A stretch of DNA of 64,000 bases from Aurantiacibacter marinus (GTDB lineage Bacteria > Pseudomonadota > Alphaproteobacteria > Sphingomonadales > Sphingomonadaceae), in NCBI RefSeq assembly GCF_001021555.1, contig NZ_LDCP01000001.1:806001-870000 (forward strand). The letters run 5' to 3'. Of the stretch, positions 1 through 64,000 are shown piece after piece (position 1 is the stretch's first letter; each line of letters begins with the position of its first letter). Position numbers and translations under genes: made by a program. Under the pieces are notes generated by a model. The model was not told where the DNA came from. It did not search any database and saw only the letters and a list, made by a program, of their open reading frames with translations.

Positions 1-19
1 CCGATGCCATGCGGCTTGA

Positions 20-50
20 AACAGACCTGGCTCGGCGAGGTCTGCTTTAA
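20..50 (+). terminator. weak terminator-like hairpin at window edge
   Basis: A CAGACCT/AGGTCTG inverted repeat (22-28 and 38-44) is followed by CTTTAATT. It could end a plus-strand gene lying before the window. The T-run is short, so this is tentative. Confidence 0.35.
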
Positions 51-57
51 TTCCCGC

Positions 58-90
58 AAAAAAAGCCCCGGCACGCGAAGGTACCGGGGC
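58..90 (-). terminator. rho-independent terminator of the secreted protein gene at 141-461
   Basis: Stem GCCCCGG (65-71) pairs with CCGGGGC (84-90). On the minus strand it is followed by a run of seven T (58-64). It lies about 50 nt past the stop of the minus-strand gene. Confidence 0.8.
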
Positions 91-140
91 AATGGAGTGC
101 CGCCCAGGATGGAGAGGGGGCGGCGGAATGTGGATGCGGC

Positions 141-461
141 CTAGCCGTTGCAGCGGGCCAGCAGACTGTCCGAAATTGCTTCGCCATTGGCAGTAAAGCT
201 GGCGATCGTGCCGACCTTCCGGCGCAATTCACTGCATACGCGCAAGGGACGGTCGCCGCTGCGTGGGCCAGTGCAGGTCACACCTTCGCAAGCAAACACC
301 ACACCGCCTGCGATGGCAGTCGCCTCGTCGGTCGGCTCTGCCAGCTGTACGGAGAAGTAGGACCCGCGCGCCTGCGACGATGCGGTCGCAGTTGTGACAG
401 GCGCGGCAATTGCACCGAATGACAGGAGAGCGGCAAGGGATGTGACTGCGAAACGTGACAT
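141..461 (-). CDS. small secreted protein, resembles CC_3452-type family
   Basis: 106 residues. The N-terminus is a typical Sec signal (Arg near the start, a Leu/Ala-rich core, then Ala-rich cleavage region around residues 20-28), so export to the periplasm is inferred. The mature part has three to four Cys (VFACEGVTC, RVCSEL and a C-terminal RCNG), suggesting disulfides. The layout (YFSVQLAEPTDEA, then CEG-C, then RVC.EL) looks like the alphaproteobacterial CC_3452-type family of unknown function; this is from memory of the family, not a search. A longer in-frame start exists at 521, but 461 has a GAAGGAAGA ribosome site just before it and leaves the signal peptide at the N-terminus. Function unknown. 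Confidence 0.75.
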   Translation of the reverse strand: MSRFAVTSLAALLSFGAIAAPVTTATASSQARGSYFSVQLAEPTDEATAIAGGVVFACEGVTCTGPRSGDRPLRVCSELRRKVGTIASFTANGEAISDSLLARCNG

Positions 462-616
462 GGGATCTTCCTTCTGGACATCAGTGTAGGTTGCGTTTGA
501 CAACCAGTTGTGATTCACCACCTATCTAGGAGAGTTTCGTTTCGCAACCCTTTTGCGCGAATATTTTGGCATATCCGCATTTCCCTGTAGGAGAAGTGCG
601 GGATAGAGATGCATTT

Positions 617-1153
617 ATGGGAATAAGAGAACCGCTACGTGAGCTAGGCTGCGGCCTTCCGCATGCACTGGAAGTGATGGGAGAGCGCTGGTCGTTCCTG
701 ATCTTGCGCGCCGCCTTCAATGGCCTCTATCATTTCGAGGAATTTTCAGGTGAGCTGGGCATTGCCCGCAATATCCTCTCCAACCGGCTCGCCAATCTGG
801 TGCGGCACGGCGTGCTGGAACGGACGCCGTGCGAAGAGGACCGGCGCAAGGTCGAATACCGCCTGACGGAGAAGGGCCTTGGCCTGCTGCCCGCAATGCT
901 CGCGCTGCGCCAGTGGGGGGAGCGATATACCGAGAACTTCAACGCTGATCTGGTGCTGGTCGATTGCCGCGATGGCTTGCCGGTGGCCCCCATCGGCATC
1001 CGCGCGCATGACGGGCGAGAGCTAAGCTGGGAAGAGCTGGGCTGGCAGACGGCAGACAAGCTGGGCACGCCGGTGGACCGGCACAGCGGGGCGTATACGA
1101 AGGCTGAGGTTGTTGGGCAGTCCACGAAAATGGGTGAGGAAGACTGCTGCTAG
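617..1153 (+). CDS. HxlR-family winged-helix transcriptional regulator
   Basis: 178 residues from the ATG at 617; a TTG at 566 would add 17 residues. The HxlR core is clear: a Cys near residue 12, then LEVMGERWSFLILR, then the recognition region IARNILSNRLANLVRHGVLER and the wing EEDRRKVEYRLTEKG. HxlR proteins are DNA-binding dimers that often sense electrophiles or oxidants through the N-terminal Cys; the effector here is unknown. A C-terminal extension of about 70 residues ends in two Cys and is longer than the minimal family. A palindrome GGTTG-N7-CAACC at 489-505 lies between this gene and the divergent secreted protein and is a reasonable operator candidate. Confidence 0.85.
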   Translation: MGIREPLRELGCGLPHALEVMGERWSFLILRAAFNGLYHFEEFSGELGIARNILSNRLANLVRHGVLERTPCEEDRRKVEYRLTEKGLGLLPAMLALRQWGERYTENFNADLVLVDCRDGLPVAPIGIRAHDGRELSWEELGWQTADKLGTPVDRHSGAYTKAEVVGQSTKMGEEDCC

Positions 1154-1244
1154 GCGGGATTGCACTTCACAAAGACTGCAACTGCGCGACCACGGCATCA
1201 TATCCGGTATTGAGTGGAAAGCGGACTTCGCGGGGCTCGCGCTC

Positions 1245-1523
1245 TTAATCCAATCGGACCGTGTTGCCTTTGAAGAATCCTGAGCAAACAGCTCCTTCAA
1301 CTCTTTGGCCCGATGGCCCGTTCGCTTGAAATGCGGTGGCGATGATATCATCACTCCCGCAGTCGAAATAGGCATAACCTGTGGTCTGAATATCGGTATA
1401 GCCTTGCGCAAGAAGTGTCTGAGTAGCGCGATCAGGCGATGTGCAGGCGACCGGCGCCACGAATGGGAAGGCTGCCAGGAACGCGGCCGCTAAACCGAAA
1501 CGGATCAACCTCTTGCGTGCCAT
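1245..1523 (-). CDS. small secreted hypothetical protein
   Basis: 92 residues. The start MARKRLIRFG followed by a hydrophobic Ala/Phe stretch to about residue 25 is a signal peptide, with a Cys at residue 27 in a weak lipobox-like context (APVAC). The mature part has the Cys/Gly-rich pattern FDCGSDD and GAVCSGFF. I do not recognise a family. It follows comM on the same strand by convergence of spacing only (44 nt downstream of the comM stop), so it may be cotranscribed. Confidence 0.6.
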   Translation of the reverse strand: MARKRLIRFGLAAAFLAAFPFVAPVACTSPDRATQTLLAQGYTDIQTTGYAYFDCGSDDIIATAFQANGPSGQRVEGAVCSGFFKGNTVRLD

Positions 1524-1567
1524 CGAAGGTTACGTGCCATAATTCAAAGTCGTTCGCAAACCGTCCA

Positions 1568-3064
1568 TCAAGCCCTCGGCGCCTGCCTCCGGTAGCTGAG
1601 CGCTTCGGCGATATGCACACGGCCCACGTGCTCGGCTCCGGCCAGATCAGCGATTGTGCGGGCCACGCGCAGCATCCGCACATAGCCCCGCGCGGAGAGG
1701 CGCATTTTTTCGGCTGCCTGCATCAACAAGGCGCGGCCTGCCTCGTCAGGTGTCGCGTATTTCTCCAGCGCATCACCGTCCAGTTCTGCATTGGAGCGCA
1801 CACCGCGCTCCGTCTGACGGGTGCGGGCCTTGGCCACGCGGGCGGCGACTTCAGCAGACCCCTCGGCAGATGGCGGCAAGTGGAGGTCGGCGGCGCTGAC
1901 AGGATCAACATCGACATGCAGATCGATCCGGTCGAGCATCGGGCCGCTCACCTTGCTTTGATAGTCCACTGCGCATTTCGGTGCGCGGGAACAGGCAAGC
2001 GCCGCATCGCCCAGATGGCCGCAGCGGCACGGATTCATCGCCGCGATCAGCTGCACCCGCGCCGGGTAGGACACATGCGCATTGGCGCGCGCGACATCGA
2101 CCTTGCCCGTTTCCAGCGGCTGGCGCAGCGAATCGAGCACGGCGCGCTGAAATTCCGGCAATTCATCCAGAAACAATACGCCCAGATGCGCCAGGCTGAC
2201 TTCCCCGGGCCGCACCCGCAATCCGCCGCCCGTCAGCGCGGCCATGCTGGCGGAATGGTGCGGCGCGCGGAAAGGGCGTGCGCGGCTGATCTTGCCGCCT
2301 TCCAAAGTGCCCGCAACTGATGCAACCATGCTCACCTCCAGCGCCTCTGCCGGGGTGAGCGGGGGGAGGATGCCGGGCAGGCACGCCGCCAGCATGGACT
2401 TGCCTGCGCCGGGAGGTCCATTCATCAGCAGATTATGTCCGCCCGCCGCCGCGATTTCGAGCGCGCGCTTGGCGGTTTCCTGCCCCTTCACCTGCCGCAT
2501 ATCCGGCCCATGCGCCGCTGGCTCGACTTCGCCCGGTTCGGGATCGGGCAGGCGCTGGCTGCCCTTCAGATGGTTCAGCAGGCTGGTGAGGTCGGGCGCG
2601 GCACAGACCCGCACATCGCTTGCCCAGCGTGCCTCCGGCCCCTGCGCCTTGGGGCATAGCAGGCCCTTGCCCGTCTCGCTGGCATGCAGCGCCGCGAGCA
2701 GTACGCCGGGGCAGGGCACGATGCGGCCATCCAGCGACAGCTCGCCCACGGCCACCCATTCGCTCATCGATTCGGCATCGACCACGCCCATCGCCGCCAG
2801 CAATGCCAGTGCGATAGGCAGATCGTAATGCGATCCTTCCTTGGGCAGATCGGCAGGGGAAAGGTTCACGGTGATCCGCTTGGGCGGAAGCGAAAGTCCC
2901 ATGGCACTGAGTGCTGACTGCACCCGTTCACGGCTTTCGCCCACTGCCTTGTCCGGCAGGCCGACAACGGAAAAGCGCGGCATCCCGGCAGCAAGTTGGC
3001 ACTGCACTTCAACAGCGCGCGCCTCCAGCCCGAGATAGGCGACGGTCGAAACCAATGAAACCAA
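1568..3064 (-). CDS. comM: ComM/YifB-family AAA+ ATPase (Mg-chelatase-like)
   Basis: 498 residues, the usual family length. The N-terminal lon-protease-like domain holds FSVVGLPDKAVGESRERVQ. The AAA+ core has Walker A GPPGAGKS, Walker B GVLFLDELPEF and, further on, MNPCRCGHLGD and LDRIDLHVDV; the C-terminal Mg-chelatase domain follows. ComM family members are hexameric helicases that help branch migration in natural transformation; a competence role here is inferred from the family. The open frame runs upstream to 3319, but the conserved start (VSLVSTVAYLGLEARAVEVQ) begins at a TTG at 3064 with AAGGGG nine bases ahead. It is divergent from the COG3904-like gene. Confidence 0.92.
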   Translation of the reverse strand: MVSLVSTVAYLGLEARAVEVQCQLAAGMPRFSVVGLPDKAVGESRERVQSALSAMGLSLPPKRITVNLSPADLPKEGSHYDLPIALALLAAMGVVDAESMSEWVAVGELSLDGRIVPCPGVLLAALHASETGKGLLCPKAQGPEARWASDVRVCAAPDLTSLLNHLKGSQRLPDPEPGEVEPAAHGPDMRQVKGQETAKRALEIAAAGGHNLLMNGPPGAGKSMLAACLPGILPPLTPAEALEVSMVASVAGTLEGGKISRARPFRAPHHSASMAALTGGGLRVRPGEVSLAHLGVLFLDELPEFQRAVLDSLRQPLETGKVDVARANAHVSYPARVQLIAAMNPCRCGHLGDAALACSRAPKCAVDYQSKVSGPMLDRIDLHVDVDPVSAADLHLPPSAEGSAEVAARVAKARTRQTERGVRSNAELDGDALEKYATPDEAGRALLMQAAEKMRLSARGYVRMLRVARTIADLAGAEHVGRVHIAEALSYRRQAPRA

Positions 3065-3182
3065 GTGAAAACCCCTTTGCGACAATGTGATAGCGGCCAG
3101 TTTCGCTGTGTCGAGGCCATCGTATCGGCCATCGTGGTTAAAAGTGCAGCAACCTCGAAAATTCGGCATTCCGTAGGGTGTG

Positions 3183-4010
3183 ATGGCCACATATCGCGCG
3201 ATGGCCTTGCGTTTACCTGTTCTGTCCGCCCTGCTGGCACCGCTTTTCGCACTGGTCGCTACGCCTGTGGCGGCACAGGAACACGTGATCGTGACCGAGG
3301 AATGGATTGAGGTGGACACCTCTCTTCACACCGCAGGCCCCCACACGGCAGGCCGTTATGTCTCGCCGCAGCAGGCAGCAGCGGAGACCGGCGCTATCGC
3401 TGCCTTTGGGGCTTTCCGGGTGCTGGACGAAAACACCGCCGCGCTCGTCGGCATCACCACAGACCGTTCGCCCGCGAATTTCGCGCGCGTGCTGGCGGCT
3501 TATCCCGAAATCGATACGCTGGAATTCATTGAAGCTCCGGGCACACATGATGACCGTGCCAATTTGCAGCTTGGCCGGATGATTCGCGAAAACGGCATTG
3601 TCACCCGCGCTCCTGAAGGCGGTTCGATTCGCTCGGGCGCAGTGGAGTTGTTTGTTGCCGGCGTGCGCCGGGAGATCGACGAGAACAGCGAATTTGCCGT
3701 CCACGGCTGGCTGGATGATCGCGGTATGGGTGCAGAAGATTATCCGATGAGCGCGCCGGAACACCGCCGCTATCTCGATTATTATGCCGAAATGGGCATG
3801 GGTGAGGCAGAGGCATCGGCCTTCTACGCGATGACCAATTCGGTCCCGTTTGAAGACGCGATGTGGTTGACCGGCAGGGAAATGCGCGGCTGGATTGAAG
3901 CTGGTGGTGACACGCAGCTTGCCGCCGAGCCTGAAATCCGCGAAAAGGCTGATGCAGAATCTGCTGCGCCCCGCCTCGCCTATCTTGACTTGGGTCCTGC
4001 GCTTCAGTAA
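3183..4010 (+). CDS. periplasmic ClpP/crotonase-fold-like protein (COG3904-like)
   Basis: 275 residues with a Sec signal ending near PVAAQ (about residue 32), hence periplasmic. The pattern LEFIEAPG, LGRMIRENG, SGAVELFVAGVRREI and then DYP..APEHRRYLDYYAEMG matches my memory of COG3904, predicted periplasmic proteins with a ClpP-like fold. The spots where a protease relative would have a Gly-Gly turn and a nucleophile Ser read EAPGTHDD and SIRSGAVEL, so catalysis is doubtful. GTG at 3180 abuts the ATG at 3183, which has GTAGGG just upstream. A strong terminator follows at 4028-4055, so it is monocistronic. Function unknown. Confidence 0.75.
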   Translation: MATYRAMALRLPVLSALLAPLFALVATPVAAQEHVIVTEEWIEVDTSLHTAGPHTAGRYVSPQQAAAETGAIAAFGAFRVLDENTAALVGITTDRSPANFARVLAAYPEIDTLEFIEAPGTHDDRANLQLGRMIRENGIVTRAPEGGSIRSGAVELFVAGVRREIDENSEFAVHGWLDDRGMGAEDYPMSAPEHRRYLDYYAEMGMGEAEASAFYAMTNSVPFEDAMWLTGREMRGWIEAGGDTQLAAEPEIREKADAESAAPRLAYLDLGPALQ

Positions 4011-4027
4011 GCGCTTCAACATTGTGA

Positions 4028-4055
4028 GGCCGCCCTTCGATTGGCGGCCCTTTTT
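4028..4055 (+). terminator. rho-independent terminator before rpmH
   Basis: GGCCGCC (4028-4034) pairs with GGCGGCC (4043-4049) over an 8-nt loop, followed by TTTTTA. It separates the periplasmic protein gene from rpmH. Confidence 0.85.
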
Positions 4056-4079
4056 ATTCAGTATTCGAGGTATTTCGCG

Positions 4080-4214
4080 ATGAAGCGTACATTCCAGCCA
4101 AGCAATCTGGTGCGTGCACGCCGCCACGGTTTTTTCGCCCGTAAAGCCACCGTCGGTGGCCGTAACGTGCTGCGCAACCGTCGCCGCAAGGGCCGCAAGA
4201 AACTTAGCGCCTGA
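4080..4214 (+). CDS. rpmH: 50S ribosomal protein L34
   Basis: 44 codons, too short for many ORF callers. The product starts [17 protein letters not shown] and ends [13 protein letters not shown], the signature of bL34, a very basic protein of the large ribosomal subunit. It heads the conserved rpmH-rnpA-yidD-yidC-engB series that couples ribosome, RNase P and membrane insertion genes in many bacteria. The gene begins only about 25 nt after the upstream terminator, so its promoter must overlap that region or lie within it. Confidence 0.97.
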
Positions 4215-4496
4215 TTCTCCTCGGCCCGCCCATCCGGGCGTGCCATCCTCGGCGCTATTCCCTCCACTACGCTTCGGGGCACCTGCGGGCGGGCAGTCGC
4301 CCTTTGTCGGTCGCTAGTCGCGCCTGAAATAAACCCACACATACGCTAACTCACGCCAGAACCGTCGCTCTTGCGATGGCAAGCGCGAACGCGCGGCCGG
4401 ACCGGCCCCGTAGCGTAGCGAAGGGAACAGCCGGGAGGACGAACTCGCGGATGCGAGTTCATGACAAAAACCGAAACACTACCTATCTATCTCGCC
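4215..4496 (+). other. rpmH-rnpA spacer with a perfect hairpin
   Basis: About 280 nt without a convincing gene, longer than usual for this junction. It contains a perfect inverted repeat GAACTCGC-GGAT-GCGAGTTC at 4441-4460, preceded by a GGGAGGA. Partly similar strings (TACGCTTCGGGG at about 4268 and CCCCGTAGCGTAGCGAAGGG at about 4409) appear in opposite orientation, so this may be a decayed intergenic repeat. Confidence 0.5.
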
Positions 4497-4898
4497 ATGA
4501 CGCCGACCACCCTCACCAAGCGCGCGGATTTTCTCGCGGCGAATCGGGGGCTGCGCGTTGCGCGGCCGGGATTCGTACTGCTCGTGCGGCCAAATTCCGG
4601 GCCAAATGGCGGCCAGGGCGTTCGATATGGCATTACTGTTACAAAAAAGATCGGCAATGCGGTGGTGCGCAACCGCATGAAACGGCGTTTCCGGGAATTG
4701 TTGCGCGCGGCCTTGCCGCAGCACGGCCTGCCTGATCACGATCACGTGCTGATCGGCCGCGAAGGCGGGGTCGAGCGTGACTTCGCCCAACTCTCCCAAG
4801 AGCTTGAAATCGCACTTCAGCGCGCTTCCGAAGGTAAAGGTGACCGTGCCCGGCGCCCTCGCCAAGGTGACCGTGGGGGCAATCGCAGGGTGACGTGA
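4497..4898 (+). CDS. rnpA: ribonuclease P protein component
   Basis: 133 residues from 4497 ([18 protein letters not shown]); an ATG at 4461 would add 12. RnpA is the protein subunit of RNase P, which removes 5' leaders from tRNA precursors. The hallmark RNR stretch is present ([19 protein letters not shown]), with KRADFL near the N-terminus. Neither start has a good ribosome site; 4497 fits the family N-terminus better. The last part (from about residue 112, [18 protein letters not shown]) is a basic extension beyond the fold. It overlaps yidD by 4 nt, so translation is likely coupled. Confidence 0.93.
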
Positions 4899-5104
4899 AA
4901 CATGTTTTCATCTTCATTGCCCGACTTTGGCAGCTTGGCCCAAGCCGGATTTTGCCCGCGTCTTGCCGCTTTCAACCCTCTTGCAGCGCTTATGCGATAG
5001 AAGCCCTCAACAAGCATGGCGCAATTCGGGGTGGATGGCTGGCGGCTAAGCGTATACTGCGCTGCCATCCTTGGGGGGGACACGGGCATGACCCGGTGCC
5101 ATGA
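4895..5104 (+). CDS. yidD: membrane protein insertion efficiency factor YidD
   Basis: 69 residues starting at a GTG that overlaps the rnpA stop (GTGA). It carries the DUF37/YidD signature: a short amphipathic N-terminus, then [18 protein letters not shown] and [10 protein letters not shown]. YidD is a small inner-face membrane-associated protein that helps YidC insert proteins into the membrane; its position just before yidC supports that. All three conserved Cys are present. The length is at the short end of the family, since the tail after HPWGGHG is only five residues. Confidence 0.93.
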
Positions 5105-5164
5105 TGCCCCATAACCTAACCTTGCAAAAGCTTTGCAACAGACATTCGTGACGGATCATTCACC

Positions 5165-6961
5165 TTGGACAACCAGCGTAACCTAATCATCGCCGTCGTG
5201 CTGAGCGCAGTTCTGCTGTTCGGCTGGGATTTCGCGATGCGGACCTATTATCCGGAAGCCGAAGAAACGCCGGCAAACATGGCAAGCCGTGAAGATGCGC
5301 CATCGCTTCGCGCTGATGGCGTGATCGATGTGCCTGCCGCAGACGGGGCGACGGAGACTATTCCGGCGATCGACGTCGGCACCGCGCTTGCCAGTGCAGA
5401 CCGCATCGTGATCGATGCGCCGGAAATTCACGGCTCCATCAATCCGATTGGCGCGCGAATCGATGATATCGATCTCAAGACGCATCGCCAGACGGTGGAA
5501 GAGGACAGCGCGAATATCCGTCTGTTCTCACCTGCCGGAACCGACATGCAGCATTTCGCGCAGTTTGGCTGGGTCGGTGAAGGCGTTTCGCTGCCCGGAG
5601 CGACTACTTCGTGGCAAGTCATCGACGGCGAACGGCTGACGCAGGAAACGCCGGTAACGCTGGGCTGGGACAATGGTGCGGGCCTGCGCTTCGCGCTGCG
5701 TTATGAAATTGACGAGCACTACATGCTTACTGTCACGCAAAGCGTTGCCAATGCGGGCGATGGCACGGTGGCGCTGCGCCCCTACGCCTTCGTCAACCGC
5801 ACCAGCGCGACTGCCAGTGCCAGTACCTGGAATGTCCATTCCGGCCCGATTGCTGCCAGCGGCGAGGGCGTGAATTTCGATTGGGACTATGACGAAGTCA
5901 GCGAAGAAGGCCCGGTCGAGCTTGGCGGCGGCACGGACTGGATTGGCTTTACCGACATCTACTGGCTGTCCGCGCTTATCGCTGAAGAGGGTCAGCCCGC
6001 TTCCGGCACATTCCGCTCGGCAGGCGGCGAGAATTACCGCGCCGACCTGATCTATGATCCTGTCAATGTCGGCGCAGGCGAAACCATTACCCGCTCCACC
6101 CGGCTTTTCGCCGGCGCCAAGGAAAGCGCCGTGCTGGATATGTATCAGGCGCAAGGGGTGGAGAAATTCGGCCTTGCCATTGACTGGGGATGGTTCCGCT
6201 GGATCGCCTGGCCGATGTGGCAGGTACTGATTTTCCTGTTCAATCTGGTGGGTAATTTCGGTCTCGCGATTATCGGCCTGACCTTTATCATCCGCCTGTT
6301 CCTGTTCCCCATCGCGCAGAAGCAATTCACCTCGATGGCGCAGATGCGCGCGGTGCAGCCCAAGATGAAGGCGCTGCAGGAACGCTACAAGGACGACAAG
6401 CCGGAACTGCAACAGCAGATGGCGAAGCTCTATAAAGAAGAGAAGGTCAATCCGCTGGCAGGCTGCCTGCCGATTTTCATCCAGATCCCGATCTTCTTCG
6501 CGCTGTACAAGGTGCTGCTGCTGGCCATCGAAATGCGGCATGAGCCGTTCTACGGCTGGTTGCGCGACCTTTCCGCGCCCGATCCGGCGACCGTGCTCAA
6601 TCTGTTCGGCCTGCTGCCGTTCGATCCGCCGGGCTTCCTGGCCATCGGCGTGCTGGCAGTGATGCTGGGCTTCACCATGTGGTTGCAGTTCAAGCTGAAC
6701 CCGGCCGCGATGGACCCGATGCAGCAGCAGATCTTCATGATCATGCCGTGGGTGCTGATGTTTGTGATGGCGCCGTTTGCGGCAGGCCTGCTGTTGTACT
6801 GGATCAGCAACAACGTGCTGACGCTGGCGCAGCAGAAATATCTTTATTCCAAGAACCCGCAGTTGAAAGCGCAGATGGAAAAGGATCGCGAAGAAAAGTC
6901 GCGTGCCGCTGAGCGCGAGAAGGCCGAAAAGGCCGAAAACGCAGGAAAGTCGGAAGGATGA
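5165..6961 (+). CDS. yidC: membrane protein insertase YidC/Oxa1
   Basis: 598 residues, typical of Gram-negative YidC. Residues about 5-25 form the first membrane segment (LIIAVVLSAVLLFGWDF), then a large periplasmic beta domain to about residue 340, then the conserved Oxa1 core with WPMWQVLIFLFNLVGNFGLAI, the KMKALQERYKDD cytoplasmic hairpin, NPLAGCLPIFIQIPIFFALYKVL and the last membrane segments. The charged tail (AEREKAEKAEN) is common. It inserts and folds inner-membrane proteins alone or with SecYEG. The start is a TTG at 5165 (encoding MDNQRN); no upstream ATG fits. The stop overlaps the engB start (ATGA). A TTGCAAA-N3-TTTGCAA palindrome at 5122-5138 sits just ahead. Confidence 0.97.
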   Translation: MDNQRNLIIAVVLSAVLLFGWDFAMRTYYPEAEETPANMASREDAPSLRADGVIDVPAADGATETIPAIDVGTALASADRIVIDAPEIHGSINPIGARIDDIDLKTHRQTVEEDSANIRLFSPAGTDMQHFAQFGWVGEGVSLPGATTSWQVIDGERLTQETPVTLGWDNGAGLRFALRYEIDEHYMLTVTQSVANAGDGTVALRPYAFVNRTSATASASTWNVHSGPIAASGEGVNFDWDYDEVSEEGPVELGGGTDWIGFTDIYWLSALIAEEGQPASGTFRSAGGENYRADLIYDPVNVGAGETITRSTRLFAGAKESAVLDMYQAQGVEKFGLAIDWGWFRWIAWPMWQVLIFLFNLVGNFGLAIIGLTFIIRLFLFPIAQKQFTSMAQMRAVQPKMKALQERYKDDKPELQQQMAKLYKEEKVNPLAGCLPIFIQIPIFFALYKVLLLAIEMRHEPFYGWLRDLSAPDPATVLNLFGLLPFDPPGFLAIGVLAVMLGFTMWLQFKLNPAAMDPMQQQIFMIMPWVLMFVMAPFAAGLLLYWISNNVLTLAQQKYLYSKNPQLKAQMEKDREEKSRAAEREKAEKAENAGKSEG

Positions 6962-7599
6962 CAGAGGAAGAGCAACAGCTGGCAAAGGAAGCGAGCCGCC
7001 TGTTTTCAGGCCGGGTCGAATTCCTGCTATCCGCGCCGCAGCTGAAATTCATCCCCGATCCCGATTTCCCCGAAGTCGCCTTTTGTGGCCGCTCCAATGT
7101 CGGGAAGAGCTCGCTTATCAACGCGCTTACCGGACGCAAGAGCATCGCGCGCACTTCGGTAACGCCGGGCCGCACGCAGGAACTGAACTTCTTTGAAGTG
7201 GGCGACCCGACGCAGTTCCGCATTGTCGACATGCCCGGATACGGCTTTGCCAAGGCACCGCTGAAGATTGTCGAGAAGTGGCGCAAGCTGGTGCGCACTT
7301 TCCTGCGCGGGCGTGTTCCACTGCGCCGGACGATGGTGCTGATCGACAGCCGCCACGGGCTGAAAGACAGCGACCGCGAGATGATGACGATGCTGGATGA
7401 AGCAGCCGTTGGCTATCGCCTCGTCCTGACCAAAGCGGACAAGATCAAGGCCAGTGAGCTGGAAAAGGTTGCTGCAGATGTTCTGGCAGAGGGGCGCAAG
7501 CATCAGGCGGCCTATCCGCACGTGCATGTCACCAGTGCCGAAAAGGGCATGGGCCTGGAAGAATTGCGCGCAGCAATCCTGTTCGACGTTCGTCAGTAA
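6958..7599 (+). CDS. engB: ribosome biogenesis GTPase EngB (YihA/YsxC)
   Basis: 213 residues. The GTP-binding motifs are intact: G1 GRSNVGKSS, G2 region TSVTPGRTQ, G3 DMPGYG, G4 LTKADK and G5 TSAEKG. EngB is a TRAFAC-class GTPase needed for late assembly of the large ribosomal subunit and, in some species, division. It overlaps yidC by four bases with AAGG just upstream of the ATG, so it is the last gene of the rnpA-yidD-yidC-engB unit, which ends at the terminator at 7654-7711. Confidence 0.96.
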   Translation: MTEEEQQLAKEASRLFSGRVEFLLSAPQLKFIPDPDFPEVAFCGRSNVGKSSLINALTGRKSIARTSVTPGRTQELNFFEVGDPTQFRIVDMPGYGFAKAPLKIVEKWRKLVRTFLRGRVPLRRTMVLIDSRHGLKDSDREMMTMLDEAAVGYRLVLTKADKIKASELEKVAADVLAEGRKHQAAYPHVHVTSAEKGMGLEELRAAILFDVRQ

Positions 7600-7653
7600 C
7601 TTCAGGAAAGCACCGTCCTGGTGCAGACTGCCATTCCCGTCACATCTGCTTCA

Positions 7654-7711
7654 GACACAAAAAAGGGCGCTGTAAGCACCCTTCTTCGTATAGTTTGTGT
7701 CGGCTTTTTTT
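7654..7711. terminator. nested bidirectional terminator between engB and the 15-codon ORF
   Basis: The outer stem GACACAAA (7654-7661) pairs with TTTGTGTC (7694-7701) and on the plus strand is followed by GGC and seven T (7705-7711), ending the engB operon. An inner stem AAGGGCGC (7663-7670)/GCACCCTT (7676-7683), with one G-U pair on the minus transcript, is followed there by TTTTGTGT and ends minus-strand transcription. The minus-strand TAA stop of the mini-ORF shares bases with the plus-strand T-run. Confidence 0.75.
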
Positions 7712-7757
7712 AGACGTGACGTCCGCCAAAAAGCCAATCCCAGAAACCTTTACCCAT
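7710..7757 (-). CDS. 15-codon small ORF with hairpin-sequestered ribosome site
   Basis: The reading frame encodes MGKGFWDWLFGGRHV and stops with TAA. It has a near-perfect Shine-Dalgarno TAGGAGA six bases before the ATG, better than most genes in this window. That Shine-Dalgarno sits in a perfect 7-bp hairpin (7764-7784). The frame lies 58 nt past the stop of the EAL-domain gene on the same strand and is followed by a terminator stem. The peptide is aromatic and amphipathic (two Trp, two Phe, basic end), so membrane association is conceivable. An in-frame ATG at 7799 would give 29 residues but lacks a good ribosome site. No family is recognised; translation is inferred only from the signals. 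Confidence 0.55.
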   Translation of the reverse strand: MGKGFWDWLFGGRHV

Positions 7758-7763
7758 GGCGAC

Positions 7764-7784
7764 TCTCCTAGTTGATGTAGGAGA
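7764..7784 (-). promoter_or_regulatory. Shine-Dalgarno-sequestering hairpin of the 15-codon ORF
   Basis: On the minus-strand RNA, UCUCCUA pairs perfectly with UAGGAGA across a 7-nt loop. The second arm is the Shine-Dalgarno of the small ORF at 7757. Such occlusion suggests translational control by temperature, a trans-acting RNA or upstream ribosome movement; which one applies cannot be read from sequence. Confidence 0.6.
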
Positions 7785-7814
7785 AGGTGCGTTAACCATG
7801 GTTGTTTGTAAAGT

Positions 7815-10133
7815 CTAAACCATGTTTTTCAGAAGGAATTTTTCCTTATCTTTATGAAAATCAAGGAGTTTATCGATTGGGATGGGGCGAGATATCCCGA
7901 ATCCTTGCGCCACAAGGCACCCGGAATCGCGCAATATCGTTAACGTTTGCGTGTCTTCGACCCCTTCAGCGACCACGATGATTCGCAAATCTTTCCCAAG
8001 TTGCAGGACGTTGCGCACAATGCCGGCCGCCTTTTCGTCATTGGCCATCTGGGCAATAAACAGGCGGTCAATTTTCAATTCGCCGAAGGGTAGTCGCAGC
8101 AGCGCTTCGAGGCTGGCGGCGCCAACGCCGAAATCATCCATGGAAATCTTTGCGCCAAGCGCCTTCAACTCACCCAGGATTTCCGCAGCACGATCAAGAT
8201 TGGAAATACGATAAGTCTCGGTGATCTCCAGCGTCAGCCTGCGCGGTTCAAAGCCGGTTTTTCGCAATACTTCCGACACCAGATCAACGATGGCATGTTC
8301 ATGCACCAGCGTCGCCGAGATGTTGACAGCAACCGGTATGCTCAGCCCGCCATTTTCCATCGCGTTTCCTGCTTTGCAGGCTTCCTCCAGCACGAAGCGG
8401 GTCAGATGGCTCATACGGCCAGCAGTTTCACACTGGCGGATGAAATTGTCTGGCGGGATATGGCCGCGCACTGGATCATTCCAGCGGACCAGTGCTTCAA
8501 CTCCAACGATCTCGCCCGTCTGCACCATGACCTTGGGTTGATAGACGAGATAGATTTCACCGTTCGAAAGCGCAGCGTCGATACGGGCCTGAAGAGAGAT
8601 ATTCCAGATAAGGTCTTCGTCCGACGTCGTGTCAGCAATCGCGATCGGCTCGAATGTTTCGTTGGTCAGCTCGGCAACAGCGACCGCAGATGCGAGGCGC
8701 CGCGACACATTGGGACTGGGAGTGATATCGACACCGAAAGTGATGCCGACATCGACCTGCTGATCACCCACAATCAACGGCGATGAGAATAGCGCGCGCA
8801 GACCTTCAAGGTGTTCGTGCAGCAGCGCCGGCTCTTTTTCCGGCAGGGTCCAGGCTATCAGATGGCCTTGGCCCAGATAGATTGTCGCGTCCTGCGTCGC
8901 CGCTTTCAAGCGACCGATAATGCGCAGCAGATATTCCGAATGCAGTTCCTTGGGCAGGGTGCGGCGCACCTGTTCGAACCGGTGGATTTTCGCCACGATG
9001 ATGGCGGGCAAGGTCTCGGCGGCTGCGCTGTCTGCTTCAAGCGCAGCGAAAGTTGGCAGATTTGTATCGGCATCGATCAGTGTGAAAGAATCCTTCCACA
9101 GTGATCGCAATCGGAAAATCGCATAGATCGCAATCAATCCCATCGGTCCTGACAGCCCCACGCGCCAGCCCACATGCGCTGCAACTATGAGTCCGATCAA
9201 AATGGCCACGACAATCGCGCCATATGCAATACGGCGCCACCGCCAGAATTGAATTTGTCCGATTGCAAGCAGGAGTGCGAAGGCAAAGAATGTAACATAG
9301 GCTCCGCCGATGTAGCGCGCTCTGCCTGCCATAAGAGTTTCCGCAGCGTAGACATGGATCAGTGTAGGAGAGACATCTGTCAGTCCGGGAATACTGATTG
9401 GGCGGCCGTCAGCGCGGTTCTCGCTGCCAATTACGAATATCTTGTCACGGAGATCGGTGGGCAATCCATTGCCCGATCGCGCTTCCTGAAGCGAAAGCAC
9501 AGGTATCGTGTCTAGCGCGAGATCATAGCCGATCGGAAACCGTTCTCCCGCAACACCTGTGGTGCCGGCTATCTGCGCAGCAAGATTGGGCAGATCGTTT
9601 TCGCCGAAACCCACAACATATGGCGCGTCCCATACGTATCCCATGAAGTTCCGAAACAGATCGCCGCCTACTTGATTTACATCATGAGCAATAATCGAGA
9701 TGGATTGATTGCGGCGCAATTGTCCGTTCAGCCCTGTTCGAACATCCTGGACAAGATAGGCTCCCGGCCCGAAGTCGAGCAATGCCGAGTTTAAATCGTT
9801 ATCGATTTCCGCAGTCGTGGCTGTATCGAAAACACTGTCGATGTAGATGGACTCTGCGCCAGCAACGTTCAGCTGACGAACAAGTTGGGCAAGCTCTACG
9901 CGCCTCGATGGAAACTCCGGATCGGACAGATCCTGCTGGCTGCTGATGAATATAATGTCGCCCGAAGCAGACGTGGTGACCATTCTGTTCTGGGCAGTCC
10001 AGATGATCTGATCGATCGGATTGAGCAGTGTCAAAACCGTCAAGACAAGCGAAATCAGCCCGGCCCAGAGCACATGCCTGAACCGATCATTGCGTCGGAC
10101 CCTTGTCCGTTCTGTCGGCTTTGGTCCGACCAC
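7815..10133 (-). CDS. CHASE2 - degenerate GGDEF - EAL membrane protein
   Basis: 772 residues. One membrane helix at about 21-37 is followed by an extracytoplasmic CHASE2 sensor domain to about 270, then three helices (about 280-342), a GGDEF-like domain (about 352-495) and an EAL domain (about 512-765). The EAL domain keeps VEALVRW, NISATLV, EITET, MDDFGVGAAS, KIDRLFI and VAEGVED, so cyclic-di-GMP phosphodiesterase activity is likely. The GGDEF part has no GG(D/E)EF loop (GQGHLIAWTL occupies that region), so it is probably a regulatory, non-cyclase domain. The start is a GTG at 10133 with AAGGG about seven bases upstream. It is monocistronic apart from the small ORF that follows. Confidence 0.92.
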   Translation of the reverse strand: MVGPKPTERTRVRRNDRFRHVLWAGLISLVLTVLTLLNPIDQIIWTAQNRMVTTSASGDIIFISSQQDLSDPEFPSRRVELAQLVRQLNVAGAESIYIDSVFDTATTAEIDNDLNSALLDFGPGAYLVQDVRTGLNGQLRRNQSISIIAHDVNQVGGDLFRNFMGYVWDAPYVVGFGENDLPNLAAQIAGTTGVAGERFPIGYDLALDTIPVLSLQEARSGNGLPTDLRDKIFVIGSENRADGRPISIPGLTDVSPTLIHVYAAETLMAGRARYIGGAYVTFFAFALLLAIGQIQFWRWRRIAYGAIVVAILIGLIVAAHVGWRVGLSGPMGLIAIYAIFRLRSLWKDSFTLIDADTNLPTFAALEADSAAAETLPAIIVAKIHRFEQVRRTLPKELHSEYLLRIIGRLKAATQDATIYLGQGHLIAWTLPEKEPALLHEHLEGLRALFSSPLIVGDQQVDVGITFGVDITPSPNVSRRLASAVAVAELTNETFEPIAIADTTSDEDLIWNISLQARIDAALSNGEIYLVYQPKVMVQTGEIVGVEALVRWNDPVRGHIPPDNFIRQCETAGRMSHLTRFVLEEACKAGNAMENGGLSIPVAVNISATLVHEHAIVDLVSEVLRKTGFEPRRLTLEITETYRISNLDRAAEILGELKALGAKISMDDFGVGAASLEALLRLPFGELKIDRLFIAQMANDEKAAGIVRNVLQLGKDLRIIVVAEGVEDTQTLTILRDSGCLVAQGFGISRPIPIDKLLDFHKDKEKFLLKNMV

Positions 10134-10330
10134 TGATCACCCTTGTAATTACGATTTCGCGCAGTGCGAGAACACCGCTCTGGCACAGGATGGTTAACAA
10201 ACGCGAAAGTGATTTTACATTTCCTGCGGGCTGGATTGCGCGGCAAATGGTGCAACAACCGGCTTTGTTCAGTCTCGACACTCCCAGCCTTAACGTCTAA
10301 CTCTCCGCGAAACGGGGAAATGGCGCCACT

Positions 10331-10996
10331 ATGAAGCTGATTATAGGCAACAAGAACTATTCCAGCTGGTCGCTGCGTGGCTGGCTGGCGGCCAAGCAAA
10401 GCGGGCTGCATTTTGATGAATTGACCGTCAATATCGATGGTGACGACTGGCAGGCGATGAAGTCCAGCAAAGGCGAATTCCGCCCTTCTGCAGGCAAGGT
10501 GCCAGTGCTGTGGGACGGGGATGTTGTCGTGTGGGACAGTCTGGCGATCCTGGAATATCTGGGCGACAAGGTCGGGCGGGACAGGTTCTGGCCCAAGACG
10601 GACGATGCGCGCGGCATGGCCCGAGCCATGGTTGCCGAAATGCATTCGTCCTACATGTCGCTGCGGCGCAATTGCCCGATGAATATCCGTGCCCGTGTGG
10701 GTGTGGATCTGACTGAAGAGACCAAGGCTGATATCGTGCGTATCCTTGGCCTGTGGGCAGAGGCGCGGGCGCGGTTTGGTAACGGCGGTCCGTTCCTGTT
10801 CGGCACATTCGGTGCGGCAGACATTTTTTACGCGCCCATCGTCAGCCGCTTCATCACCTATGGCATCGGCGTGCCAGGTTTTGCGCAGGCCTATATGCAG
10901 GCGGTGTGGGAACATGACTGGATGCAGCAGTGGGTCGATGCCGCGATGGCGGAGGAATGGACCATTTCCCAATATGAAGTGGGCGACACGGCATGA
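10331..10996 (+). CDS. glutathione S-transferase family protein
   Basis: 221 residues. The N-terminal thioredoxin-fold domain starts MKLIIGNKNYSSWSLRGWLA, where the Ser run is the usual GSH-activating region of zeta/theta-like bacterial GSTs, and contains GKVPVLWDGDVVVWDSLAILEYL, the cis-Pro and ES-type glutathione-binding signature. The C-terminal helical domain includes GTFGAADIFYAPIVSRFITYG. Substrate unknown. It overlaps dapE by 4 nt (ATGA), so the two are likely one operon although no metabolic link is obvious. The ATG follows GGGGAAATG closely. Confidence 0.9.
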   Translation: MKLIIGNKNYSSWSLRGWLAAKQSGLHFDELTVNIDGDDWQAMKSSKGEFRPSAGKVPVLWDGDVVVWDSLAILEYLGDKVGRDRFWPKTDDARGMARAMVAEMHSSYMSLRRNCPMNIRARVGVDLTEETKADIVRILGLWAEARARFGNGGPFLFGTFGAADIFYAPIVSRFITYGIGVPGFAQAYMQAVWEHDWMQQWVDAAMAEEWTISQYEVGDTA

Positions 10997-12135
10997 GCGC
11001 AGACCCGCTTTCGAACGCCAAGCACCTGATCGCCTGCGAAAGCGTAACCCCGGCGCGCGGGCCGGTATTCGACATGCTGGAGGAAATGCTCACTCCGATG
11101 GGGTTCGAAGTGCAGCGGTTCACGCGCGGTGACGGGCCGGAAGGCAGCGAGGAAGAAGCGGTCGAGAACCTGTTCGCCATCCGCAAGGGGCCGGAAGGCT
11201 CACAGCATTTCGCCTTTGCAGGCCATTTGGACGTTGTGCCTCCGGGAGACGGCTGGGCCAGCGATGCCTTCGTACCGCAGGAACGCGGCGAGCTGCTGCA
11301 CGGGCGAGGGGCAGTCGACATGAAGGGTTCCATCGCCTGCATGGTGGCGGCGGTGGCCGATATACCGGCAGAGAGCGGCACGCTTAGTTTTATCATAACC
11401 GGTGACGAGGAAGGGCCGGCGCTGCACGGCACCCGTGCCCTGATCGACCTGATGCGGGAACGCGGCGACATTCCCGACATGATCCTTGTGGGCGAGCCCA
11501 CCAGCGTGAACCGGCTGGGCGATATGATGAAGATCGGGCGGCGCGGGTCGGTCAATATCTGGCTGGAGGTCGATGGCACGCAGGGCCACGTTGCCTATCC
11601 GCACCTTGCCGACAATCCCATGCCCAAGATGGTCGCGATACTGGCAGAGCTGGACGCGCTGGTGCTGGATGAAGGGACCGACTGGTTCCAGCCGAGCAAT
11701 CTGGAAATCACCGAATTCAATGTGACCAACAAGGCGCACAATGTGATCCCCGGAAAGGCGACTGCGCGCATTTCCATCCGTTTCAACGATCAGCATTCCG
11801 GCGCATCCCTGTCTGCCAAGATCACCGCCATTGCGCAAAAGCACGGCGGCACGGCGAAGCCTGTGATCAGCGGAGAACCATTCCTGACGCCTCCCGGCGA
11901 ATTCTCCGCCATGATCGCGGAGGCCATTGCGGCAGAAACGGGCGTGGAGACCGAAGCATCTACAACAGGCGGCACATCGGATGCGCGGTTCCTGAAGGAT
12001 CTCGCCCCGGTGATCGAATTCGGCCTGGTCAATGCAACCATGCACAAGACGGACGAGGCGGTAGCCATTGCCGACCTGATTACGCTAACCCGCATTTATA
12101 CCCGCGTGGCAAAAGCTGCACTGGCGCGCAATTGA
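10993..12135 (+). CDS. dapE: succinyl-diaminopimelate desuccinylase
   Basis: 380 residues, normal length. DapE hydrolyses N-succinyl-LL-2,6-diaminopimelate in the succinylase branch of lysine and meso-DAP synthesis and uses two zinc ions. The M20 metallopeptidase signatures are present: GHLDVVPPGDGW, HGRGAVDMKGS, TGDEEGPA and the C-terminal MHKTDEAV. The dimerisation domain holds EFNVTNKAHNVIPGKA. It follows the GST gene with an ATGA overlap and precedes a symporter by 18 nt. dapB is also in this window (16189-16926), on the other strand. Confidence 0.95.
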   Translation: MSADPLSNAKHLIACESVTPARGPVFDMLEEMLTPMGFEVQRFTRGDGPEGSEEEAVENLFAIRKGPEGSQHFAFAGHLDVVPPGDGWASDAFVPQERGELLHGRGAVDMKGSIACMVAAVADIPAESGTLSFIITGDEEGPALHGTRALIDLMRERGDIPDMILVGEPTSVNRLGDMMKIGRRGSVNIWLEVDGTQGHVAYPHLADNPMPKMVAILAELDALVLDEGTDWFQPSNLEITEFNVTNKAHNVIPGKATARISIRFNDQHSGASLSAKITAIAQKHGGTAKPVISGEPFLTPPGEFSAMIAEAIAAETGVETEASTTGGTSDARFLKDLAPVIEFGLVNATMHKTDEAVAIADLITLTRIYTRVAKAALARN

Positions 12136-12153
12136 GACAAGGATAATCCGAGC

Positions 12154-13401
12154 ATGTTGAAAGCCTGGTTCGCAATTCCGCTGTGGCAGCGGGTGATTGG
12201 TGCGCTCATCCTTGGCGTTGTGCTGGGTCTGTGGTGGGGGCCTGAGGCGGAAAGCATCAAATGGATCGGTGATTTCTTCATCAAATCGATCAAGATGCTG
12301 GTCGTCCCGCTGATCTTCTTCAGCCTTGTCGCGGGCGTTGCCGCGATTGGCGATTTGCGCAAACTGGGTGCAGTTGGCGGGCGCGCGATCATCCTGTTCG
12401 TCGTGACCGGGCAGATCGCCGTGTGGCTTGGCCTTGCGCTGGGCACGGCCGCGGTGAACCTTGGCCTGTTCCCCAGCAAGGAACAGCTTGGTACGCCCGA
12501 AGTCGCCACGCCTGAGCCGAATGAGACGACGGCGGTCGACATGATCCTGAGCATCGTGCCCGAAAGCCCGGTGCAGGTGATGGCCGATGTGGCGGTGTTG
12601 CCGCTGATCGTATTTTCCCTGCTGCTTGGCATCGGCATTCTGATGGCCGGCAAGGACGGGGAACCTGTTCAGAAAATCTTCGATAGCGGCGCGATCATCA
12701 TGCAGAAGGTGACGATGATCGTGATGGAGCTTACCCCGTTCGGCGTGTTCGCGCTAATGGCGTGGGTGGCAGGCACGCTGGGTATCGACGCGTTGAAGGC
12801 GCTCAGCTGGCTGGTTGTGCTGAACTACACGGGCTGCCTGCTGATCATCCTTGTGATGTATTCATCGATGATCAAATTCATCGCCAAGCTGCCGGTTGTC
12901 GATTTCTTCCGCGGCATCGTGGATGCGGTTGCAGTCAGCTATTCCACCGCCAGTTCCAATGCGACACTGCCCGTCACGCTGCGCTGTGCGGAACGGAACC
13001 TGGGTGTGCCCAATTCCATCGCAGCCTTTGTGATCTCGCTCGGCGCGACGATCAATATGAATGGCACGGCGATGTATCTGGGGCTGGCAACGCTGTTTGG
13101 TGCCAGCATCTTCGGTGTGGATTTGAGCTGGGGCCAGTACTTCCTGATCTCGATCCTCGCCACGCTGGGAGCCATCGGCGCAGCGGGCATTCCCGGCGCG
13201 GGCCTCATCATGATGGCGCTGGTGTTCGGCGCTGTCGGAGTGCCGCTGGAAACAATCGCCTTCGTGGCAGGCGTGGACCGGATCATGGACATGATGCGCA
13301 CCACCACCAATGTTTCAGGCGATGCTGCGGTGGCAACCACCGTGGCGAGCATGCTGGGCGAGATCGACAAGGAAGAAATGATCTCGGCGGATGATGTTTA
13401 G
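12154..13401 (+). CDS. dicarboxylate/amino acid:cation symporter (DAACS family)
   Basis: 415 residues with about eight membrane helices plus re-entrant loops. The serine-rich hairpin SYSTASSNATLPVTL and the cation/substrate motif GATINMNGTAMY are intact, with RTTTNVSGDAAVA near the end. DAACS transporters take up glutamate, aspartate or C4-dicarboxylates with Na+ or H+. Asn in NMNGT replaces the Asp of many glutamate carriers (NMDGT), so substrate preference is uncertain. It lies 18 nt downstream of dapE with AAGGA before the ATG and is probably cotranscribed. Confidence 0.92.
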   Translation: MLKAWFAIPLWQRVIGALILGVVLGLWWGPEAESIKWIGDFFIKSIKMLVVPLIFFSLVAGVAAIGDLRKLGAVGGRAIILFVVTGQIAVWLGLALGTAAVNLGLFPSKEQLGTPEVATPEPNETTAVDMILSIVPESPVQVMADVAVLPLIVFSLLLGIGILMAGKDGEPVQKIFDSGAIIMQKVTMIVMELTPFGVFALMAWVAGTLGIDALKALSWLVVLNYTGCLLIILVMYSSMIKFIAKLPVVDFFRGIVDAVAVSYSTASSNATLPVTLRCAERNLGVPNSIAAFVISLGATINMNGTAMYLGLATLFGASIFGVDLSWGQYFLISILATLGAIGAAGIPGAGLIMMALVFGAVGVPLETIAFVAGVDRIMDMMRTTTNVSGDAAVATTVASMLGEIDKEEMISADDV

Positions 13402-13413
13402 GGGCCTTGCGCG

Positions 13414-13833
13414 ATGAGTGAGAAAAATATCCGCAGAGGCTTTGTCCTCGCTGGCCTCAGCAACATTCTGGGCGTCCTCATCTGTTCTCGCCTCTTCACG
13501 AACGACGTGATGATGGAAACGCAGCCCGGCGTGATGGGACTGTTCGGCCTCGTCTGCATCGTGCTGTGGGGTCTTGCTTACATCGCCGTCAGCCGAAATT
13601 TTGCGCATGTGCGCTGGCTTGTCGCGGTGTTTGTGATCGAGAAGCTGGCCTATGTGATCGCGTGGATTGCATTCCAGACATCAGGATCACTGGCAGCGGT
13701 CTTCCAGCAAGACGCTCTCGCCGGGGTTTTTTATACGATCTATGGCCCGAATGATTTCGCGTTCATGCTGTTTTTCGGGTTCGTTTTCCTCAAAACCCGC
13801 AGCGGCACTCCATCTCTACCGGGTTCAGTTTAA
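13414..13833 (+). CDS. small integral membrane protein
   Basis: 139 residues with about four predicted membrane helices (from about residues 8-25, 40-58, 66-85 and 105-124). No recognised family or catalytic motif. It starts 12 nt after the symporter stop, so it may share its transcript. Its end overlaps the convergent minus-strand gene by four bases. Function unknown. Confidence 0.65.
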   Translation: MSEKNIRRGFVLAGLSNILGVLICSRLFTNDVMMETQPGVMGLFGLVCIVLWGLAYIAVSRNFAHVRWLVAVFVIEKLAYVIAWIAFQTSGSLAAVFQQDALAGVFYTIYGPNDFAFMLFFGFVFLKTRSGTPSLPGSV

Positions 13834-14279
13834 TAGGCCGGGCAAGTGCTCAGGCATATCGCGTCCCGGGTCGCAATCAGGGTTCCGCTCATCCTCAAGA
13901 TAGCGCCATTGTTCATCCGGTAGGTCGGCACTGCGAACTTATCCAGCGCATCCACGTCCGATGTGATCCAATATACCGTGTAGCTGCTTGCCGACCGGCT
14001 TGGCGTTCCGCCTGAAGATGATCCGGGCGTGGATGATCCGCCGCGTCTGGCACGCGATGAACGGGAGCGGGTTGCCGCGATGGCATCGCTCGCCCCGCCG
14101 ATGCTGCCTCTGACAGCGTTGCCCATGTCCCGCGCAGCTGCACCAGTTCCCTGACCTGTGCTGTTCAGGATAACTGCTTCTTCCGCCGCAGCCTGAGCGG
14201 CGGCTGGCGCACTGGCCAGAATCGCCGCGATTGCAAGAACTGCGGCTCCGCCAAACTTCAAAACCGTTGAATTGTGCAT
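13830..14279 (-). CDS. secreted hypothetical protein with Ser/Arg-rich linker
   Basis: 149 residues. Start MHNSTVLKFGG leads into an Ala-rich Sec signal ending near residue 25. A low-complexity stretch of Arg, Ser and Gly (about residues 68-95) precedes a compact C-terminal part (YTVYWITSDVDALDKFAVPTY) with two closely spaced Cys near the end (CLSTCPAY). The open frame extends upstream, but the start at 14279 has GGGGGG nearby and is the only one with the signal at the N-terminus. No family recognised. Confidence 0.65.
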   Translation of the reverse strand: MHNSTVLKFGGAAVLAIAAILASAPAAAQAAAEEAVILNSTGQGTGAAARDMGNAVRGSIGGASDAIAATRSRSSRARRGGSSTPGSSSGGTPSRSASSYTVYWITSDVDALDKFAVPTYRMNNGAILRMSGTLIATRDAICLSTCPAY

Positions 14280-14341
14280 CGAAATCCCCCCGAATGTCCT
14301 GCTGAGTCGCAAGCTGCGCCGATTCCGGGCAATTGGCAAGG

Positions 14342-14992
14342 TTACCGCCCCTTTGGCACTTCCAGCACTTTCTGGCGAAAGCTGCACAAATCCGCCAGCC
14401 CGCAGCGCCAGCATTCCGGCGTACGCGCCTTGCACACATACCGCCCGTGCAGGATCAGCCAGTGATGGGCGTGCAGGCGGAAAGGCTGAGGGACGCGCTT
14501 CTCCAGTTTCGCCTCCACTTGCTCCGGTGTCTTGCCCTTTGCCAAGCCAGTGCGGTTGCCAACGCGCAGGATGTGGGTGTCGACCGCGAAGGTTTCCTGT
14601 TTGAACCAGCAATTGAGCACGACATTGGCGGTCTTGCGGCCCACGCCGGGCAGGCGCACCAGATCATCGCGCGTGTCAGGCACTTCGCTGCCATATTCGT
14701 CCACCAGCAACTGGCTCATCGCGATCACGTTCTTGGCTTTGGAATTGAACAGGCCGATTGTCTTGATGTGATCTATCAGGCCATCCAGCCCCAGCTCCAG
14801 CATCTGCTCGGGCGTTTCGACTTTGGCAAACAGCGCTCTGGTGGCCTTGTTCACGCCCACATCTGTCGCCTGCGCCGATAGGGCGACGGCCACCACAAGC
14901 TGATAGCAATTGCCATACTCCAGCTCCGTCTCCGGTTCCGGATTGTCTTCTGCCAGACGGCGGAAAAACTCGAATATCTGGTCTTTGGTCAC
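14342..14992 (-). CDS. nth: endonuclease III
   Basis: 216 residues. Nth is a base-excision-repair DNA glycosylase/AP lyase for oxidised pyrimidines. The helix-hairpin-helix LPGVGRKTANVVL carries the catalytic Lys, the catalytic Asp is in AVDTHILRV, and the C-terminal 4Fe-4S loop has the exact C-X6-C-X2-C-X5-C spacing (CKARTPECWRCGLADLC). The start chosen is a GTG at 14992 that overlaps the protease stop (GTGA); an in-frame ATG at 15022 would add ten unlikely residues. It is translationally coupled to the M48 protease. Confidence 0.95.
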   Translation of the reverse strand: MTKDQIFEFFRRLAEDNPEPETELEYGNCYQLVVAVALSAQATDVGVNKATRALFAKVETPEQMLELGLDGLIDHIKTIGLFNSKAKNVIAMSQLLVDEYGSEVPDTRDDLVRLPGVGRKTANVVLNCWFKQETFAVDTHILRVGNRTGLAKGKTPEQVEAKLEKRVPQPFRLHAHHWLILHGRYVCKARTPECWRCGLADLCSFRQKVLEVPKGR

Positions 14993-16155
14993 TCCGCCGC
15001 GCCCTCTTGCTCTGCCTTCCACTCCATCGCCGCGCGGATGCGGTCCTCGATAGTGGGGTGGGTGTAAAACAAGGCTTCCTCCAGCGCGCTGGCCCGCGGA
15101 TAGCGGTACTCTGCGGTCTTGATCAGAGCGCCGGCAAGCGCATCGGGTAGGCCAACCGTTTCCAGCGAATAGATATCCGCTTCCCGCTCTCCGGCGCGGA
15201 CAACGGCATTCATCGCAGGCTGGGCAAGAACAATGTACAAGCCTGCCACAAAGACAAAAACCGGCACGCCGCGCACCTCTTCCAAAGTCGCCGTACTGCG
15301 GAAAACCCGCGCGAAAAAAGGGTAGGTTCTTGCAGTAAGCCAGAACAGTGCGATGGCGATAAGGGCGTAAACCGCGATAGCGCGCCAGACATGACCGAGC
15401 GCATAATGACCGATTTCATGCCCGGTCACAGCCTTCACTTCGTCAAGCGAGGCTTCGGAGATGGCGACATCCGAAATGGCGATGCGGGCATTGCTGCCAA
15501 CGCCAGAGACATTGGCAGTGAAATTGTTCGACTGGCGCGATCCGTCAAACATGAAGACGCGGCCCTCTGGCACGCCTGCATCGGCGCCCAGTGCCAGAAC
15601 GGCATCGCGCACTTCGCCTTCAGGAATGGGTTCATAATCGTTGAACAGCGGTTCGATCAGCATCGGGGAGAGCAGCAGGAAGAATGCGAGCGCGCCTGCC
15701 ACCAGGCCGCCGCTCCATATCCACCAGTTTTTCCCGGTGCGGCGAATGAGCCCGTAAACGCCGGTCAGGAAGATCGCTCCGATAATGGCAACAAGCACCA
15801 CCTCGACAGCGCCTTGCGAAAGGAAATCGCCAAACGGCTGGCTGGTGCGGTCAAATTGTATTTCCCGCCACCACCCGGTGTAGATATTCCACGGCAGGGT
15901 GAGCAGGGCGGAGATTAGCAAATAGACAGCGCCGATGGCGAAAGTGCGCAAGGCCGTGCTGCGCTTTTCCATCCGCAGCGCCAGCTTGTCCAGCACGTGG
16001 CTGCGGACGATCAACCATGTCACGAGAGCCGAAACAGCCAGCCCGCCCAGGATCAGCAAGTGGTTGCCTGTTGTATAGTCCCGCGCCATGGCCAACGCTT
16101 CTGGATCAAGCGTGTCGAGATAGGCCTGCGTTGCGCCCGCCGGGTCGAATGTCAC
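14989..16155 (-). CDS. M48-family integral membrane zinc protease (Ste24/CaaX protease 1-like)
   Basis: 388 residues with several membrane helices before and after the catalytic site. The zinc motif GHEIGHYALGH is intact and the third ligand is the Glu of GEREADIYSLE. The order (N-terminal helices, a long loop with NNFTANVSGVG, HEXXH, two helices, then EADIYS) matches Ste24-type proteases; in bacteria they cleave misfolded or membrane proteins, and the natural substrate here is unknown. It is followed by nth with a 4-nt overlap. Confidence 0.92.
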   Translation of the reverse strand: MTFDPAGATQAYLDTLDPEALAMARDYTTGNHLLILGGLAVSALVTWLIVRSHVLDKLALRMEKRSTALRTFAIGAVYLLISALLTLPWNIYTGWWREIQFDRTSQPFGDFLSQGAVEVVLVAIIGAIFLTGVYGLIRRTGKNWWIWSGGLVAGALAFFLLLSPMLIEPLFNDYEPIPEGEVRDAVLALGADAGVPEGRVFMFDGSRQSNNFTANVSGVGSNARIAISDVAISEASLDEVKAVTGHEIGHYALGHVWRAIAVYALIAIALFWLTARTYPFFARVFRSTATLEEVRGVPVFVFVAGLYIVLAQPAMNAVVRAGEREADIYSLETVGLPDALAGALIKTAEYRYPRASALEEALFYTHPTIEDRIRAAMEWKAEQEGAAE

Positions 16156-16188
16156 TCAGTTTTGCCCCCACAAGACTGCCCGATTTTC

Positions 16189-16926
16189 TCAAGCAAGCCC
16201 AAGTACATCGCGCATGGTATAGCGTTTTGCTTCACGATCGATCAACCATGTTGCGCCGCGCACCGCGCCATTGGCGAAAATCAGTCTGTTTTCGGCACTG
16301 TGGGACAAGGTGATGCGTTCCTGTTCTCCGGCAAAGATCACGCTGTGATCGCCCGCCACGGTTCCGCCGCGCAAGGCTGCAAAGCCGATCGCCCCTGATG
16401 CGCGTGCGCCGGTATGGCCGTCACGCCCGCTTTCGGTATTGGCGGCCAGATCGATGCCGCGTGCCTCCGCCGCTGCTTCCCCCAGCAGCAAGGCTGTACC
16501 GGACGGTGCATCCACCTTCATCCGGTGGTGCATTTCCAGCACTTCGATATCCCAGTCCGGACCGAGCCGCGCGGCGGCTTCCTTCACCAGATGCGCCAGC
16601 AGGGTCACACCGAGCGAGGTGTTACCGGTTTGCAGGACGGGGATTGCGCCTGACGCGCTTTCGATCGCAGCGTGGTGGCTCTCATCAAGGCCGGTGGTGC
16701 CGATAAGGATTGGAATGCCCGCGCCGACTGCGGCGTAAAGATTGTCCTTCAGGGCGGCGGGTGCGGAAAAGTCGACCAGCGCATCACTATTGTCGGCCAG
16801 ATTGGCGACATTGCCGCCCTTGTCCACACCGCCCGAGACTTCGTGACCTGCGGCGGCGACAGCTTCGCGCAAAGCCCCGCCCATGCGCCCTGCGCTGCCG
16901 ATGATGCCTATTCGTGCCATGGCCAC
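16189..16926 (-). CDS. dapB: 4-hydroxy-tetrahydrodipicolinate reductase
   Basis: 245 residues. DapB reduces HTPA to tetrahydrodipicolinate with NAD(P)H in lysine/DAP synthesis. The N-terminal Rossmann motif GIIGSAGRMGGAL, the ribose/nicotinamide loop GTTGLDE, and the catalytic EMHHRMKVDAPSGTA are all present. The ATG at 16920 is an equal alternative start. It is 33 nt upstream of the M48 protease gene on the same strand and is divergent from the sirtuin gene. Confidence 0.96.
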   Translation of the reverse strand: MAMARIGIIGSAGRMGGALREAVAAAGHEVSGGVDKGGNVANLADNSDALVDFSAPAALKDNLYAAVGAGIPILIGTTGLDESHHAAIESASGAIPVLQTGNTSLGVTLLAHLVKEAAARLGPDWDIEVLEMHHRMKVDAPSGTALLLGEAAAEARGIDLAANTESGRDGHTGARASGAIGFAALRGGTVAGDHSVIFAGEQERITLSHSAENRLIFANGAVRGATWLIDREAKRYTMRDVLGLA

Positions 16927-16990
16927 TCCTTCTCACCGCATACCGAATGCGCTGCTTTTCACGTCCCTACATTGTCGGTATCTGACCGCA

Positions 16991-17692
16991 ATGGCCACCT
17001 TCCGCAATATTGTCGTCCTGACCGGCGCAGGCATCAGCGCCGAAAGCGGCCTGAAGACCTTCCGTGCAGAGGACGGATTGTGGGAGGACCATCCGGTCGA
17101 AGAAGTCGCAACGCCTGAAGGTTTTGCCCGCGATCCTGATCTGGTGCAGCGCTTTTATGACGAGCGGCGCGCGCAGGTGCTGGCGGCGCAGCCCAACGCT
17201 GCGCATGAGGCGCTTGGGCGACTGGACCGTGAGTTCGGCGGTGAACTGCTGATCGTCACGCAGAATTTCGACGATCTCCACACGCGCGGCGGCGCGGAGC
17301 GGGTGCTGCACATGCATGGCGAGGCGCTGAGCGCATGGTGCACCGCCTGCGATGCACGCCATCCGTGGCGAGGAACTCTGCGCGATGGCCCGCCATGCCC
17401 CTCGTGCGGAGCGGCAGCGATGCGCCCCGATATCGTGTGGTTCGGTGAAATGCCGTATCAGATGGACCGCATTTTCGCTTCGCTCTCAGCGGCAGACCTG
17501 TTCGTCAGCATCGGCACCAGCGGCGCGGTCTATCCGGCAGCGGGTTTCGTGCAGGCCGCCAGCGACACCGGTTCGCGGACCTTGGAACTGAACCTGGAAC
17601 GCAGCGCCGGTTCGCACCGGTTCGATGAAACACGGCTCGGCCCGGCGAGTGAGTTGGTGCCGGAGTGGGTGGATGCGGTGTTAGGTGAGTGA
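16991..17692 (+). CDS. cobB: NAD-dependent protein deacylase, sirtuin (SIRT5-type)
   Basis: 233 residues. It removes acyl groups from lysines using NAD. Signatures: GAGISAESGLKTFRAEDGLW, TQNFDDLHTRGG, catalytic His in HMHGE, and a structural zinc site formed by CTAC and CPSC. The Y-x-x-R motif in RFYDERRAQV is the one that in SIRT5 and E. coli CobB permits removal of acidic acyl groups such as succinyl, so desuccinylase activity is plausible. The open frame extends to 16883, but ATG 16991 gives the family N-terminus. The next gene begins immediately at the stop. Confidence 0.93.
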   Translation: MATFRNIVVLTGAGISAESGLKTFRAEDGLWEDHPVEEVATPEGFARDPDLVQRFYDERRAQVLAAQPNAAHEALGRLDREFGGELLIVTQNFDDLHTRGGAERVLHMHGEALSAWCTACDARHPWRGTLRDGPPCPSCGAAAMRPDIVWFGEMPYQMDRIFASLSAADLFVSIGTSGAVYPAAGFVQAASDTGSRTLELNLERSAGSHRFDETRLGPASELVPEWVDAVLGE

Positions 17693-17932
17693 TTGGGCCA
17701 AACGGCGCAGTGCATGCAGGTAGGCAAAAGCTACCGGGTGGTGCTCGATACGCCGGCTATTTGTATGGCGGGATTTGTTTGCGGCGAGCAGGTCACGCTG
17801 AGGCATGTCGGTTACAGTCACTACGACTGCTCGCATATCTACCTGTTTGACACGAAAGAGGGCGCAGAGAGGCGGTTCTGGTTGCATGACGATTCAGGGC
17901 TGGAAGAACTGACCAACATGTTTTTGGAGTGA
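17693..17932 (+). CDS. small Cys/His-containing hypothetical protein
   Basis: 79 residues if started at the TTG that directly follows the sirtuin stop; AGGTGA lies about five bases before it. An ATG at 17714 would give 72 residues. It has four Cys and several His (ICMAGFVCGE, HYDCSHIY), could bind a metal, and ends in an acidic helix. I recognise no family. The abutting start suggests cotranslation with the sirtuin; a functional link is only inference. Confidence 0.5.
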   Translation: MGQTAQCMQVGKSYRVVLDTPAICMAGFVCGEQVTLRHVGYSHYDCSHIYLFDTKEGAERRFWLHDDSGLEELTNMFLE

Positions 17933-18050
17933 AAATCGACGTTCGCGCCGGTCGCAATTCAGGAAGAACACCCCCCGCAAGCCGCATTCTTTACAATCAC
18001 CAGCGTCCGCATGCGGCAATGTGTGAATGGAGTCTTGGGTAAATAAAGTG

Positions 18051-18084
18051 CTGGCGGGCTGATCCCAGGGATACAGCCCGCCAG
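18051..18084 (-). terminator. terminator of the secreted protein gene at 18101-18562
   Basis: A perfect 10-bp stem CTGGCGGGCT (18051-18060)/AGCCCGCCAG (18075-18084) lies just past the minus-strand stop, followed on that strand by CACTTTATTT. Confidence 0.75.
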
Positions 18085-18100
18085 ACTTCGATGACTGGAC

Positions 18101-18562
18101 TTAGTCGTTGAATTCAAGTTCGCGCAGCATGTACACGCCTTGAATCTCGCGGATCTCGTTGTAAATGTTGACCACGGTTTCGTTGGAGCGATTCATGTTC
18201 GCCTCACCCCAGGCAGCCATGAATTCATCATAGCGTGCGCGAGAAGGCTGCATGTTTTCGCCCGGGAAAGTGATGACCAGCATCAGATGAAAATCGCCGC
18301 TGCTTGGGGCCATATTCGTATAAATGCCATAATCGGTGATGTGGCCAAGTCCCTTGGCGATCTCGTTGGCGGCAACCCAGGTGGTTTCCAAGCCTGCAAG
18401 ATAGGTATTCAGCTGGCCCGGCTCGATACGCACCGTGGTCAGTTCGACGACTGATTCGGAATATTCGTAGTCTTCGTATTCGCGCACCTGCGCCGAAGCC
18501 GGAGCCGCGACCACCGTTGCTGCCAGCGCGAATGCCATGCTGCCGAGAATCAGATTTTTCAT
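18101..18562 (-). CDS. periplasmic hypothetical protein
   Basis: 153 residues. A Sec signal (MKNLILGSMAFALAATV, cleavage near ASAQ) precedes an acidic Tyr/Glu segment and a mature domain whose phrases (RIEPGQLNTYLAGLETTW, FHLMLVITFPG, YDEFMAAWGEANMN) resemble small dimeric alpha/beta-barrel-like proteins of the NIPSNAP/ABM kind; this is a guess. Start taken at 18562 because it gives the signal peptide. It has its own terminator and is probably monocistronic. Function unknown. Confidence 0.65.
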   Translation of the reverse strand: MKNLILGSMAFALAATVVAAPASAQVREYEDYEYSESVVELTTVRIEPGQLNTYLAGLETTWVAANEIAKGLGHITDYGIYTNMAPSSGDFHLMLVITFPGENMQPSRARYDEFMAAWGEANMNRSNETVVNIYNEIREIQGVYMLRELEFND

Positions 18563-18690
18563 AATAGTCCCCCAATGTGAATCGCACGCCAAAAGTGACG
18601 TGCTTCAGCCAAGGAGCGGGCGACCCATCCTGTCATAATGGACCACCCCCGGACGCCCCGATAAGTCCACGAAAATGCTTTAGTTGTCAA

Positions 18691-19506
18691 TCAGACAGAA
18701 ATTGCGCCGCATCCGCGGCATGCTGGATCCTTTGCGATATTCAACGTTCGCATACCAGGTTTCAGCCCGTCCATCAGATGCAGCTTTCCCCAGCCTGAAT
18801 CTCCCATTCCGCCGGTCCCGCTCACCAGAATGCGCACTGCCTGCATGGCGGCAAAGGTGCCGACCCAGCCGACCATCGCGCCCAGAACGCCGTCTTCGGC
18901 GCATGTGTCGCAGTCCTCCGCATCAAAAGCGTCGCCTACGAAGCAGCGGTAGCAAGGTTGATCGGGCAGATGTCCGGCAAAGGCTCCGACCTGACCCTGA
19001 AAACGGCCCACTGCTGCCGATAGAAGCGGTACGCGGGCAGTTGTGCACGCATCGGATACGGCAAGGCGCGTGGCGAAATTGTCCGTGCCATCCAGCACAA
19101 GATCCGCGCCAGACACCATCGCGCCTACATTGTCCGCCGTAATCCGCGTGTCATGAATGGTCACGCCCAGCCTATCATCGAAATTGGCGAGCCAGCGGCG
19201 GGCGGACACGGCCTTGCCGTGGCCGATGTCGCGGACGGTGTAGATTGTCTGGCGTTGCAGATTGCTGGCCGATACCTTGTCGTCATCCACCAGCGTCAAT
19301 TGTCCGATGCCGGCGCCAGCAAGATATTGCAGTGCCGGGGCACCGATCCCGCCAAGCCCCACCAGCATGACATGGCTACGTGCCAAAGCGGCCTGACCTG
19401 CGCCGCCGATTTCGGGCAGCACGATGTGCCGCGCGTAGCGATCCAGCCGGTCGGCGGACAGCGGATGCGGGTGGGCCTGGGAGTGGGGAGGGGGATCGTC
19501 GTTCAT
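18691..19506 (-). CDS. moeB: ThiF/MoeB/HesA-family adenylyltransferase
   Basis: 271 residues. This E1-like family adenylates the C-terminal Gly of ThiS or MoaD. The start RYARHIVLPEIGGAGQ, nucleotide motif GLGGIGAPALQYLAGAGIG, DDDKVSASNLQRQ, and DGTDNFATRLAVSDAC are diagnostic; CYRC and a terminal CRGC provide the zinc site, with a Cys-rich loop CDTCAED between. The symbol is uncertain: no thiS or moaD is nearby to tell ThiF from MoeB, and there is no C-terminal rhodanese domain. Start 19506 (MNDDPP) is preferred to the in-frame 19518. Confidence 0.85.
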   Translation of the reverse strand: MNDDPPPHSQAHPHPLSADRLDRYARHIVLPEIGGAGQAALARSHVMLVGLGGIGAPALQYLAGAGIGQLTLVDDDKVSASNLQRQTIYTVRDIGHGKAVSARRWLANFDDRLGVTIHDTRITADNVGAMVSGADLVLDGTDNFATRLAVSDACTTARVPLLSAAVGRFQGQVGAFAGHLPDQPCYRCFVGDAFDAEDCDTCAEDGVLGAMVGWVGTFAAMQAVRILVSGTGGMGDSGWGKLHLMDGLKPGMRTLNIAKDPACRGCGAISV

Positions 19507-19559
19507 CGCGGTCCACACCTAGTGGCATTTGCGCGCGGGTAAAGCGGGGGACACAGCAA

Positions 19560-19976
19560 TCAGGCGAGCTGTGCCAGCGGCAGCAAGCGCGAATCGAGCA
19601 GCGCAGCGGTACGATGCGCGAGGATCGCCTCCATCTTCGGCTCCTGCGCGAAGGCGAAAAACGATTCGAGTGAGGATTGCTCGACCAGCATGGCCAAATC
19701 CCACTGCTCGTCTTCCGGGCCGATCAGAAAACGCCCGGCTTCTCCCTTGAAAAGCAACCGGCCGCCGCTCGCCTCCAGCAGAGGCTGGACCTGCTTGGTG
19801 TAGAGATCATAGGCCTTTGCGCCGCTGATGGGCTCGGCGGGCGCAAGCTGCGGAGCATGCGAATAGTCCGCTACTTCCCGAAAACGCAGCAGGTTGAGCA
19901 TCACGAGGGGCCCCCGAATTCCGCGCATGACGAGCGCCCGCGCGGCATCCTGGGTCGTATCGAGATAAGCGGTCAT
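19560..19976 (-). CDS. DUF1330-like protein
   Basis: 138 residues, no signal peptide. Phrases such as GPLVMLNLLRFRE, AYDLYTKQVQPLLEASGGRLLFKGEA, WDLAMLVEQSSLESFFAFAQEP fit DUF1330, a small ferredoxin-like dimeric alpha/beta-barrel fold of unknown role. It is 53 nt upstream of the ThiF-like gene on the same strand, so cotranscription is possible. The upstream side is the long non-coding stretch next to dnaA. Confidence 0.75.
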   Translation of the reverse strand: MTAYLDTTQDAARALVMRGIRGPLVMLNLLRFREVADYSHAPQLAPAEPISGAKAYDLYTKQVQPLLEASGGRLLFKGEAGRFLIGPEDEQWDLAMLVEQSSLESFFAFAQEPKMEAILAHRTAALLDSRLLPLAQLA

Positions 19977-20324
19977 GGGGTTTATGTCCTGTCGTGCGGA
20001 AAGCGGGTGGGGGCCGTCCTACATCCTGTGGATGGTGGCAGCCATGCTCCGGTCATGGTTCTGTCTGTTCAAAACCCAAAAAGCGCGCTTTTGCCGGCAA
20101 AGTGTCACCCTGTACGCGTGAGCTTCAAGGCGATGAAAACACCAAGGAAACCGCCCCTTCAGGCAGGGTTACAGGGTGTAACCTTTGTCACCCTGTTGCC
20201 TGTGAATGAACCTGTGGATGGACCCGTGAAAATATGCGGACAAGCCTGTGGGCCGCGGCGGGAAAACCGCGCGGGGAGCCCTGTGGACCGTTTAGTGGAT
20301 CGATTGGGGGATGGCCGATGGACA
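19977..20324. other. non-coding stretch downstream of dnaA with DnaA-box-like and TGTMAC motifs
   Basis: About 350 nt with no convincing gene. It holds five CCTGTG-initial motifs (20025, 20199, 20211, 20245, 20280), two of them CCTGTGGATGG, whose complement CCATCCACA differs from the DnaA box TTATCCACA at the first two bases. It also holds the TGT(A/C)AC array listed separately. A replication-origin or DnaA-titration role is possible but unproven. Confidence 0.4.
20103..20199. repeat. two-copy TGT(A/C)AC array, copy 1 (dnaA side)
   Basis: TGTCACCCTG at 20103-20112, then a palindrome GGTTACA-GGG-TGTAACC at 20167-20183, followed directly by TTTGTCACCCTGTT. The same order, with the palindrome and following 14 bases identical apart from the 3-nt loop, occurs at 46515-46623 upstream of ruvA. 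Confidence 0.65.
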
Positions 20325-20355
20325 CCCGCCCCTTCCGCTTGCGGGAAGGGGCGGG
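20325..20355 (-). terminator. strong hairpin after dnaA
   Basis: A perfect 12-bp stem CCCGCCCCTTCC (20325-20336)/GGAAGGGGCGGG (20344-20355) with a 7-nt loop sits 10 nt past the dnaA stop. No T-run follows, so it may act as a weak or Rho-assisted terminator or as an mRNA 3'-end stabiliser. Confidence 0.6.
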
Positions 20356-20365
20356 GTCTACCTTC

Positions 20366-21769
20366 TCAGCTTTCCAATTGCCGCAGCAGGCTGCGCACGT
20401 CGCCGTCCATATCGGCATCGCGGGTGCGCAGGTCTTCGATCAGGCGCACAGCATGGATCACAGTCGAGTGATCGCGCCCACCGAACTTGCGCCCGATTTC
20501 GGGATAGCTGCGCGGGGTCAGGACCTTTGCCAGGTACATCGCCACCTGACGTGGACGGACCACGGCGCGGGCGCGGCGCTTGCTGCTCATTTCGCTGCGG
20601 TCGATGCGGTAGAACTGGCAGACGGTGCGCTGGATTTCGTCGATCGTGATCCGGCGGCGATTGGCGCTAAGGATATCGGTCAACTGTTCTTCAGCGAGCT
20701 GGAGCGACACTTCCTGACCGGTAAGCTGCGCATAGGCGATCAGCTTGTTCAAACCGCCGACCAGTTCGCGCACATTACGGCTGACGGTACGAGCCAGGAA
20801 ATCGATCACATCGGCGGGCACTTCCAGCGGAGCAAAGCGGGTGAGCTTGCTTTCCAGAATGGCGCGGCGCAGCTCGATATCGGCAGGCTGGATGTCAGCA
20901 ACAAGGCCCATCGACAGGCGACTGAGGAGGCGCGGCTCCACCCCGTCCAGTGCCTGCGGTGCGCGGTCGGCGGCAAACACTAGGCGCTTTCCTTCGGCCA
21001 GCAGGGCATCGATTGTGTACAGCAGTTCTTCCTGCGCGGCGGCCTTGCCGATGATGAACTGGATGTCGTCCACCAGCAGCAGATCAAAAGCGCGCAGGCG
21101 GCCTTTGAATTCGATCATTTCGTTCGATTTCAGCGCCTGCACGAATTCCACCATGAATCGTTCTGCGCTGCAGTAGAAAATCCGCGCGCGGGGGAAGGCC
21201 TGCAAATAGGAATGACCGATGGCGTGCATCAGGTGGGTCTTGCCCTGCCCTGTCGCGGCCTTGAGATAAAGCGGGCTGAACTGCGGCTTTTCCGCCTTGG
21301 ACATGCGCTCTGCAGCGTTCTTTGCCAGCACATTGCCTGTGCCCGTTACGAAAGCCGCAAACGTCTGTGTCGGGTCCAGACCCACGGACGAAGTGAAGCC
21401 ATCGTCGCCGATCGATTCCATCGCCATCGTCGCATCATTGGCGGCGCGGTGGCCAAAGCCATCCTGCCCGCGCAGATCGAAGTCGGCGATCTTCCGGCGG
21501 CCCGGATGCACCTGAATTGAGATGTGACGAACTTCGGAGGACGCGATCTTCCACGCCAGCGAAAGGCGGTCGTGATAGCGATCCTTCACCCAATTGGCGG
21601 AAAATTCAGTCGGCAGGAAAAGGTCGAGTGTCCCATTGTCCTGGTTGAGTTTGCCCAGCTGGATTGGCTTGACCCACTGCGTGAACAATTGGTGGCCCAA
21701 ATCCTTGCGCAGTCCTTGGCAAATATCCGACCAGTCGGCGGCCAAGTCTGCGGCTTGTTGATCTTCCAT
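20366..21769 (-). CDS. dnaA: chromosomal replication initiator DnaA
   Basis: 467 residues. DnaA binds oriC and opens the duplex. Domain I is at about 1-75 (DLGHQLFTQWVKPIQ), a short linker follows, and the AAA+ domain has Walker A as A-x4-GKT (AATGQGKTHLM, residues about 171-181; the first Gly of the usual GGVGLGKT is Ala), Walker B LLLVDDIQFI and sensor RLLSRLSMGLVADI. Domain IV has RPRQVAMYLAKVL and GRKFGGRDHSTVIHA. The frame runs open to 21931, but ATG 21769 preceded by GAGGGAAGC is the family start. Upstream lies a 400-nt region with several GANTC sites. Confidence 0.97.
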   Translation of the reverse strand: MEDQQAADLAADWSDICQGLRKDLGHQLFTQWVKPIQLGKLNQDNGTLDLFLPTEFSANWVKDRYHDRLSLAWKIASSEVRHISIQVHPGRRKIADFDLRGQDGFGHRAANDATMAMESIGDDGFTSSVGLDPTQTFAAFVTGTGNVLAKNAAERMSKAEKPQFSPLYLKAATGQGKTHLMHAIGHSYLQAFPRARIFYCSAERFMVEFVQALKSNEMIEFKGRLRAFDLLLVDDIQFIIGKAAAQEELLYTIDALLAEGKRLVFAADRAPQALDGVEPRLLSRLSMGLVADIQPADIELRRAILESKLTRFAPLEVPADVIDFLARTVSRNVRELVGGLNKLIAYAQLTGQEVSLQLAEEQLTDILSANRRRITIDEIQRTVCQFYRIDRSEMSSKRRARAVVRPRQVAMYLAKVLTPRSYPEIGRKFGGRDHSTVIHAVRLIEDLRTRDADMDGDVRSLLRQLES

Positions 21770-22186
21770 GCTTCCCTCAGTCCCGTTCTTTTTTACCGCG
21801 CATTTGCGCGTGACGTGCTGACCCATCCGAATCATCGTATGAACCCTGATGCTCTTGCCGGTCCGATCAGCCCCCAGTTTCCATCTGCGCGTCAGACAAA
21901 ACTTCCCCAACCAGTGCCTCGGACCGGGCACCGGATCTTTCGCGCAGATAGCTCTTCAAAATCAAACAGCGGCTGTGTGAGCCATTGTCTGATTACTGTT
22001 ATGAACATCTTGTCAGAACGGGCAAGGCTCGGGCAGCGAATTTATTAAAATTTAGGATATTGACTCGCCGCAAAGCCGCAGACTTCCATTCAAGTCACTG
22101 TTTTATATGAATAATTTTGTGACAGTCGCGCGAATCGCGGGAATCCCTTACTTTTATGGCAAATTTCGGCAGGGTGTTTGCAGATG
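21770..22186 (-). promoter_or_regulatory. long dnaA upstream region, AT-rich, with GANTC sites
   Basis: About 415 non-coding nt between the rpsT terminator and dnaA. The part 22030-22130 is clearly AT-richer than its surroundings. GANTC, the CcrM methylation target of alphaproteobacteria, occurs at 22062, 22132 and 22141, with another GAATC near 21829. In Caulobacter, methylation state controls dnaA transcription; the same use here is inference. I saw no canonical TTATCCACA box. Confidence 0.5.
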
Positions 22187-22218
22187 TAAAAAAGGGGCCC
22201 GCGCAAAACACGGGCCCC
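22187..22218 (-). terminator. rpsT terminator
   Basis: GGGGCCCG (22194-22201) pairs perfectly with CGGGCCCC (22211-22218). On the minus strand it is followed by six T (22188-22193). It cleanly separates rpsT from dnaA. Confidence 0.9.
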
Positions 22219-22280
22219 GTTCTAATTTCGTTCTGTAAAGCAATCCGACGGCTGCCTTAACAGGCCCGTCGATCCGCGAA

Positions 22281-22541
22281 TCAGAGAGCGGCGATTCGCT
22301 TGGAAAGGCGGCTCATCTTGCGCGCTGCAGTATTCTTGTGGATCACACCCTTGGATACGCCCTTGGCGATTTCCGGCTGGGCAACTTTCAGCGCTTCGGC
22401 AGCGGCTTTCTTGTCACCTTCGGTGCAGGCCGTTTCGACCTTTTTCACGAAGCCACGGATGCGGCTTTTGCGGGCGCCGTTGATGACGGCCCGGTTATCG
22501 TTGCGGCGGATGCGCTTTTTGGCTTGCGGCGTATTGGCCAT
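22281..22541 (-). CDS. rpsT: 30S ribosomal protein S20
   Basis: 86 residues: [17 protein letters not shown] at the start, [12 protein letters not shown] in the middle and [18 protein letters not shown] near the end, the bS20 pattern of basic helices that bind 16S rRNA. GGAACG precedes the ATG. It lies between mutM and dnaA on the same strand, ends in its own strong terminator, and has 146 nt upstream for a promoter. Confidence 0.97.
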
Positions 22542-22687
22542 GTTCGTTCCTGTCTTTCAGCCGCCCGCAAGCGGCCGGTCCTTGGTCTTTGTATGAATCG
22601 GTAAACGCAGCGCCCAAGCGCCGGAAAGGGGGCCACATAGGGCGCACGCGGGATGAGGTCAAGGATTCGCTGTGCGTGGCAGACCGG

Positions 22688-23503
22688 CTATGTCTGGCAG
22701 ACCGGGCAGTGCCAGGTTGATCTGCCGCCCTGCACGGTGCGCCGGATAACGCCGCCATCGCCATGAACACAAGGCTCACCTTCGCGGCCATAGACTTGAA
22801 AGCGGGTCGCAAAATAACCGAGTTCACCGTCCGGGCGGGCATAATCGCGCAAGGAAGAGCCGCCATCGATGATCGATTGTTCGAGTACATCGCGAATCGC
22901 GGGCACCAGCTTTTCCAGCGCGGGCCGGAACACGCGGCCACCAGCCTTGCGCGGATTGATCCCGGCGCGGAACAGCGCCTCGCATACATATATATTGCCG
23001 AGACCTGCAATCACCCGCTGGTCGAGCAGCAGCAATTTGATCGCCTGCTTGCGCCCTTTCAGCGCCGTGCGCAGGTGATCGACGCTAAGCCCGTCACCCA
23101 GCGGTTCCGGCCCCATCGCGGCGAAGGCGGGCCATTCGTAGAGTGCAGGGGTATCGACCAGATCGACATAGCCAAAGCGGCGCGGATCATTGAGCGCGAA
23201 GCGGTGGTTTGCTGTTTCCAGCACCAGATGATCATGCTTGTCCGGCGTATCAGGGTCGATCCGCCAGCGCCCGCTCATGCCCAGATGGAAGATCATGGTC
23301 GTTGCGCGGTCGGTATGGATGAGGCCATATTTCGCCCGCCGACCGAGCGAGGACACCCTTGCTCCGCTCAGAGATTGCACAAACCCTTCGGGAAAGGGAA
23401 AGCGCATATCGGGCCGGTTCAGCACCAGCCGCTCGATCCGCTGACCGTCCAGAAAACGCGCAAGACCGCGTACAGTAGTTTCGACTTCGGGAAGTTCAGG
23501 CAT
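22688..23503 (-). CDS. mutM: formamidopyrimidine-DNA glycosylase
   Basis: 271 residues beginning MPELPEVET, where Pro1 after Met removal is the catalytic nucleophile. It excises 8-oxoguanine and FapyG. The H2TH region (QRVIAGLGNIYVCEALFRAGI) and intercalation loop are intact. The C-terminal zinc finger is odd: the second pair CPVC is normal, but the first reads CVHGDGG, with only one Cys and one extra residue, so one zinc ligand is missing or replaced by His or Asp. The start at 23503 removes a 12-residue extension that would block the N-terminal Pro. Confidence 0.95.
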   Translation of the reverse strand: MPELPEVETTVRGLARFLDGQRIERLVLNRPDMRFPFPEGFVQSLSGARVSSLGRRAKYGLIHTDRATTMIFHLGMSGRWRIDPDTPDKHDHLVLETANHRFALNDPRRFGYVDLVDTPALYEWPAFAAMGPEPLGDGLSVDHLRTALKGRKQAIKLLLLDQRVIAGLGNIYVCEALFRAGINPRKAGGRVFRPALEKLVPAIRDVLEQSIIDGGSSLRDYARPDGELGYFATRFQVYGREGEPCVHGDGGVIRRTVQGGRSTWHCPVCQT

Positions 23504-23559
23504 AATACAGTCCTCTATCACCCTTTGCGTGTTCGACAATTCCTCCTAAAGCCCAGCGC

Positions 23560-24291
23560 ATGAGTGATCAGGTTTCCTTCGGATATGAAGATGTCGCCCC
23601 GGAAGAGAAAACGGCCCGAGTTGGAGGCGTTTTTTCCAATGTCGCGAGCAAGTACGACATCATGAACGATGCCATGTCGGGCGGAATGCACCGATTATGG
23701 AAGGATCAGTTCGTTCGGCGGGTAAAGCCGCAGCCGGGCGAGGCGATCCTCGACATGGCGGGCGGCACGGGCGATATCGCTTTCCGCATGTCTGCCAAAG
23801 GCGCCGAAGTCGTCGTGGCCGATATCAATCAGGACATGCTCGATGTCGGGATTGAACGGGCGATGGAGCGGGGAATTGATGGCCTGACATGGTCTTGCCA
23901 GAATGCCGAAGAACTTTCCTATCCCGATCGTCATTTCGATGCCTACACCATCGTGTTCGGTATTCGGAACGTCACCCACATCGACCGTGCGCTGAAAGAA
24001 GCGCACCGGGTGCTGAAATATGGCGGACGGTTTTTCTGCATGGAATTCAGCACCACGCAGTGGGCGGGCTTCAAGGAGGCCTACGACCTGTACTCGCATC
24101 AATTGATGCCGCGCATCGGAAAGGCGATTGCCGATGATGAAGACAGTTATCGCTATCTCGCCGAATCTATCCGTCGCTTTCCGAAGCCACCCGTTTTCGA
24201 AGGCATGATCCGTGATGCCGGGTTCGAACGGACCAAGGTCGAAGAAATCCTTGGTGGCGCTGTCGCCATTCATTCGGGATGGAAGATCTAG
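23560..24291 (+). CDS. ubiE: ubiquinone/menaquinone biosynthesis C-methyltransferase
   Basis: 243 residues. UbiE methylates the quinone ring carbon during ubiquinone (and menaquinone) synthesis, using SAM. SAM-binding motif I is ILDMAGGTGDIAFRMS; the family signatures YDIMNDAMSGGMHRLWKD and YTIVFGIRNVTHIDRAL are complete. It diverges from mutM with a 56-nt gap and overlaps or abuts ubiB, the usual alphaproteobacterial mutM/ubiE-ubiB arrangement. Confidence 0.97.
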   Translation: MSDQVSFGYEDVAPEEKTARVGGVFSNVASKYDIMNDAMSGGMHRLWKDQFVRRVKPQPGEAILDMAGGTGDIAFRMSAKGAEVVVADINQDMLDVGIERAMERGIDGLTWSCQNAEELSYPDRHFDAYTIVFGIRNVTHIDRALKEAHRVLKYGGRFFCMEFSTTQWAGFKEAYDLYSHQLMPRIGKAIADDEDSYRYLAESIRRFPKPPVFEGMIRDAGFERTKVEEILGGAVAIHSGWKI

Positions 24292-24293
24292 GC

Positions 24294-25862
24294 GTGACAC
24301 GGCCTGCTACCCATATCTGGAGGCTCCTGAAATGGGGCCGCACTCTGGCGCGTCACGGTGCACTGCGCGGGATTGAGCGTGATGCCAATACGCCCGATCC
24401 TGTCAAACGTCTGGCGCGCATCGCGCGCTTCGGCACGATCCAGCCTAAAGAGCCGGACTATGCAGGAGCCTTTCGCGCTATCGGCCCTGCCGCGATCAAG
24501 CTCGGGCAGACGCTGGCTACGCGGCCCGACCTTGTCGGTGATGAAGCCGCGCACAATTTGCTCAGCCTGCAAGACAGTCTCCCGCCGGTTCCTTTCGCGC
24601 AAATGCGCCGCCAGATCGAAAGCAGTTTCGAACGCCCGCTGGAAGAACTGTTCAGCGAAGTGGACCCTGATCCGGTGGGCGCAGCCAGCATTGCACAGGT
24701 CCACAGGGCCAAGACCATCGAAGGCCGCGACGTGGCGATCAAAGTGCTGCGCCCCGGCATTCGGGAGAAATTTGCGGATGACATCACCACATATGAATGG
24801 GCAGCGGCCCATCTTGAAGCGCTGGGCGGAGAAGCCACCCGGCTGCGCCCGCGTCTGACCATAGCCAATTTCAAACGCTGGACGAACAGCGAGCTGGACC
24901 TGCGCAGAGAGGCCGCGTCAGCTTCCGAACTCGCCGATGCCATGCGCGGCATGGAAGGTTACCGCATCCCGTCGATTGATTGGGATCGTACCAATGGCCG
25001 CGTGATGACGATCGAATGGATCGACGGGGTCAAGATATCCGACCAGCAGGCCTTGATTGCTGCCGGGCATGATATGCCCGATCTGGCGCGGCGGCTGGTT
25101 CTGGCTTTCCTTACGCAGGCCATCAGCGGCGGGTTTTTCCATGCCGATATGCATCAGGGCAATCTGTTCGTGCAAGCCGACGGCACCATCGTGGCAATTG
25201 ATTTCGGCATCATGGGCCGGATCGACCAGCGCGCCCGGCAATGGCTGGCAGAGATCCTTTATGGCTTGATTACGGGCGATTACAAACGCGTGGCGGAAAT
25301 TCATTTCGAAGCGCAATATGTGCCCAGCTATCATTCGGTCGATGAATTCGCGACGGCGCTGCGGGCTGTGGGCGAACCCATGCGCGGCAAGCCGGTGAGC
25401 GAGCTGTCCGTGGGTCAGATGCTGGACGGCTTGTTCGCCATTACCCGCGATTTCGACATGCAGACGCAGCCGCATCTGCTGCTGCTGCAAAAGACCATGG
25501 TAATGGTCGAAGGTATTGCCACGCAGCTCGATCCGTCGATCAACATGTGGGAAACGTCCGCGCCCTATGTGCGCAGCTGGATGCGCGACGAATTGGGGCC
25601 GGAAGCTGCCATTGCCGACCGTATTCGCCAAGATACGCAGACGCTGCTGCGCCTGCCGCAGCTCGTCCGCCGGATGGAAGAGCAATTCCCGGCGAAGGGC
25701 GGTGCGCCGGATCAACCGCCGCTGCCTGACGTGGAGCTTGTGTGGGAACGCAGCGCGCGTAAGGGGGGCGGTGTGCTGAGTGGCTGGACGGGTTATGTGG
25801 TGGCCGCGATTGCAGGGGGCGGTATAGTGTTCGCGGGGAGTGCAATGGGGTGGCTTGGATAA
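24294..25862 (+). CDS. ubiB: ubiquinone biosynthesis kinase-like protein UbiB (ABC1/ADCK family)
   Basis: 522 residues from the GTG at 24294, three bases after the ubiE stop and with GGAAGA upstream; an ATG at 24279 inside ubiE is the alternative. UbiB is an atypical protein-kinase-like ATPase needed for ubiquinone synthesis. The KxGQ signature (AAIKLGQTLATRPDL), Ala-rich loop (VGAASIAQVHRAK), HADMHQGNLFV and AIDFGIMG are present. Two C-terminal helices (VVAAIAGGGIVFAGSAMGWLG region) anchor it in the membrane. Its end overlaps the next gene by 13 nt. Confidence 0.95.
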   Translation: MTRPATHIWRLLKWGRTLARHGALRGIERDANTPDPVKRLARIARFGTIQPKEPDYAGAFRAIGPAAIKLGQTLATRPDLVGDEAAHNLLSLQDSLPPVPFAQMRRQIESSFERPLEELFSEVDPDPVGAASIAQVHRAKTIEGRDVAIKVLRPGIREKFADDITTYEWAAAHLEALGGEATRLRPRLTIANFKRWTNSELDLRREAASASELADAMRGMEGYRIPSIDWDRTNGRVMTIEWIDGVKISDQQALIAAGHDMPDLARRLVLAFLTQAISGGFFHADMHQGNLFVQADGTIVAIDFGIMGRIDQRARQWLAEILYGLITGDYKRVAEIHFEAQYVPSYHSVDEFATALRAVGEPMRGKPVSELSVGQMLDGLFAITRDFDMQTQPHLLLLQKTMVMVEGIATQLDPSINMWETSAPYVRSWMRDELGPEAAIADRIRQDTQTLLRLPQLVRRMEEQFPAKGGAPDQPPLPDVELVWERSARKGGGVLSGWTGYVVAAIAGGGIVFAGSAMGWLG

Positions 25863-26986
25863 AATCGCGTCCCAAACCATGGGACCGTTTTTCGAATTGG
25901 GCGCCGGGGGCGGCGATGCTTGTGCTGGCGCTTGCCCTGGCAGTGCTTGTGGCGGCTGTGCTGACCGAGCGTTCCGCGATTTACGATGCACCTGCCGCCG
26001 ACGTAACAGCTGCGCCTGATGTCGCTGCTGCGCCTGCTGGCGCTCCGGACGAGGCGCAAATCCAGTCATCCTCCCGTGATACGGACCTGCAATTGTATGA
26101 CCGCATTGCCCAGCGGGTTCGGGGCGGCGAAAATTATTATCAGGTGGCTGTGGAAGAACAGCGCGCACGCGATTTTCCCGTGCGGCCCGGATTGGCGGTT
26201 CGCCTGCCAACGCTCGCCTTCATCACCGCTGCCATCGGGCAATGGGGGCTGTTTGCGCTGGGCATCGTACTGGTGCTTTCAACATTAGTCGCCTGGCACT
26301 ACCGATTGCGCGATGCGCCGGGCGGGCCAGGCCGGCTGCGGTATATATTGCTGCTGCTGCTGATCGGCGTGGTGACGGGATTCAAACCGCAATATCTTGT
26401 GCTGCATGAAGTTTGGGCGGGATTGCTGATCGCGCTGTCTCTGGGACTTTACCGGCCCAACAGATGGATTTGGGCCTTCCTTGCTGGTGTGCTTGCGCTG
26501 GCCATCCGTGAACATGCCTTGCCGTTTATTCTGCTGATGGCAGTGTTTGCGTGGGCGCGGGGCAATCGCGGTGAAGCGGCTGCATGGCTTGGCGCGGTAC
26601 TGATCTTCGGGGCATTGCTATTGTTCCACCTGTCGCTGGTCGGCCAATATACCACTGCAGAAGACCCCGCATCGCCCGGCTGGATGGCGCTGCGCGGATT
26701 TGGCGGGCTGACTGCCAACATCGTGCTGTCCAGCCCGCTGCAATATCTGCCGGGATGGCTGGCTGCGCCCCTGGCTTTGCTGCCGCTGATCGGCTGGGCC
26801 GGGTGGCGCTCGTGGTTTGGCTTGACCGGATTTCTGCTGTGCCTTGGTTACGGCGTGCTGTTCATGATCGCGGGCCGCGATAATAATTTCTACTGGGCGC
26901 TGATCGTCATGCCGATCTGGTTCGTCGGCTATGCCTTTGTTCCGCGTGCTTTGATGAGTCTGTGGCAATCTGCGCGCGGGAATTGA
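25850..26986 (+). CDS. multispanning membrane protein, possible GT-C-like, tandem paralogue 1
   Basis: 378 residues, GTG start inside the ubiB end. About ten hydrophobic segments. After the first helix comes an extracytoplasmic Ala/Pro/Asp loop and then DLQLYDRIAQRVRGGENYYQVAVEEQRA..FPVRP..AVRLPTLA, a pattern shared almost position by position with the next gene. Acidic residues in the first large loop followed by a multi-TM core are reminiscent of GT-C glycosyltransferases, but I cannot assign a family with confidence. It sits between ubiB and coaBC, apparently cotranscribed with ubiE-ubiB. Confidence 0.7.
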   Translation: MAWIKSRPKPWDRFSNWAPGAAMLVLALALAVLVAAVLTERSAIYDAPAADVTAAPDVAAAPAGAPDEAQIQSSSRDTDLQLYDRIAQRVRGGENYYQVAVEEQRARDFPVRPGLAVRLPTLAFITAAIGQWGLFALGIVLVLSTLVAWHYRLRDAPGGPGRLRYILLLLLIGVVTGFKPQYLVLHEVWAGLLIALSLGLYRPNRWIWAFLAGVLALAIREHALPFILLMAVFAWARGNRGEAAAWLGAVLIFGALLLFHLSLVGQYTTAEDPASPGWMALRGFGGLTANIVLSSPLQYLPGWLAAPLALLPLIGWAGWRSWFGLTGFLLCLGYGVLFMIAGRDNNFYWALIVMPIWFVGYAFVPRALMSLWQSARGN

Positions 26987-27017
26987 GATTGTCGGCGCTG
27001 CACTTCAAAGTGCTGCA

Positions 27018-28136
27018 ATGAATTTGCTGCGCGATCCTGTAGGCTGGTGGGAAGGGCAGGGCCGCCCGCTTGCCCTGTTGCCGCGCTGGGCGGCGCTGGC
27101 ACTGATCATCCTTACTGCCGCCGTCATGGCGTGGAGCGCTGCGACTGTCGCACCCGTGGCGCAAACAGCGCTTCCCGCCGATGAAGCCAGCCAGGCCGCG
27201 CCGGCTGATAACGATGGCGGCGATCTGGCTCTGTATCGGCGTATCTCCGAAAGAGTCATCGCGGGCGAAAATTATTACGCCGCCGCCATGGCGGAGCAGC
27301 GCGCCGGCAATTATCCGACGCGGCCCTTTGTCACCGTGCGCCTGCCAATGCTGGCGATGATCCACAAGGCGATCGGGGTGGAAGGCGCGAACATGCTGCT
27401 GCTCGTGCTGCTGGTCGGTACCATCCTGCTTTTCATGCACAATCTGCGCGACCAAACCTTGCCGCTGGAACGGGTGGGGGCAGGCATATTGCTGCTGCTG
27501 GGCGGTGCTGCTGCGATTACGCCCGAGGCTGGACTAATCCATGAATTGCTAGCCGGACTGCTGCTGACACTGGCGTTGGCCATGTACCGGCCCGATCGCT
27601 GGTGGCCCGCGCTGATTGCCGCCGGGCTGGCCCTGGCTGTGCGTGAACTTGCCGTGGCATTCGTGCTGTTGTGGCTGGTCTTTGCTGTTTCGCGCAGGCG
27701 CTGGATCGAAGTGGCGGGCGTTGCGGGTTTGCTCGCGGTGTTCGCGATTGGTCTGTATCTGCATTGGCTCGGCGTCGAGGCGCAGCGCCTTCCCGGCGAT
27801 GCCTCGTCGCAAGGATGGGACGCGTTTACCGGGATCAGCCTGCCGCTGCTCGCCTTGTCAAAGCTTACCGTGCTGCTCATCCTGCCGCTCTGGCTTGCCA
27901 TGCCGCTGGCTGTACTGCCCTTGCTGGGCTGGCTCGGGCTGGGAGGACGCCTCGGCCTGTTCTCAGCATTGTGGTTCGCAGGGTTCTTTGCCGCGATGGC
28001 GCTGTTTGCGCGGCCAGAAAATTTCTACTGGGTGCAATTGACCCTGCCTGCCTATCTGGCCGGTTTCGCATTTGTGCCCCGCGCTTTGTCCGATCTCGTC
28101 TTTGCGATAAGAGGGCGCACGGAAAGGCAAATTTAA
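27018..28136 (+). CDS. multispanning membrane protein, possible GT-C-like, tandem paralogue 2
   Basis: 372 residues, 31 nt after its paralogue. Shared blocks include DLALYRRISERVIAGENYY, RAGNYPTRPFVTVRLPMLA, HELLAGLLLTLALAMYRPDRWWPALIAAGLALAVRELA and the near-terminal FVPRALSDL. The sequence between blocks is well diverged, so the duplication is old. The core is about ten helices. Role unknown; membrane glycosyl transfer is only a guess. The stop is 48 nt before coaBC. Confidence 0.7.
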   Translation: MNLLRDPVGWWEGQGRPLALLPRWAALALIILTAAVMAWSAATVAPVAQTALPADEASQAAPADNDGGDLALYRRISERVIAGENYYAAAMAEQRAGNYPTRPFVTVRLPMLAMIHKAIGVEGANMLLLVLLVGTILLFMHNLRDQTLPLERVGAGILLLLGGAAAITPEAGLIHELLAGLLLTLALAMYRPDRWWPALIAAGLALAVRELAVAFVLLWLVFAVSRRRWIEVAGVAGLLAVFAIGLYLHWLGVEAQRLPGDASSQGWDAFTGISLPLLALSKLTVLLILPLWLAMPLAVLPLLGWLGLGGRLGLFSALWFAGFFAAMALFARPENFYWVQLTLPAYLAGFAFVPRALSDLVFAIRGRTERQI

Positions 28137-28184
28137 CCATCATTTGCGAAGGCGTACGCTTGGACTATTAGCGGACCCTACGCT

Positions 28185-29912
28185 TTGCTGCATGAGCGCA
28201 TCGAACCCGCAACGGAGGATACAACGACTACTCCCAGAATTCTGCTTATCGTGGGCGGCGGTATTGCCGCGTATAAGTCCTGCGAGCTTGTCCGCCTGAT
28301 CAGAAAGGGCGGGGCAGAGGTTACCTGTGTGCTTACCGAAGGCGGCGCTCAGTTCGTCACACCGATGTCGCTTGCAGCGCTGTCCGGCAATGAAGTTCAC
28401 ACCACGCTGTGGAACCTGAAGGACGAGGCCGAAATCGGCCACATTCAATTGTCGCGCGAAGCAGACCTAGTCGTCGTTTGTCCTGCCACTGCCAACATGC
28501 TGGCGAAGATGGCCGCTGGCATCGCCGATGATCTCGCCACGACACTTCTGCTCGCCACCAACCAGCCGGTGATGGCGGTTCCGGCGATGAATGTGAAAAT
28601 GTGGCAGCATGAAGCGACCACACGCAATGTCGAAACCCTGCGCGCATCCGGCATCAAGGTGATGGAGCCCGATATGGGTGACATGGCTTGCGGGGAATTC
28701 GGTCCTGGCCGGTTGCCCGAACCCGAAGCTGTCTGGATGGAAATCGCCAATGCGCTCGGCCTGGATGCGGCTGCTGCCAGCAGCGACATCGCCCGCTACC
28801 TTGCGAACCGCAATGCGGACGAGGAATGGGGCGAGGAAGAATACGAACCAGAGGAAGCCGCCGCACGCGGGGGCGGGCTTGGCGGTCTGCTCTCCTCGCT
28901 TATCCCGCGCGCAGCCGCGCCCAAGGTTGCAGAGGACGATGATGAGTTCGAAGGCATGGAATTGCCCGAAGGCATCATCGAAGGTCCTGAATTGCCCGAA
29001 CCCGATCTGACTGGATCGGAACATCTCTTCGCCAAGAAGGGCGCAGCCAGCGCTGCGCCGCCCACCGACCGCGAAGCGATCAATCACGAGGTCAACGCGC
29101 GGCAAGCTGCCCCTCAGCCATTCGAAGGCGAAGAAGCTGCGGCACCGGTCAATTCCATTGATTCGCGCGGCGAAAGCGGCGTGCCAGCGGCGCCCGAACA
29201 GGATTTTGACGGTTTCGATCCACTCGCCGGTCAGCCGGGCTTCGATGAGGATATCGAGCACCGCCCGCTGTACGGCAAACATGTTCTGGTGACAGCAGGG
29301 CCAACTCATGAGCCGATTGATCCGGTTCGCTATCTTGCCAATCGCAGTTCCGGCAAACAGGGCTATGCCATCGCTGCTGCAGCGGCTGCTGCAGGCGCGA
29401 AGGTCACGCTTGTTTCCGGACCGGTACATTTGCGTACCCCGCTGGGCGTTGACCGGATCGACGTAGGCAGTGCAGAGGAAATGGCCGCTGCCGTGCGCGG
29501 TGCCTTGCCTGCCGATGTCGCCATTATGGTCGCCGCCGTCGCTGATTGGCGCCCGCGCGATTATATCGAACGCAAGATCAAGAAACGCGGCTCTGCCCCG
29601 CCGGCGCTGATCTTATCCGAAAATCCCGACATTTTGGCCAGCGTTGCCGCCAGTGCAGAACGCCCGGAACTGCTTATCGGTTTCGCGGCGGAAACCAATG
29701 ATGTGGTCGATAACGCCCGCAAGAAGCGCAAGAACAAGGGCGTCGACTGGATTGTTGCCAATGATGTATCCGGCGAAGTCATGGGCGGGGACGACAACCA
29801 GGTTCACCTTGTGCGCGAAAACAAGGTCGAGCATTGGGATGCCATGACCAAGCAGGATGTCGCGATGAAGCTCGTCACCCAAATCGCCGAACGGCTGACC
29901 GAAAATGCCTGA
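28185..29912 (+). CDS. coaBC: bifunctional phosphopantothenoylcysteine decarboxylase / phosphopantothenate-cysteine ligase
   Basis: 575 residues versus about 400 normally. CoaC (about 15-195) has the flavin site [12 protein letters not shown], active His in HIQLSREAD, and the [13 protein letters not shown] signature with the catalytic Cys. CoaB (about 360-575) has [24 protein letters not shown] and [12 protein letters not shown]. The two enzymes make phosphopantetheine for CoA. Between them lies an acidic, Pro/Ala-rich linker of about 160 residues. The start is unclear: a TTG at 28185 is the only in-frame choice upstream of the CoaC fold, while an ATG at 28192 is out of frame. The end overlaps dut by 8 nt. 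Confidence 0.93.
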
Positions 29913-30378
29913 GGCGGCGAGCGGGGCGAAGGTTTCTGTACGGGTAATGCGCCTGCCGCACGGCGACGGGCTTGCCCTGCCGTCTTACGCCACTTCCGGA
30001 GCGGCTGGAATGGACGTGGTGGCTGCCGAGGATGTGACTATTGCGCCGCGTGGCCGCCATGCCGTTGCAACCGGCTTTGCGATGGCCATCCCTGAGGGGT
30101 ATGAAATCCAGGTCCGCCCCCGCTCAGGCCTGGCTCTGAAACACGGGATCACTCTACCCAATACCCCCGGAACTATCGATTCCGATTATCGCGGTGAACT
30201 GAAAGTGATCCTGATCAACCACGGCGATGCCGACTTTCCAATCAAGCGCGGTGACAGGATAGCGCAGCTGGTGCTGGCACCTGTTACGCTGGCGGCGTGG
30301 GATGAAGTTGCAGAGCTGGAGGATACGGCGCGCGGCGCTGGCGGATTTGGTTCAACCGGCGGACACGGAAAACTCTGA
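29905..30378 (+). CDS. dut: deoxyuridine 5'-triphosphate nucleotidohydrolase
   Basis: 157 residues, trimeric dUTPase type. It converts dUTP to dUMP and keeps uracil out of DNA. All five motifs are visible: [39 protein letters not shown] and the flexible C-terminal [11 protein letters not shown]. It overlaps the coaBC end by 8 nt, a common arrangement, so translation is probably coupled. Confidence 0.97.
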
Positions 30379-30396
30379 CCAGTATAAAGCGGGCGG

Positions 30397-31194
30397 TCAT
30401 TCGCCCAAGCCCAATCCCCACGCGATAGCTGGGCCCCATGCCTTGCTGGTGAAGAAAAATGTCGCCAACGCAATGAAAGCAGATGCACCCGCGAACAGCA
30501 TGATCGCAATGCGCCGGGCAAAGGTGGGGAAATCACGGTCCGCAGTTCGGATCACAAATTCTGCCACCAGCAGGTTGGGCAGGTAGAACCAGAACACCAT
30601 GATCTTGTCGAACGTCCCGCTGAAATCAGCGGTATGGCCGGCCTTTCCGAACAGCGCGAACCAGAAGCCGTAATCCATCCGGTACAGCCACGATCCAATG
30701 GCCAGCGCAAATAGGCGAATGGCCCATGCGCGGTGACGTTTGAATTGGCGGTTTCGGGCGTGGTGGATTGTCAGCAGTGCCGCCGCGCCCATCAATATCC
30801 CGTACAGAGCGAAGCCCACGCTCATCAGCGGTCCGCCGACTGTGCCGCGCAAGCTGATGAACACAAGGCCGCCAATCGCTGTCAGCAGCGCGCTGGCGAC
30901 ATATGTCCTGCCGATAATCCGATGCATGCGCGGCCATCGCCGGCGAACAGCGCCGATGAACTGGACAGGCCCGAGCAACAGGATGACAGCACCGAGTGCA
31001 AAGTGCACGCCAATGCCGATGCTGGCCGCAGGCGACTGACCTTCTGCATAAAGTGCGGGAAGAAAGGCGTTCCACGCGGCCGGTTCACCTTTTGCGATGG
31101 CGCAGAGATAAAATGCCAGAATGAAAAGAGCGAAAAGCGCGCCACTCAGCCAGACCACTGCGGCCAGCGCACGTATTGACCAGGTCAGTGCCAT
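30397..31194 (-). CDS. DUF2306-like membrane protein
   Basis: 265 residues with about seven to eight membrane helices. The segment RWPRMHRIIGRTYVASALLTAIGGL is the hallmark of the DUF2306/COG5395 family, with further His residues (HHARNRQFKRHRAW) in the next loop that could bind heme or metal. A start at 31266 would lie in the terminator hairpin, so 31194 (MALTWSIRA) is preferred. It is convergent with dut. A second family member is at 38079-38633. Function unknown. Confidence 0.75.
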   Translation of the reverse strand: MALTWSIRALAAVVWLSGALFALFILAFYLCAIAKGEPAAWNAFLPALYAEGQSPAASIGIGVHFALGAVILLLGPVQFIGAVRRRWPRMHRIIGRTYVASALLTAIGGLVFISLRGTVGGPLMSVGFALYGILMGAAALLTIHHARNRQFKRHRAWAIRLFALAIGSWLYRMDYGFWFALFGKAGHTADFSGTFDKIMVFWFYLPNLLVAEFVIRTADRDFPTFARRIAIMLFAGASAFIALATFFFTSKAWGPAIAWGLGLGE

Positions 31195-31230
31195 GTCTGC
31201 GAGCCTAAGGTGGTGATTGGTGTGGGGCAA

Positions 31231-31260
31231 AAGAAAAGGGCGGACCAATGCGGTCCGCCC
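31231..31260 (-). terminator. terminator of the DUF4136 lipoprotein gene
   Basis: GGGCGGACC (31238-31246) pairs perfectly with GGTCCGCCC (31252-31260) over a 5-nt loop. On the minus strand it is followed by TTTTCTTTTG, ending the gene at 31293-31997. Confidence 0.85.
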
Positions 31261-31292
31261 TTTCATTGTCTCTTATGCAACCGGCGCTGCTG

Positions 31293-31997
31293 TTAACGCT
31301 CGCCGCGCTGGCCTTCGGGTGCGATGGAAATGCGCACGGTTTCACCCGAATTTCCGGGGAAGTCGGTAAACATCGCTTCTACCAGATTGGGCACCAGATA
31401 TTGCAGGCGGTTCGATTGCGATACGGCCTGCGCGCTGCCTTCGAACAAGCGTTCGCCGGTGGCGGCATTATCGATCTTCAGGTCGATCCCGCTGGTAAAG
31501 ACGGTGTAGCTGACGACATCATTGCCGCGACCGAAGAAGGGGTCTTGCCACCCATATCCCCAGCGGCTGCTAGGCACATAGGCCACACGCGCTCGGCCTA
31601 GCCGGTCGCGGTATACGACCCGGCGGGAATAGGAATTCCATGGGCTGAAGAAGGGATCGCGGCCAAAACCTGTCGAACGGACACGTTCGCGGCCATTATC
31701 CACGCCATAATCGAAGCGCACAAGCAAGGTGGCGTCCTCTGGCGTGGCAGCCTGAACATAGCCAAGCTGTGCCATTTCTTCCTCGACCCGGTCGGCATAA
31801 AGGCTGAATTCCAGCCCGCCGGCGAGCGCCGGATCTTCTGCCAGTACAAAGAAACTCTGCCCCTGCGGTGCAGGCAACTGGCTTTCGAAGCGCGACACGT
31901 CCGCACGGAAAGGCGTGGCACACGCGGCAAGGCCCAGAGTGAGCGCGGCCAGTGTTGCCAGCTTGGTGCCTTTTTTCAGCGTGGTGGTAATATTCAT
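31293..31997 (-). CDS. DUF4136-like lipoprotein
   Basis: 234 residues. The signal peptide ends in a good lipobox (LGLAAC, Cys at residue 26), so it is likely outer-membrane or periplasmic lipid-anchored. The mature domain begins with ADVSRFESQLPAPQGQSFFVLAED and has GYVQAATPEDATLLVRFDYGVDNG, the usual look of DUF4136, then an Arg/Tyr-rich insertion and SGIDLKIDNAATGERLFEGSAQA. Function unknown. It is monocistronic with its own terminator. Confidence 0.8.
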   Translation of the reverse strand: MNITTTLKKGTKLATLAALTLGLAACATPFRADVSRFESQLPAPQGQSFFVLAEDPALAGGLEFSLYADRVEEEMAQLGYVQAATPEDATLLVRFDYGVDNGRERVRSTGFGRDPFFSPWNSYSRRVVYRDRLGRARVAYVPSSRWGYGWQDPFFGRGNDVVSYTVFTSGIDLKIDNAATGERLFEGSAQAVSQSNRLQYLVPNLVEAMFTDFPGNSGETVRISIAPEGQRGER

Positions 31998-32162
31998 GGC
32001 TTATCTTCCTGCAGCCGGAGGCCTGGGGGCGTGCGCCATCACATTTCAGACGCAAGCCAATTTCAACGACAGAGCGTGCAATAGCAAGGGCGGGCTGAAC
32101 CGGGCTTGAACCAATGCGGCAAAACCGATTGATTTGAGTGACTTGTTGTAAAATGAACGGGG

Positions 32163-33182
32163 CTAGCCGCGCACCAGGCCTAACGCCTGATAAGCCGAAT
32201 CAAGGGTCGGCCTGCTCAATTCGCGCGCTTGTGTAGCTCCGCGCGCCAGAATCGCATCCAGAGCCTCGCGGTCCTCTTTCAGTTCCACAAACCGTTCACG
32301 GATCGGGCCGAGGGTCTCGACCAGCTTTTCAGCCAGTACTGGCTTGAAATGGCCGAAGCCTTGGCCGCCATGTTCAGCCAGCACGGCTTCGGGCGTTGTC
32401 TCTGCCAATGCAGCAAAAATGGTGATGAGGTTGAGCGCTTCAGCGCGGCCTTCCAGTCCGGCCATTTCACTCGGCAGAGGTTCCGGATCGGTCTTTGCCT
32501 TCTTCACCTTTGCCGCAATTTCGTCGGGCGTGTCGGACAGGTTGATCCGGCTCATATCCGAAGGTTCGGATTTGCTCATCTTGCGCGAACCATCACGCAG
32601 CGACATGATCCGCGCGGCGGCCTTGGGAATGTAGGGATCGGGAAGTGTGAAAACAGGCGCGTCTTCCGTCCCGAAGTCATTGTTGAACTTCTGCGCTATG
32701 TCGCGTGCCAGCTCCAGATGCTGCTTCTGGTCCTCTCCCACGGGAACGTGGGTCGCCTGATACAGCAGCACGTCGGCAGCTTGCAGCACAGGATAGCCGA
32801 ACAATGCGACTGACTGGCCTTCACGGTTCTTTCCCGCCTTGTCCTTCCACTGCGTCATGCGGTTAAGCCAGCCCATGCGCGCGGTGCCCATCAACAACCA
32901 TTGCAGCTCTGCATGGGCGGGCACTTGCGCCTGATTGAACAGCACGGTTTTCGCCGGATCGAGCCCGCAGGCGACCAGTGTGGCGACCATTTCCAGTGTG
33001 CTGGCGTGCAGGTCCTTCGGATCATGCGGCATCGAAATGGCGTGCAGATCGGCGAGGAAGATCAGGCACTTGCCATCCTGCGCCACTGCCTCGTCCTGCA
33101 ACTTCACATAATTGCGGATCGCACCAAGATAATTGCCCAGATGCGGCTTGCCTGTGGGCTGAATTCCAGAAACGACAATCAT
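32163..33182 (-). CDS. trpS: tryptophan-tRNA ligase
   Basis: 339 residues, class I synthetase. The HIGH-type motif is in SGIQPTGKPHLGNYLGAI and the KMSKS loop is KMSKSEPSD. The N-terminal Rossmann fold carries the tryptophan site region (LLYQATHVPVGEDQKQH). It charges tRNA-Trp. It overlaps the murJ stop by 4 nt (ATGA), an unusual but common pairing in sphingomonads as I recall, implying coupled translation. Confidence 0.97.
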   Translation of the reverse strand: MIVVSGIQPTGKPHLGNYLGAIRNYVKLQDEAVAQDGKCLIFLADLHAISMPHDPKDLHASTLEMVATLVACGLDPAKTVLFNQAQVPAHAELQWLLMGTARMGWLNRMTQWKDKAGKNREGQSVALFGYPVLQAADVLLYQATHVPVGEDQKQHLELARDIAQKFNNDFGTEDAPVFTLPDPYIPKAAARIMSLRDGSRKMSKSEPSDMSRINLSDTPDEIAAKVKKAKTDPEPLPSEMAGLEGRAEALNLITIFAALAETTPEAVLAEHGGQGFGHFKPVLAEKLVETLGPIRERFVELKEDREALDAILARGATQARELSRPTLDSAYQALGLVRG

Positions 33183-34771
33183 GGGGCCTCAGGCTCTCTT
33201 TTCTTCATGAACGTGGCCAGCCGCTGCTTGCTGACTGCTCCCAGCGCAAATGCCACGCCGAAATATACAATGATGGCGCAGGCGACGAGGGCGATAAGGG
33301 CCAGCAGCTGCTCGGGTATGCTCGCGTTGTAATAGGGCGTTAGCAATTCGCGCGTGTAGAACAAGGCTGTGCCCATGGCCACCGCCGCAACCAGCTGCCG
33401 CGCAAGCCGCCCGATAAGCGGCCAGTCCATCTGGTAATAACCGCGAAGGCGCAGCACCAGATAAAGGATTAGGCAGTTAAGCCATGCCCCAATCGCGCTG
33501 GCGGCTGCCACGCCTTCCACGCCAAAGCGTTGAAGGAATGCGATGTTGAAACCGACAAACACCACCAGTGCTGCTACGGCCGCATAGACCGGCGTGCGGG
33601 TATCCGAACGGGCATAGAAGCTGGGCACCAGCACTTTCACCAGCACATAGGCGGGCAGGCCTGCAACCAGCACCGCCAGAACGCCGCCGGTCATCGCTGC
33701 ATCTTCAGCATCGAACCGGCCCCCGCCAAAGATGATGGTGATGAACGGCACAGCGCAAATCGACAGCGCGACCGCGGCGGGCAGAGTCAGCAACATGCCC
33801 AGCTCAATCGCATTGGATTGTACCCGCGCGGCGCCCGCAGTGTCTTTCGCGCCGATGAATTTGGACAGCGTCGGCAGGATCGCCGTGCTGAGTGCAATTC
33901 CGATAATCCCCAGAGGCAATTGGTTCAGACGATCAGCATAGTTCATCCAGCTGACCGCGCTGCCTTCCAGCTGGTTGAGGAAGTAGACCTGCAGCAGCGT
34001 ATTGATCTGGTACGCGCCGCCGCCGATTGCAGCGGGCAGGGCAATAATTCCCAGCCGTCTCACTTCCGGTGTCATACGCGGGCGCTGGATCCAGCGCGGG
34101 CGGAAACCCTCTTTATGGGCCCAGTATACCAGCCAGCCCAGCTGCAAGACGCCCGCCACCGGAATGGCCCATGCGACGATATAGCCCATGGCGATAATGT
34201 CGGCCTCGCCCATCCCCAAAGCACTGATGGCCAGCAATGTGCCGATCAGCACCAGGTTGAAGATGATCGGAAAGCTTGCCCCGGGCCCGAAACGGGAGAC
34301 CGAATTGAGCATACCTGTCAGCAGCGTAACCACGCTAACCAGCAGAATGTAGGGGAACATGATCTGTGCGAAATCGACTGAGTAATCGAATGTTGCATCG
34401 TCAATCGGCTTGTCCGACAGCAGCCAGATCACGCCGGGCATGGCGATTTGCATGATAGCTGTCAGCACTATCAGCGCCGGTACGAAGACCGAAATCACAT
34501 CATTGCTGAAGCTGCGCGCTTCCTCCAGCCCGTCGGCGCCCCCCGCGGAATTGTGAAGGCGTTTGGAGAACATCGGCACGAATGCAGCAGAAAACGCGCC
34601 TTCGGCAAAAAGGCGGCGAAACACATTCGGAATGATCAAAGCCTGAAACCAGGCATCCGTGACTTCGTTCGCGCCCAGGACGCGGCTGAAAATCATCTCG
34701 CGCACCATGCCAGCGACGCGGCTGACCATCGTCAGCCCGCCGATCGTGCCGACATTCTTGAGGAGGCTCAT
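33179..34771 (-). CDS. murJ: lipid II flippase MurJ
   Basis: 530 residues with 14 predicted membrane helices of the MOP/MATE-type fold. The start SLLKNVGTIGGLTMVSRVAGMVREMIFSRVLG is typical, with Arg residues in the first helix region that in E. coli bind the lipid II diphosphate. It flips lipid II across the inner membrane for peptidoglycan synthesis. It lies between secB (42 nt upstream) and trpS (4-nt overlap), all on the minus strand. Confidence 0.96.
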   Translation of the reverse strand: MSLLKNVGTIGGLTMVSRVAGMVREMIFSRVLGANEVTDAWFQALIIPNVFRRLFAEGAFSAAFVPMFSKRLHNSAGGADGLEEARSFSNDVISVFVPALIVLTAIMQIAMPGVIWLLSDKPIDDATFDYSVDFAQIMFPYILLVSVVTLLTGMLNSVSRFGPGASFPIIFNLVLIGTLLAISALGMGEADIIAMGYIVAWAIPVAGVLQLGWLVYWAHKEGFRPRWIQRPRMTPEVRRLGIIALPAAIGGGAYQINTLLQVYFLNQLEGSAVSWMNYADRLNQLPLGIIGIALSTAILPTLSKFIGAKDTAGAARVQSNAIELGMLLTLPAAVALSICAVPFITIIFGGGRFDAEDAAMTGGVLAVLVAGLPAYVLVKVLVPSFYARSDTRTPVYAAVAALVVFVGFNIAFLQRFGVEGVAAASAIGAWLNCLILYLVLRLRGYYQMDWPLIGRLARQLVAAVAMGTALFYTRELLTPYYNASIPEQLLALIALVACAIIVYFGVAFALGAVSKQRLATFMKKREPEAP

Positions 34772-34812
34772 CGTTCAGCCGCCTGCAGGTTCAAATTCAG
34801 CTTCCCGGCAGA

Positions 34813-35358
34813 TCAGTTGCTGCCGCCGACTGGCATATCGCCGCCGGGAGCCATACCGCCTGCTTCTTCTTCCTGAGCCCGCTTCTGCTGCAATTGCTGC
34901 ACATACAATCCGTTGAAATCGATCGGATCAAGCATCAGCGGAGTAAATCCGGCATCGCGTACAGCATCGGATATGACGCGGCGGGCGAAGGGGAACAGGA
35001 TGCGCGGGGCTTCGGCATAGGTGAAGGCATGCTGCTGTTCTTCACCCATGTTGCGCATGCCGACCAGGCCGCAATATGCGAGATCCACGATGTAGGCCGC
35101 GCCCTGCGATGTCTTGCTGGTCGCGGTGATCTTCAGCTCCACTTCGGTCAGATCGTCAGCGACCTTGCGTGCACCGATATTGAACTGGACATCCATTTCC
35201 TGCTGCTCGCGCCACTGGAAGCTCTCCGGAGCCTTCGGGTTCTCAACCGAAAGATCCTTCACATATTGCGAAACAATGCCCGCAATCGGCTGCGTATCGG
35301 CGCCGTTGCCAGCTGGCTGTGCATCAAGGTTGGTGAGGACGTCGCCTTCATCGGCCAT
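34813..35358 (-). CDS. secB: protein-export chaperone SecB
   Basis: 181 residues. SecB is a tetrameric cytosolic chaperone that keeps precursors unfolded and hands them to SecA. Signatures: IVSQYVKDLSVENPKAPESF near residue 30, EVELKITATSKT, DLAYCGLVGM, and ILFPFARRVISDAVRDAGFTPLMLDPIDF. The tail is a low-complexity Gln/Glu/Gly/Met stretch. It is divergent from the Tim44-like gene, the usual alphaproteobacterial order. Confidence 0.97.
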   Translation of the reverse strand: MADEGDVLTNLDAQPAGNGADTQPIAGIVSQYVKDLSVENPKAPESFQWREQQEMDVQFNIGARKVADDLTEVELKITATSKTSQGAAYIVDLAYCGLVGMRNMGEEQQHAFTYAEAPRILFPFARRVISDAVRDAGFTPLMLDPIDFNGLYVQQLQQKRAQEEEAGGMAPGGDMPVGGSN

Positions 35359-35619
35359 GGATCATGTCTTTCGTATCAATAAGTCTGTTTATGCGGTGGC
35401 TTTGCCGTGGGACTCGCCCGCTGCGATTTCGTGCCGCGCGCCTATCACCCTTGCGTGCGCGCTGCAACGCCGTGCACCATTGCAAGAAAATGTTTTATTG
35501 CTGCTTCAGGCACCCTTAAGTCCTGCTTGTTCATTTGCCAAAAGCACCTATCTCGTTCACAATTGCTGTTAAAGCCCGGGCAGTATGTTTCAGCCGGGCA
35601 AGTTTGGGAAGTTTTTCGA
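35359..35619. other. divergent promoter region secB / Tim44-like gene
   Basis: 261 nt without a convincing gene. The open frame extending upstream of the Tim44-like protein here is Cys-rich and has no ribosome site, so it is treated as non-coding. It should contain the promoters of both divergent units; I could not pick clear -35/-10 pairs. Confidence 0.4.
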
Positions 35620-36282
35620 ATGATTTGGCAAATCGTCATCCTCGCCATGATCGCTGCCTTTCTTGGTATGCGACTGTATTCGGTGCTGGGCCGCAAGGCG
35701 GAGCATGAGGAGGAAGCAATTGCCAGCCAGCTTGAACGTGCTCAGCAGGAAAACGAAAACCGCCAGCAAGGTCAACAGGCGCAATTGACAGAGGCACCGC
35801 GCAATGACCGCGCTCTGGCAGGCTTTACGCCGGCTATCGAGCAGGGTCTGCGCGAAATTTCGACCGCAGACCGCCAGTTTGAACTGATCCCGTTCCTTGA
35901 AGGTGCAAAAAGCGCCTATGAAGTGATCCTCGATGCGTTCTGGCGCGGGGACAAGGAAGAGCTGAAGCAGCTGTGTGATGACGATGTCTACGCCAGCTTC
36001 TCCGCTGCGATCGAAGAGCGTGAAGCCGCCGGCTTCAAGGTGGACAATCGCCTGATCCGTATCGAAGACACGACGGTACATTCCGCAGTGCTCGACAAGA
36101 AGGTCGCGCGCATTGCGATTCGCTTCGTCGCCGATATCGCCAGCGTCACCTATGATGCCGATGGCAATATGGTGGCCGGATCGCTCGATGATGCCATAGA
36201 AAGCCGCGATATCTGGACCTTCAGCCGCGATGTGCGCAGCGATGATCCAAACTGGCTGCTCGACGAGACTGACGCGGCTTGA
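35620..36282 (+). CDS. Tim44-like protein (TimA/YqfA-type)
   Basis: 220 residues. One N-terminal membrane helix (MIWQIVILAMIAAFLGMRLYSVLG), a charged Gln-rich coiled segment to about residue 75, then a Tim44-like domain with FLEGAKSAYEVILDAFWRGDKEELKQLCDDDVYASF and IRFVADIASVTYDADG. Alphaproteobacterial relatives of the mitochondrial import motor component Tim44 sit next to secB and mltA as here; their function is not settled. ATG 35620 is chosen as it starts the anchor helix. mltA follows after 12 nt. Confidence 0.88.
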   Translation: MIWQIVILAMIAAFLGMRLYSVLGRKAEHEEEAIASQLERAQQENENRQQGQQAQLTEAPRNDRALAGFTPAIEQGLREISTADRQFELIPFLEGAKSAYEVILDAFWRGDKEELKQLCDDDVYASFSAAIEEREAAGFKVDNRLIRIEDTTVHSAVLDKKVARIAIRFVADIASVTYDADGNMVAGSLDDAIESRDIWTFSRDVRSDDPNWLLDETDAA

Positions 36283-36297
36283 TAGCGTTGCGGCGTG

Positions 36298-37482
36298 ATG
36301 ATGATGCGCCGCCTTCTGCCAATTTTCGCACTGGGTCTGCTTGCGGCCTGCAGCCGGATTATACCTGAAGCTGGTCCGCAGCCGGGTTTGCCGGTCGCTC
36401 CGGCCAGCGCCCTGCAGCTTGGCGCGGTTAGCCTTCCTGCGATCGGCCTTGGCACGATCAATCCGGATGATGCCTCCGCTGCGCTCAGCGCGTTCCGCAC
36501 CAGTTGCCGCGTTGCGACAAGCCGGGAAGACCTCTCCGGCCTCACCAATCCATCGGACTGGTCCGTGCCGTGCGACGCCGCAGCCGCCTGGTCCGATGCA
36601 CGGGCGCCGGAATTCTTCGCCAGCCAATTCACACCGGTGCGTGTAGGCGAAGGCACGGCCTTTGCTACCGGATATTTCGAACCCGAAATCCTGGGCAACC
36701 GAACCCGCCGCTCCGCCACAGACGTGCCGATATATGGAGTCCCCAACGATCTTGAGCGTTGCTGGCGCGATGGCACGCCGGAAAGCGAGCGCGAAGGCGA
36801 AGGCCGCGCCCCGCTCAGTCGCCGACTGCCGGACGGGTCATGCGTGCCGCACTTCACCCGCGCCGAAATTGAGGCAGGCGCGCTTGACGGCTCTGCGCCA
36901 GTGCTCGGCTATGCCAGCGACCCAATCGAATTTTTCTTCCTGCAAATACAGGGATCGGGCCGTGTCCGCACGCCGGACGGCGAGATCATCCGTATCGGTT
37001 ATGACGGGCAAAATGGTCACGGTTACACCGGCATTGGCGGTGTCATGCGGACACGCGGTCTGCTGGGTGATGGCCCCGGTCAATATGCCGGCAGCATGCA
37101 GGGTATCATGCAATATCTGCGCGAGAACCCTGGCGATGGCGCGGACCTGATGCGCCTCAATGAAAGCTGGGTGTTCTTCCGCGAGCTTACCGGCGAAGGC
37201 CCCATCGGTTCCATCGGTGTGCCAGTTCGCCGGGAAAGCTCCGTCGCGGTCGACCCCAAATTCGTGCCTTACGGTGCACCTGTGCTGCTCGACCTTGATC
37301 GCACTGTCGCCAATGGGTTGTGGGTTGCGCAGGATACCGGCGGTGCCATTCGCGGCCCCAACCGGTTCGACACCTTCTGGGGTGCAGGCGATCAGGCGCG
37401 CGAAATCGCCGGCGGCATGAGCGGACGCGGCCAAGCCGTAATCCTGCTGCCAAACGCTGCTGCCGCGCGCCTTCAGCGATGA
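36298..37482 (+). CDS. mltA: membrane-bound lytic murein transglycosylase A
   Basis: About 394 residues; the start is a run of GTG-ATG-ATG-ATG codons (36295-36306), any of which may be used. The signal ends in a lipobox (LGLLAAC), so it is an outer-membrane lipoprotein. The MltA barrel region has FATGYFEPEI and LGYASDPIEFFFLQIQGSGR; the 3D domain has VDPKFVPYGAPVLLD and FDTFWGAGDQARE, with the catalytic Asp in the last region. It cleaves glycan strands to 1,6-anhydro-muropeptides. It overlaps the Smr gene by 4 nt. Confidence 0.95.
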   Translation: MMMRRLLPIFALGLLAACSRIIPEAGPQPGLPVAPASALQLGAVSLPAIGLGTINPDDASAALSAFRTSCRVATSREDLSGLTNPSDWSVPCDAAAAWSDARAPEFFASQFTPVRVGEGTAFATGYFEPEILGNRTRRSATDVPIYGVPNDLERCWRDGTPESEREGEGRAPLSRRLPDGSCVPHFTRAEIEAGALDGSAPVLGYASDPIEFFFLQIQGSGRVRTPDGEIIRIGYDGQNGHGYTGIGGVMRTRGLLGDGPGQYAGSMQGIMQYLRENPGDGADLMRLNESWVFFRELTGEGPIGSIGVPVRRESSVAVDPKFVPYGAPVLLDLDRTVANGLWVAQDTGGAIRGPNRFDTFWGAGDQAREIAGGMSGRGQAVILLPNAAAARLQR

Positions 37483-38072
37483 GCTCGCCGCGCGGCCTTA
37501 CTCCGCAAGAGGCGGCGCTGTGGGGGAAGCTTGCCAGCACGGTTGAGCCAATGCGCAAGGACGGTATTTTGAAGCCCTCCAGCCCGGCCCCGATCATTGC
37601 CGGGAAAGCTGCCTCACCACTTTCAAAACCGAAGGCTGGCGTTCCCGGTTCTGTGCGGGAAAGGCCGCGTATGAGCGGCATCGCTGCGCCGTCCGCCCCG
37701 CCTCCCGCTCCGCCTCCCGCGCGGAACGCTGGACTCGATTCGCATTGGGAGCGCCGCCTTTCGCGCAATTCGACCGATCCTGATTTCACGCTCGATCTGC
37801 ATGGCCATACGCTGGAGCAAGCGTATCGGCGGCTTGATGCAGGCATCATGCAGGCCAAGGCGATGGGCGCGCGGCTGGTGCTGGTGGTGACTGGGAAACC
37901 GCGCCCGGTCGATGCGGCAGACCGGGCCGAGCGGCGCGGGGCTATCCGGGCGAAAATTCTCGATTGGCTTGCAGCAGGCCAGCACGCGTCAGACATTGCC
38001 GCCATACGAAAGGCGCACCGCCGCCACGGAGGCGAGGGTGCGCTTTATCTTGTGCTGAAGCGGCGTCGCTGA
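37479..38072 (+). CDS. Smr-domain protein
   Basis: 197 residues beginning MSSPRGLTPQEAALWGKL at an ATG that overlaps the mltA stop (ATGA). A Pro/Ala-rich linker covers about residues 30-85. The Smr domain has DFTLDLHGHTLEQAYRRL and LVLVVTGKP, then an ARAKILDWL-like segment and a final GALYLVLKRR; the DLHG motif is intact. Smr domains are nucleic-acid endonucleases in several contexts; the biological role in this mltA-linked subfamily is unknown. The frame extends upstream inside mltA, but that part is a shadow. Confidence 0.9.
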   Translation: MSSPRGLTPQEAALWGKLASTVEPMRKDGILKPSSPAPIIAGKAASPLSKPKAGVPGSVRERPRMSGIAAPSAPPPAPPPARNAGLDSHWERRLSRNSTDPDFTLDLHGHTLEQAYRRLDAGIMQAKAMGARLVLVVTGKPRPVDAADRAERRGAIRAKILDWLAAGQHASDIAAIRKAHRRHGGEGALYLVLKRRR

Positions 38073-38078
38073 CGCATC

Positions 38079-38633
38079 TCAGCCGAGCAGCATTGTATTC
38101 ATAAGTCGGCCATCGAGGACAAAGGCGGCGATGCCGGGAAGCATCAGTGCGCCGAGGTAAAGGCTGACAAATTCCTTGCCATGGCCCCTGATATCTCCGC
38201 GACGCGCCTTGGCGACGATGAGATAGGCGGCGCGCAGCGTAATCGGCACAAAGATGTGAATCCATGTCATCTCCATCCCGGGACGGAGGAACATCGTGGA
38301 AAGCGCCGTCACAACCATCAGTGAGACCCACAATTTGCCGAGCTGTTTGTGCATCGGCGTGCCTTTTTTGGCGATAATGAGATACACGCCTAGCGGTACA
38401 CAGGGGATCACTGTGGCTACATGGAAAACGAGAACCAAGTGCTGCAGATGCGGCAGATCGCCGGAAAGGCCGAGGGCGGCGCGGGCGAAGGCGATCACAC
38501 AGATGGTGGTCATCAGCGTTCCCGCTACGATTATCAACGCCCGGCTTAGAGGGTTGATATCCATTTGGCCGCGCTGCGCATTACGACCCAAACGGCTGAA
38601 AAAATTGAGCGGATTGGCGCTTGTGCTGGTCAT
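38079..38633 (-). CDS. DUF2306-like membrane protein (short)
   Basis: 184 residues with about five helices. The section PMHKQLGKLWVSLMVVTALSTMFLRPG resembles DUF2306 (compare the longer relative at 30397-31194), including the H-x3-G spacing. The start MTSTSANPLNFFSRL at 38633 is preferred over upstream in-frame Mets, which fall in the divergent promoter region. It faces a LytTR regulator across 157 nt containing an 11-bp inverted repeat, so it may be that regulator's target or membrane partner. Confidence 0.7.
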   Translation of the reverse strand: MTSTSANPLNFFSRLGRNAQRGQMDINPLSRALIIVAGTLMTTICVIAFARAALGLSGDLPHLQHLVLVFHVATVIPCVPLGVYLIIAKKGTPMHKQLGKLWVSLMVVTALSTMFLRPGMEMTWIHIFVPITLRAAYLIVAKARRGDIRGHGKEFVSLYLGALMLPGIAAFVLDGRLMNTMLLG

Positions 38634-38691
38634 GAAAAGTCTCCCGTTGAGTTCGTGAGACCGGTTGTGCCCTGCGCTCTTTCGCGGGCAA

Positions 38692-38731
38692 CGCGCTTTG
38701 CGTGTTTGGGCACTTTCCTTCGCAAAGCGCG
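38692..38731. promoter_or_regulatory. 11-bp inverted repeat between DUF2306 gene and LytTR regulator
   Basis: CGCGCTTTGCG (38692-38702) and CGCAAAGCGCG (38721-38731) are exact reverse complements separated by 18 nt, in the shared upstream region of two divergent genes. It could be an operator for the adjacent LytTR protein; no T-run is present, so a terminator is unlikely. Confidence 0.5.
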
Positions 38732-38790
38732 CGGATTTTCGCTGTAATGCCACTTTACGAAACGCGAATGGGCGTTAGTTTCGCACGAAC

Positions 38791-39600
38791 ATGAATGCGC
38801 TCCCCACATCTCGCCGCTCCGCTTTCTTGCGGCGTACACTGATCGATCTGGCGATCATGACGGTGATCGGCGTGGGCTTGGCGCTGATCGGACCGTTTGG
38901 CAGTTTCGGTGATCCGTTGGCCCTGCGCCTCGTCGTGTGGCTGGGCTTCGCCTATATCGGATATGCGGTTTACTCACCCATTGATGGCCTTGCGAAAAGG
39001 CTGGCGCCGGGACTGGCACTGCCTGCCTGGGGCTTGCAGGTCGCTGGCGTGATGGCTGCCTCTGTTCCGATGACTTTGGCCGTCTGGGTACTTCCCCGCT
39101 TGCCGGACCGGGTGCGAATTCCTGATCTGTCGACGGCGGTATCCCAGTATCTGTATGTCCTGATCGTTGGCGGATTAATAACCCTGCTGTTCGCGGTGAT
39201 GAAGCGGGATGACGAATTGCCACCGGCAACAGTCACGTCTGATACTGTCGGTGCCAAACCTGCCATCCTGCCAGAACAGCAAGCCATCACCCCGCGTTTT
39301 CTTGACCGCTTGCCGCCAGAACTCGGGGGCGAGCTTATCGCATTGGAGATGGAAGACCATTACGTCCGCGCGCATACCGCACTGGGCAATGAACTGGTGC
39401 TGCTGCGAATGCGTGATGCGGTAGCCGAACTGGATGGCATGGATGGTGAGCAGGTGCATCGCAGCTGGTGGGTCGCGCGCGGCGCGGTGGCCGATGTAAA
39501 GCGCGAAGGGCGCAATGTCCGCTTGGTGCTGGATAATGGCGTTGAAGCGCCTGTCAGCCGGGCCAATGTCACTCCCTTGAAAGAAGCTGGCTGGATCTAG
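38791..39600 (+). CDS. membrane-bound LytTR-family DNA-binding regulator
   Basis: 269 residues. About four N-terminal membrane helices (residues about 15-135) are followed by a short linker and a LytTR DNA-binding domain at about 170-265 with ELIALEMEDHYVRAHT, LLRMRDAVAEL, VHRSWWVARGAV and GVEAPVSRANV. Such membrane LytTR proteins usually work with a small membrane inhibitor or sensor gene beside them; the divergent DUF2306 protein is the obvious candidate here, by inference. No phospho-receiver domain is present, so this is not a two-component response regulator. Confidence 0.9.
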   Translation: MNALPTSRRSAFLRRTLIDLAIMTVIGVGLALIGPFGSFGDPLALRLVVWLGFAYIGYAVYSPIDGLAKRLAPGLALPAWGLQVAGVMAASVPMTLAVWVLPRLPDRVRIPDLSTAVSQYLYVLIVGGLITLLFAVMKRDDELPPATVTSDTVGAKPAILPEQQAITPRFLDRLPPELGGELIALEMEDHYVRAHTALGNELVLLRMRDAVAELDGMDGEQVHRSWWVARGAVADVKREGRNVRLVLDNGVEAPVSRANVTPLKEAGWI

Positions 39601-39628
39601 CTGGCCGTATTTAACTGGCCGTATTTAA
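39601..39628. repeat. 14-bp perfect tandem repeat
   Basis: CTGGCCGTATTTAA occurs twice back to back, immediately after the LytTR stop codon and overlapping the stop of the convergent Pr6Pr gene. Confidence 0.85.
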
Positions 39629-40251
39629 TTGGCAGATTTGCGGCCACGTAGCCGCAGCATGCCGACCAGCAGCAAGCCGAGCGCCAGAAAGAACAGCGTC
39701 AGCCCCGCAATGTTGATCGCCATCTGCACAGGGGAAAGCGTATTCGCGTCGATGAAAGGGTATGGATACATCCCGGTCACCGATCCGCGTGCCAGAATGT
39801 AAACACAGTACAGCACGGGCCAGATAACAACGGTCCAGGTGTCACGCCAGCGAAGGCCATCTACCGGCGCGAACATCGCGAACCAGATCACGCTGAGGAT
39901 TGGTACGACTGTGTGGACACCGTGATTGGCGATGATTTCTGCGCCCACCTGGACCAACAGATGCGATAGCAATGCGTGATAGACGATGCCCACACCGGCA
40001 ATGGCAGCAGTCATGGCCAGGAGCCATCGCGGTGCGACCGAACGGCCGCCTGCCACCACGGCAAATGTTGCGGCGATGATCAGGTTTGTCAGGATCGTGA
40101 AGAAGCGCGACATCCGCCACAATGCTTCGGCCAACGGCTCCCCCCCAAGCAGGTTCAGGCCGATCTGCAGCAAGACGCTGCCACAGGCGAGCAAAGCAAT
40201 AACAGCAGCAGAGATACGTGCAGCGCGTGTGCAGGAAGATAGAAGGGTCAT
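39625..40251 (-). CDS. Pr6Pr-family membrane protein
   Basis: 208 residues with six predicted membrane helices. The blocks MSRFFTILTNLIIAATF, NHGVHTVVPILSVIWFAMF and GMYPYPFIDANTLSP are the usual Pr6Pr landmarks (predicted six-helix proteins related to the FAR-17a/AIG1 group). The conserved His and Asn residues lie within helices. Function not established in bacteria. Its stop lies in the tandem repeat shared with the LytTR gene end. Confidence 0.8.
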   Translation of the reverse strand: MTLLSSCTRAARISAAVIALLACGSVLLQIGLNLLGGEPLAEALWRMSRFFTILTNLIIAATFAVVAGGRSVAPRWLLAMTAAIAGVGIVYHALLSHLLVQVGAEIIANHGVHTVVPILSVIWFAMFAPVDGLRWRDTWTVVIWPVLYCVYILARGSVTGMYPYPFIDANTLSPVQMAINIAGLTLFFLALGLLLVGMLRLRGRKSAN

Positions 40252-40290
40252 TCCCGGTCCCTAGCGCAATCGCGTGACTTGGAAAGAAAA

Positions 40291-40320
40291 AGACCCCCGT
40301 CAGCGAACCGACGGGGGTCT
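40291..40320 (-). terminator. katG terminator
   Basis: An exact 11-bp stem AGACCCCCGTC (40291-40301)/GACGGGGGTCT (40310-40320) with an 8-nt loop, followed on the minus strand by TTTTCTTTCC. It sits about 60 nt past the katG stop and may serve both strands. Confidence 0.85.
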
Positions 40321-40383
40321 TCCAGCGACCCGAATTGCTTGGGGGGCAAGCTCTCCGGGGTTGTGGCCGGTAAAGGCTTTCGT

Positions 40384-42600
40384 TCAACCGTGGTACTTTG
40401 CGTAGCTCACGTCGAATCGGTCGGCGTCCATTACCTTCGTCCATGCTCGAATGAAAGTGGAAAGGAATTTTTCTTCCCCACCATTTTCCGCAAATACCTC
40501 AGCAATCGCACGGAGTTGGGAGTTGGAACCGAAAACCAGATCAGTACGGGTGGCGCGATATTTCTCCGCGCCGCTTGCCCGATCGGTCCCGACGAATTCC
40601 TCGTCGCCGCTTTCATCGACCACAGTCCATTTGGTACCCATGTCGAGCAGATTGACGAAGAAGTCGTTCGTCAGTGTACCGACGCGGTCGGTAAATACGC
40701 CAACCTTGTCGCCATGCGTCGGATGCGCATTCACTGCACCCAGTACGCGCATTCCGCCAACCAGCGCGGTCATTTCCGGAATGGAAAGGCCGAGCAGATT
40801 AGCTTTGTCGACCAGCATATCTTCCGTCTTCACGCTCGCCTTGGTGCGCAGGTAATTGCGGAAGCCGTCGGCAAATGGCTCAAGCGGCTCAAAGCTCTCG
40901 GCATCGGTATGCTCATCGCCCGCGTCGCCGCGGCCGGTGGTGACATTGACGCTGACCTTATGGCCACCATCCCTGGCTGCCTTTTCGATCGCCGCTGCAC
41001 CTGCCAGCACAATGGCATCGGCCATCGACAAATCGCCGCGGATTTCGTCGAGCCTGGACAGAACCTTGGCCAGTTGGGCCGGCTCATTAGCTTCCCAGTC
41101 CTTTTGCGGGGCGAGCCGCACGCGGGCACCATTGGCACCGCCGCGCATGTCAGAATTGCGGAAGGTCGAGGCGGAGGCCCAAGCCGTTTTTACCAACTGG
41201 CTGACGGTAAGCCCGCTGTCCAGAACGGCGGATTTGAATGCCGCAACGTCGCTGTCCGAAGGCGTGGTGCCTGCTGGTACCGGATCTTGCCAGATGAGGT
41301 CTTCCGCCGGGACTTCTGGCCCCAGGTAACGAACCTTGGGCCCCATATCGCGGTGGCACAGCTTGAACCATGCGCGGGCGAAGGCATCGTCCAGCGCCGC
41401 CTGATCGTTGAGGAAGCGTTCGGATATCTTGCGATATTCGGGGTCCATCTTCAGCGCCATGTCGGCAGTGGTCATCATGGTCGGAACCTTCTTTGAAGGA
41501 TCACGGGCGTCAGGGGCCATGTCTTCCGGGTCCGGGTTGATCGGCTGCCACTGTTTTGCGCCCGCCGGGCTTTCGACAAGTTCGAAATCATATTTGAACA
41601 GCAAGCGGAAATAATCGCCGCCCCACTGCGTCGGGTTGGGCGTCCAGGCGCCTTCGATACCCGATGTGGTGATGTTGCCGCTCGCGATTTCCTGCTCGTC
41701 ATTGAGCCAGCCAAAGCCCTGCAGAGCGAGGTTCTCGCTTTCAGGCGCTCCGCCAAACGTATCAGCCGGCTTGGCACCGTGCGCCTTGCCGAAGGCGTGA
41801 CCGCCAGCGGTCAGCGCGACGGTTTCTTCGTCATTCATTGCCATGCGTTCGAACGTGCTGCGCATATCCCGCGCGCTCTGCAATGGATCGGGATTGCCGC
41901 CCGGCCCTTCTGGATTGACGTAGATCAGGCCCATCTGGATGGCCGCAAGCGGGTTTTCCAGCGCCTTTCCTGCATCAGGCTGGATGCGGGTTTCAACACC
42001 CTGGTCGACCCACAGCTCTTCGGTACCCCAATAGACCGTTTCTGGTTCATAAACGTCGGCACGGCCGCCGCCAAAACCAAACACTGGTCCGCCCATGCTT
42101 TCAATGGCGACATTGCCGGTCAGGATGAACAGGTCAGCCCAGCTGATATTCTTGCCGTACTTCTGTTTGATCGGCCACAGCAGGCGGCGTGCCTTGTCCA
42201 GATTGCCATTGTCTGGCCAGCTGTTGAGCGGGGCAAAGCGCTGCTGGCCGCTGCTGGAGCCGCCACGACCATCGCCGGTGCGATAAGTGCCCGCTGCGTG
42301 CCACGCCATGCGGATAAAGAAGGGGCCGTAATTGCCGTAATCGGCCGGCCACCACGGCTGGCTGTCTGTCATCAGCGCAGTCAGGTCTGCCTTCAGCCCG
42401 GCATAATCAACGGTGTTGAACGCCTCTGAATAATCAAAGTCTTCGTCCATCGGATCGGCGGACTTGCCCTGCTGCGTAAGGATTTCGAGGTTGAGCGCGT
42501 CAGGCCACCAATCGCGATTGGTACGGCCAAGAAGACTGCGTACGCCGCCGTCACCAGTGAAAGGGCAGCCGCCTGAGATGGAACCTGTTTCTGCGTCCAT
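40384..42600 (-). CDS. katG: catalase-peroxidase
   Basis: 738 residues, full length. KatG breaks down hydrogen peroxide and has peroxidase activity. The distal heme pocket is [14 protein letters not shown] (Arg, Trp, His), the proximal His is in [13 protein letters not shown], and [10 protein letters not shown] supplies the Tyr of the Met-Tyr-Trp crosslink. The C-terminal half is the usual degenerate peroxidase duplicate ([15 protein letters not shown]). It is next to ahpF and ahpC, together a peroxide-defence block, though separate terminators indicate independent transcripts. Confidence 0.97.
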
Positions 42601-42755
42601 GATAATATCCTCTTTGCATTGATCTTTGACCGATTGAGTCGGCTCTGATCGTCAAACTGCGCCAATTCGGGTGATTAGTCCAATCGATTAGTTGGCATTC
42701 ATTGATCGTTTTTCCCGCAGGGCGGGCGAGACGTTTCAACGCTGCGTTCAACTGC

Positions 42756-42792
42756 AAAAAGGCCCGCGTCCGGGTTTCGGAAGCGGGCCTTT
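42756..42792 (-). terminator. ahpF terminator
   Basis: AAAGGCCCGC (42758-42767) pairs with GCGGGCCTTT (42783-42792). On the minus strand a short T-run (TTTTTGC) follows. It lies just past the ahpF stop and separates it from the katG promoter region. Confidence 0.8.
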
Positions 42793-42817
42793 ATGGTGGT
42801 CCAAGGGTGATCAGAAA

Positions 42818-44410
42818 TCAGGCTGCCTTGGCGACATCCTCTGCCGCTTCGGTCCGAATCAGATAATCGAAGGCGGACAGGGCGGCTTTGGAGCCTGCCC
42901 CCATCGCAACCACGATCTGCTTGTATGGGACGGTGGTGCAGTCGCCGGCGGCGAATATGCCGGGCATGTTGGTCTTGCCATGCGCATCGATCACGATTTC
43001 GCGGTGCTTTGAAAGCTCCAGCCCGCTGTCTTCCAGCCATTCCGTATTGGGCACGAGCCCGATCTGCACAAACACACCTTCGAGTGCGAGATCGTGTTCG
43101 TCGCCGCTGGCGCGGTCTTTCCAGCCAAGGCCGTTCACCCGGTCGCCATCGCCGGTGACCTTGGTGGTCTGGGCGTTCACGAGGATTTCTACATTCGGCA
43201 AACTGCGCAGCTTGTCTACCAGCACCTTGTCAGCGCGAAGCTGTGTATCGAATTCAATCACCGTGACATGGCCGACGATACCAGCGAGGTCGATTGCAGC
43301 TTCGACGCCGGAGTTTCCGCCACCGATTACTGCAACGCGCTTGCCCTTGAACAGCGGTCCGTCGCAATGCGGGCAGTACGCCACGCCCTTGTTCCGGTAT
43401 TCCTGCTCACCCGGCACGCCAAGCGAGCGCCAACGAGCCCCGGTGGAGAGGATGAGAGAGCGCGCCTTGAGCACCGCGCCATTTTCCAGCTCGACCTTGT
43501 GCAGGCCGCCGGGGCGATCCGCCGGGATCAGCTTGCTTGCGACCGCAAGGTTCATCAGATCTATGGAGTCCTGAGAGGCAACTTGCCTGCCCAGATCACC
43601 TGTCAGCTTGGGACCTTCGGTATATTCCGTACCGGGCAGGTTTTCGATGCCGAGTGTATCGTTCAGCTGCCCGCCAAAGCGTTCTGCGGCAATGCCGGTG
43701 CGAATGCCTTTGCGCGCGGTATAGATAGCTGAGGAAACCCCGCCAGGACCGCCGCCGACGACCAGAACCTCAAACGGTTCTTTCGCATCCAGCTTCTCGG
43801 CGGCCTTCGCTGCCGAGCCGGTGTCCACTTTGGCCAGTACCTCTTCCAGCGTCATCTTGCCGTTGAAGAAGCTTTCCCCGTTAAGGAAAGTCGCGGGCAC
43901 GGCCATGATGTCACGGGCGTCCACTTCATCCTGGAAGGTGCCGCCTTCGATCAGGGTCGCAGTTATCCGCGGGTTTTCGAGTGCCATCAGCGTCAATGCC
44001 TGCACCACGTCCGGGCAGTTGTGGCAGCTGAGCGAGAAATACATCTCGAAATTGAAATCGCCTTCGAGCGCGCGGATCTGCTCCAGCACCTCGTCAGAAA
44101 CCTTGGGCGGGTGGCCGCCTGCCCACAGCAGTGCGAGCACGAGCGAGGTGAATTCATGGCCCATCGGCAGCCCTGCAAAGCGGACCCAGCGCGATGCGTC
44201 CGATGCACGGCGGACGATGAAGCTGGGACGGCGCGTGTCGTCCCCGTCGAATGTCGCGGAAACCTTGTCTGACAGGCCTTCGATAGCCTCCAGCAGCTCT
44301 CGCGTTTCTTCCGATTTCTTGCCTTCACCCAGAGACGCGACAAGCTCGATCGGCTCGCGCAGATTGGCGAGATAGCTTTTGAGCTGGTCTTTCAAATTCT
44401 GGTCGAGCAT
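42818..44410 (-). CDS. ahpF: alkyl hydroperoxide reductase subunit F
   Basis: 530 residues. AhpF passes electrons from NADH through FAD and disulfides to AhpC. The N-terminal tandem thioredoxin-fold domain has the CHNCPDV active site; the C-terminal thioredoxin-reductase-like part has FAD motif [11 protein letters not shown], active-site [12 protein letters not shown] motif [12 protein letters not shown] and [15 protein letters not shown]. It lies 136 nt downstream of ahpC on the same strand; a hairpin between them may attenuate rather than abolish read-through. Confidence 0.96.
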
Positions 44411-44439
44411 CGGTGCATCCTGTCGTTGAGTGAAGCGTA

Positions 44440-44477
44440 AAGGCCCGGAGCGAGGGAGGGGGGGTGCTCCGGGCCTT
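44440..44477 (-). terminator. hairpin between ahpC and ahpF
   Basis: AAGGCCCGGAGC (44440-44451) pairs with GCTCCGGGCCTT (44466-44477). The T-run on the minus strand is short (CCTTTACG), so partial termination that keeps AhpC above AhpF is plausible. Confidence 0.7.
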
Positions 44478-44546
44478 CTTGCGACCCGGACCGGGGGGCG
44501 GTCCGAGTGAAACGCGGCGGGCCGAAGCCCGGACGCGCAATTTCAA

Positions 44547-45113
44547 TTAGATCTTGCCGACCAGGTCGAGCGAAGGTGCAAGCGTGTCGCTGCCTTCTTC
44601 CCATGCGGCGGGGCAGACCTGACCCGGGTTGGCGCGTACGTACTGCGCGGCGCGGATCTTGCGGACGAGTTCGTTCGCGTTGCGGCCCACGCCTTCACAG
44701 GTCTGTTCCATGATCTGGATCACGCCGTCGGGATCGACCACGAATGTCGCGCGGTCGGCAAGGCCAACGCCTTCACGCAGCACATCGAAATTGCGCGCAA
44801 GATTGTGGTTCTGGTCGCCCAGGAAGGCGAACTTCAGCTTGCTGATCTTGTCAGAGCTGTCGTGCCATGCCTTGTGGCTGAAGTGAGTGTCGGTGGATAC
44901 GCCGTACACGTCAACGTCCAGCTTCTGCAGCATGTCGTAATGTTCGCCGAGGTCTTCGAGCTCTGTCGGGCATACGAAGGTGAAGTCGGCTGGGTAGAAG
45001 AAGAAGATCGCCCACTTGCCCTTCACGTCTTCGTCGGTGACATCGAAGAAGTCCTTGTCCGCCTGAAATGCGGTTGCCGTGAACGGTTTGATCTGGCTGC
45101 CGATAATACCCAT
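44547..45113 (-). CDS. ahpC: alkyl hydroperoxide reductase subunit C (peroxiredoxin)
   Basis: 188 residues beginning [11 protein letters not shown] at 45113; the frame is open further upstream but that part is not coding. It is a typical 2-Cys peroxiredoxin: peroxidatic Cys in [13 protein letters not shown] and resolving Cys in PGQVCPAAW. It reduces H2O2 and organic peroxides and is recycled by AhpF, encoded next. Four CGAT/ATCG half-sites about 100 nt upstream suggest OxyR-type control, though no oxyR is in the window. Confidence 0.97.
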
Positions 45114-45215
45114 GTGAAATTTTCCTGTCTGATTGGTGCGAAAGTCAAAGCCCCGAAATGAGGCGGTTTGATCTGATAACGCACGACAGGTAGGATTTGT
45201 TGCAATGCACAAAAG

Positions 45216-45249
45216 CGATATTGTGCGATAAGTATCATCGGAATAATCG
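45216..45249 (-). promoter_or_regulatory. OxyR-like operator upstream of ahpC
   Basis: CGAT at 45216 and 45226, then ATCG at 45237 and 45246. The starts are 10, 11 and 9 nt apart, about one helical turn each, and the two halves are in opposite orientation. OxyR tetramers contact four ATAG-like elements at such intervals, and ahpC is a classical OxyR target. The half-site is not the E. coli ATAG, so this is a candidate only. Confidence 0.4.
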
Positions 45250-45327
45250 ATTAAGGGCGTAGAACTTTCATAAAGTGCAACAGGTGGTGCGTTCTACGCA
45301 ACACTTACGCGATGGCGGAGGTAGCTT

Positions 45328-46395
45328 TCAGCCGCATTGCGCGCGGTGAAGCAGTTTCTGATCCGCCAGCACCAGCGCCATCATCGCCTCTACCACCGGC
45401 ACACCGCGAATGCCGACGCAAGGGTCATGACGGCCCTTGGTGCGGATTTCGGTCGCTTCGCCCGAACTGGTAATCGTCTCGACAGGGGTCAGGATGGAGC
45501 TGGTCGGCTTGAACGCCACACGCGTCACAACTGGCTGTCCGGTCGAAATGCCGCCCGCGATGCCGCCCGCGTGATTGGCGCTGAATTCCGGTCCATCCTC
45601 GCCGGGGCGCATCGGATCGGCATTGCCTTCACCAGACAGGCGCGCTGCGGCGAAACCGTCGCCAATCTCCACGCCCTTTACCGCATTGATGCTGACCATG
45701 GCGGCAGCGAGTTCGCTGTCCAGCTTTGCATAGACCGGTGCGCCCCAACCGGCGGGAACGCCGGTCGCTTCGCAGGCCACACTCGCGCCGAGTGATGACC
45801 CGGCTTTGCGCGTTTCATCGATTACGCTTTCCCAATGGGCCGCGGCTTGCGCATCGGGGCAAAAGAACGGGTTTTCGCGGATTTGCCCTGCGTCGAAGCG
45901 GGAATAGTCGATCGGATGCTCGCCAATTGCTTCGGCCCATCCGGTGATGGTGACTTCGGGAATGACCAGCCGCGCGATTGCGCCTGCTGCCACCCGCGCC
46001 GCTGTTTCGCGTGCGCTCGACCGTCCGCCGCCGCGATAATCGCGGAAACCGTATTTCGCATCATAAGTGTAGTCCGCATGGCCGGGGCGGTATGCCTTGG
46101 CGACTTCGGAATAATCCTTGCTGCGCTGGTCGGTGTTCTCGATCATCAGGCTGATCGGCGTGCCGGTGGTGCGTCCTTCGAATACGCCTGAAAGAATGCG
46201 CACCTCGTCCGCCTCCCGCCGCTGCGTGGTGAAGCGGTTCTTGCCGGGCTTGCGCGCATCAAGGAAGGGCTGGATATGCTGTTCGCAAAGTTCGATGCCC
46301 GGCGGGCACCCGTCAACCACCACGCCCAATGCAGGCCCGTGGCTCTCCCCCCATGTGGTGAAACGAAAGACGCGTCCGAATGTGTTCCAGCTCAT
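45328..46395 (-). CDS. aroC: chorismate synthase
   Basis: 355 residues beginning [29 protein letters not shown], the family start; the upstream frame to 46458 is not coding. AroC makes chorismate from EPSP with reduced FMN. The signatures GESHGPALG, the R-rich [23 protein letters not shown] region and [11 protein letters not shown] are present. It is divergent from ruvA across a 316-nt non-coding region. Confidence 0.97.
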
Positions 46396-46711
46396 GCGGC
46401 GTCCTTTGCGCGATTGTTTCGCGTCTGTCGAGTTTCCTACACGGCCTTTGAGGTGCAAGCCTGCCGGCCATGAAATGCTCCCGCCTTTCGGAACAGTGTT
46501 TTTATGCGCCGATGTGTCACCCTGCTCGGCGCAGCGCTTTTCGGGATGTAACGATCTGGAATTGTTTGCTTTTGATCGTAAGAATGCATGGGTTACACAC
46601 TGTAACCTTTGTCACCCTGTTTGCAGGCCCGGGTGCACGCGTCCCGCGACATTGCGGACAAATTGCGCTTGGTGCTGGCAAATTGATCCAGCGACGGGCA
46701 GAGAACAAACC
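46396..46711. other. aroC-ruvA divergent region
   Basis: 316 nt with no convincing gene. It contains the second copy of the TGT(A/C)AC array and must carry both promoters. ruvC, often just upstream of ruvA in other bacteria, is not here. Confidence 0.5.
46515..46623. repeat. two-copy TGT(A/C)AC array, copy 2 (ruvA side)
   Basis: TGTCACCCTG at 46515-46524, TGTAAC near 46547, then the palindrome GGTTACA-CAC-TGTAACC at 46591-46607 followed directly by TTTGTCACCCTGTT. The palindrome plus following 14 bases match the copy at 20167-20197 except in the 3-nt loop. Confidence 0.65.
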
Positions 46712-46745
46712 ATGATTGCAAAGCTGACATGATTGCTAAGTTAAC
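46712..46745 (+). repeat. 17-bp imperfect tandem duplication of the ruvA start
   Basis: 46712-46728 and 46729-46745 match at 14 of 17 positions, both beginning ATGATTGC. The first copy encodes MIAKLT then TGA, and its stop overlaps the ruvA ATG (ATGA). Confidence 0.85.
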
Positions 46746-47340
46746 TGGACGCTTGGACGAAAGCGGCGAAGACTGGGCCGTGCTCGATGTGCAGGGCGTG
46801 GGCTATCTGGTCCACTGCTCCAACCGGACGCTGGCCGCGCTCGGCGGTTCGGGGGAGATGTGCACCGTCTACACCGATTTGCAGGTGAGCGAGAACGACA
46901 TGCGCCTGCTTGGCTTTGCCGACGCCGGAGAACGCGACTGGTTCCGCCTTCTCACACAGGTCCAGGGCGTGGGCAGCAAAGTGGGGCTGGCGATCCTCTC
47001 GGCATTGTCGGCTGGCGAACTGCGCGATGCCTGTGCGGCGGGCGACGCGGCGACTGTGGCGCGCGCGAACGGCGTGGGCCCAAAGCTGGCCGGTCGCATC
47101 GTGAACGAATTGAAGGACAAGGCCCAAGCTCTACCAGGCGCAATGCCGGGAGTTTCGGTTGGCGGAACGATGATCTCCCATGCGGGCGGAGCAAGCGCCG
47201 ATGCAGTCAGCGCCTTGCAGAACCTCGGCTTCAAGCCTGCCGTTGCGGCTCAGGCCGTGGCGCGTGCGCAGGAAGAACTGGGCGAGGGTGCTGCCGAGGG
47301 CGATCTTATCCGCGTGGCGTTGAAAAAGGCGGCAGGGTAG
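46729..47340 (+). CDS. ruvA: Holliday junction branch migration protein RuvA
   Basis: 203 residues starting [31 protein letters not shown], the OB-fold domain I. Domain II has the two helix-hairpin-helix motifs ([16 protein letters not shown] and [17 protein letters not shown]), and domain III at the end contacts RuvB. RuvA tetramers clamp Holliday junctions and load RuvB. A duplicated start just upstream makes a six-codon leader. Five bases separate the stop from the DsrE-like gene, itself overlapping ruvB. Confidence 0.96.
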
Positions 47341-47344
47341 GAGA

Positions 47345-47890
47345 ATGACGATGAGATGCGTTCTGATTTTCGCTGCCTTGGCCTTCGCCGCCCCCGCTGC
47401 AGCACAGGATACCGAGTGGCAGCTTGGCCCCATTTTTGCGGATTTCGGCCCCCATGCCGCAGTGGAGGGTGTCGAGGATTTTCCCGCCGATACCGAACTG
47501 GCACACAGCTTCGACGTGGCAGACCGCGCCGAAGGGGATCGTCGCAATCGCGGCTTTGAAAGCGCTGCGCGGTTCATCAATATGCACGCCGCCCACGGGG
47601 TGGACCCCGCCAATATGCGCGCCGCCGTTGTGGTGCATGGCAGCGCCGTGCTCGACCTGCTGACCGATGAGGCGCTTGTGGCGCGCGAGGATGAGCGGGA
47701 AAGCAACGCCAGCGGCGCGATGGTCCGCGAAATGCTGGACCACGGCGTGCGCTTTATCGTCTGCGGCCAAAGCGCGGCAGGGCAAGGCGTGGAACGCGGC
47801 GACCTGATTCCTGGCGTGGAGATGGCGCTTTCTGCGATGACAGCGCATGCGCGGTTGCAGCAGCAGGGATATACGGTGAACCCGTTTTGA
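47345..47890 (+). CDS. secreted DsrE-family-like protein between ruvA and ruvB
   Basis: 181 residues. A Sec signal ([21 protein letters not shown]) points to the periplasm. The mature domain has [21 protein letters not shown] and [37 protein letters not shown], which matches the DsrE/COG1416 pattern with the conserved Cys in IVCGQS. Family members bind small thiols or sulfur carriers. It is locked in the ruvA-ruvB transcript (4 nt after ruvA; a TTGA overlap with ruvB), but no recombination role for an exported protein is obvious. Confidence 0.85.
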
Positions 47891-48915
47891 CCGACCAACC
47901 CATCCACTCCCCCGACCGCCAGCCGGAAGATCCGGACGCGGCTCTGCGTCCGAAAACGCTCAAGGAGTTCATCGGGCAGGAAGCGGCGCGCGATAATCTG
48001 CGCGTCTTTATCGAAGCGGCGCGTGGCCGGTCCGAAGCGATGGACCATGTGCTGTTCTTCGGCCCTCCCGGCCTTGGCAAGACCACGCTGGCGCAGATCG
48101 TTGCGCGGGAACTGGGCGCAGGGTTTCGGGCCACGTCCGGCCCGGTTATCGCCAAGGCAGGCGATCTGGCGGCGCTGCTCACCAATCTTGAGCCGAACGA
48201 CGTGCTGTTCATCGACGAAATCCATCGCCTCAATCCGGTGGTGGAGGAAGTGCTCTATCCTGCGATGGAGGACCGCGCGCTGGACATTATTATTGGGGAG
48301 GGGCCGTCTGCCCGATCCGTGCGGATCGACTTGCCGCCCTTCACGCTGGTGGGGGCAACCACGCGCCAGGGCCTGCTGACCACGCCGCTGCGCGACCGGT
48401 TCGGCATCCCAGTGCGGCTGGTGTTCTACACGCAGGAGGAACTCACGCAGGTCGTCACCCGCGGGGCGCGGCTGCTGGGAATGCCGGTCGATCCCTCCGG
48501 CGCGGGCGAGATTGCGCGGCGTTCCAGAGGCACGCCCCGCGTTGCCGGACGATTGCTCCGCCGAGTGCGGGATTTTGCGCAGGTGATGGGTGAAAGCACC
48601 GTGACCGATGCCATTGCAGACGAGGCGTTGACCCGGCTGGAAATCGATGCGCTGGGCCTGGATGCCATGGACCGCCGCTATCTTACCATGATTGCCACCA
48701 CCTATAAGGGCGGGCCCGTAGGTGTCGAAACGCTGGCTGCCGGCCTCGCCGAACCGCGCGATACGGTGGAGGATGTGATCGAGCCTTACCTCATCCAGCT
48801 GGGCCTGATCGCGCGCACAGCGCGGGGGCGCTGCCTGAACGATGGCGGATGGAATCACCTGGGTCTGCCTGCTCCGAATGGCCAGCAGGAGGGGCTGTTC
48901 GACGGAGACAAATGA
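47887..48915 (+). CDS. ruvB: Holliday junction branch migration helicase RuvB
   Basis: 342 residues. AAA+ motor that drives branch migration with RuvA. Signatures: [18 protein letters not shown], Walker [15 protein letters not shown], Walker [13 protein letters not shown], sensor region [20 protein letters not shown] and the winged-helix C-terminus [29 protein letters not shown]. The start is a TTG that overlaps the stop of the DsrE-like gene (TTGA), with no better alternative. Confidence 0.96.
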
Positions 48916-49149
48916 TCGCATTTCATTAAGGTTTTGTGCGCAATTGCAGGCAATTCGGTTCCATTGTGGGACACAAGCCTCCGAGCCGCGGAAATCCGGT
49001 ATTTTAATCGCAGTTCAGGTCACGAATTCATGGTTAATACCATTGCCGTGACTGCATTTCCAAGTCTCTTTGCCAGAACGCGAAAGAAGCCGTCGGCGCC
49101 ATTGAGGGTGCTGCAGGCTGGCTTCGCGGAAAAGTGAAAGAGATTATTC

Positions 49150-50748
49150 ATGTCGGTACGCATGGCTATTGCGAAACTGAGCGCCGCAGCTGCAGGCGGA
49201 GCAATCATTGGTGGAGGCGCTGTTCACGTCGCTGAACCGCAGACCTCCGTTGTCCGCTACAAATCGGACGATGCTGGCGCTGGCGAACTCATCGATGTGA
49301 AAACAGACGGTGAGCGTCCAGTGGTCCACACTGCGCGCCGCACTGTCGATCCACGTCCGCAGCGCCGTTTGCGCCGGACAATCGAACGCGTTTGCTGTGA
49401 CGAAGAGCCTGATTACGAACTGGCGGGCGTTCCCCTGCCACTTCCAGCCTTGCCGAGCGCACCATTGCGCGGCGGCGGCGGTGGCCAACCGGTAGTGATC
49501 GGAGGCGGCCTGGGTGGCGGCGGCTTCGGCGGCGGCTTCTTCGGCGGTTTCTTTGGCGGCAGCAGCGGCGGCGGCAGCGCCAGCGCGGTAGTCGACATGA
49601 GCACAACCACAACAACAACCGGCGGCGAAGGCACCAGCGGTTCGAGCGGCGATATCATTATTGATATCGACAACTCCTCAACAGGCTCCTCGACCTCCAC
49701 ATCGGGCGGTTCCACCTCGACCTCCGGCGGCTCGACTTCCACATCGGGCGATGTCAGCAGTTCTTCGGGAACGGTAACAAGTACGTCTTCTACCGGTGAA
49801 TTCTCGAGCACCACGTCCTCCTCAACCGGCGGCGTGACCAGTACGACATCATCTTCCACGGGCGGCGTGACCAGCACTACCGGCGGTGTGACGAGCACTA
49901 CTGGCGGCGTGACGAGCACGTCATCGTCTTCCGGTAATGTGACCTCGTCGACTTCGGGCTCCAGCTCGTCGTCTACTTCTTCCAGCACCAGCTCTTCGGG
50001 CGGCGGTAGCACCAGCACCTCGACCAGCAGCGGCACTTCGGGAACGAGCGGCACATCCGGTACGTCGGGCACGACCGGCCATCCGGGTACGTCATCGGGT
50101 ACCTCTGGCACCAGCGGTACATCAGGCGCTTCGGGCACGTCGACCACGACGGGCGGCATAACTAGCACTGGCGGCTCGACCACATCCACCACGTCGGGCG
50201 GAATCAGTTCGACCACGACCACGGGCGGCGTGACCAGCACCACCAGTGGCGGCAACACCACTTCCACCACCACCAGCGGGACGACGACAACCACCGGCGG
50301 ATCGACCACCACGACCGGGGGCTCCACCACCACGGGCGGGACTTCGGGTACAAGCGGCACCTCCGGCACGACTAGCGGCGTCAGCACCTCGACATCGACC
50401 AGCACCGGCGGGGTCAGCACGACAACTGGCGGGGTTAGCACTACCACCGGCGGCGTTACATCCACCACGTCCAGCTCTGGCGATGTGACCAGCTCGACCA
50501 GTTCGTCCAGCTCCACCTCGACCAGTTCGTCGACCTCAACGTCGACCAGCTCTTCGAGCAGCACAAGCACCAGCTCGGGTACGACCGGGACCAGCGGAAC
50601 TTCGGGCACGAGCGGAACGTCCGGCACCACCGGTACGCCGGTTCCGGCACCAGGCATGTTGCTGTTGTTCGGTGCAGGCGCAGGCGCAGTCTTTGTGCGG
50701 CGCCGCCGCAGCAAGAAGAACGGCAATCAGGAAATGGCAGCCGCCTGA
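49150..50748 (+). CDS. large Ser/Thr/Gly-repeat surface protein with PEP-CTERM-like tail
   Basis: 532 residues. An N-terminal Ala/Gly-rich hydrophobic segment (residues about 8-27) is followed by a basic region, a poly-Gly/Phe stretch (about 105-140), and then about 340 residues of Ser/Thr/Gly repeats (TSGTSG, STSTS, TTTGG types). The end GTPVPAPGMLLLFGAGAGAVFVRRRRSKK is a PEP-CTERM-like sorting signal: short motif VPAPG, one helix, Arg cluster. Such proteins are anchored or processed at the envelope by exosortase systems and often glycosylated; no exosortase is in the window. Its own terminator follows. Confidence 0.85.
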   Translation: MSVRMAIAKLSAAAAGGAIIGGGAVHVAEPQTSVVRYKSDDAGAGELIDVKTDGERPVVHTARRTVDPRPQRRLRRTIERVCCDEEPDYELAGVPLPLPALPSAPLRGGGGGQPVVIGGGLGGGGFGGGFFGGFFGGSSGGGSASAVVDMSTTTTTTGGEGTSGSSGDIIIDIDNSSTGSSTSTSGGSTSTSGGSTSTSGDVSSSSGTVTSTSSTGEFSSTTSSSTGGVTSTTSSSTGGVTSTTGGVTSTTGGVTSTSSSSGNVTSSTSGSSSSSTSSSTSSSGGGSTSTSTSSGTSGTSGTSGTSGTTGHPGTSSGTSGTSGTSGASGTSTTTGGITSTGGSTTSTTSGGISSTTTTGGVTSTTSGGNTTSTTTSGTTTTTGGSTTTTGGSTTTGGTSGTSGTSGTTSGVSTSTSTSTGGVSTTTGGVSTTTGGVTSTTSSSGDVTSSTSSSSSTSTSSSTSTSTSSSSSTSTSSGTTGTSGTSGTSGTSGTTGTPVPAPGMLLLFGAGAGAVFVRRRRSKKNGNQEMAAA

Positions 50749-50770
50749 CCGGCAGCCTTCATCTTCCTAC

Positions 50771-50802
50771 AAAAAGGGCGGCCTTAGCGGGCCGCCCTTT
50801 TT
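50771..50802 (+). terminator. terminator of the Ser/Thr-rich surface protein
   Basis: AAAAAGGGCGGCC (50771-50783) pairs with GGCCGCCCTTTTT (50790-50802). Symmetric A/T tracts make it work in both directions. Confidence 0.9.
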
Positions 50803-50986
50803 CGTTTCAGCCTGTTTCGTTGACCCAATCGACCCGGTCAAGAGTGAGGCTTTCGCCAAGCTTTCAGATTTCCTGATAAACTTGGCCCTTCAGTTTCACT
50901 GCTCCGTTGATGTGGCCGCCCGCATCGTGCTTCTCCCGCCCAGCTGCAATCAGCAAGCATGAGCAATAACCTGTGCGCCGACAGAC

Positions 50987-51439
50987 CTATTGGGTGGGAG
51001 CGACCCCGATCACATCGCCGCCGGCCTCTTCCCAGGCTATAATCCCGCCCGCCAGATGGCGCACAGTGCTGCCGGTATGTTCGGCAAGCATCTGCGCGGC
51101 CTGCTCCGACCGGCGTGCGGAGCGGCAGTAGAGGATCGTTTCGCGGGTGTTCTCGACAGGAATGCTGGCGGCATCAAAGGTTTCGACAGGAGCGTTTAGC
51201 GAACCTGGCAACCGGCCGGCGCCAAACTCCTCTGGCGTACGAACATCCACCAGAACGACTTCGCCGCGTGCTATCAGCGCGTTCAGTTCTGCCACGTCGA
51301 GCGTCTGGACCATCGCCGCAGAAGCGCGCGCACTTTCGAATGTCCCGGCCGCCATCGCCTCGGGTGTCGGCAGTGCGCGCTCATTCGAGCAGGCAGTTAA
51401 TGCCAACAATGCCGAGGCGATAAGCAGGCCTCGCATCAT
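50987..51439 (-). CDS. rhodanese-domain lipoprotein
   Basis: 150 residues. The signal ends in a lipobox LLALTACS (Cys about residue 16), so it is lipid-anchored outside the inner membrane. The rhodanese domain has VVLVDVRTPEEFGAGRLPGSLNAP and the active-site loop LYCRSARRSEQAA with the catalytic Cys. It probably handles sulfur or thiol redox in the envelope. Its ATG overlaps the aconitase stop (ATGA), so the two genes are coupled although the proteins act in different compartments. Confidence 0.88.
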   Translation of the reverse strand: MMRGLLIASALLALTACSNERALPTPEAMAAGTFESARASAAMVQTLDVAELNALIARGEVVLVDVRTPEEFGAGRLPGSLNAPVETFDAASIPVENTRETILYCRSARRSEQAAQMLAEHTGSTVRHLAGGIIAWEEAGGDVIGVAPTQ

Positions 51440-54111
51440 CAGGACGCCAGTTTGCGTAGCACGTAATGGAGAATGCCGCCGTTGCGGTAATATTCCATTT
51501 CGTTGGCGGTATCGATGCGGCATTTGGCCATGAAGCTCATGGTAGAGCCGTCAGCCTTGGTGACTTCGACTTCGACGTCCTGGCTTGGCGAGAGACCGCC
51601 AAGACCCTTGATGCTGAAAGTGCAATCGCCGGTCAGACCGAGGCTATTGCGGGTATCGCCGTCGTTGAACTGCAAAGGCAGCACGCCCATGCCGATTAGG
51701 TTGGAGCGGTGAATACGCTCGTAGCTTTCCACGATCACGGCGCGCACGCCCAGCAGGATGGTACCCTTGGCTGCCCAGTCGCGGCTGGAGCCGGTGCCGT
51801 ATTCCTTGCCTCCGATGACCACCAGCGGCGTGCCGTCCGCCTTGTGTTTCATCGCCGCATCGTAAATCGGCATTTGTTCGCCATTGTAGGTGGTCTCGCC
51901 ACCTTCAACGCCGGGCACCATTTCGTTCTTGATGCGGATATTGGCGAATGTGCCACGCATCATGACTTCATGATTGCCGCGGCGTGAGCCGTAGGAGTTG
52001 AAATCCTTCTTCGGCACCTGATGGTTCACGAGGTAGGAGCCAGCGGGGCTGTCTTCCTTGATCGAACCGGCCGGGCTGATGTGGTCGGTCGTCACGCTGT
52101 CACCCAGAATGGCGAGCGGTTTTGCGCCCTCGATATCCTTGATCGCGTCCGGCTCCATGCTCATGCCGTCAAAATAGGGCGGGTTGGCGACGTAGGTGCT
52201 GGCGGGGTTCCAATTGTAGGTGTCGGATGCATCGACCTTGATCGCCTGCCAGTGCTCGTCACCCTTGTAGACATCGGCATACCGGGCTTCGAACATGGAG
52301 CGGTCGATATTGGCGGCGCGGTTCTCTGCGATTTCAAGGTTCGACGGCCACAGATCGGCCAGCATGACATCATTGCCGTCCTGATCCTGACCGATTGGCG
52401 TGGTGGTGATATCCTGTGTGACCGTACCCTTCAGCGCATAGGCTACCACCAGCGGCGGCGATGCGAGGAAGTTCGCGCGCACGTCGGGCGATACGCGGCC
52501 TTCGAAGTTGCGGTTGCCAGAAAGCACGGACGCAGCGACCAAATCGTTGTTGTTGATGGCGGCGCTGATTGGCGGGGCCAGCGGGCCGGAATTGCCGATG
52601 CAAGTGGTGCAGCCGTATCCGACGAGATCGAAGCCGATAGCGTCAAGGTCTTCCTGCAGGCCGCTCTTGACCAGATAGTCTGTAACCACCTGTGATCCGG
52701 GGGCGAGGCTGGTCTTGACCCAAGGCTTGGGCATCAGGCCCTTTTCGCGCGCCTTCTTGGCCACAAGGCCAGCGGCGATCAGCACATCGGGGTTGGAAGT
52801 GTTGGTGCAACTGGTGATGGCTGCGATCACCACGTCGCCGTCACCGACATCGTGATCCTTGCCTTCGACTCTCACGCGTGCCGGCGCATCCTTGCCGTAG
52901 ACTTTCTTGAGGTCGGAATTGAACAGCTCGTCCACTTCGGGCAGCGCAACACGGTCCTGCGGGCGCTTGGGGCCGGCAAGACTCGGCACGACGGTAGCCA
53001 TGTCGAGTTGGAGCGTGCTGGAGAACACGGGCTCCGCCTCAGGCGTGAACCACATGCCTTGCGCCTTCGCATAGGCTTCAACCAAAGCGATAGTTTCTTC
53101 AGGGCGGCCAGTAAGGCGCAAATATTCCAGCGTCTTGTCGTCAATGCCGAAGAAGCCACAGGTCGCGCCGTATTCCGGCGCCATATTGGCGATGGTTGCG
53201 CGGTCAGCAAGGCTGAGGTTCGCAACGCCGGGGCCATAGAACTCCACAAAGCGGCCGACCACGCCATGTTCGCGCAGCATCTGAACGCAGGTAAGCACCA
53301 GATCGGTGGCAGTCACGCCCTCGGCCATTTTTCCGTCGAGGCGGAAGCCGGCAACTTCGGGAATCAGCATGGAAATGGGCTGGCCGAGCATGGCCGCCTC
53401 TGCTTCGATCCCGCCAACGCCCCAGCCAAGCACGCCAAGGCCGTTGATCATGGTGGTGTGGCTGTCTGTGCCGACGCAGGTGTCGGGATAGGCGACCAGT
53501 TCACCGTTCTGGTCTTCGGAAGACCATACGCCCTTGCCGATGTGTTCCAGATTGACCTGATGGCAAATGCCGGTGCCCGGGGGCACTGCGGAGAAGTTCT
53601 CAAGGCTGACCGCGCCCCATTTCAGGAAGTCATAGCGTTCTGCGTTGCGTTCATATTCGAGCGCCATGTTCTGCTCGAACGCCTTGGGGTGGCCGAATTC
53701 GTCCACCATGACAGAGTGATCGATGACGAGGTTTACCGGCACCTGCGGATTGATTTTCGCGGTATCACCGCCCAGCTTGCCGATGGCATCGCGCATCGCG
53801 GCCAGATCGACAACGCAGGGCACGCCGGTGAAATCCTGCAGCAGCACGCGAGCGGGGCGGTACTGGATTTCATTTCCGGTCACGGGGTTCTTCTGCCAGT
53901 CCACGATGGCGCGGACATGCTCCTCACCCACAGTGAAGCCTTCATCTTCGAAGCGGAGCATGTTCTCCAGCAGCACTTTCATCGAGTGCGGCAGGCGGGA
54001 AACATCGCCGAATTTCTCTTCCGCTGCGCTGAGCGAATAATAGGCGTAGCTTTTGCCGCCCACTTCAAGTGTCTTACGAGTTCCGAGCGAATTGGCGCCG
54101 ACCTGGGTCAT
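51439..54111 (-). CDS. acnA: aconitate hydratase A
   Basis: About 890 residues; ATG 54111 is favoured because AGGA lies about 10 nt upstream, while the ATG at 54120 nearly touches it. AcnA isomerises citrate and isocitrate in the TCA cycle using a 4Fe-4S cluster. The cluster ligands are the Cys of [12 protein letters not shown] and the two in [14 protein letters not shown]. The swivel domain has [15 protein letters not shown] and [18 protein letters not shown]. The rhodanese lipoprotein gene follows with a 4-nt overlap. Confidence 0.97.
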
Positions 54112-54278
54112 GTGCTGCATTTCCTGTTAAAGAGTTGCGGTTGTGGCCTTCAATCTGCGAGGGGGAAGGCCATGTTTGAGGGCGACCTGCGCGTTTGACG
54201 CTGCCTCGTCAAGTGGTCGGTTTCAAATTGATCACATGGGGAATTTTGTTACGGCCTGACGCAAGCAAAGGAATGGTA

Positions 54279-54455
54279 ATGGCAATCGGAAGTCCAAAAC
54301 GCAAAAAAGCCCCGCTTGGTGTGTTTGTCATGATCATTGCGTTGGTGCTGGCGGCATTTTTCGGCGCGGCGGCGGGACTGATCTGGCAAAGTTCAGACTG
54401 GCTTTCTGAGGCGCCTGAGGAAGAAGTGCTGACAAAGCAGCGCTCGCTCTCCTAG
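54279..54455 (+). CDS. small single-span membrane protein
   Basis: 58 residues: a basic N-terminus (GSPKRKKAP), one membrane helix (about 12-35) and an acidic tail. AAAGGA lies seven bases before the ATG at 54279; an upstream ATG at 54273 is also in frame. Positive-inside rule puts the N-terminus in the cytoplasm. It lies divergent from acnA and its stop overlaps the convergent EamA gene by four bases. Not recognised; translation support is the ribosome site and the clean helix. Confidence 0.6.
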   Translation: MAIGSPKRKKAPLGVFVMIIALVLAAFFGAAAGLIWQSSDWLSEAPEEEVLTKQRSLS

Positions 54456-55339
54456 GTCACCTTCACCTTGCGCCTCGGCGCAGCAATCCAGCAGCCGACC
54501 ATGATCAGTACCGCGCCGGCAATTGTAGTGGGGGTCACCGTTTCCCTGAAGAACAGCCATCCAAATAGCGCGGCCCACAGAAAACCGGTATATTCGACCG
54601 GCACCAGCGCCTGTGCTTCTGCACGGGCAAAGGACCAGGCCACTGCGATGGATCCTGCCACGGTCAGGGCAGCGGCAATGGCAATAGTGCCAAGCGCCTC
54701 AGCGCTGGGCGCAGCAAAAAAGAACGGTGCGGCGAGCAATTGAACCAGCCCACCGATACCGGCGTGGAACGTCGCCACCTCCAGCGGTCCGGCAGCTTGT
54801 GATTGGCGCCGGATTACCACGAAATTATAGGCATATAACATCGCTGACACCAGCAGTGATGCAATGCCCAGCGCCACGCCTTCGTCAAAATCGCTGCGCC
54901 CGAGCCGTCCACTGATGATCACAAGCGTTCCGGCCAGCCCGAGGATAGAGGCAAGGACCGCCCCGCGCCCGATTGTCTCTCCCAGGAAGATCCGTGCAAA
55001 ATACAGTGCCAACAGCGGCGCGACGAAGCTGATTGCGATGGCCTCTGCAATGGGCAATCTGGTAAGTGCGAAGAAAAAAGTCAGCGCCATCAGCGCAGAG
55101 ACCACGCCGCGTTCGATATGCAGCTTCATCACCTGCCAGCGCGGCCAGGCGAAGCCGCGGGCCAGCCATAAGGGCGCGACGATAGCTGCTGCCATCAATG
55201 ATCGCAGCAGTGATGCGGTGTATACCCCGCTTGCCAAGGAAGCCTCTTTCATGAACGCGTCCATCAGCGACAGAAAGCCGACGCCGGCCAGCGCGGCGAG
55301 ATAAGGCAGAAGGGGGCGATCCGGCTGTTCCATCGGCAT
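54452..55339 (-). CDS. EamA/DMT-superfamily transporter
   Basis: 295 residues with ten predicted helices in two five-helix EamA repeats, the second beginning near ATFHAGIGGLVQLL. The motif ALYFARIFLGETIGRGAVLASILGLAGTLVI ends the first repeat and GFLWAALFGWLFFRETVTPTTIAGAVLIMVG the second, both typical. DMT exporters move amino acids, nucleotides or drugs; the substrate here is unknown. An ATG at 55333 is an alternative start. It diverges from the LDT gene and converges on the small membrane protein. Confidence 0.88.
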   Translation of the reverse strand: MPMEQPDRPLLPYLAALAGVGFLSLMDAFMKEASLASGVYTASLLRSLMAAAIVAPLWLARGFAWPRWQVMKLHIERGVVSALMALTFFFALTRLPIAEAIAISFVAPLLALYFARIFLGETIGRGAVLASILGLAGTLVIISGRLGRSDFDEGVALGIASLLVSAMLYAYNFVVIRRQSQAAGPLEVATFHAGIGGLVQLLAAPFFFAAPSAEALGTIAIAAALTVAGSIAVAWSFARAEAQALVPVEYTGFLWAALFGWLFFRETVTPTTIAGAVLIMVGCWIAAPRRKVKVT

Positions 55340-55449
55340 TGCCTGTACGGGCGAAGCGTGCCGCCGTCACCTGCCAGAATTCTCGGTTCAGCCCTGTGAA
55401 AGCGCACATGCTTGATAGATTGCGCTTAAACCGCCAAAGTCGGTGGGTG

Positions 55450-56832
55450 ATGAAAGATAACAGGGATAAGAAACTGATGCGTTTCGTAGGTGTTTTCGGC
55501 GCTGTTGCAGCTACTGCAATGATTACCGGGCAGGGCTATGCCCAGACCCTTTTTGCGCAAGACATCCTGCAGGAAGACGATGCGGCGCAGGTAACTGAAA
55601 CGCCCGGCGTTTCATCCCAGGAAATCGTACAGGAAGTTCCGCTCCTGCCGATGGTGCAGGAATGGTCGATCGACAATGCAAACGCGCTTCTTGCCGCGAT
55701 TGATGCCGTTGAGGCCGAGGGCCTGAGCCCTGCCGATTATCGCCCGGATCTTCTGCGTGACGAAATTGCCAACGGCCCGAGCGCGGAGCTGAATTTGCGC
55801 GCCAGCGGAACGTTCACGTGGCTCGTCGAAGATCTGCGCGATGGCCGCACCCCGATGGAATCGCGCCGCCAATGGTTCGTGGTCGACCCCGATTCAGACC
55901 TGCTGCCAACGGGCCAGTTGATGGAAGAGGCGGTGGCGGGGGGCGATGTTGCCGGCGTGCTTGCCTCACTCAATCCGACCCATCCCGATTACGCAGCCTT
56001 GCGGAGCGAACTGGCCGAAACACCGCAAAGCGATACAGAGCGCCGCCGCATCATTCGTGCAAACATGGACCGCTGGCGCTGGCTGGCACGTGATCTGGGC
56101 GGACAATATCTGATCACCAATGTGCCGGAATACCAGCTGCGGCTGACGGTCAATGACCGCATCATCAGTACCTATCGCACTATTGTTGGCGCACCGGGGC
56201 GCACAGCCACGCCGCAACTGGCGGAGACTGTGGAAGGTGTCGTATTCAACCCGACATGGACCGTGCCGCAAAGCATCGTGCAAGGTGAAGGTCTGGGCGA
56301 GCGTGTCCTGAACAATCCGCGCTGGGCGCGCAACAATGGCTACACCGCGACCCGCGGAGCGAATGGCTGGATCAGTGTTGTGCAGCAGCCAGGGCCGGGC
56401 AATTCTCTTGGCCGGATGAAGCTGGACATGCCCAATCCTCACGCAATTTTCCTGCACGATACGCCTGCCCGTAACCTGTTCGGCAGCGACAACCGCGCAC
56501 GCAGCCACGGCTGCATCCGCGTGGAACGCGCGCTGGAACTGGCGATGACAGTGGCAATCCTGGGACGGGGTGCTTCGCGGGACGAGGCGGTCGAAATTTC
56601 CACCAGTGGCGAGTACACCCGCGTGCCGGTTGAACGGACCATGCCGGTCTACATCACCTATTTCACGATGGGCGTGGATATCGACGGGAATCTGCGCAAT
56701 TTCGAAGATATTTACGAACGTGATGCGCCCGTTCTTGCTGCCATTGATGCGCCGCGCCAAGGCAATCGCGCCCGCGCCACGAGCGAAGAAGTCATCGAAA
56801 TCGAAGACGATATACGCACAACTGTGAGCTGA
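55450..56832 (+). CDS. L,D-transpeptidase (YcbB-like, YkuD domain)
   Basis: About 460 residues. A hydrophobic N-terminus (about 9-30, FVGVFGAVAATAMITGQGYAQ) directs export. A peptidoglycan-binding-like region (NANALLAAIDAVEAEGLSPADYRPD) is followed by the YkuD domain with VVGAPGRTATPQ, FNPTWTVP, FLHDTPARNLFGSDNRARSHGCIRVE, where SHGC carries the catalytic Cys. It makes 3-3 crosslinks in peptidoglycan. The frame opens at 55339 but the signal starts at 55450 (or ATG 55477). It is convergent with a second L,D-transpeptidase gene, 43 nt away. Confidence 0.9.
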   Translation: MKDNRDKKLMRFVGVFGAVAATAMITGQGYAQTLFAQDILQEDDAAQVTETPGVSSQEIVQEVPLLPMVQEWSIDNANALLAAIDAVEAEGLSPADYRPDLLRDEIANGPSAELNLRASGTFTWLVEDLRDGRTPMESRRQWFVVDPDSDLLPTGQLMEEAVAGGDVAGVLASLNPTHPDYAALRSELAETPQSDTERRRIIRANMDRWRWLARDLGGQYLITNVPEYQLRLTVNDRIISTYRTIVGAPGRTATPQLAETVEGVVFNPTWTVPQSIVQGEGLGERVLNNPRWARNNGYTATRGANGWISVVQQPGPGNSLGRMKLDMPNPHAIFLHDTPARNLFGSDNRARSHGCIRVERALELAMTVAILGRGASRDEAVEISTSGEYTRVPVERTMPVYITYFTMGVDIDGNLRNFEDIYERDAPVLAAIDAPRQGNRARATSEEVIEIEDDIRTTVS

Positions 56833-56875
56833 TTGTCCCCCTGCGAAGGCTATTTGTCGGGACTATTCTCCGGCC

Positions 56876-57643
56876 CTATTCCCCGGGACTGATCGCCAGC
56901 CCCGGATTGGCTGCTGCATAGATATCCGCCAATTCGCTGGAGCCTGTTGACTGCGTAACACCCCCGCGATTTTCTGCGGCGAGGGCAGCAAAATCGACTT
57001 GCGCCTGCGCGGGCCGCGCGATGTCTTCGCCATTCGCGCCAATCCCCAGCGTATCGGCGAAAATCAGCCGGCCACCTGACAGGCGATACAATATCTCCGG
57101 AAACACTTCCGGACCGAAAGCCGGGCAACCATTGGATCGGCCAAGGCGGCCCCAGCGCTCGACATGAGCAGCGCTGGCATAATTTGCCGAATGCAAGACA
57201 ATGGCGCGCATCAAGGCGTTGGAATTGTCGGCATCCAGCCCGCCAAGACGAACTGACGTTCCGTAACGCCCTTCATACCATTCCCAAGTGGCATAGGCCC
57301 CGCGGCTTGTTGCCCAGCTGTTTTCGAGATTGGAAAAGCCGTTTAGCCAGCCATCATGCTCCGGATCAGAGCCGCTGCCGTGGGTCACCAGAACAGATTT
57401 GACTGTCGCCGCTTCCAAATTGACGAGGTGAAAACGCGGCTGGCTGGAATGGAGGCCAAAATCGGCAATGCCAACGGTATCGCGGTGCCAGATCGCACTG
57501 CCGGCCCGGGCGACTTCGCGCGCGGCCACATCAAGAATTCGGCGGGTAAGCGGATCGGGCGCTGCCTGCGCGAAAACACGGGCTGGCGATGCGAGCGCGG
57601 CGGCGCCGGCAAGACTTCCGGCGATAAGTTGACGGCGATTCAT
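56876..57643 (-). CDS. murein L,D-transpeptidase catalytic-domain protein, probable Tat substrate
   Basis: 255 residues starting MNRRQLIAGSLAGAAALASPARVFAQ: the twin Arg followed by QLIAG is a Tat-like signal. The catalytic region has VTHGSGSDPEHDGWLNGFSNLENSWATSRGAY and ends LHSANYA..GRLGRSNGCPAFGPEV, where SNGC holds the nucleophile Cys. This is the family annotated as murein L,D-transpeptidase catalytic-domain proteins, distinct from the YcbB-type neighbour. Role in peptidoglycan remodelling is inferred. Start 57643 chosen over 57658 for the Tat signal. Confidence 0.88.
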   Translation of the reverse strand: MNRRQLIAGSLAGAAALASPARVFAQAAPDPLTRRILDVAAREVARAGSAIWHRDTVGIADFGLHSSQPRFHLVNLEAATVKSVLVTHGSGSDPEHDGWLNGFSNLENSWATSRGAYATWEWYEGRYGTSVRLGGLDADNSNALMRAIVLHSANYASAAHVERWGRLGRSNGCPAFGPEVFPEILYRLSGGRLIFADTLGIGANGEDIARPAQAQVDFAALAAENRGGVTQSTGSSELADIYAAANPGLAISPGE

Positions 57644-57720
57644 TGCACTATCTTGCACGAAGTAGATGAACCGTGTCTATCTGGAAGAGAATACGTAAAG
57701 ATTATAAAGGGATAGCGCTG

Positions 57721-57867
57721 TTGAAAAATGCCATTATCGGGAACATCAAAGAAATCTGGACCTGTCCCGAGGTCATTGATCACGATAAGACCCCCGATAA
57801 TATTGCATACGGAGAGGGCGGCGCCGGCATGGAGGGTGTGGCACCCTATTCGTCCACCGACTCATAA
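57721..57867 (+). CDS. doubtful small ORF in AT-rich gap
   Basis: 48 residues from a TTG with AAGGGAT eight bases upstream, reading MKNAIIGNIKEIWTC at the start and ending YSSTDS; a GTG at 57673 would extend it to 64. The 5' half has clearly more A/T at third positions than neighbouring genes. It may be a lineage-specific small protein, a remnant, or chance. No family recognised. Confidence 0.25.
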   Translation: MKNAIIGNIKEIWTCPEVIDHDKTPDNIAYGEGGAGMEGVAPYSSTDS

Positions 57868-57871
57868 CGGG

Positions 57872-58804
57872 CTACCGCTTTTTCAGCCGCTCGATGGCTT
57901 GCTGACTGGCACGGATATAGGCGCCATTGTCGTGCCGATGCGTGCCGACAAAATGCACGAAGCTGGTGTCCTCGCCCCAATCTTGCGCCCAATAATTCGA
58001 ATAGCGATGATAGGGCAGCACGGCGGGTGAAGATTCATTGGCCAGCAAGAAGTTGGAAGTCACCTGTTCCGTTCCCCAGATTGTGACGTCATCCTCGCCA
58101 ATCATCCGCTTCATTTCGGACAGGAATGCAGATGCCAGGCCGCGTCCGGCACCCATTGCCGCAAATCCGGCAAATCCGGAACAGCCCCTGGCATAGCGCC
58201 ATCCGCGTTCCGGATTGATGGTGATCATCGCATCTTCGATACGGGACTGCACATGTTCGTGTTCACGGCCATTGCCATAAAAACGCTGGTGAAATTCCTG
58301 CAACGGCAGCGGCCCGTCGGACGCTGCCTCTTCGCCGAGAAACAAGAAGCTGCGGTTGCGGGCGATGGCTTCGGCAACTTCGGGAACCGGCCCGAGCGTT
58401 ACTGTGTCGCTGTCCAGTTGGATCCAGTATTCGCTCGTCCGCCGGTCGATAATGGTCAGTAGCCGTTCCCATGTGCCGCCTTTCGGGAATTCTCCCAATA
58501 TCACATCCTGAATGCGCATGATTTCGGGATCGCCGCAGTGATGGGCAAGGATCGCACGGTCTTGCGCGGTCAGCGTACCATCATCGAGAATGGCGACGCG
58601 GCCGCGCCCAAGCTCGCCCCACAGGCTTTTCACCGCGACCAGATAGGGCAGCAAAACGGCCGTGCCGATCATGGAGAAAATCACCACGCCATCTTTCCTG
58701 GATACGATGGGCGGGGTGTGCAGAATGCCGGAAATCGCCTCGGCATGGCGATTGGCCTCGATTTTTGTGCGCCAGCGGCGGGGGAGAAGGCTATTCATAT
58801 TCAT
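57872..58804 (-). CDS. hypothetical protein with DXD-like motif (glycosyltransferase-like)
   Basis: 310 residues from ATG 58804; TTG at 58813 overlapping the previous stop is an alternative. No signal peptide. A hydrophobic stretch (VVIFSMIGTAVLLPYLVAVKSLWGELG) and later WIQLDSDTVTLGPVPEVAEAI give the DSD motif and spacing of GT-A nucleotide-sugar-binding enzymes; GCSGFAGFAAMGAG and WAQDWGEDTSFVHFVGTHRHDN follow. This is suggestive, not proof. It is the last gene of the run from the thioredoxin-like lipoprotein. Confidence 0.65.
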   Translation of the reverse strand: MNMNSLLPRRWRTKIEANRHAEAISGILHTPPIVSRKDGVVIFSMIGTAVLLPYLVAVKSLWGELGRGRVAILDDGTLTAQDRAILAHHCGDPEIMRIQDVILGEFPKGGTWERLLTIIDRRTSEYWIQLDSDTVTLGPVPEVAEAIARNRSFLFLGEEAASDGPLPLQEFHQRFYGNGREHEHVQSRIEDAMITINPERGWRYARGCSGFAGFAAMGAGRGLASAFLSEMKRMIGEDDVTIWGTEQVTSNFLLANESSPAVLPYHRYSNYWAQDWGEDTSFVHFVGTHRHDNGAYIRASQQAIERLKKR

Positions 58805-58809
58805 GCTTC

Positions 58810-59364
58810 TCAATTCTCCAGGACCATTTTGTCGCCGGCGATTTCCACCGAATCCACGGTCGAAAGAAATGATTGGCCAAGCAGTGATATGCCAAGACCT
58901 TCAGGAATGATCAGCGCGTCGACATCGCGCGCTTCGAAATTGCCGAGGGTTACGGTGCTAAGGCGCGTTTGCACCCCGCGGACGGGACCGCTGGCACCCT
59001 GTGCCACGACGGCAACCGTGCTCGGATCCCAGTGCAGTCCTATCGCCTCCGCATCGTCGCCAGTTAGCGCAATAACGCTAGCGCCGGTGTCGACCAACAT
59101 TCGACTGGGGACGCCGTCGACTGTGACATCGGCATAAAAGTGCCCGTCAACTTCGCGGTCAAGCGTGACGTCTGCAGCCCATGTGGCGGGCTCATTCGGC
59201 CCGGTTACGGCCGCCAGTGTTTCATTGCTGTCCCGGGATGAGCGATCGTCCAAGGCGATCTGTTCGGCACCCGGTTCCGGTTCGGGTGATATGATCGGCA
59301 GGGCAAGGCCGACAAGCCCGCCGCCGACCAGAATGCAGGCCAGAAGAATTCGCATATCCATCAT
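58810..59364 (-). CDS. retropepsin-like aspartic protease
   Basis: 184 residues. One N-terminal helix (about 5-23) likely anchors it outside the inner membrane. The clan AA signature is FYADVTVDGVPSRMLVDTGASVIALTGDDAEAIGL with active Asp in DTGAS, then LIIPEGLGISLLGQSFLSTVDSVEI. This is the bacterial TIGR02281-type family, usually one-domain dimers; physiological substrates are mostly unknown. It is 24 nt after the HDAC-family stop and overlaps or nearly abuts the next gene. Confidence 0.9.
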   Translation of the reverse strand: MMDMRILLACILVGGGLVGLALPIISPEPEPGAEQIALDDRSSRDSNETLAAVTGPNEPATWAADVTLDREVDGHFYADVTVDGVPSRMLVDTGASVIALTGDDAEAIGLHWDPSTVAVVAQGASGPVRGVQTRLSTVTLGNFEARDVDALIIPEGLGISLLGQSFLSTVDSVEIAGDKMVLEN

Positions 59365-59388
59365 GCGCGTAAATATAACTTCAGGGCC

Positions 59389-60330
59389 TTAAACCCCGGT
59401 AAAGACTGCCTCTACTCTTTTCAGTTCGTCCAAGGGTGCCAGCGGGAACGCCATGGCGAGCATGGACCGGGCGTGGCGCGCGGCGACCTTGCGCTGGTCG
59501 GTGCCATATCCACCGCCCAGAGCGCTGGCTATGGGAAGGCCCTTTCCATATGCCTGATCAACAACATAGCGGTCCCGCGCGACCAACCCCGCATCGCTCA
59601 ATGCCAATCGGCCAAGCTTATCATCTTCATGCGGATCGACACCTGCCTGATACAGCACGATATCGGGCGAGAAGCTTTCCATGATACCCGGCAAATGCTG
59701 CTCGAGCATTTCCAGATAGGTATAATCGCCCACTCCATCCGGCAGAGCGACATCCAGCGTAGAGCGGGCTTTTCTGGCGGGGAAATTCTTTTCGGCGTGG
59801 AAGGACAGCGTGAACACGTCTTCGCGCCCGGCCATAAGGCTGGCGGTGCCATCGCCCTGATGCACATCGCAGTCGACGATCAGCACCCGTCTTGCATCGC
59901 CTTCTGCAAGTAGTCGGTTGGCGGTGACGGCCAGATCGTTGAATACGCAATAACCAGCACCCGTATCGTGCAGGGCATGATGGCTGCCCGCAGCGCTGTT
60001 GGCGGCAAAGCCATGCACCATCGCAAGCTTTGCAGCCAGCCAAGTGCCACCATTGGTGTGCCGTACGCGGCTGGCAATCCGCTCTGTAACCGGAAAGCCG
60101 ATGCGCCGTTCCTTGTCACGCGGGACATTGGCGTTGAACACTTGTTCGACATAATCGGGGCAATGCACAGCCTCCAGCCAAGCGCGCGGCATGGGGTCCG
60201 GTGCATGTTCGGTGATGGCAAATCCGCTGCTACGCAGTGCTTCCATCACCAGATAATACTTATCGAATTTGAAGCTGCCGCGCGTAGGCTGCGGGGCCAT
60301 GTAATCGGCATGATGAACAACGTGCAGCAC
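59389..60330 (-). CDS. histone-deacetylase-family protein
   Basis: 313 residues. The family fold is clear: GGTWLAAKLAMVHG, AAGSHHALHDTGAGYCVFNDLAV with the tandem His, DCDVHQGDGTA giving zinc ligands Asp and His, and YQAGVDPHEDDKLG giving the third Asp. Bacterial members deacetylate acetylpolyamines, acetoin-like or other small amides; substrate here unknown. It sits 9 nt after the thioredoxin-like gene stop, so it is cotranscribed with it. Confidence 0.92.
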   Translation of the reverse strand: MLHVVHHADYMAPQPTRGSFKFDKYYLVMEALRSSGFAITEHAPDPMPRAWLEAVHCPDYVEQVFNANVPRDKERRIGFPVTERIASRVRHTNGGTWLAAKLAMVHGFAANSAAGSHHALHDTGAGYCVFNDLAVTANRLLAEGDARRVLIVDCDVHQGDGTASLMAGREDVFTLSFHAEKNFPARKARSTLDVALPDGVGDYTYLEMLEQHLPGIMESFSPDIVLYQAGVDPHEDDKLGRLALSDAGLVARDRYVVDQAYGKGLPIASALGGGYGTDQRKVAARHARSMLAMAFPLAPLDELKRVEAVFTGV

Positions 60331-60338
60331 GGGATCAG

Positions 60339-60902
60339 CTATTCAGCGATTTCAATGCCTTCGACGGGAACGATCGAGCGGGCAGGGCGGTGCGCCAGTT
60401 CTGCCAGCTCTGTATAAATTTCGTCCTCGCTGCGGCTCGCGGCATTACGCCAGGTGGTCGCTGTGTCTGAATTCACGAGCAGGCCTTCGGGTGTCACGAC
60501 CAAGAGATTTGGCGTTCCCGGCAATTCTTCCAATCCGAACCGCTGGGCAATTTCCAGATTGTGCCCATCGCCGGTCTGCGGCAGACCGATGTTGACGAAT
60601 ACCAATTCAAAATGTTCGTCCATCAGGGCGGTAAAACGCTCCGTGCCCAGCCATCCTGCAAGCGCGCGGCTATCATGACACCAGTTCGCGCCCATCACCA
60701 GCAACAGGCGGGTGTCCTCTGCCGCGGCCCGCGCAAGCGCGGCTTCGACTTCTGCCATCGGATCTGCCGTTACAGCGTAAGAGGTAGCCTCAGGATGAGC
60801 GGGCATTTGCGCCTCCGCCGATTGTCCGGCCTGGGTGGTGCAACCTGCGAGCGCAAGTGGCGCGGCGATTACGAAGGCCAAAGCGGCAAATGGTTTTTTC
60901 AT
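60339..60902 (-). CDS. thioredoxin-fold lipoprotein
   Basis: 187 residues. The signal ends in lipobox LALAGC (Cys 21). The domain has RLLLVMGANWCHDSRALAGWL, where WCHDSR takes the place of the thioredoxin WCxxC, so only the first active Cys remains; FVNIGLPQTGDGHNLEIAQRFGLEELPGTPNLLVVTPEG includes the cis-Pro. A single-Cys redox or chaperone role in the periplasm is inferred. Its ATG shares a base with the oxidoreductase stop (TAATG), so it is cotranslated with it. Confidence 0.85.
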   Translation of the reverse strand: MKKPFAALAFVIAAPLALAGCTTQAGQSAEAQMPAHPEATSYAVTADPMAEVEAALARAAAEDTRLLLVMGANWCHDSRALAGWLGTERFTALMDEHFELVFVNIGLPQTGDGHNLEIAQRFGLEELPGTPNLLVVTPEGLLVNSDTATTWRNAASRSEDEIYTELAELAHRPARSIVPVEGIEIAE

Positions 60903-62353
60903 TACCTGTCCCGATGCCCCTGCTGCGCAGCGATTGCAAGGCGTTGCAAGCCGGGCAAACCCCGCTCGACCGCCGGCGCGAACCCCGCCATCACCGCCAG
61001 GCGCGGATCACCGTCCGCCATCATTTTTGCTACCGTTGTGCCTGTCGGATCGAGCCGAGCCTTTGCCAACCAAGCCGATATCAGGGGGTCTTTCGACCAT
61101 TTCCCGCGGTTCATCAGATTGGCCAGCATTCCAAGCGGATAGGTGTTTGGCGTATCGGTGAGCGGCGCGGGCATGGCTATCGCATTCTTGGCCGCGTCAT
61201 CATCGAAATGAACCTCGATAAAGGCGGTAAGCGCCGCGCTGAGCGTCACTAGCGGAACATGGACCGGCTGCAGCACGATTGTGTCACCGCGAAATTGCGG
61301 TCCGTGCACACGGCTTTCGCTGAACGGCACTGCCGATGCCGTGCAGTCGATAAACAGCGCATCATTGGGGACCGTTTCCTCCCCATCGGCAAAACGCATA
61401 CGGCCCGGCGCAATCGCACTTACTCGCCCGCGCCGAATGACATTGGTTATGGTGCGCAGCAGGGCGATTTCGCCTTCGGAGATGGTCGCATAGTGGAACA
61501 TTTCCGGCTTCACGCTTTCATCGATGCGCAGCATGTAACCGCCTTGTCCGAGGATCTCGAACATTGCGTCGCCGGTCTCTGCCTCTGCCGCTGCATTGAG
61601 CTGGGCGATCTGGTTTTCCACCACACGTCCGAAAAACTCCGGACCGGGCTGAGAATATGTGCGGTTTATCAGCCAGCTGTCGCGGGGACGGACGCAGCTG
61701 ATTTTATCTGGCGAAACACCGGCCTGAAGCAGCCAGACGCCCGCATCCATCGCCGTCTTGCCGGCGCCAACGATGACGTAATGGCCGGGAAGGTCGTCAC
61801 CGCGCATCCATAGATTGGGCAGATCGCCGGGCACGGCGAAAGGGGTGCCGTCTGCTATGGTGTATTGCGGCGTATGGGTGGCGGGGACGCTGGTCTTGTA
61901 GAAGGTCCCGTCGACTGTCTTGCGGCGCACCGTGATGCTGGTGGTCTTGCCGGGCAGGATCGATTTGAAAGCACCCACACCGTCCGCACCGGTGCCCATA
62001 TATTCGCATAGAGGATGATAATCGACGCGTCCGCTTGGCAGGAAACGGCGGTCCATCAGCTGCGCGAAATAGGCGCTGACCTGCAGGCCACTGGCGAGCG
62101 GGAACAGACCTTTGTTGGGGCCGTGAACTTCCGGCACGTCATCCCCGAAGCCCATCGAATTGACGCCATAGAAAGCGCTCGGCTGATGCAGGGCGACAAA
62201 CCCATAGGCATCGTTCCAGTGCCCGCCGGGTTTGGCGTGCATGTCCACAATGGTAACATGGCAATCGGGATCTTCATCGAGCAAGGTATCGACGAAGGCG
62301 AGACTGACGGCGCCCGCACCAATGATCAGATAGTCGGTGGCAAGATCGGTCAT
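60902..62353 (-). CDS. FAD/NAD(P)-dependent oxidoreductase (flavin monooxygenase-like)
   Basis: 483 residues. The N-terminal FAD site LIIGAGAVSLAFVDTLL is the Rossmann fold, though the third Gly of GxGxxG is Ser here. VDMHAKPGGHWNDAYGFVALHQPS follows as in flavin monooxygenase-like and lysine/ornithine hydroxylase-like proteins; a second nucleotide site is GHYVIVGAGKTAMDAGVWL. C-terminal half has no clear active site to me. Substrate unknown. It lies 70 nt after ispG on the same strand and is coupled to the thioredoxin-like gene. Confidence 0.85.
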   Translation of the reverse strand: MTDLATDYLIIGAGAVSLAFVDTLLDEDPDCHVTIVDMHAKPGGHWNDAYGFVALHQPSAFYGVNSMGFGDDVPEVHGPNKGLFPLASGLQVSAYFAQLMDRRFLPSGRVDYHPLCEYMGTGADGVGAFKSILPGKTTSITVRRKTVDGTFYKTSVPATHTPQYTIADGTPFAVPGDLPNLWMRGDDLPGHYVIVGAGKTAMDAGVWLLQAGVSPDKISCVRPRDSWLINRTYSQPGPEFFGRVVENQIAQLNAAAEAETGDAMFEILGQGGYMLRIDESVKPEMFHYATISEGEIALLRTITNVIRRGRVSAIAPGRMRFADGEETVPNDALFIDCTASAVPFSESRVHGPQFRGDTIVLQPVHVPLVTLSAALTAFIEVHFDDDAAKNAIAMPAPLTDTPNTYPLGMLANLMNRGKWSKDPLISAWLAKARLDPTGTTVAKMMADGDPRLAVMAGFAPAVERGLPGLQRLAIAAQQGHRDR

Positions 62354-62422
62354 ATCGCGGCCCTCGCAGCTTCGAGGCGGAGCCTCTGGATCGTCAAGCT
62401 CACGCCGTGCTGCGCTCTGCCG

Positions 62423-63577
62423 TTATTGTGCTGCCTCGGCATGCGGATCGAACGCGGTGGAAGCGCCGCTTTCTATTTCGGCAGCCTTGGCTTCTACCAG
62501 CGAGACAATGTGATCGAGCATACTGTCGCTTTCGACCGTGTGATCGGTAACGCCGGACAGATACACCATGTGCTTGCCCGCGCCGCCGCCGGTAATGCCG
62601 ATATCGGTTTCGCGCGCTTCGCCGGGGCCATTGACCACGCAGCCGAGCACGGAAAGGCTCATCGGTGTCTTGATGTGCTCCAGCCGCGCCTCAAGCGCCT
62701 CAACCGTGCGGATCACGTCGAAGCCCTGGCGCGAGCAGGATGGGCAGGACACCACCCGAACACCGCGCGTCCGCAGGCCGAGTGCTTTCAGCATCTCAAA
62801 CCCGACTTTGACTTCCTGCTCCGGTTCGGCGGACAGGCTGACACGGATCGTGTCGCCAATACCGGCCCACAGCAGGCTGCCGATCCCGATAGACGATTTC
62901 ACCGTCCCGCCAATCAAACCGCCAGCCTCTGTGATGCCAAGATGCAGCGGGCAATCGACCGTTTCGGCCAATGAATGATAGGCCGCCACCGCCAGGAACA
63001 CATCGCTGGCCTTCACAGCCACCTTGAATTCATGAAAGTCGTGGTCTTGCAGCAGCTTGATATGATCCAGCGCGCTTTCGACCAGAGCCTCCGGGCAAGG
63101 CTCTCCGTATTTTTCCAGCAGATCCTTTTCCAGGCTGCCCGCATTCACTCCGATACGGATTGCGCAGCCATTGGCCTTGGCCGCGCGGACCACTTCGGCC
63201 ACCCGCTCGCTGGATCCGATGTTGCCCGGATTGATCCGCAGGCAGGCTGCGCCCTTGTCGGCTGCTTCCAGCGCGCGTTTATAATGGAAGTGGATGTCAG
63301 CCACGATCGGTATGCCCGATGCGCGGGTGATCTGATCAAAATTCGCGGTCGATTCCGCCGTCGGGCAGGACACGCGGATAATATCTGCGCCGGCATCTTC
63401 GCAGCGGCGGATCTGGTCGATTGTGGCGCCCACGTCCTCCGTCGGTGTGTTCGTCATCGTTTGTACGGTGATTGGCGCATCGCCGCCAACAGGAACATTT
63501 CCAACCATGATCTGGCGGGATTTGCGGCGGTCTATCATGCGCCACGGGCGCACGGAGGATATGGCGTCTATGGACAT
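62423..63577 (-). CDS. ispG: 4-hydroxy-3-methylbut-2-en-1-yl diphosphate synthase
   Basis: 384 residues beginning [23 protein letters not shown]; the longer frame to 63652 is not needed. IspG is the penultimate enzyme of the MEP isoprenoid pathway and needs a 4Fe-4S cluster: ligands in [23 protein letters not shown] and a Glu. The TIM barrel starts [36 protein letters not shown]. Isoprenoid supply fits the ubiquinone genes ubiE and ubiB in this window. Confidence 0.96.
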
Positions 63578-63743
63578 AGCCGGGGATATAGCGGTCCCGG
63601 TGTGAAGGGGCAATGACACCTGCAGTTTGACTTCGCATATTCTTTGACCCATCGGTGTTCGGGAATTGTTCGTGCGCTAAACACGGTCATTCGGGTCTGC
63701 GTCATGGATTGCTGGGGGGCTGGCATTGTTTGCAAATCCGACG

Positions 63744-64000
63744 ATGACGGATGGCCGCAAAATGCGGTTATCGACCATTTTAATCCTTTATCTAGCGCAA
63801 GGCATTCCCATCGGACTGCTCGAATTTGCCATTCCGGCGTGGATGGCAGCGAACAGCGCGACTGCAGCTGAAATCGGCTTCGTCATAGGCATGGCGTCAA
63901 TCCCGTGGAGCCTCAAATTCATCAATGGCGCGCTCATGGACCGCTATGCTTTTCTGCCAATGGGGAGACGACGGGCATGGCTGATCGGCGCACAGACTGT
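63744..64000 (+). CDS. MFS transporter, partial (cut by window end)
   Basis: About 85 residues visible before the edge. After MTDGRKMRLSTILILYLAQGIPIGL comes a helix pair, then MASIPWSLKFINGALMDRY and MGRRRAWL, the loop-2/3 G-x3-D-R signature of the major facilitator superfamily, with AmpG-like flavour (LYLAQGIPIG, PWSLKF). The ATG at 63744 is used; no strong ribosome site is visible. It diverges from ispG. The substrate cannot be told from this fragment. Confidence 0.75.
   Translation, partial: MTDGRKMRLSTILILYLAQGIPIGLLEFAIPAWMAANSATAAEIGFVIGMASIPWSLKFINGALMDRYAFLPMGRRRAWLIGAQT

Follow-up and report, generated by a model that had tools for sequence, protein, structure and literature searches.

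A conserved candidate microprotein gene beside a CHASE2-EAL gene in Aurantiacibacter marinus and the hairpin in its leader

The locus and its features

The window, meaning the whole stretch of DNA that was analysed, comprises 64,000 nucleotides of Aurantiacibacter marinus contig NZ_LDCP01000001.1 (positions 806,001 to 870,000). On its minus strand a CHASE2-EAL gene is followed by a 15-codon open reading frame with a Shine-Dalgarno (SD) sequence and by a terminator, and the convergent gene engB lies on the other side of the short frame (Table 1). The ATG, the length of the frame, the SD and its six-base spacer (GTCGCC), all reported in an earlier sequence-only reading, were re-read exactly in the sequence. 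That reading had made the SD one arm of a perfect 7-bp hairpin, which was confirmed by both sequence and fold, TCTCCTA pairing over its full length with TAGGAGA. It had also described a terminator stem after the stop codon. Folding showed a strong hairpin at ∼7690-7652 that, with its T run, looks like a terminator (z of -7.2 for a 165-nt region); a simple terminator scan had overlooked it. The same-strand EAL gene upstream was likewise recovered, as CHASE2-EAL by Pfam, but the reported distance of 58 nt was corrected to 57 nt, counted from the end of the EAL stop codon at 7815 to the ATG. A sub-threshold match to the Rfam sRNA STnc50 was recorded opposite the terminator, at 7616-7693 on the plus strand (30.6 bits, gathering threshold 55), and is probably a chance match to the terminator hairpin.

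Table 1. Coordinates of the features discussed, as positions in the window
Feature	Position	Strand	Basis or remark
15-codon microprotein ORF MGKGFWDWLFGGRHV	7710..7757	minus	ATG 7757-7755, stop TAA 7712-7710; homologs and in-frame selection
Shine-Dalgarno TAGGAGA, 3' arm of hairpin	7764..7770	minus	Sequence, fold, sequestration statistics
Anti-SD arm TCTCCTA	7778..7784	minus	Between predicted -10 and predicted +1 of internal promoter
Promoter-like element GTTTAG-ACTTTACAAACA-N3-ATGGTTAACGCA	7788..7820	minus	Conserved; overlaps EAL stop
Intrinsic terminator of microprotein unit	7652..7690	minus	Fold; convergent engB may also use it
CHASE2-TM-degenerate GGDEF-EAL gene, linked partner	7815..10133	minus	Pfam CHASE2 and EAL; predicted active c-di-GMP phosphodiesterase

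The microprotein family and its linkage to the CHASE2-EAL gene

Searching the family with the 15 residues was enough to turn up short open reading frames of other genera that share the core. A peptide profile then gave matches in ∼56 of 398 genomes, with a best E of 5e-14; this count is rough, as only some of the first-look candidates were scored and several of the weakest matches may be false. With all searches combined and genera counted by genome label, relatives were found in about 44 genera of Sphingomonadaceae (GTDB sense), named records including Sphingobium, Blastomonas, Sphingosinicella, Sphingorhabdus, Parasphingopyxis, Chakrabartia, Alteraurantiacibacter and Altererythrobacter. The relatives are 11-41 aa long and share the core [KR]GFW[DE]WL[FLM]GG. 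Fifty-two distinct members were parsed (one start being placed by eye), and nearly all have an ATG and an SD. Outside the window's genus the N-terminus is rich in Lys and Arg in most members, and a GGGW tail is frequent. At one locus (L076 in genome G397, ∼2601, plus strand) a second putative WDWLF-type sORF (MERTMRIWDWLFHRGTR) lies in tandem right after the first.

Within the genus, single-base codon differences in the reading frame comprised 800 synonymous and 307 nonsynonymous changes, that is 72% synonymous against an expected 24%, and the two wrong frames gave 24% and 23% in the same comparison; the members are related, so the pairs and the counts are not independent. We regard this contrast between frames, read from codon changes, as decisive for protein-level selection. 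Lack of conservation and a neutral synonymous-to-nonsynonymous ratio, either of which the sequence-only reading had named as counting against its peptide, are thus contradicted by the relatives in about 44 genera and by in-frame purifying selection within the genus. A chance ORF in a structured 3' UTR would be in keeping with a length of a mere 15 codons and with the absence of family model matches, but it is refuted by conservation: selection is specific to the reading frame, HMM matches in other genera extend to E 1e-14, and the frame is kept where the EAL gene is not next door. We therefore see almost nothing left for that explanation. In-frame purifying selection, recurrence in about 44 genera and a leader structure distinct from that of control genes (below) together make it well supported that the 15-aa peptide of the window represents a genuine conserved protein gene overlooked by annotation.

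Five longer members had no match in Pfam and NCBIfam up to E 5, Rfam gave none at the gathering threshold (thermometer, riboswitch and antisense RNA families included), and the strings of the peptide core were not found in the literature searched. Conservation across about 44 genera is evidently possible for a protein gene of 11-15 codons that is missing from the family libraries searched. Class-wide searches with the peptide HMM and with CHASE2-EAL gave no convincing members beyond Sphingomonadaceae, returning chance frames or EAL-only paralogs. Matches of the profile to glucose-6-phosphate isomerase in the PDB (best E 0.068) were rejected, as they look like a short chance motif.

CHASE2-EAL lies immediately upstream on the same strand for 49 of the 52 members. 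In the reverse test, 55 of 57 CHASE2-EAL loci were followed by an SD-ATG aromatic sORF of the peptide type, mostly starting 57-65 nt past the CHASE2-EAL stop. A strict Trp-core filter was passed by 52 of these 55; in the other three (L164, L199 and L202) there is Tyr or only one Trp. The shortest are of 11 codons, for example MFGSIWDWIFN and MRRSIWDWIFS. The remaining two loci, L177 and L185, carry diverged hydrophobic sORFs without Trp in the same place (MRDILNTIIGGSR, and MIDLIAIALGSRRGS with a GTG start), which are useful for discerning what is truly conserved. Among 36 further loci with weaker CHASE2-EAL matches 14 have the peptide, the other 22 being paralogs or unclear, and in nine genomes with two CHASE2-EAL genes the peptide stands beside one copy only. 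Every peptide-bearing genome checked also has an EAL ortholog.

Downstream genes vary across relatives and are frequently convergent; going by the N-terminal sequence alone, some encode flavin-reductase-like, PntA-like or Prs-like proteins. This bears on whether the frame is an attenuator leader peptide, its Trp codons and terminator governing a downstream gene. The Trp/Phe attenuator leader peptides trpL and pheL consist of a very short aromatic ORF with hairpins and a terminator, an anatomy that the locus resembles. Unlike them, the peptide unit has no conserved downstream target gene and persists when parted from its neighbour. In the window (engB) and in many relatives the next gene is convergent, it is not conserved, no conserved same-strand biosynthetic gene lies downstream in the window or in the relatives looked at, and Trp is replaced by Tyr or non-aromatic residues in some members. 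Attenuation is accordingly given very little weight.

A terminator-like hairpin was found within 110 nt past the stop in 92 of 99 members (5.7 in shuffles). In three genomes of a Blastomonas clade (G158, G337 and G358) the EAL ortholog lies elsewhere and has no peptide, while the peptide unit keeps its promoter element, hairpin, terminator and usual downstream neighbour. The peptide gene is therefore an independent gene rather than just part of the 3' UTR of the EAL mRNA; its presence does not depend on the position of the EAL gene. In a congener (L286, genome G379) the EAL frame is broken by a frameshift in the assembly, while the micropeptide (MGGSIYDWLFGGRAG) is intact and its promoter element and hairpin region persist.

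The promoter-like element and the leader hairpin

The element before the window ORF has a -35-like TTTACA (7812-7807) and a predicted -10, CACCTT (7789-7784), that is weak, as it is in the genus generally. Two promoter types were distinguished, type A in the window's genus and its allies and type B in the other lineages. In type A, CTTTACAAACA-N4-TGGTTAA is nearly invariant at fixed spacing; some of these letters were preset by the expression with which members were collected, most of the spacing and flanking letters being unforced. The type A element was unique in the window's genome in a genome-wide search allowing up to 2 mismatches. The peptide gene probably has a promoter of its own.

Alphaproteobacterial promoters activated by CtrA carry TTAA-N7-TTAA(C), TTAACCAT, near -35 (PMC6180460, PMC7200025), the consensus being TTAA-N7-TTAAC (PMC7200025; similar in PMC6180460). 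In many lineages boxes of this kind overlap the -35-like element of the peptide gene. In type B, TTAA-N7-TTAAC with at most 1 mismatch was found at the -35-like position in 29 of 47 members, against 1.6% of shuffles. An element of the TTAACCAT type also precedes the EAL gene, TT[AT]ACCAT occurring in 34 of 57 upstream regions (0.3 expected). On the strength of these matches before both genes, control of the peptide promoter by CtrA is well suggested for the type B lineages. The case is weaker in the window itself. Unlike the known CtrA promoters, its genus has a degenerate box, TTTA-N7-CAAAC plus a reverse ATGGTTAA; for half of the type A members the best match to the full CtrA consensus was no better than in shuffles. 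A CtrA-like half-site, TTTGTTAACCAT, is conserved before the CHASE2-EAL gene, upstream of 10133 on the minus strand of the window and in orthologs.

Leaders were compared with the start regions of 48 other genes. The two promoter types had mean folding z values of -2.99 and -2.46, where the controls had -0.07 and -0.48. The median probability of an unpaired SD was 0.20 in the one type (controls 0.52, p 4e-8) and 0.28 in the other (controls 0.49, p 2e-4). The accessibility effect appears with leaders cut according to promoter type; an initial test with a 42-nt leader gave no effect in the longer-leader lineages. The stem arms differ by lineage (TCTCCTA/TAGGAGA, CTGTCTCC/GGAGACAG, CGTCTCC/GGAGACG and CCCCTTGTC/GACAAGGGG), and next to the SD core both G-C and A-T pairs occur among members of the same geometry, a sign of covariation. 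Stem strength and sequence vary widely among members, and a stem that sequesters the SD is retained across lineages although its sequence has changed, in line with the conservation asked of the hairpin by the sequence-only reading. An SD-sequestering hairpin in the leaders is well supported.

Transcription starts were predicted from spacing, as -35, N17, -10 and then 7 nt. Of the bases that pair with the SD, 92% precede the predicted +1 in type B; in type A the share is 71%, some arms stretching beyond it. In type B, 79% of SD partners fall within the nine bases before the predicted +1, against 15% in shuffled leaders. Most of the anti-SD arm falls between the predicted -10 and +1, and the hairpin would therefore probably form on long read-through RNA alone. 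The predicted accessibility of the SD is 0.20-0.25 on the long RNA and increases to 0.56-0.62 on RNA beginning at the predicted +1; for the window it is 0.001 on the long RNA and 0.59 on its own RNA.

The proposal that the peptide is translated only when the hairpin is opened holds as far as the SD-masking hairpin itself is concerned; it presumes a single transcript, against which stands the position of the anti-SD arm, largely between the predicted -10 and +1. A reading close to that proposal has the same microprotein with the hairpin as a conditional switch on its main transcript, opened by temperature, an sRNA or a protein. Pairing of the SD across lineages with co-changing stems would fit such a regulated, thermometer-like element too, and the type A arms that partly pass the predicted +1 speak for it as well. 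Against it count the location of most of the arm before +1, the absence of any Rfam thermometer or riboswitch match, and the wide variation of the stem in strength and sequence. CsrA was considered and rejected as the opening protein, being absent from the genome, with ACARGGA in only 5 of 52 leaders. We consider a switch of this kind possible but doubtful.

A masked SD before a small hydrophobic peptide is also what would be looked for in a type I toxin paired with an antisense antitoxin. Many members, however, are at 11-15 aa too short for a transmembrane helix, the gene is syntenic next to one enzyme across about 44 genera, and no antisense RNA family of Rfam was matched; a toxin is highly improbable.

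Proposed mechanism and closest known systems

The eight catalytic residues (E, N, E, D, D, K, E and Q) are invariant in 54 of 54 EAL orthologs, and three TM-like segments surround the CHASE2 domain. From the retained residues and these segments the partner is predicted to be an active membrane phosphodiesterase. Its adjacency to the same gene in about 44 genera, the RNA hairpin and the probable promoter of its own suggest that the peptide is a very small partner of this enzyme, made under tight control. Tight linkage and CtrA-like elements common to both genes make it likely that the peptide modulates the neighbouring phosphodiesterase.

Linkage alone does not prove an interaction between the two; the congener with an intact peptide beside a broken EAL frame speaks against it, as do the three genomes in which the genes stand apart and need not be neighbours. 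The microprotein may instead act on another target, such as a membrane, cell-cycle or polarity factor, the linkage reflecting shared control only. Peptide and EAL gene stand at separate sites in three genomes, the core resembles a short interfacial amphipathic segment, and the CtrA-like elements at both genes would be expected of shared control. Yet nearly all CHASE2-EAL orthologs of the group adjoin the peptide though the downstream genes change, and an EAL ortholog was present in each peptide-bearing genome checked. A different target is conceivable and, we think, somewhat unlikely.

In the preferred account, that of an independent microprotein gene whose product modulates the neighbouring phosphodiesterase, the unit would run from a promoter bearing CtrA-like boxes through a short leader and the ORF to the terminator. 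On RNA reading in from the EAL gene the anti-SD arm would mask the SD and the gene would be silent. RNA from its own promoter would lack most of the arm, given the latter's place mainly between the predicted -10 and +1, and would be translatable. The peptide would be made upon firing of its own promoter and not via leakage from the upstream gene. Being aromatic and amphipathic, it would most likely bind and modulate the adjoining membrane phosphodiesterase, and c-di-GMP turnover would thereby be tied to the CtrA programme. Computation supports the conserved protein-coding gene, the linkage, the hairpin, the terminator and the independence from EAL position; the transcription start, CtrA control, gating and target we infer. 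Taken whole, the account seems to us plausible, if slightly short of probable. A stricter form, in which a trans-acting microprotein of 11-41 aa, among the smallest conserved bacterial protein genes, is a dedicated CHASE2-EAL regulator and in which solely its CtrA-timed own transcript is translated and read-through RNA never (a chromosomal T4 late-gene gate), is put forward only tentatively. The microprotein and the c-di-GMP phosphodiesterase form a ready pair for testing how tiny proteins tune second-messenger enzymes. The leader would offer a compact means for a nested gene to remain silent on read-through RNA, an arrangement that to our knowledge is known mainly from phage T4.

Hairpins at the ribosome-binding site (RBS), nested with promoters, have been described for the T4 late genes and homing endonucleases e, soc, I-TevI and segB, the RBS being masked on long upstream transcripts and free on RNA of the nearby promoter, which lacks the 5' arm (PMC2988022). 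The unit in the window resembles this gate in that, by computation, its SD is masked on the long RNA at the probability given above. A start at the predicted +1 would place most SD partners upstream of the unit's own RNA. The unit differs in being chromosomal and alphaproteobacterial, in having a putative CtrA-type promoter in place of a T4 late promoter, and in its product of 11-41 aa.

In Escherichia coli the small proteins of ycgZ-ymgABC are controlled by the degenerate EAL protein bluF through BluR (PMC3509220). There too small proteins are genetically tied to an EAL-type gene; unlike bluF, the EAL protein studied here keeps all catalytic residues, and the likeness is one of genetic arrangement.
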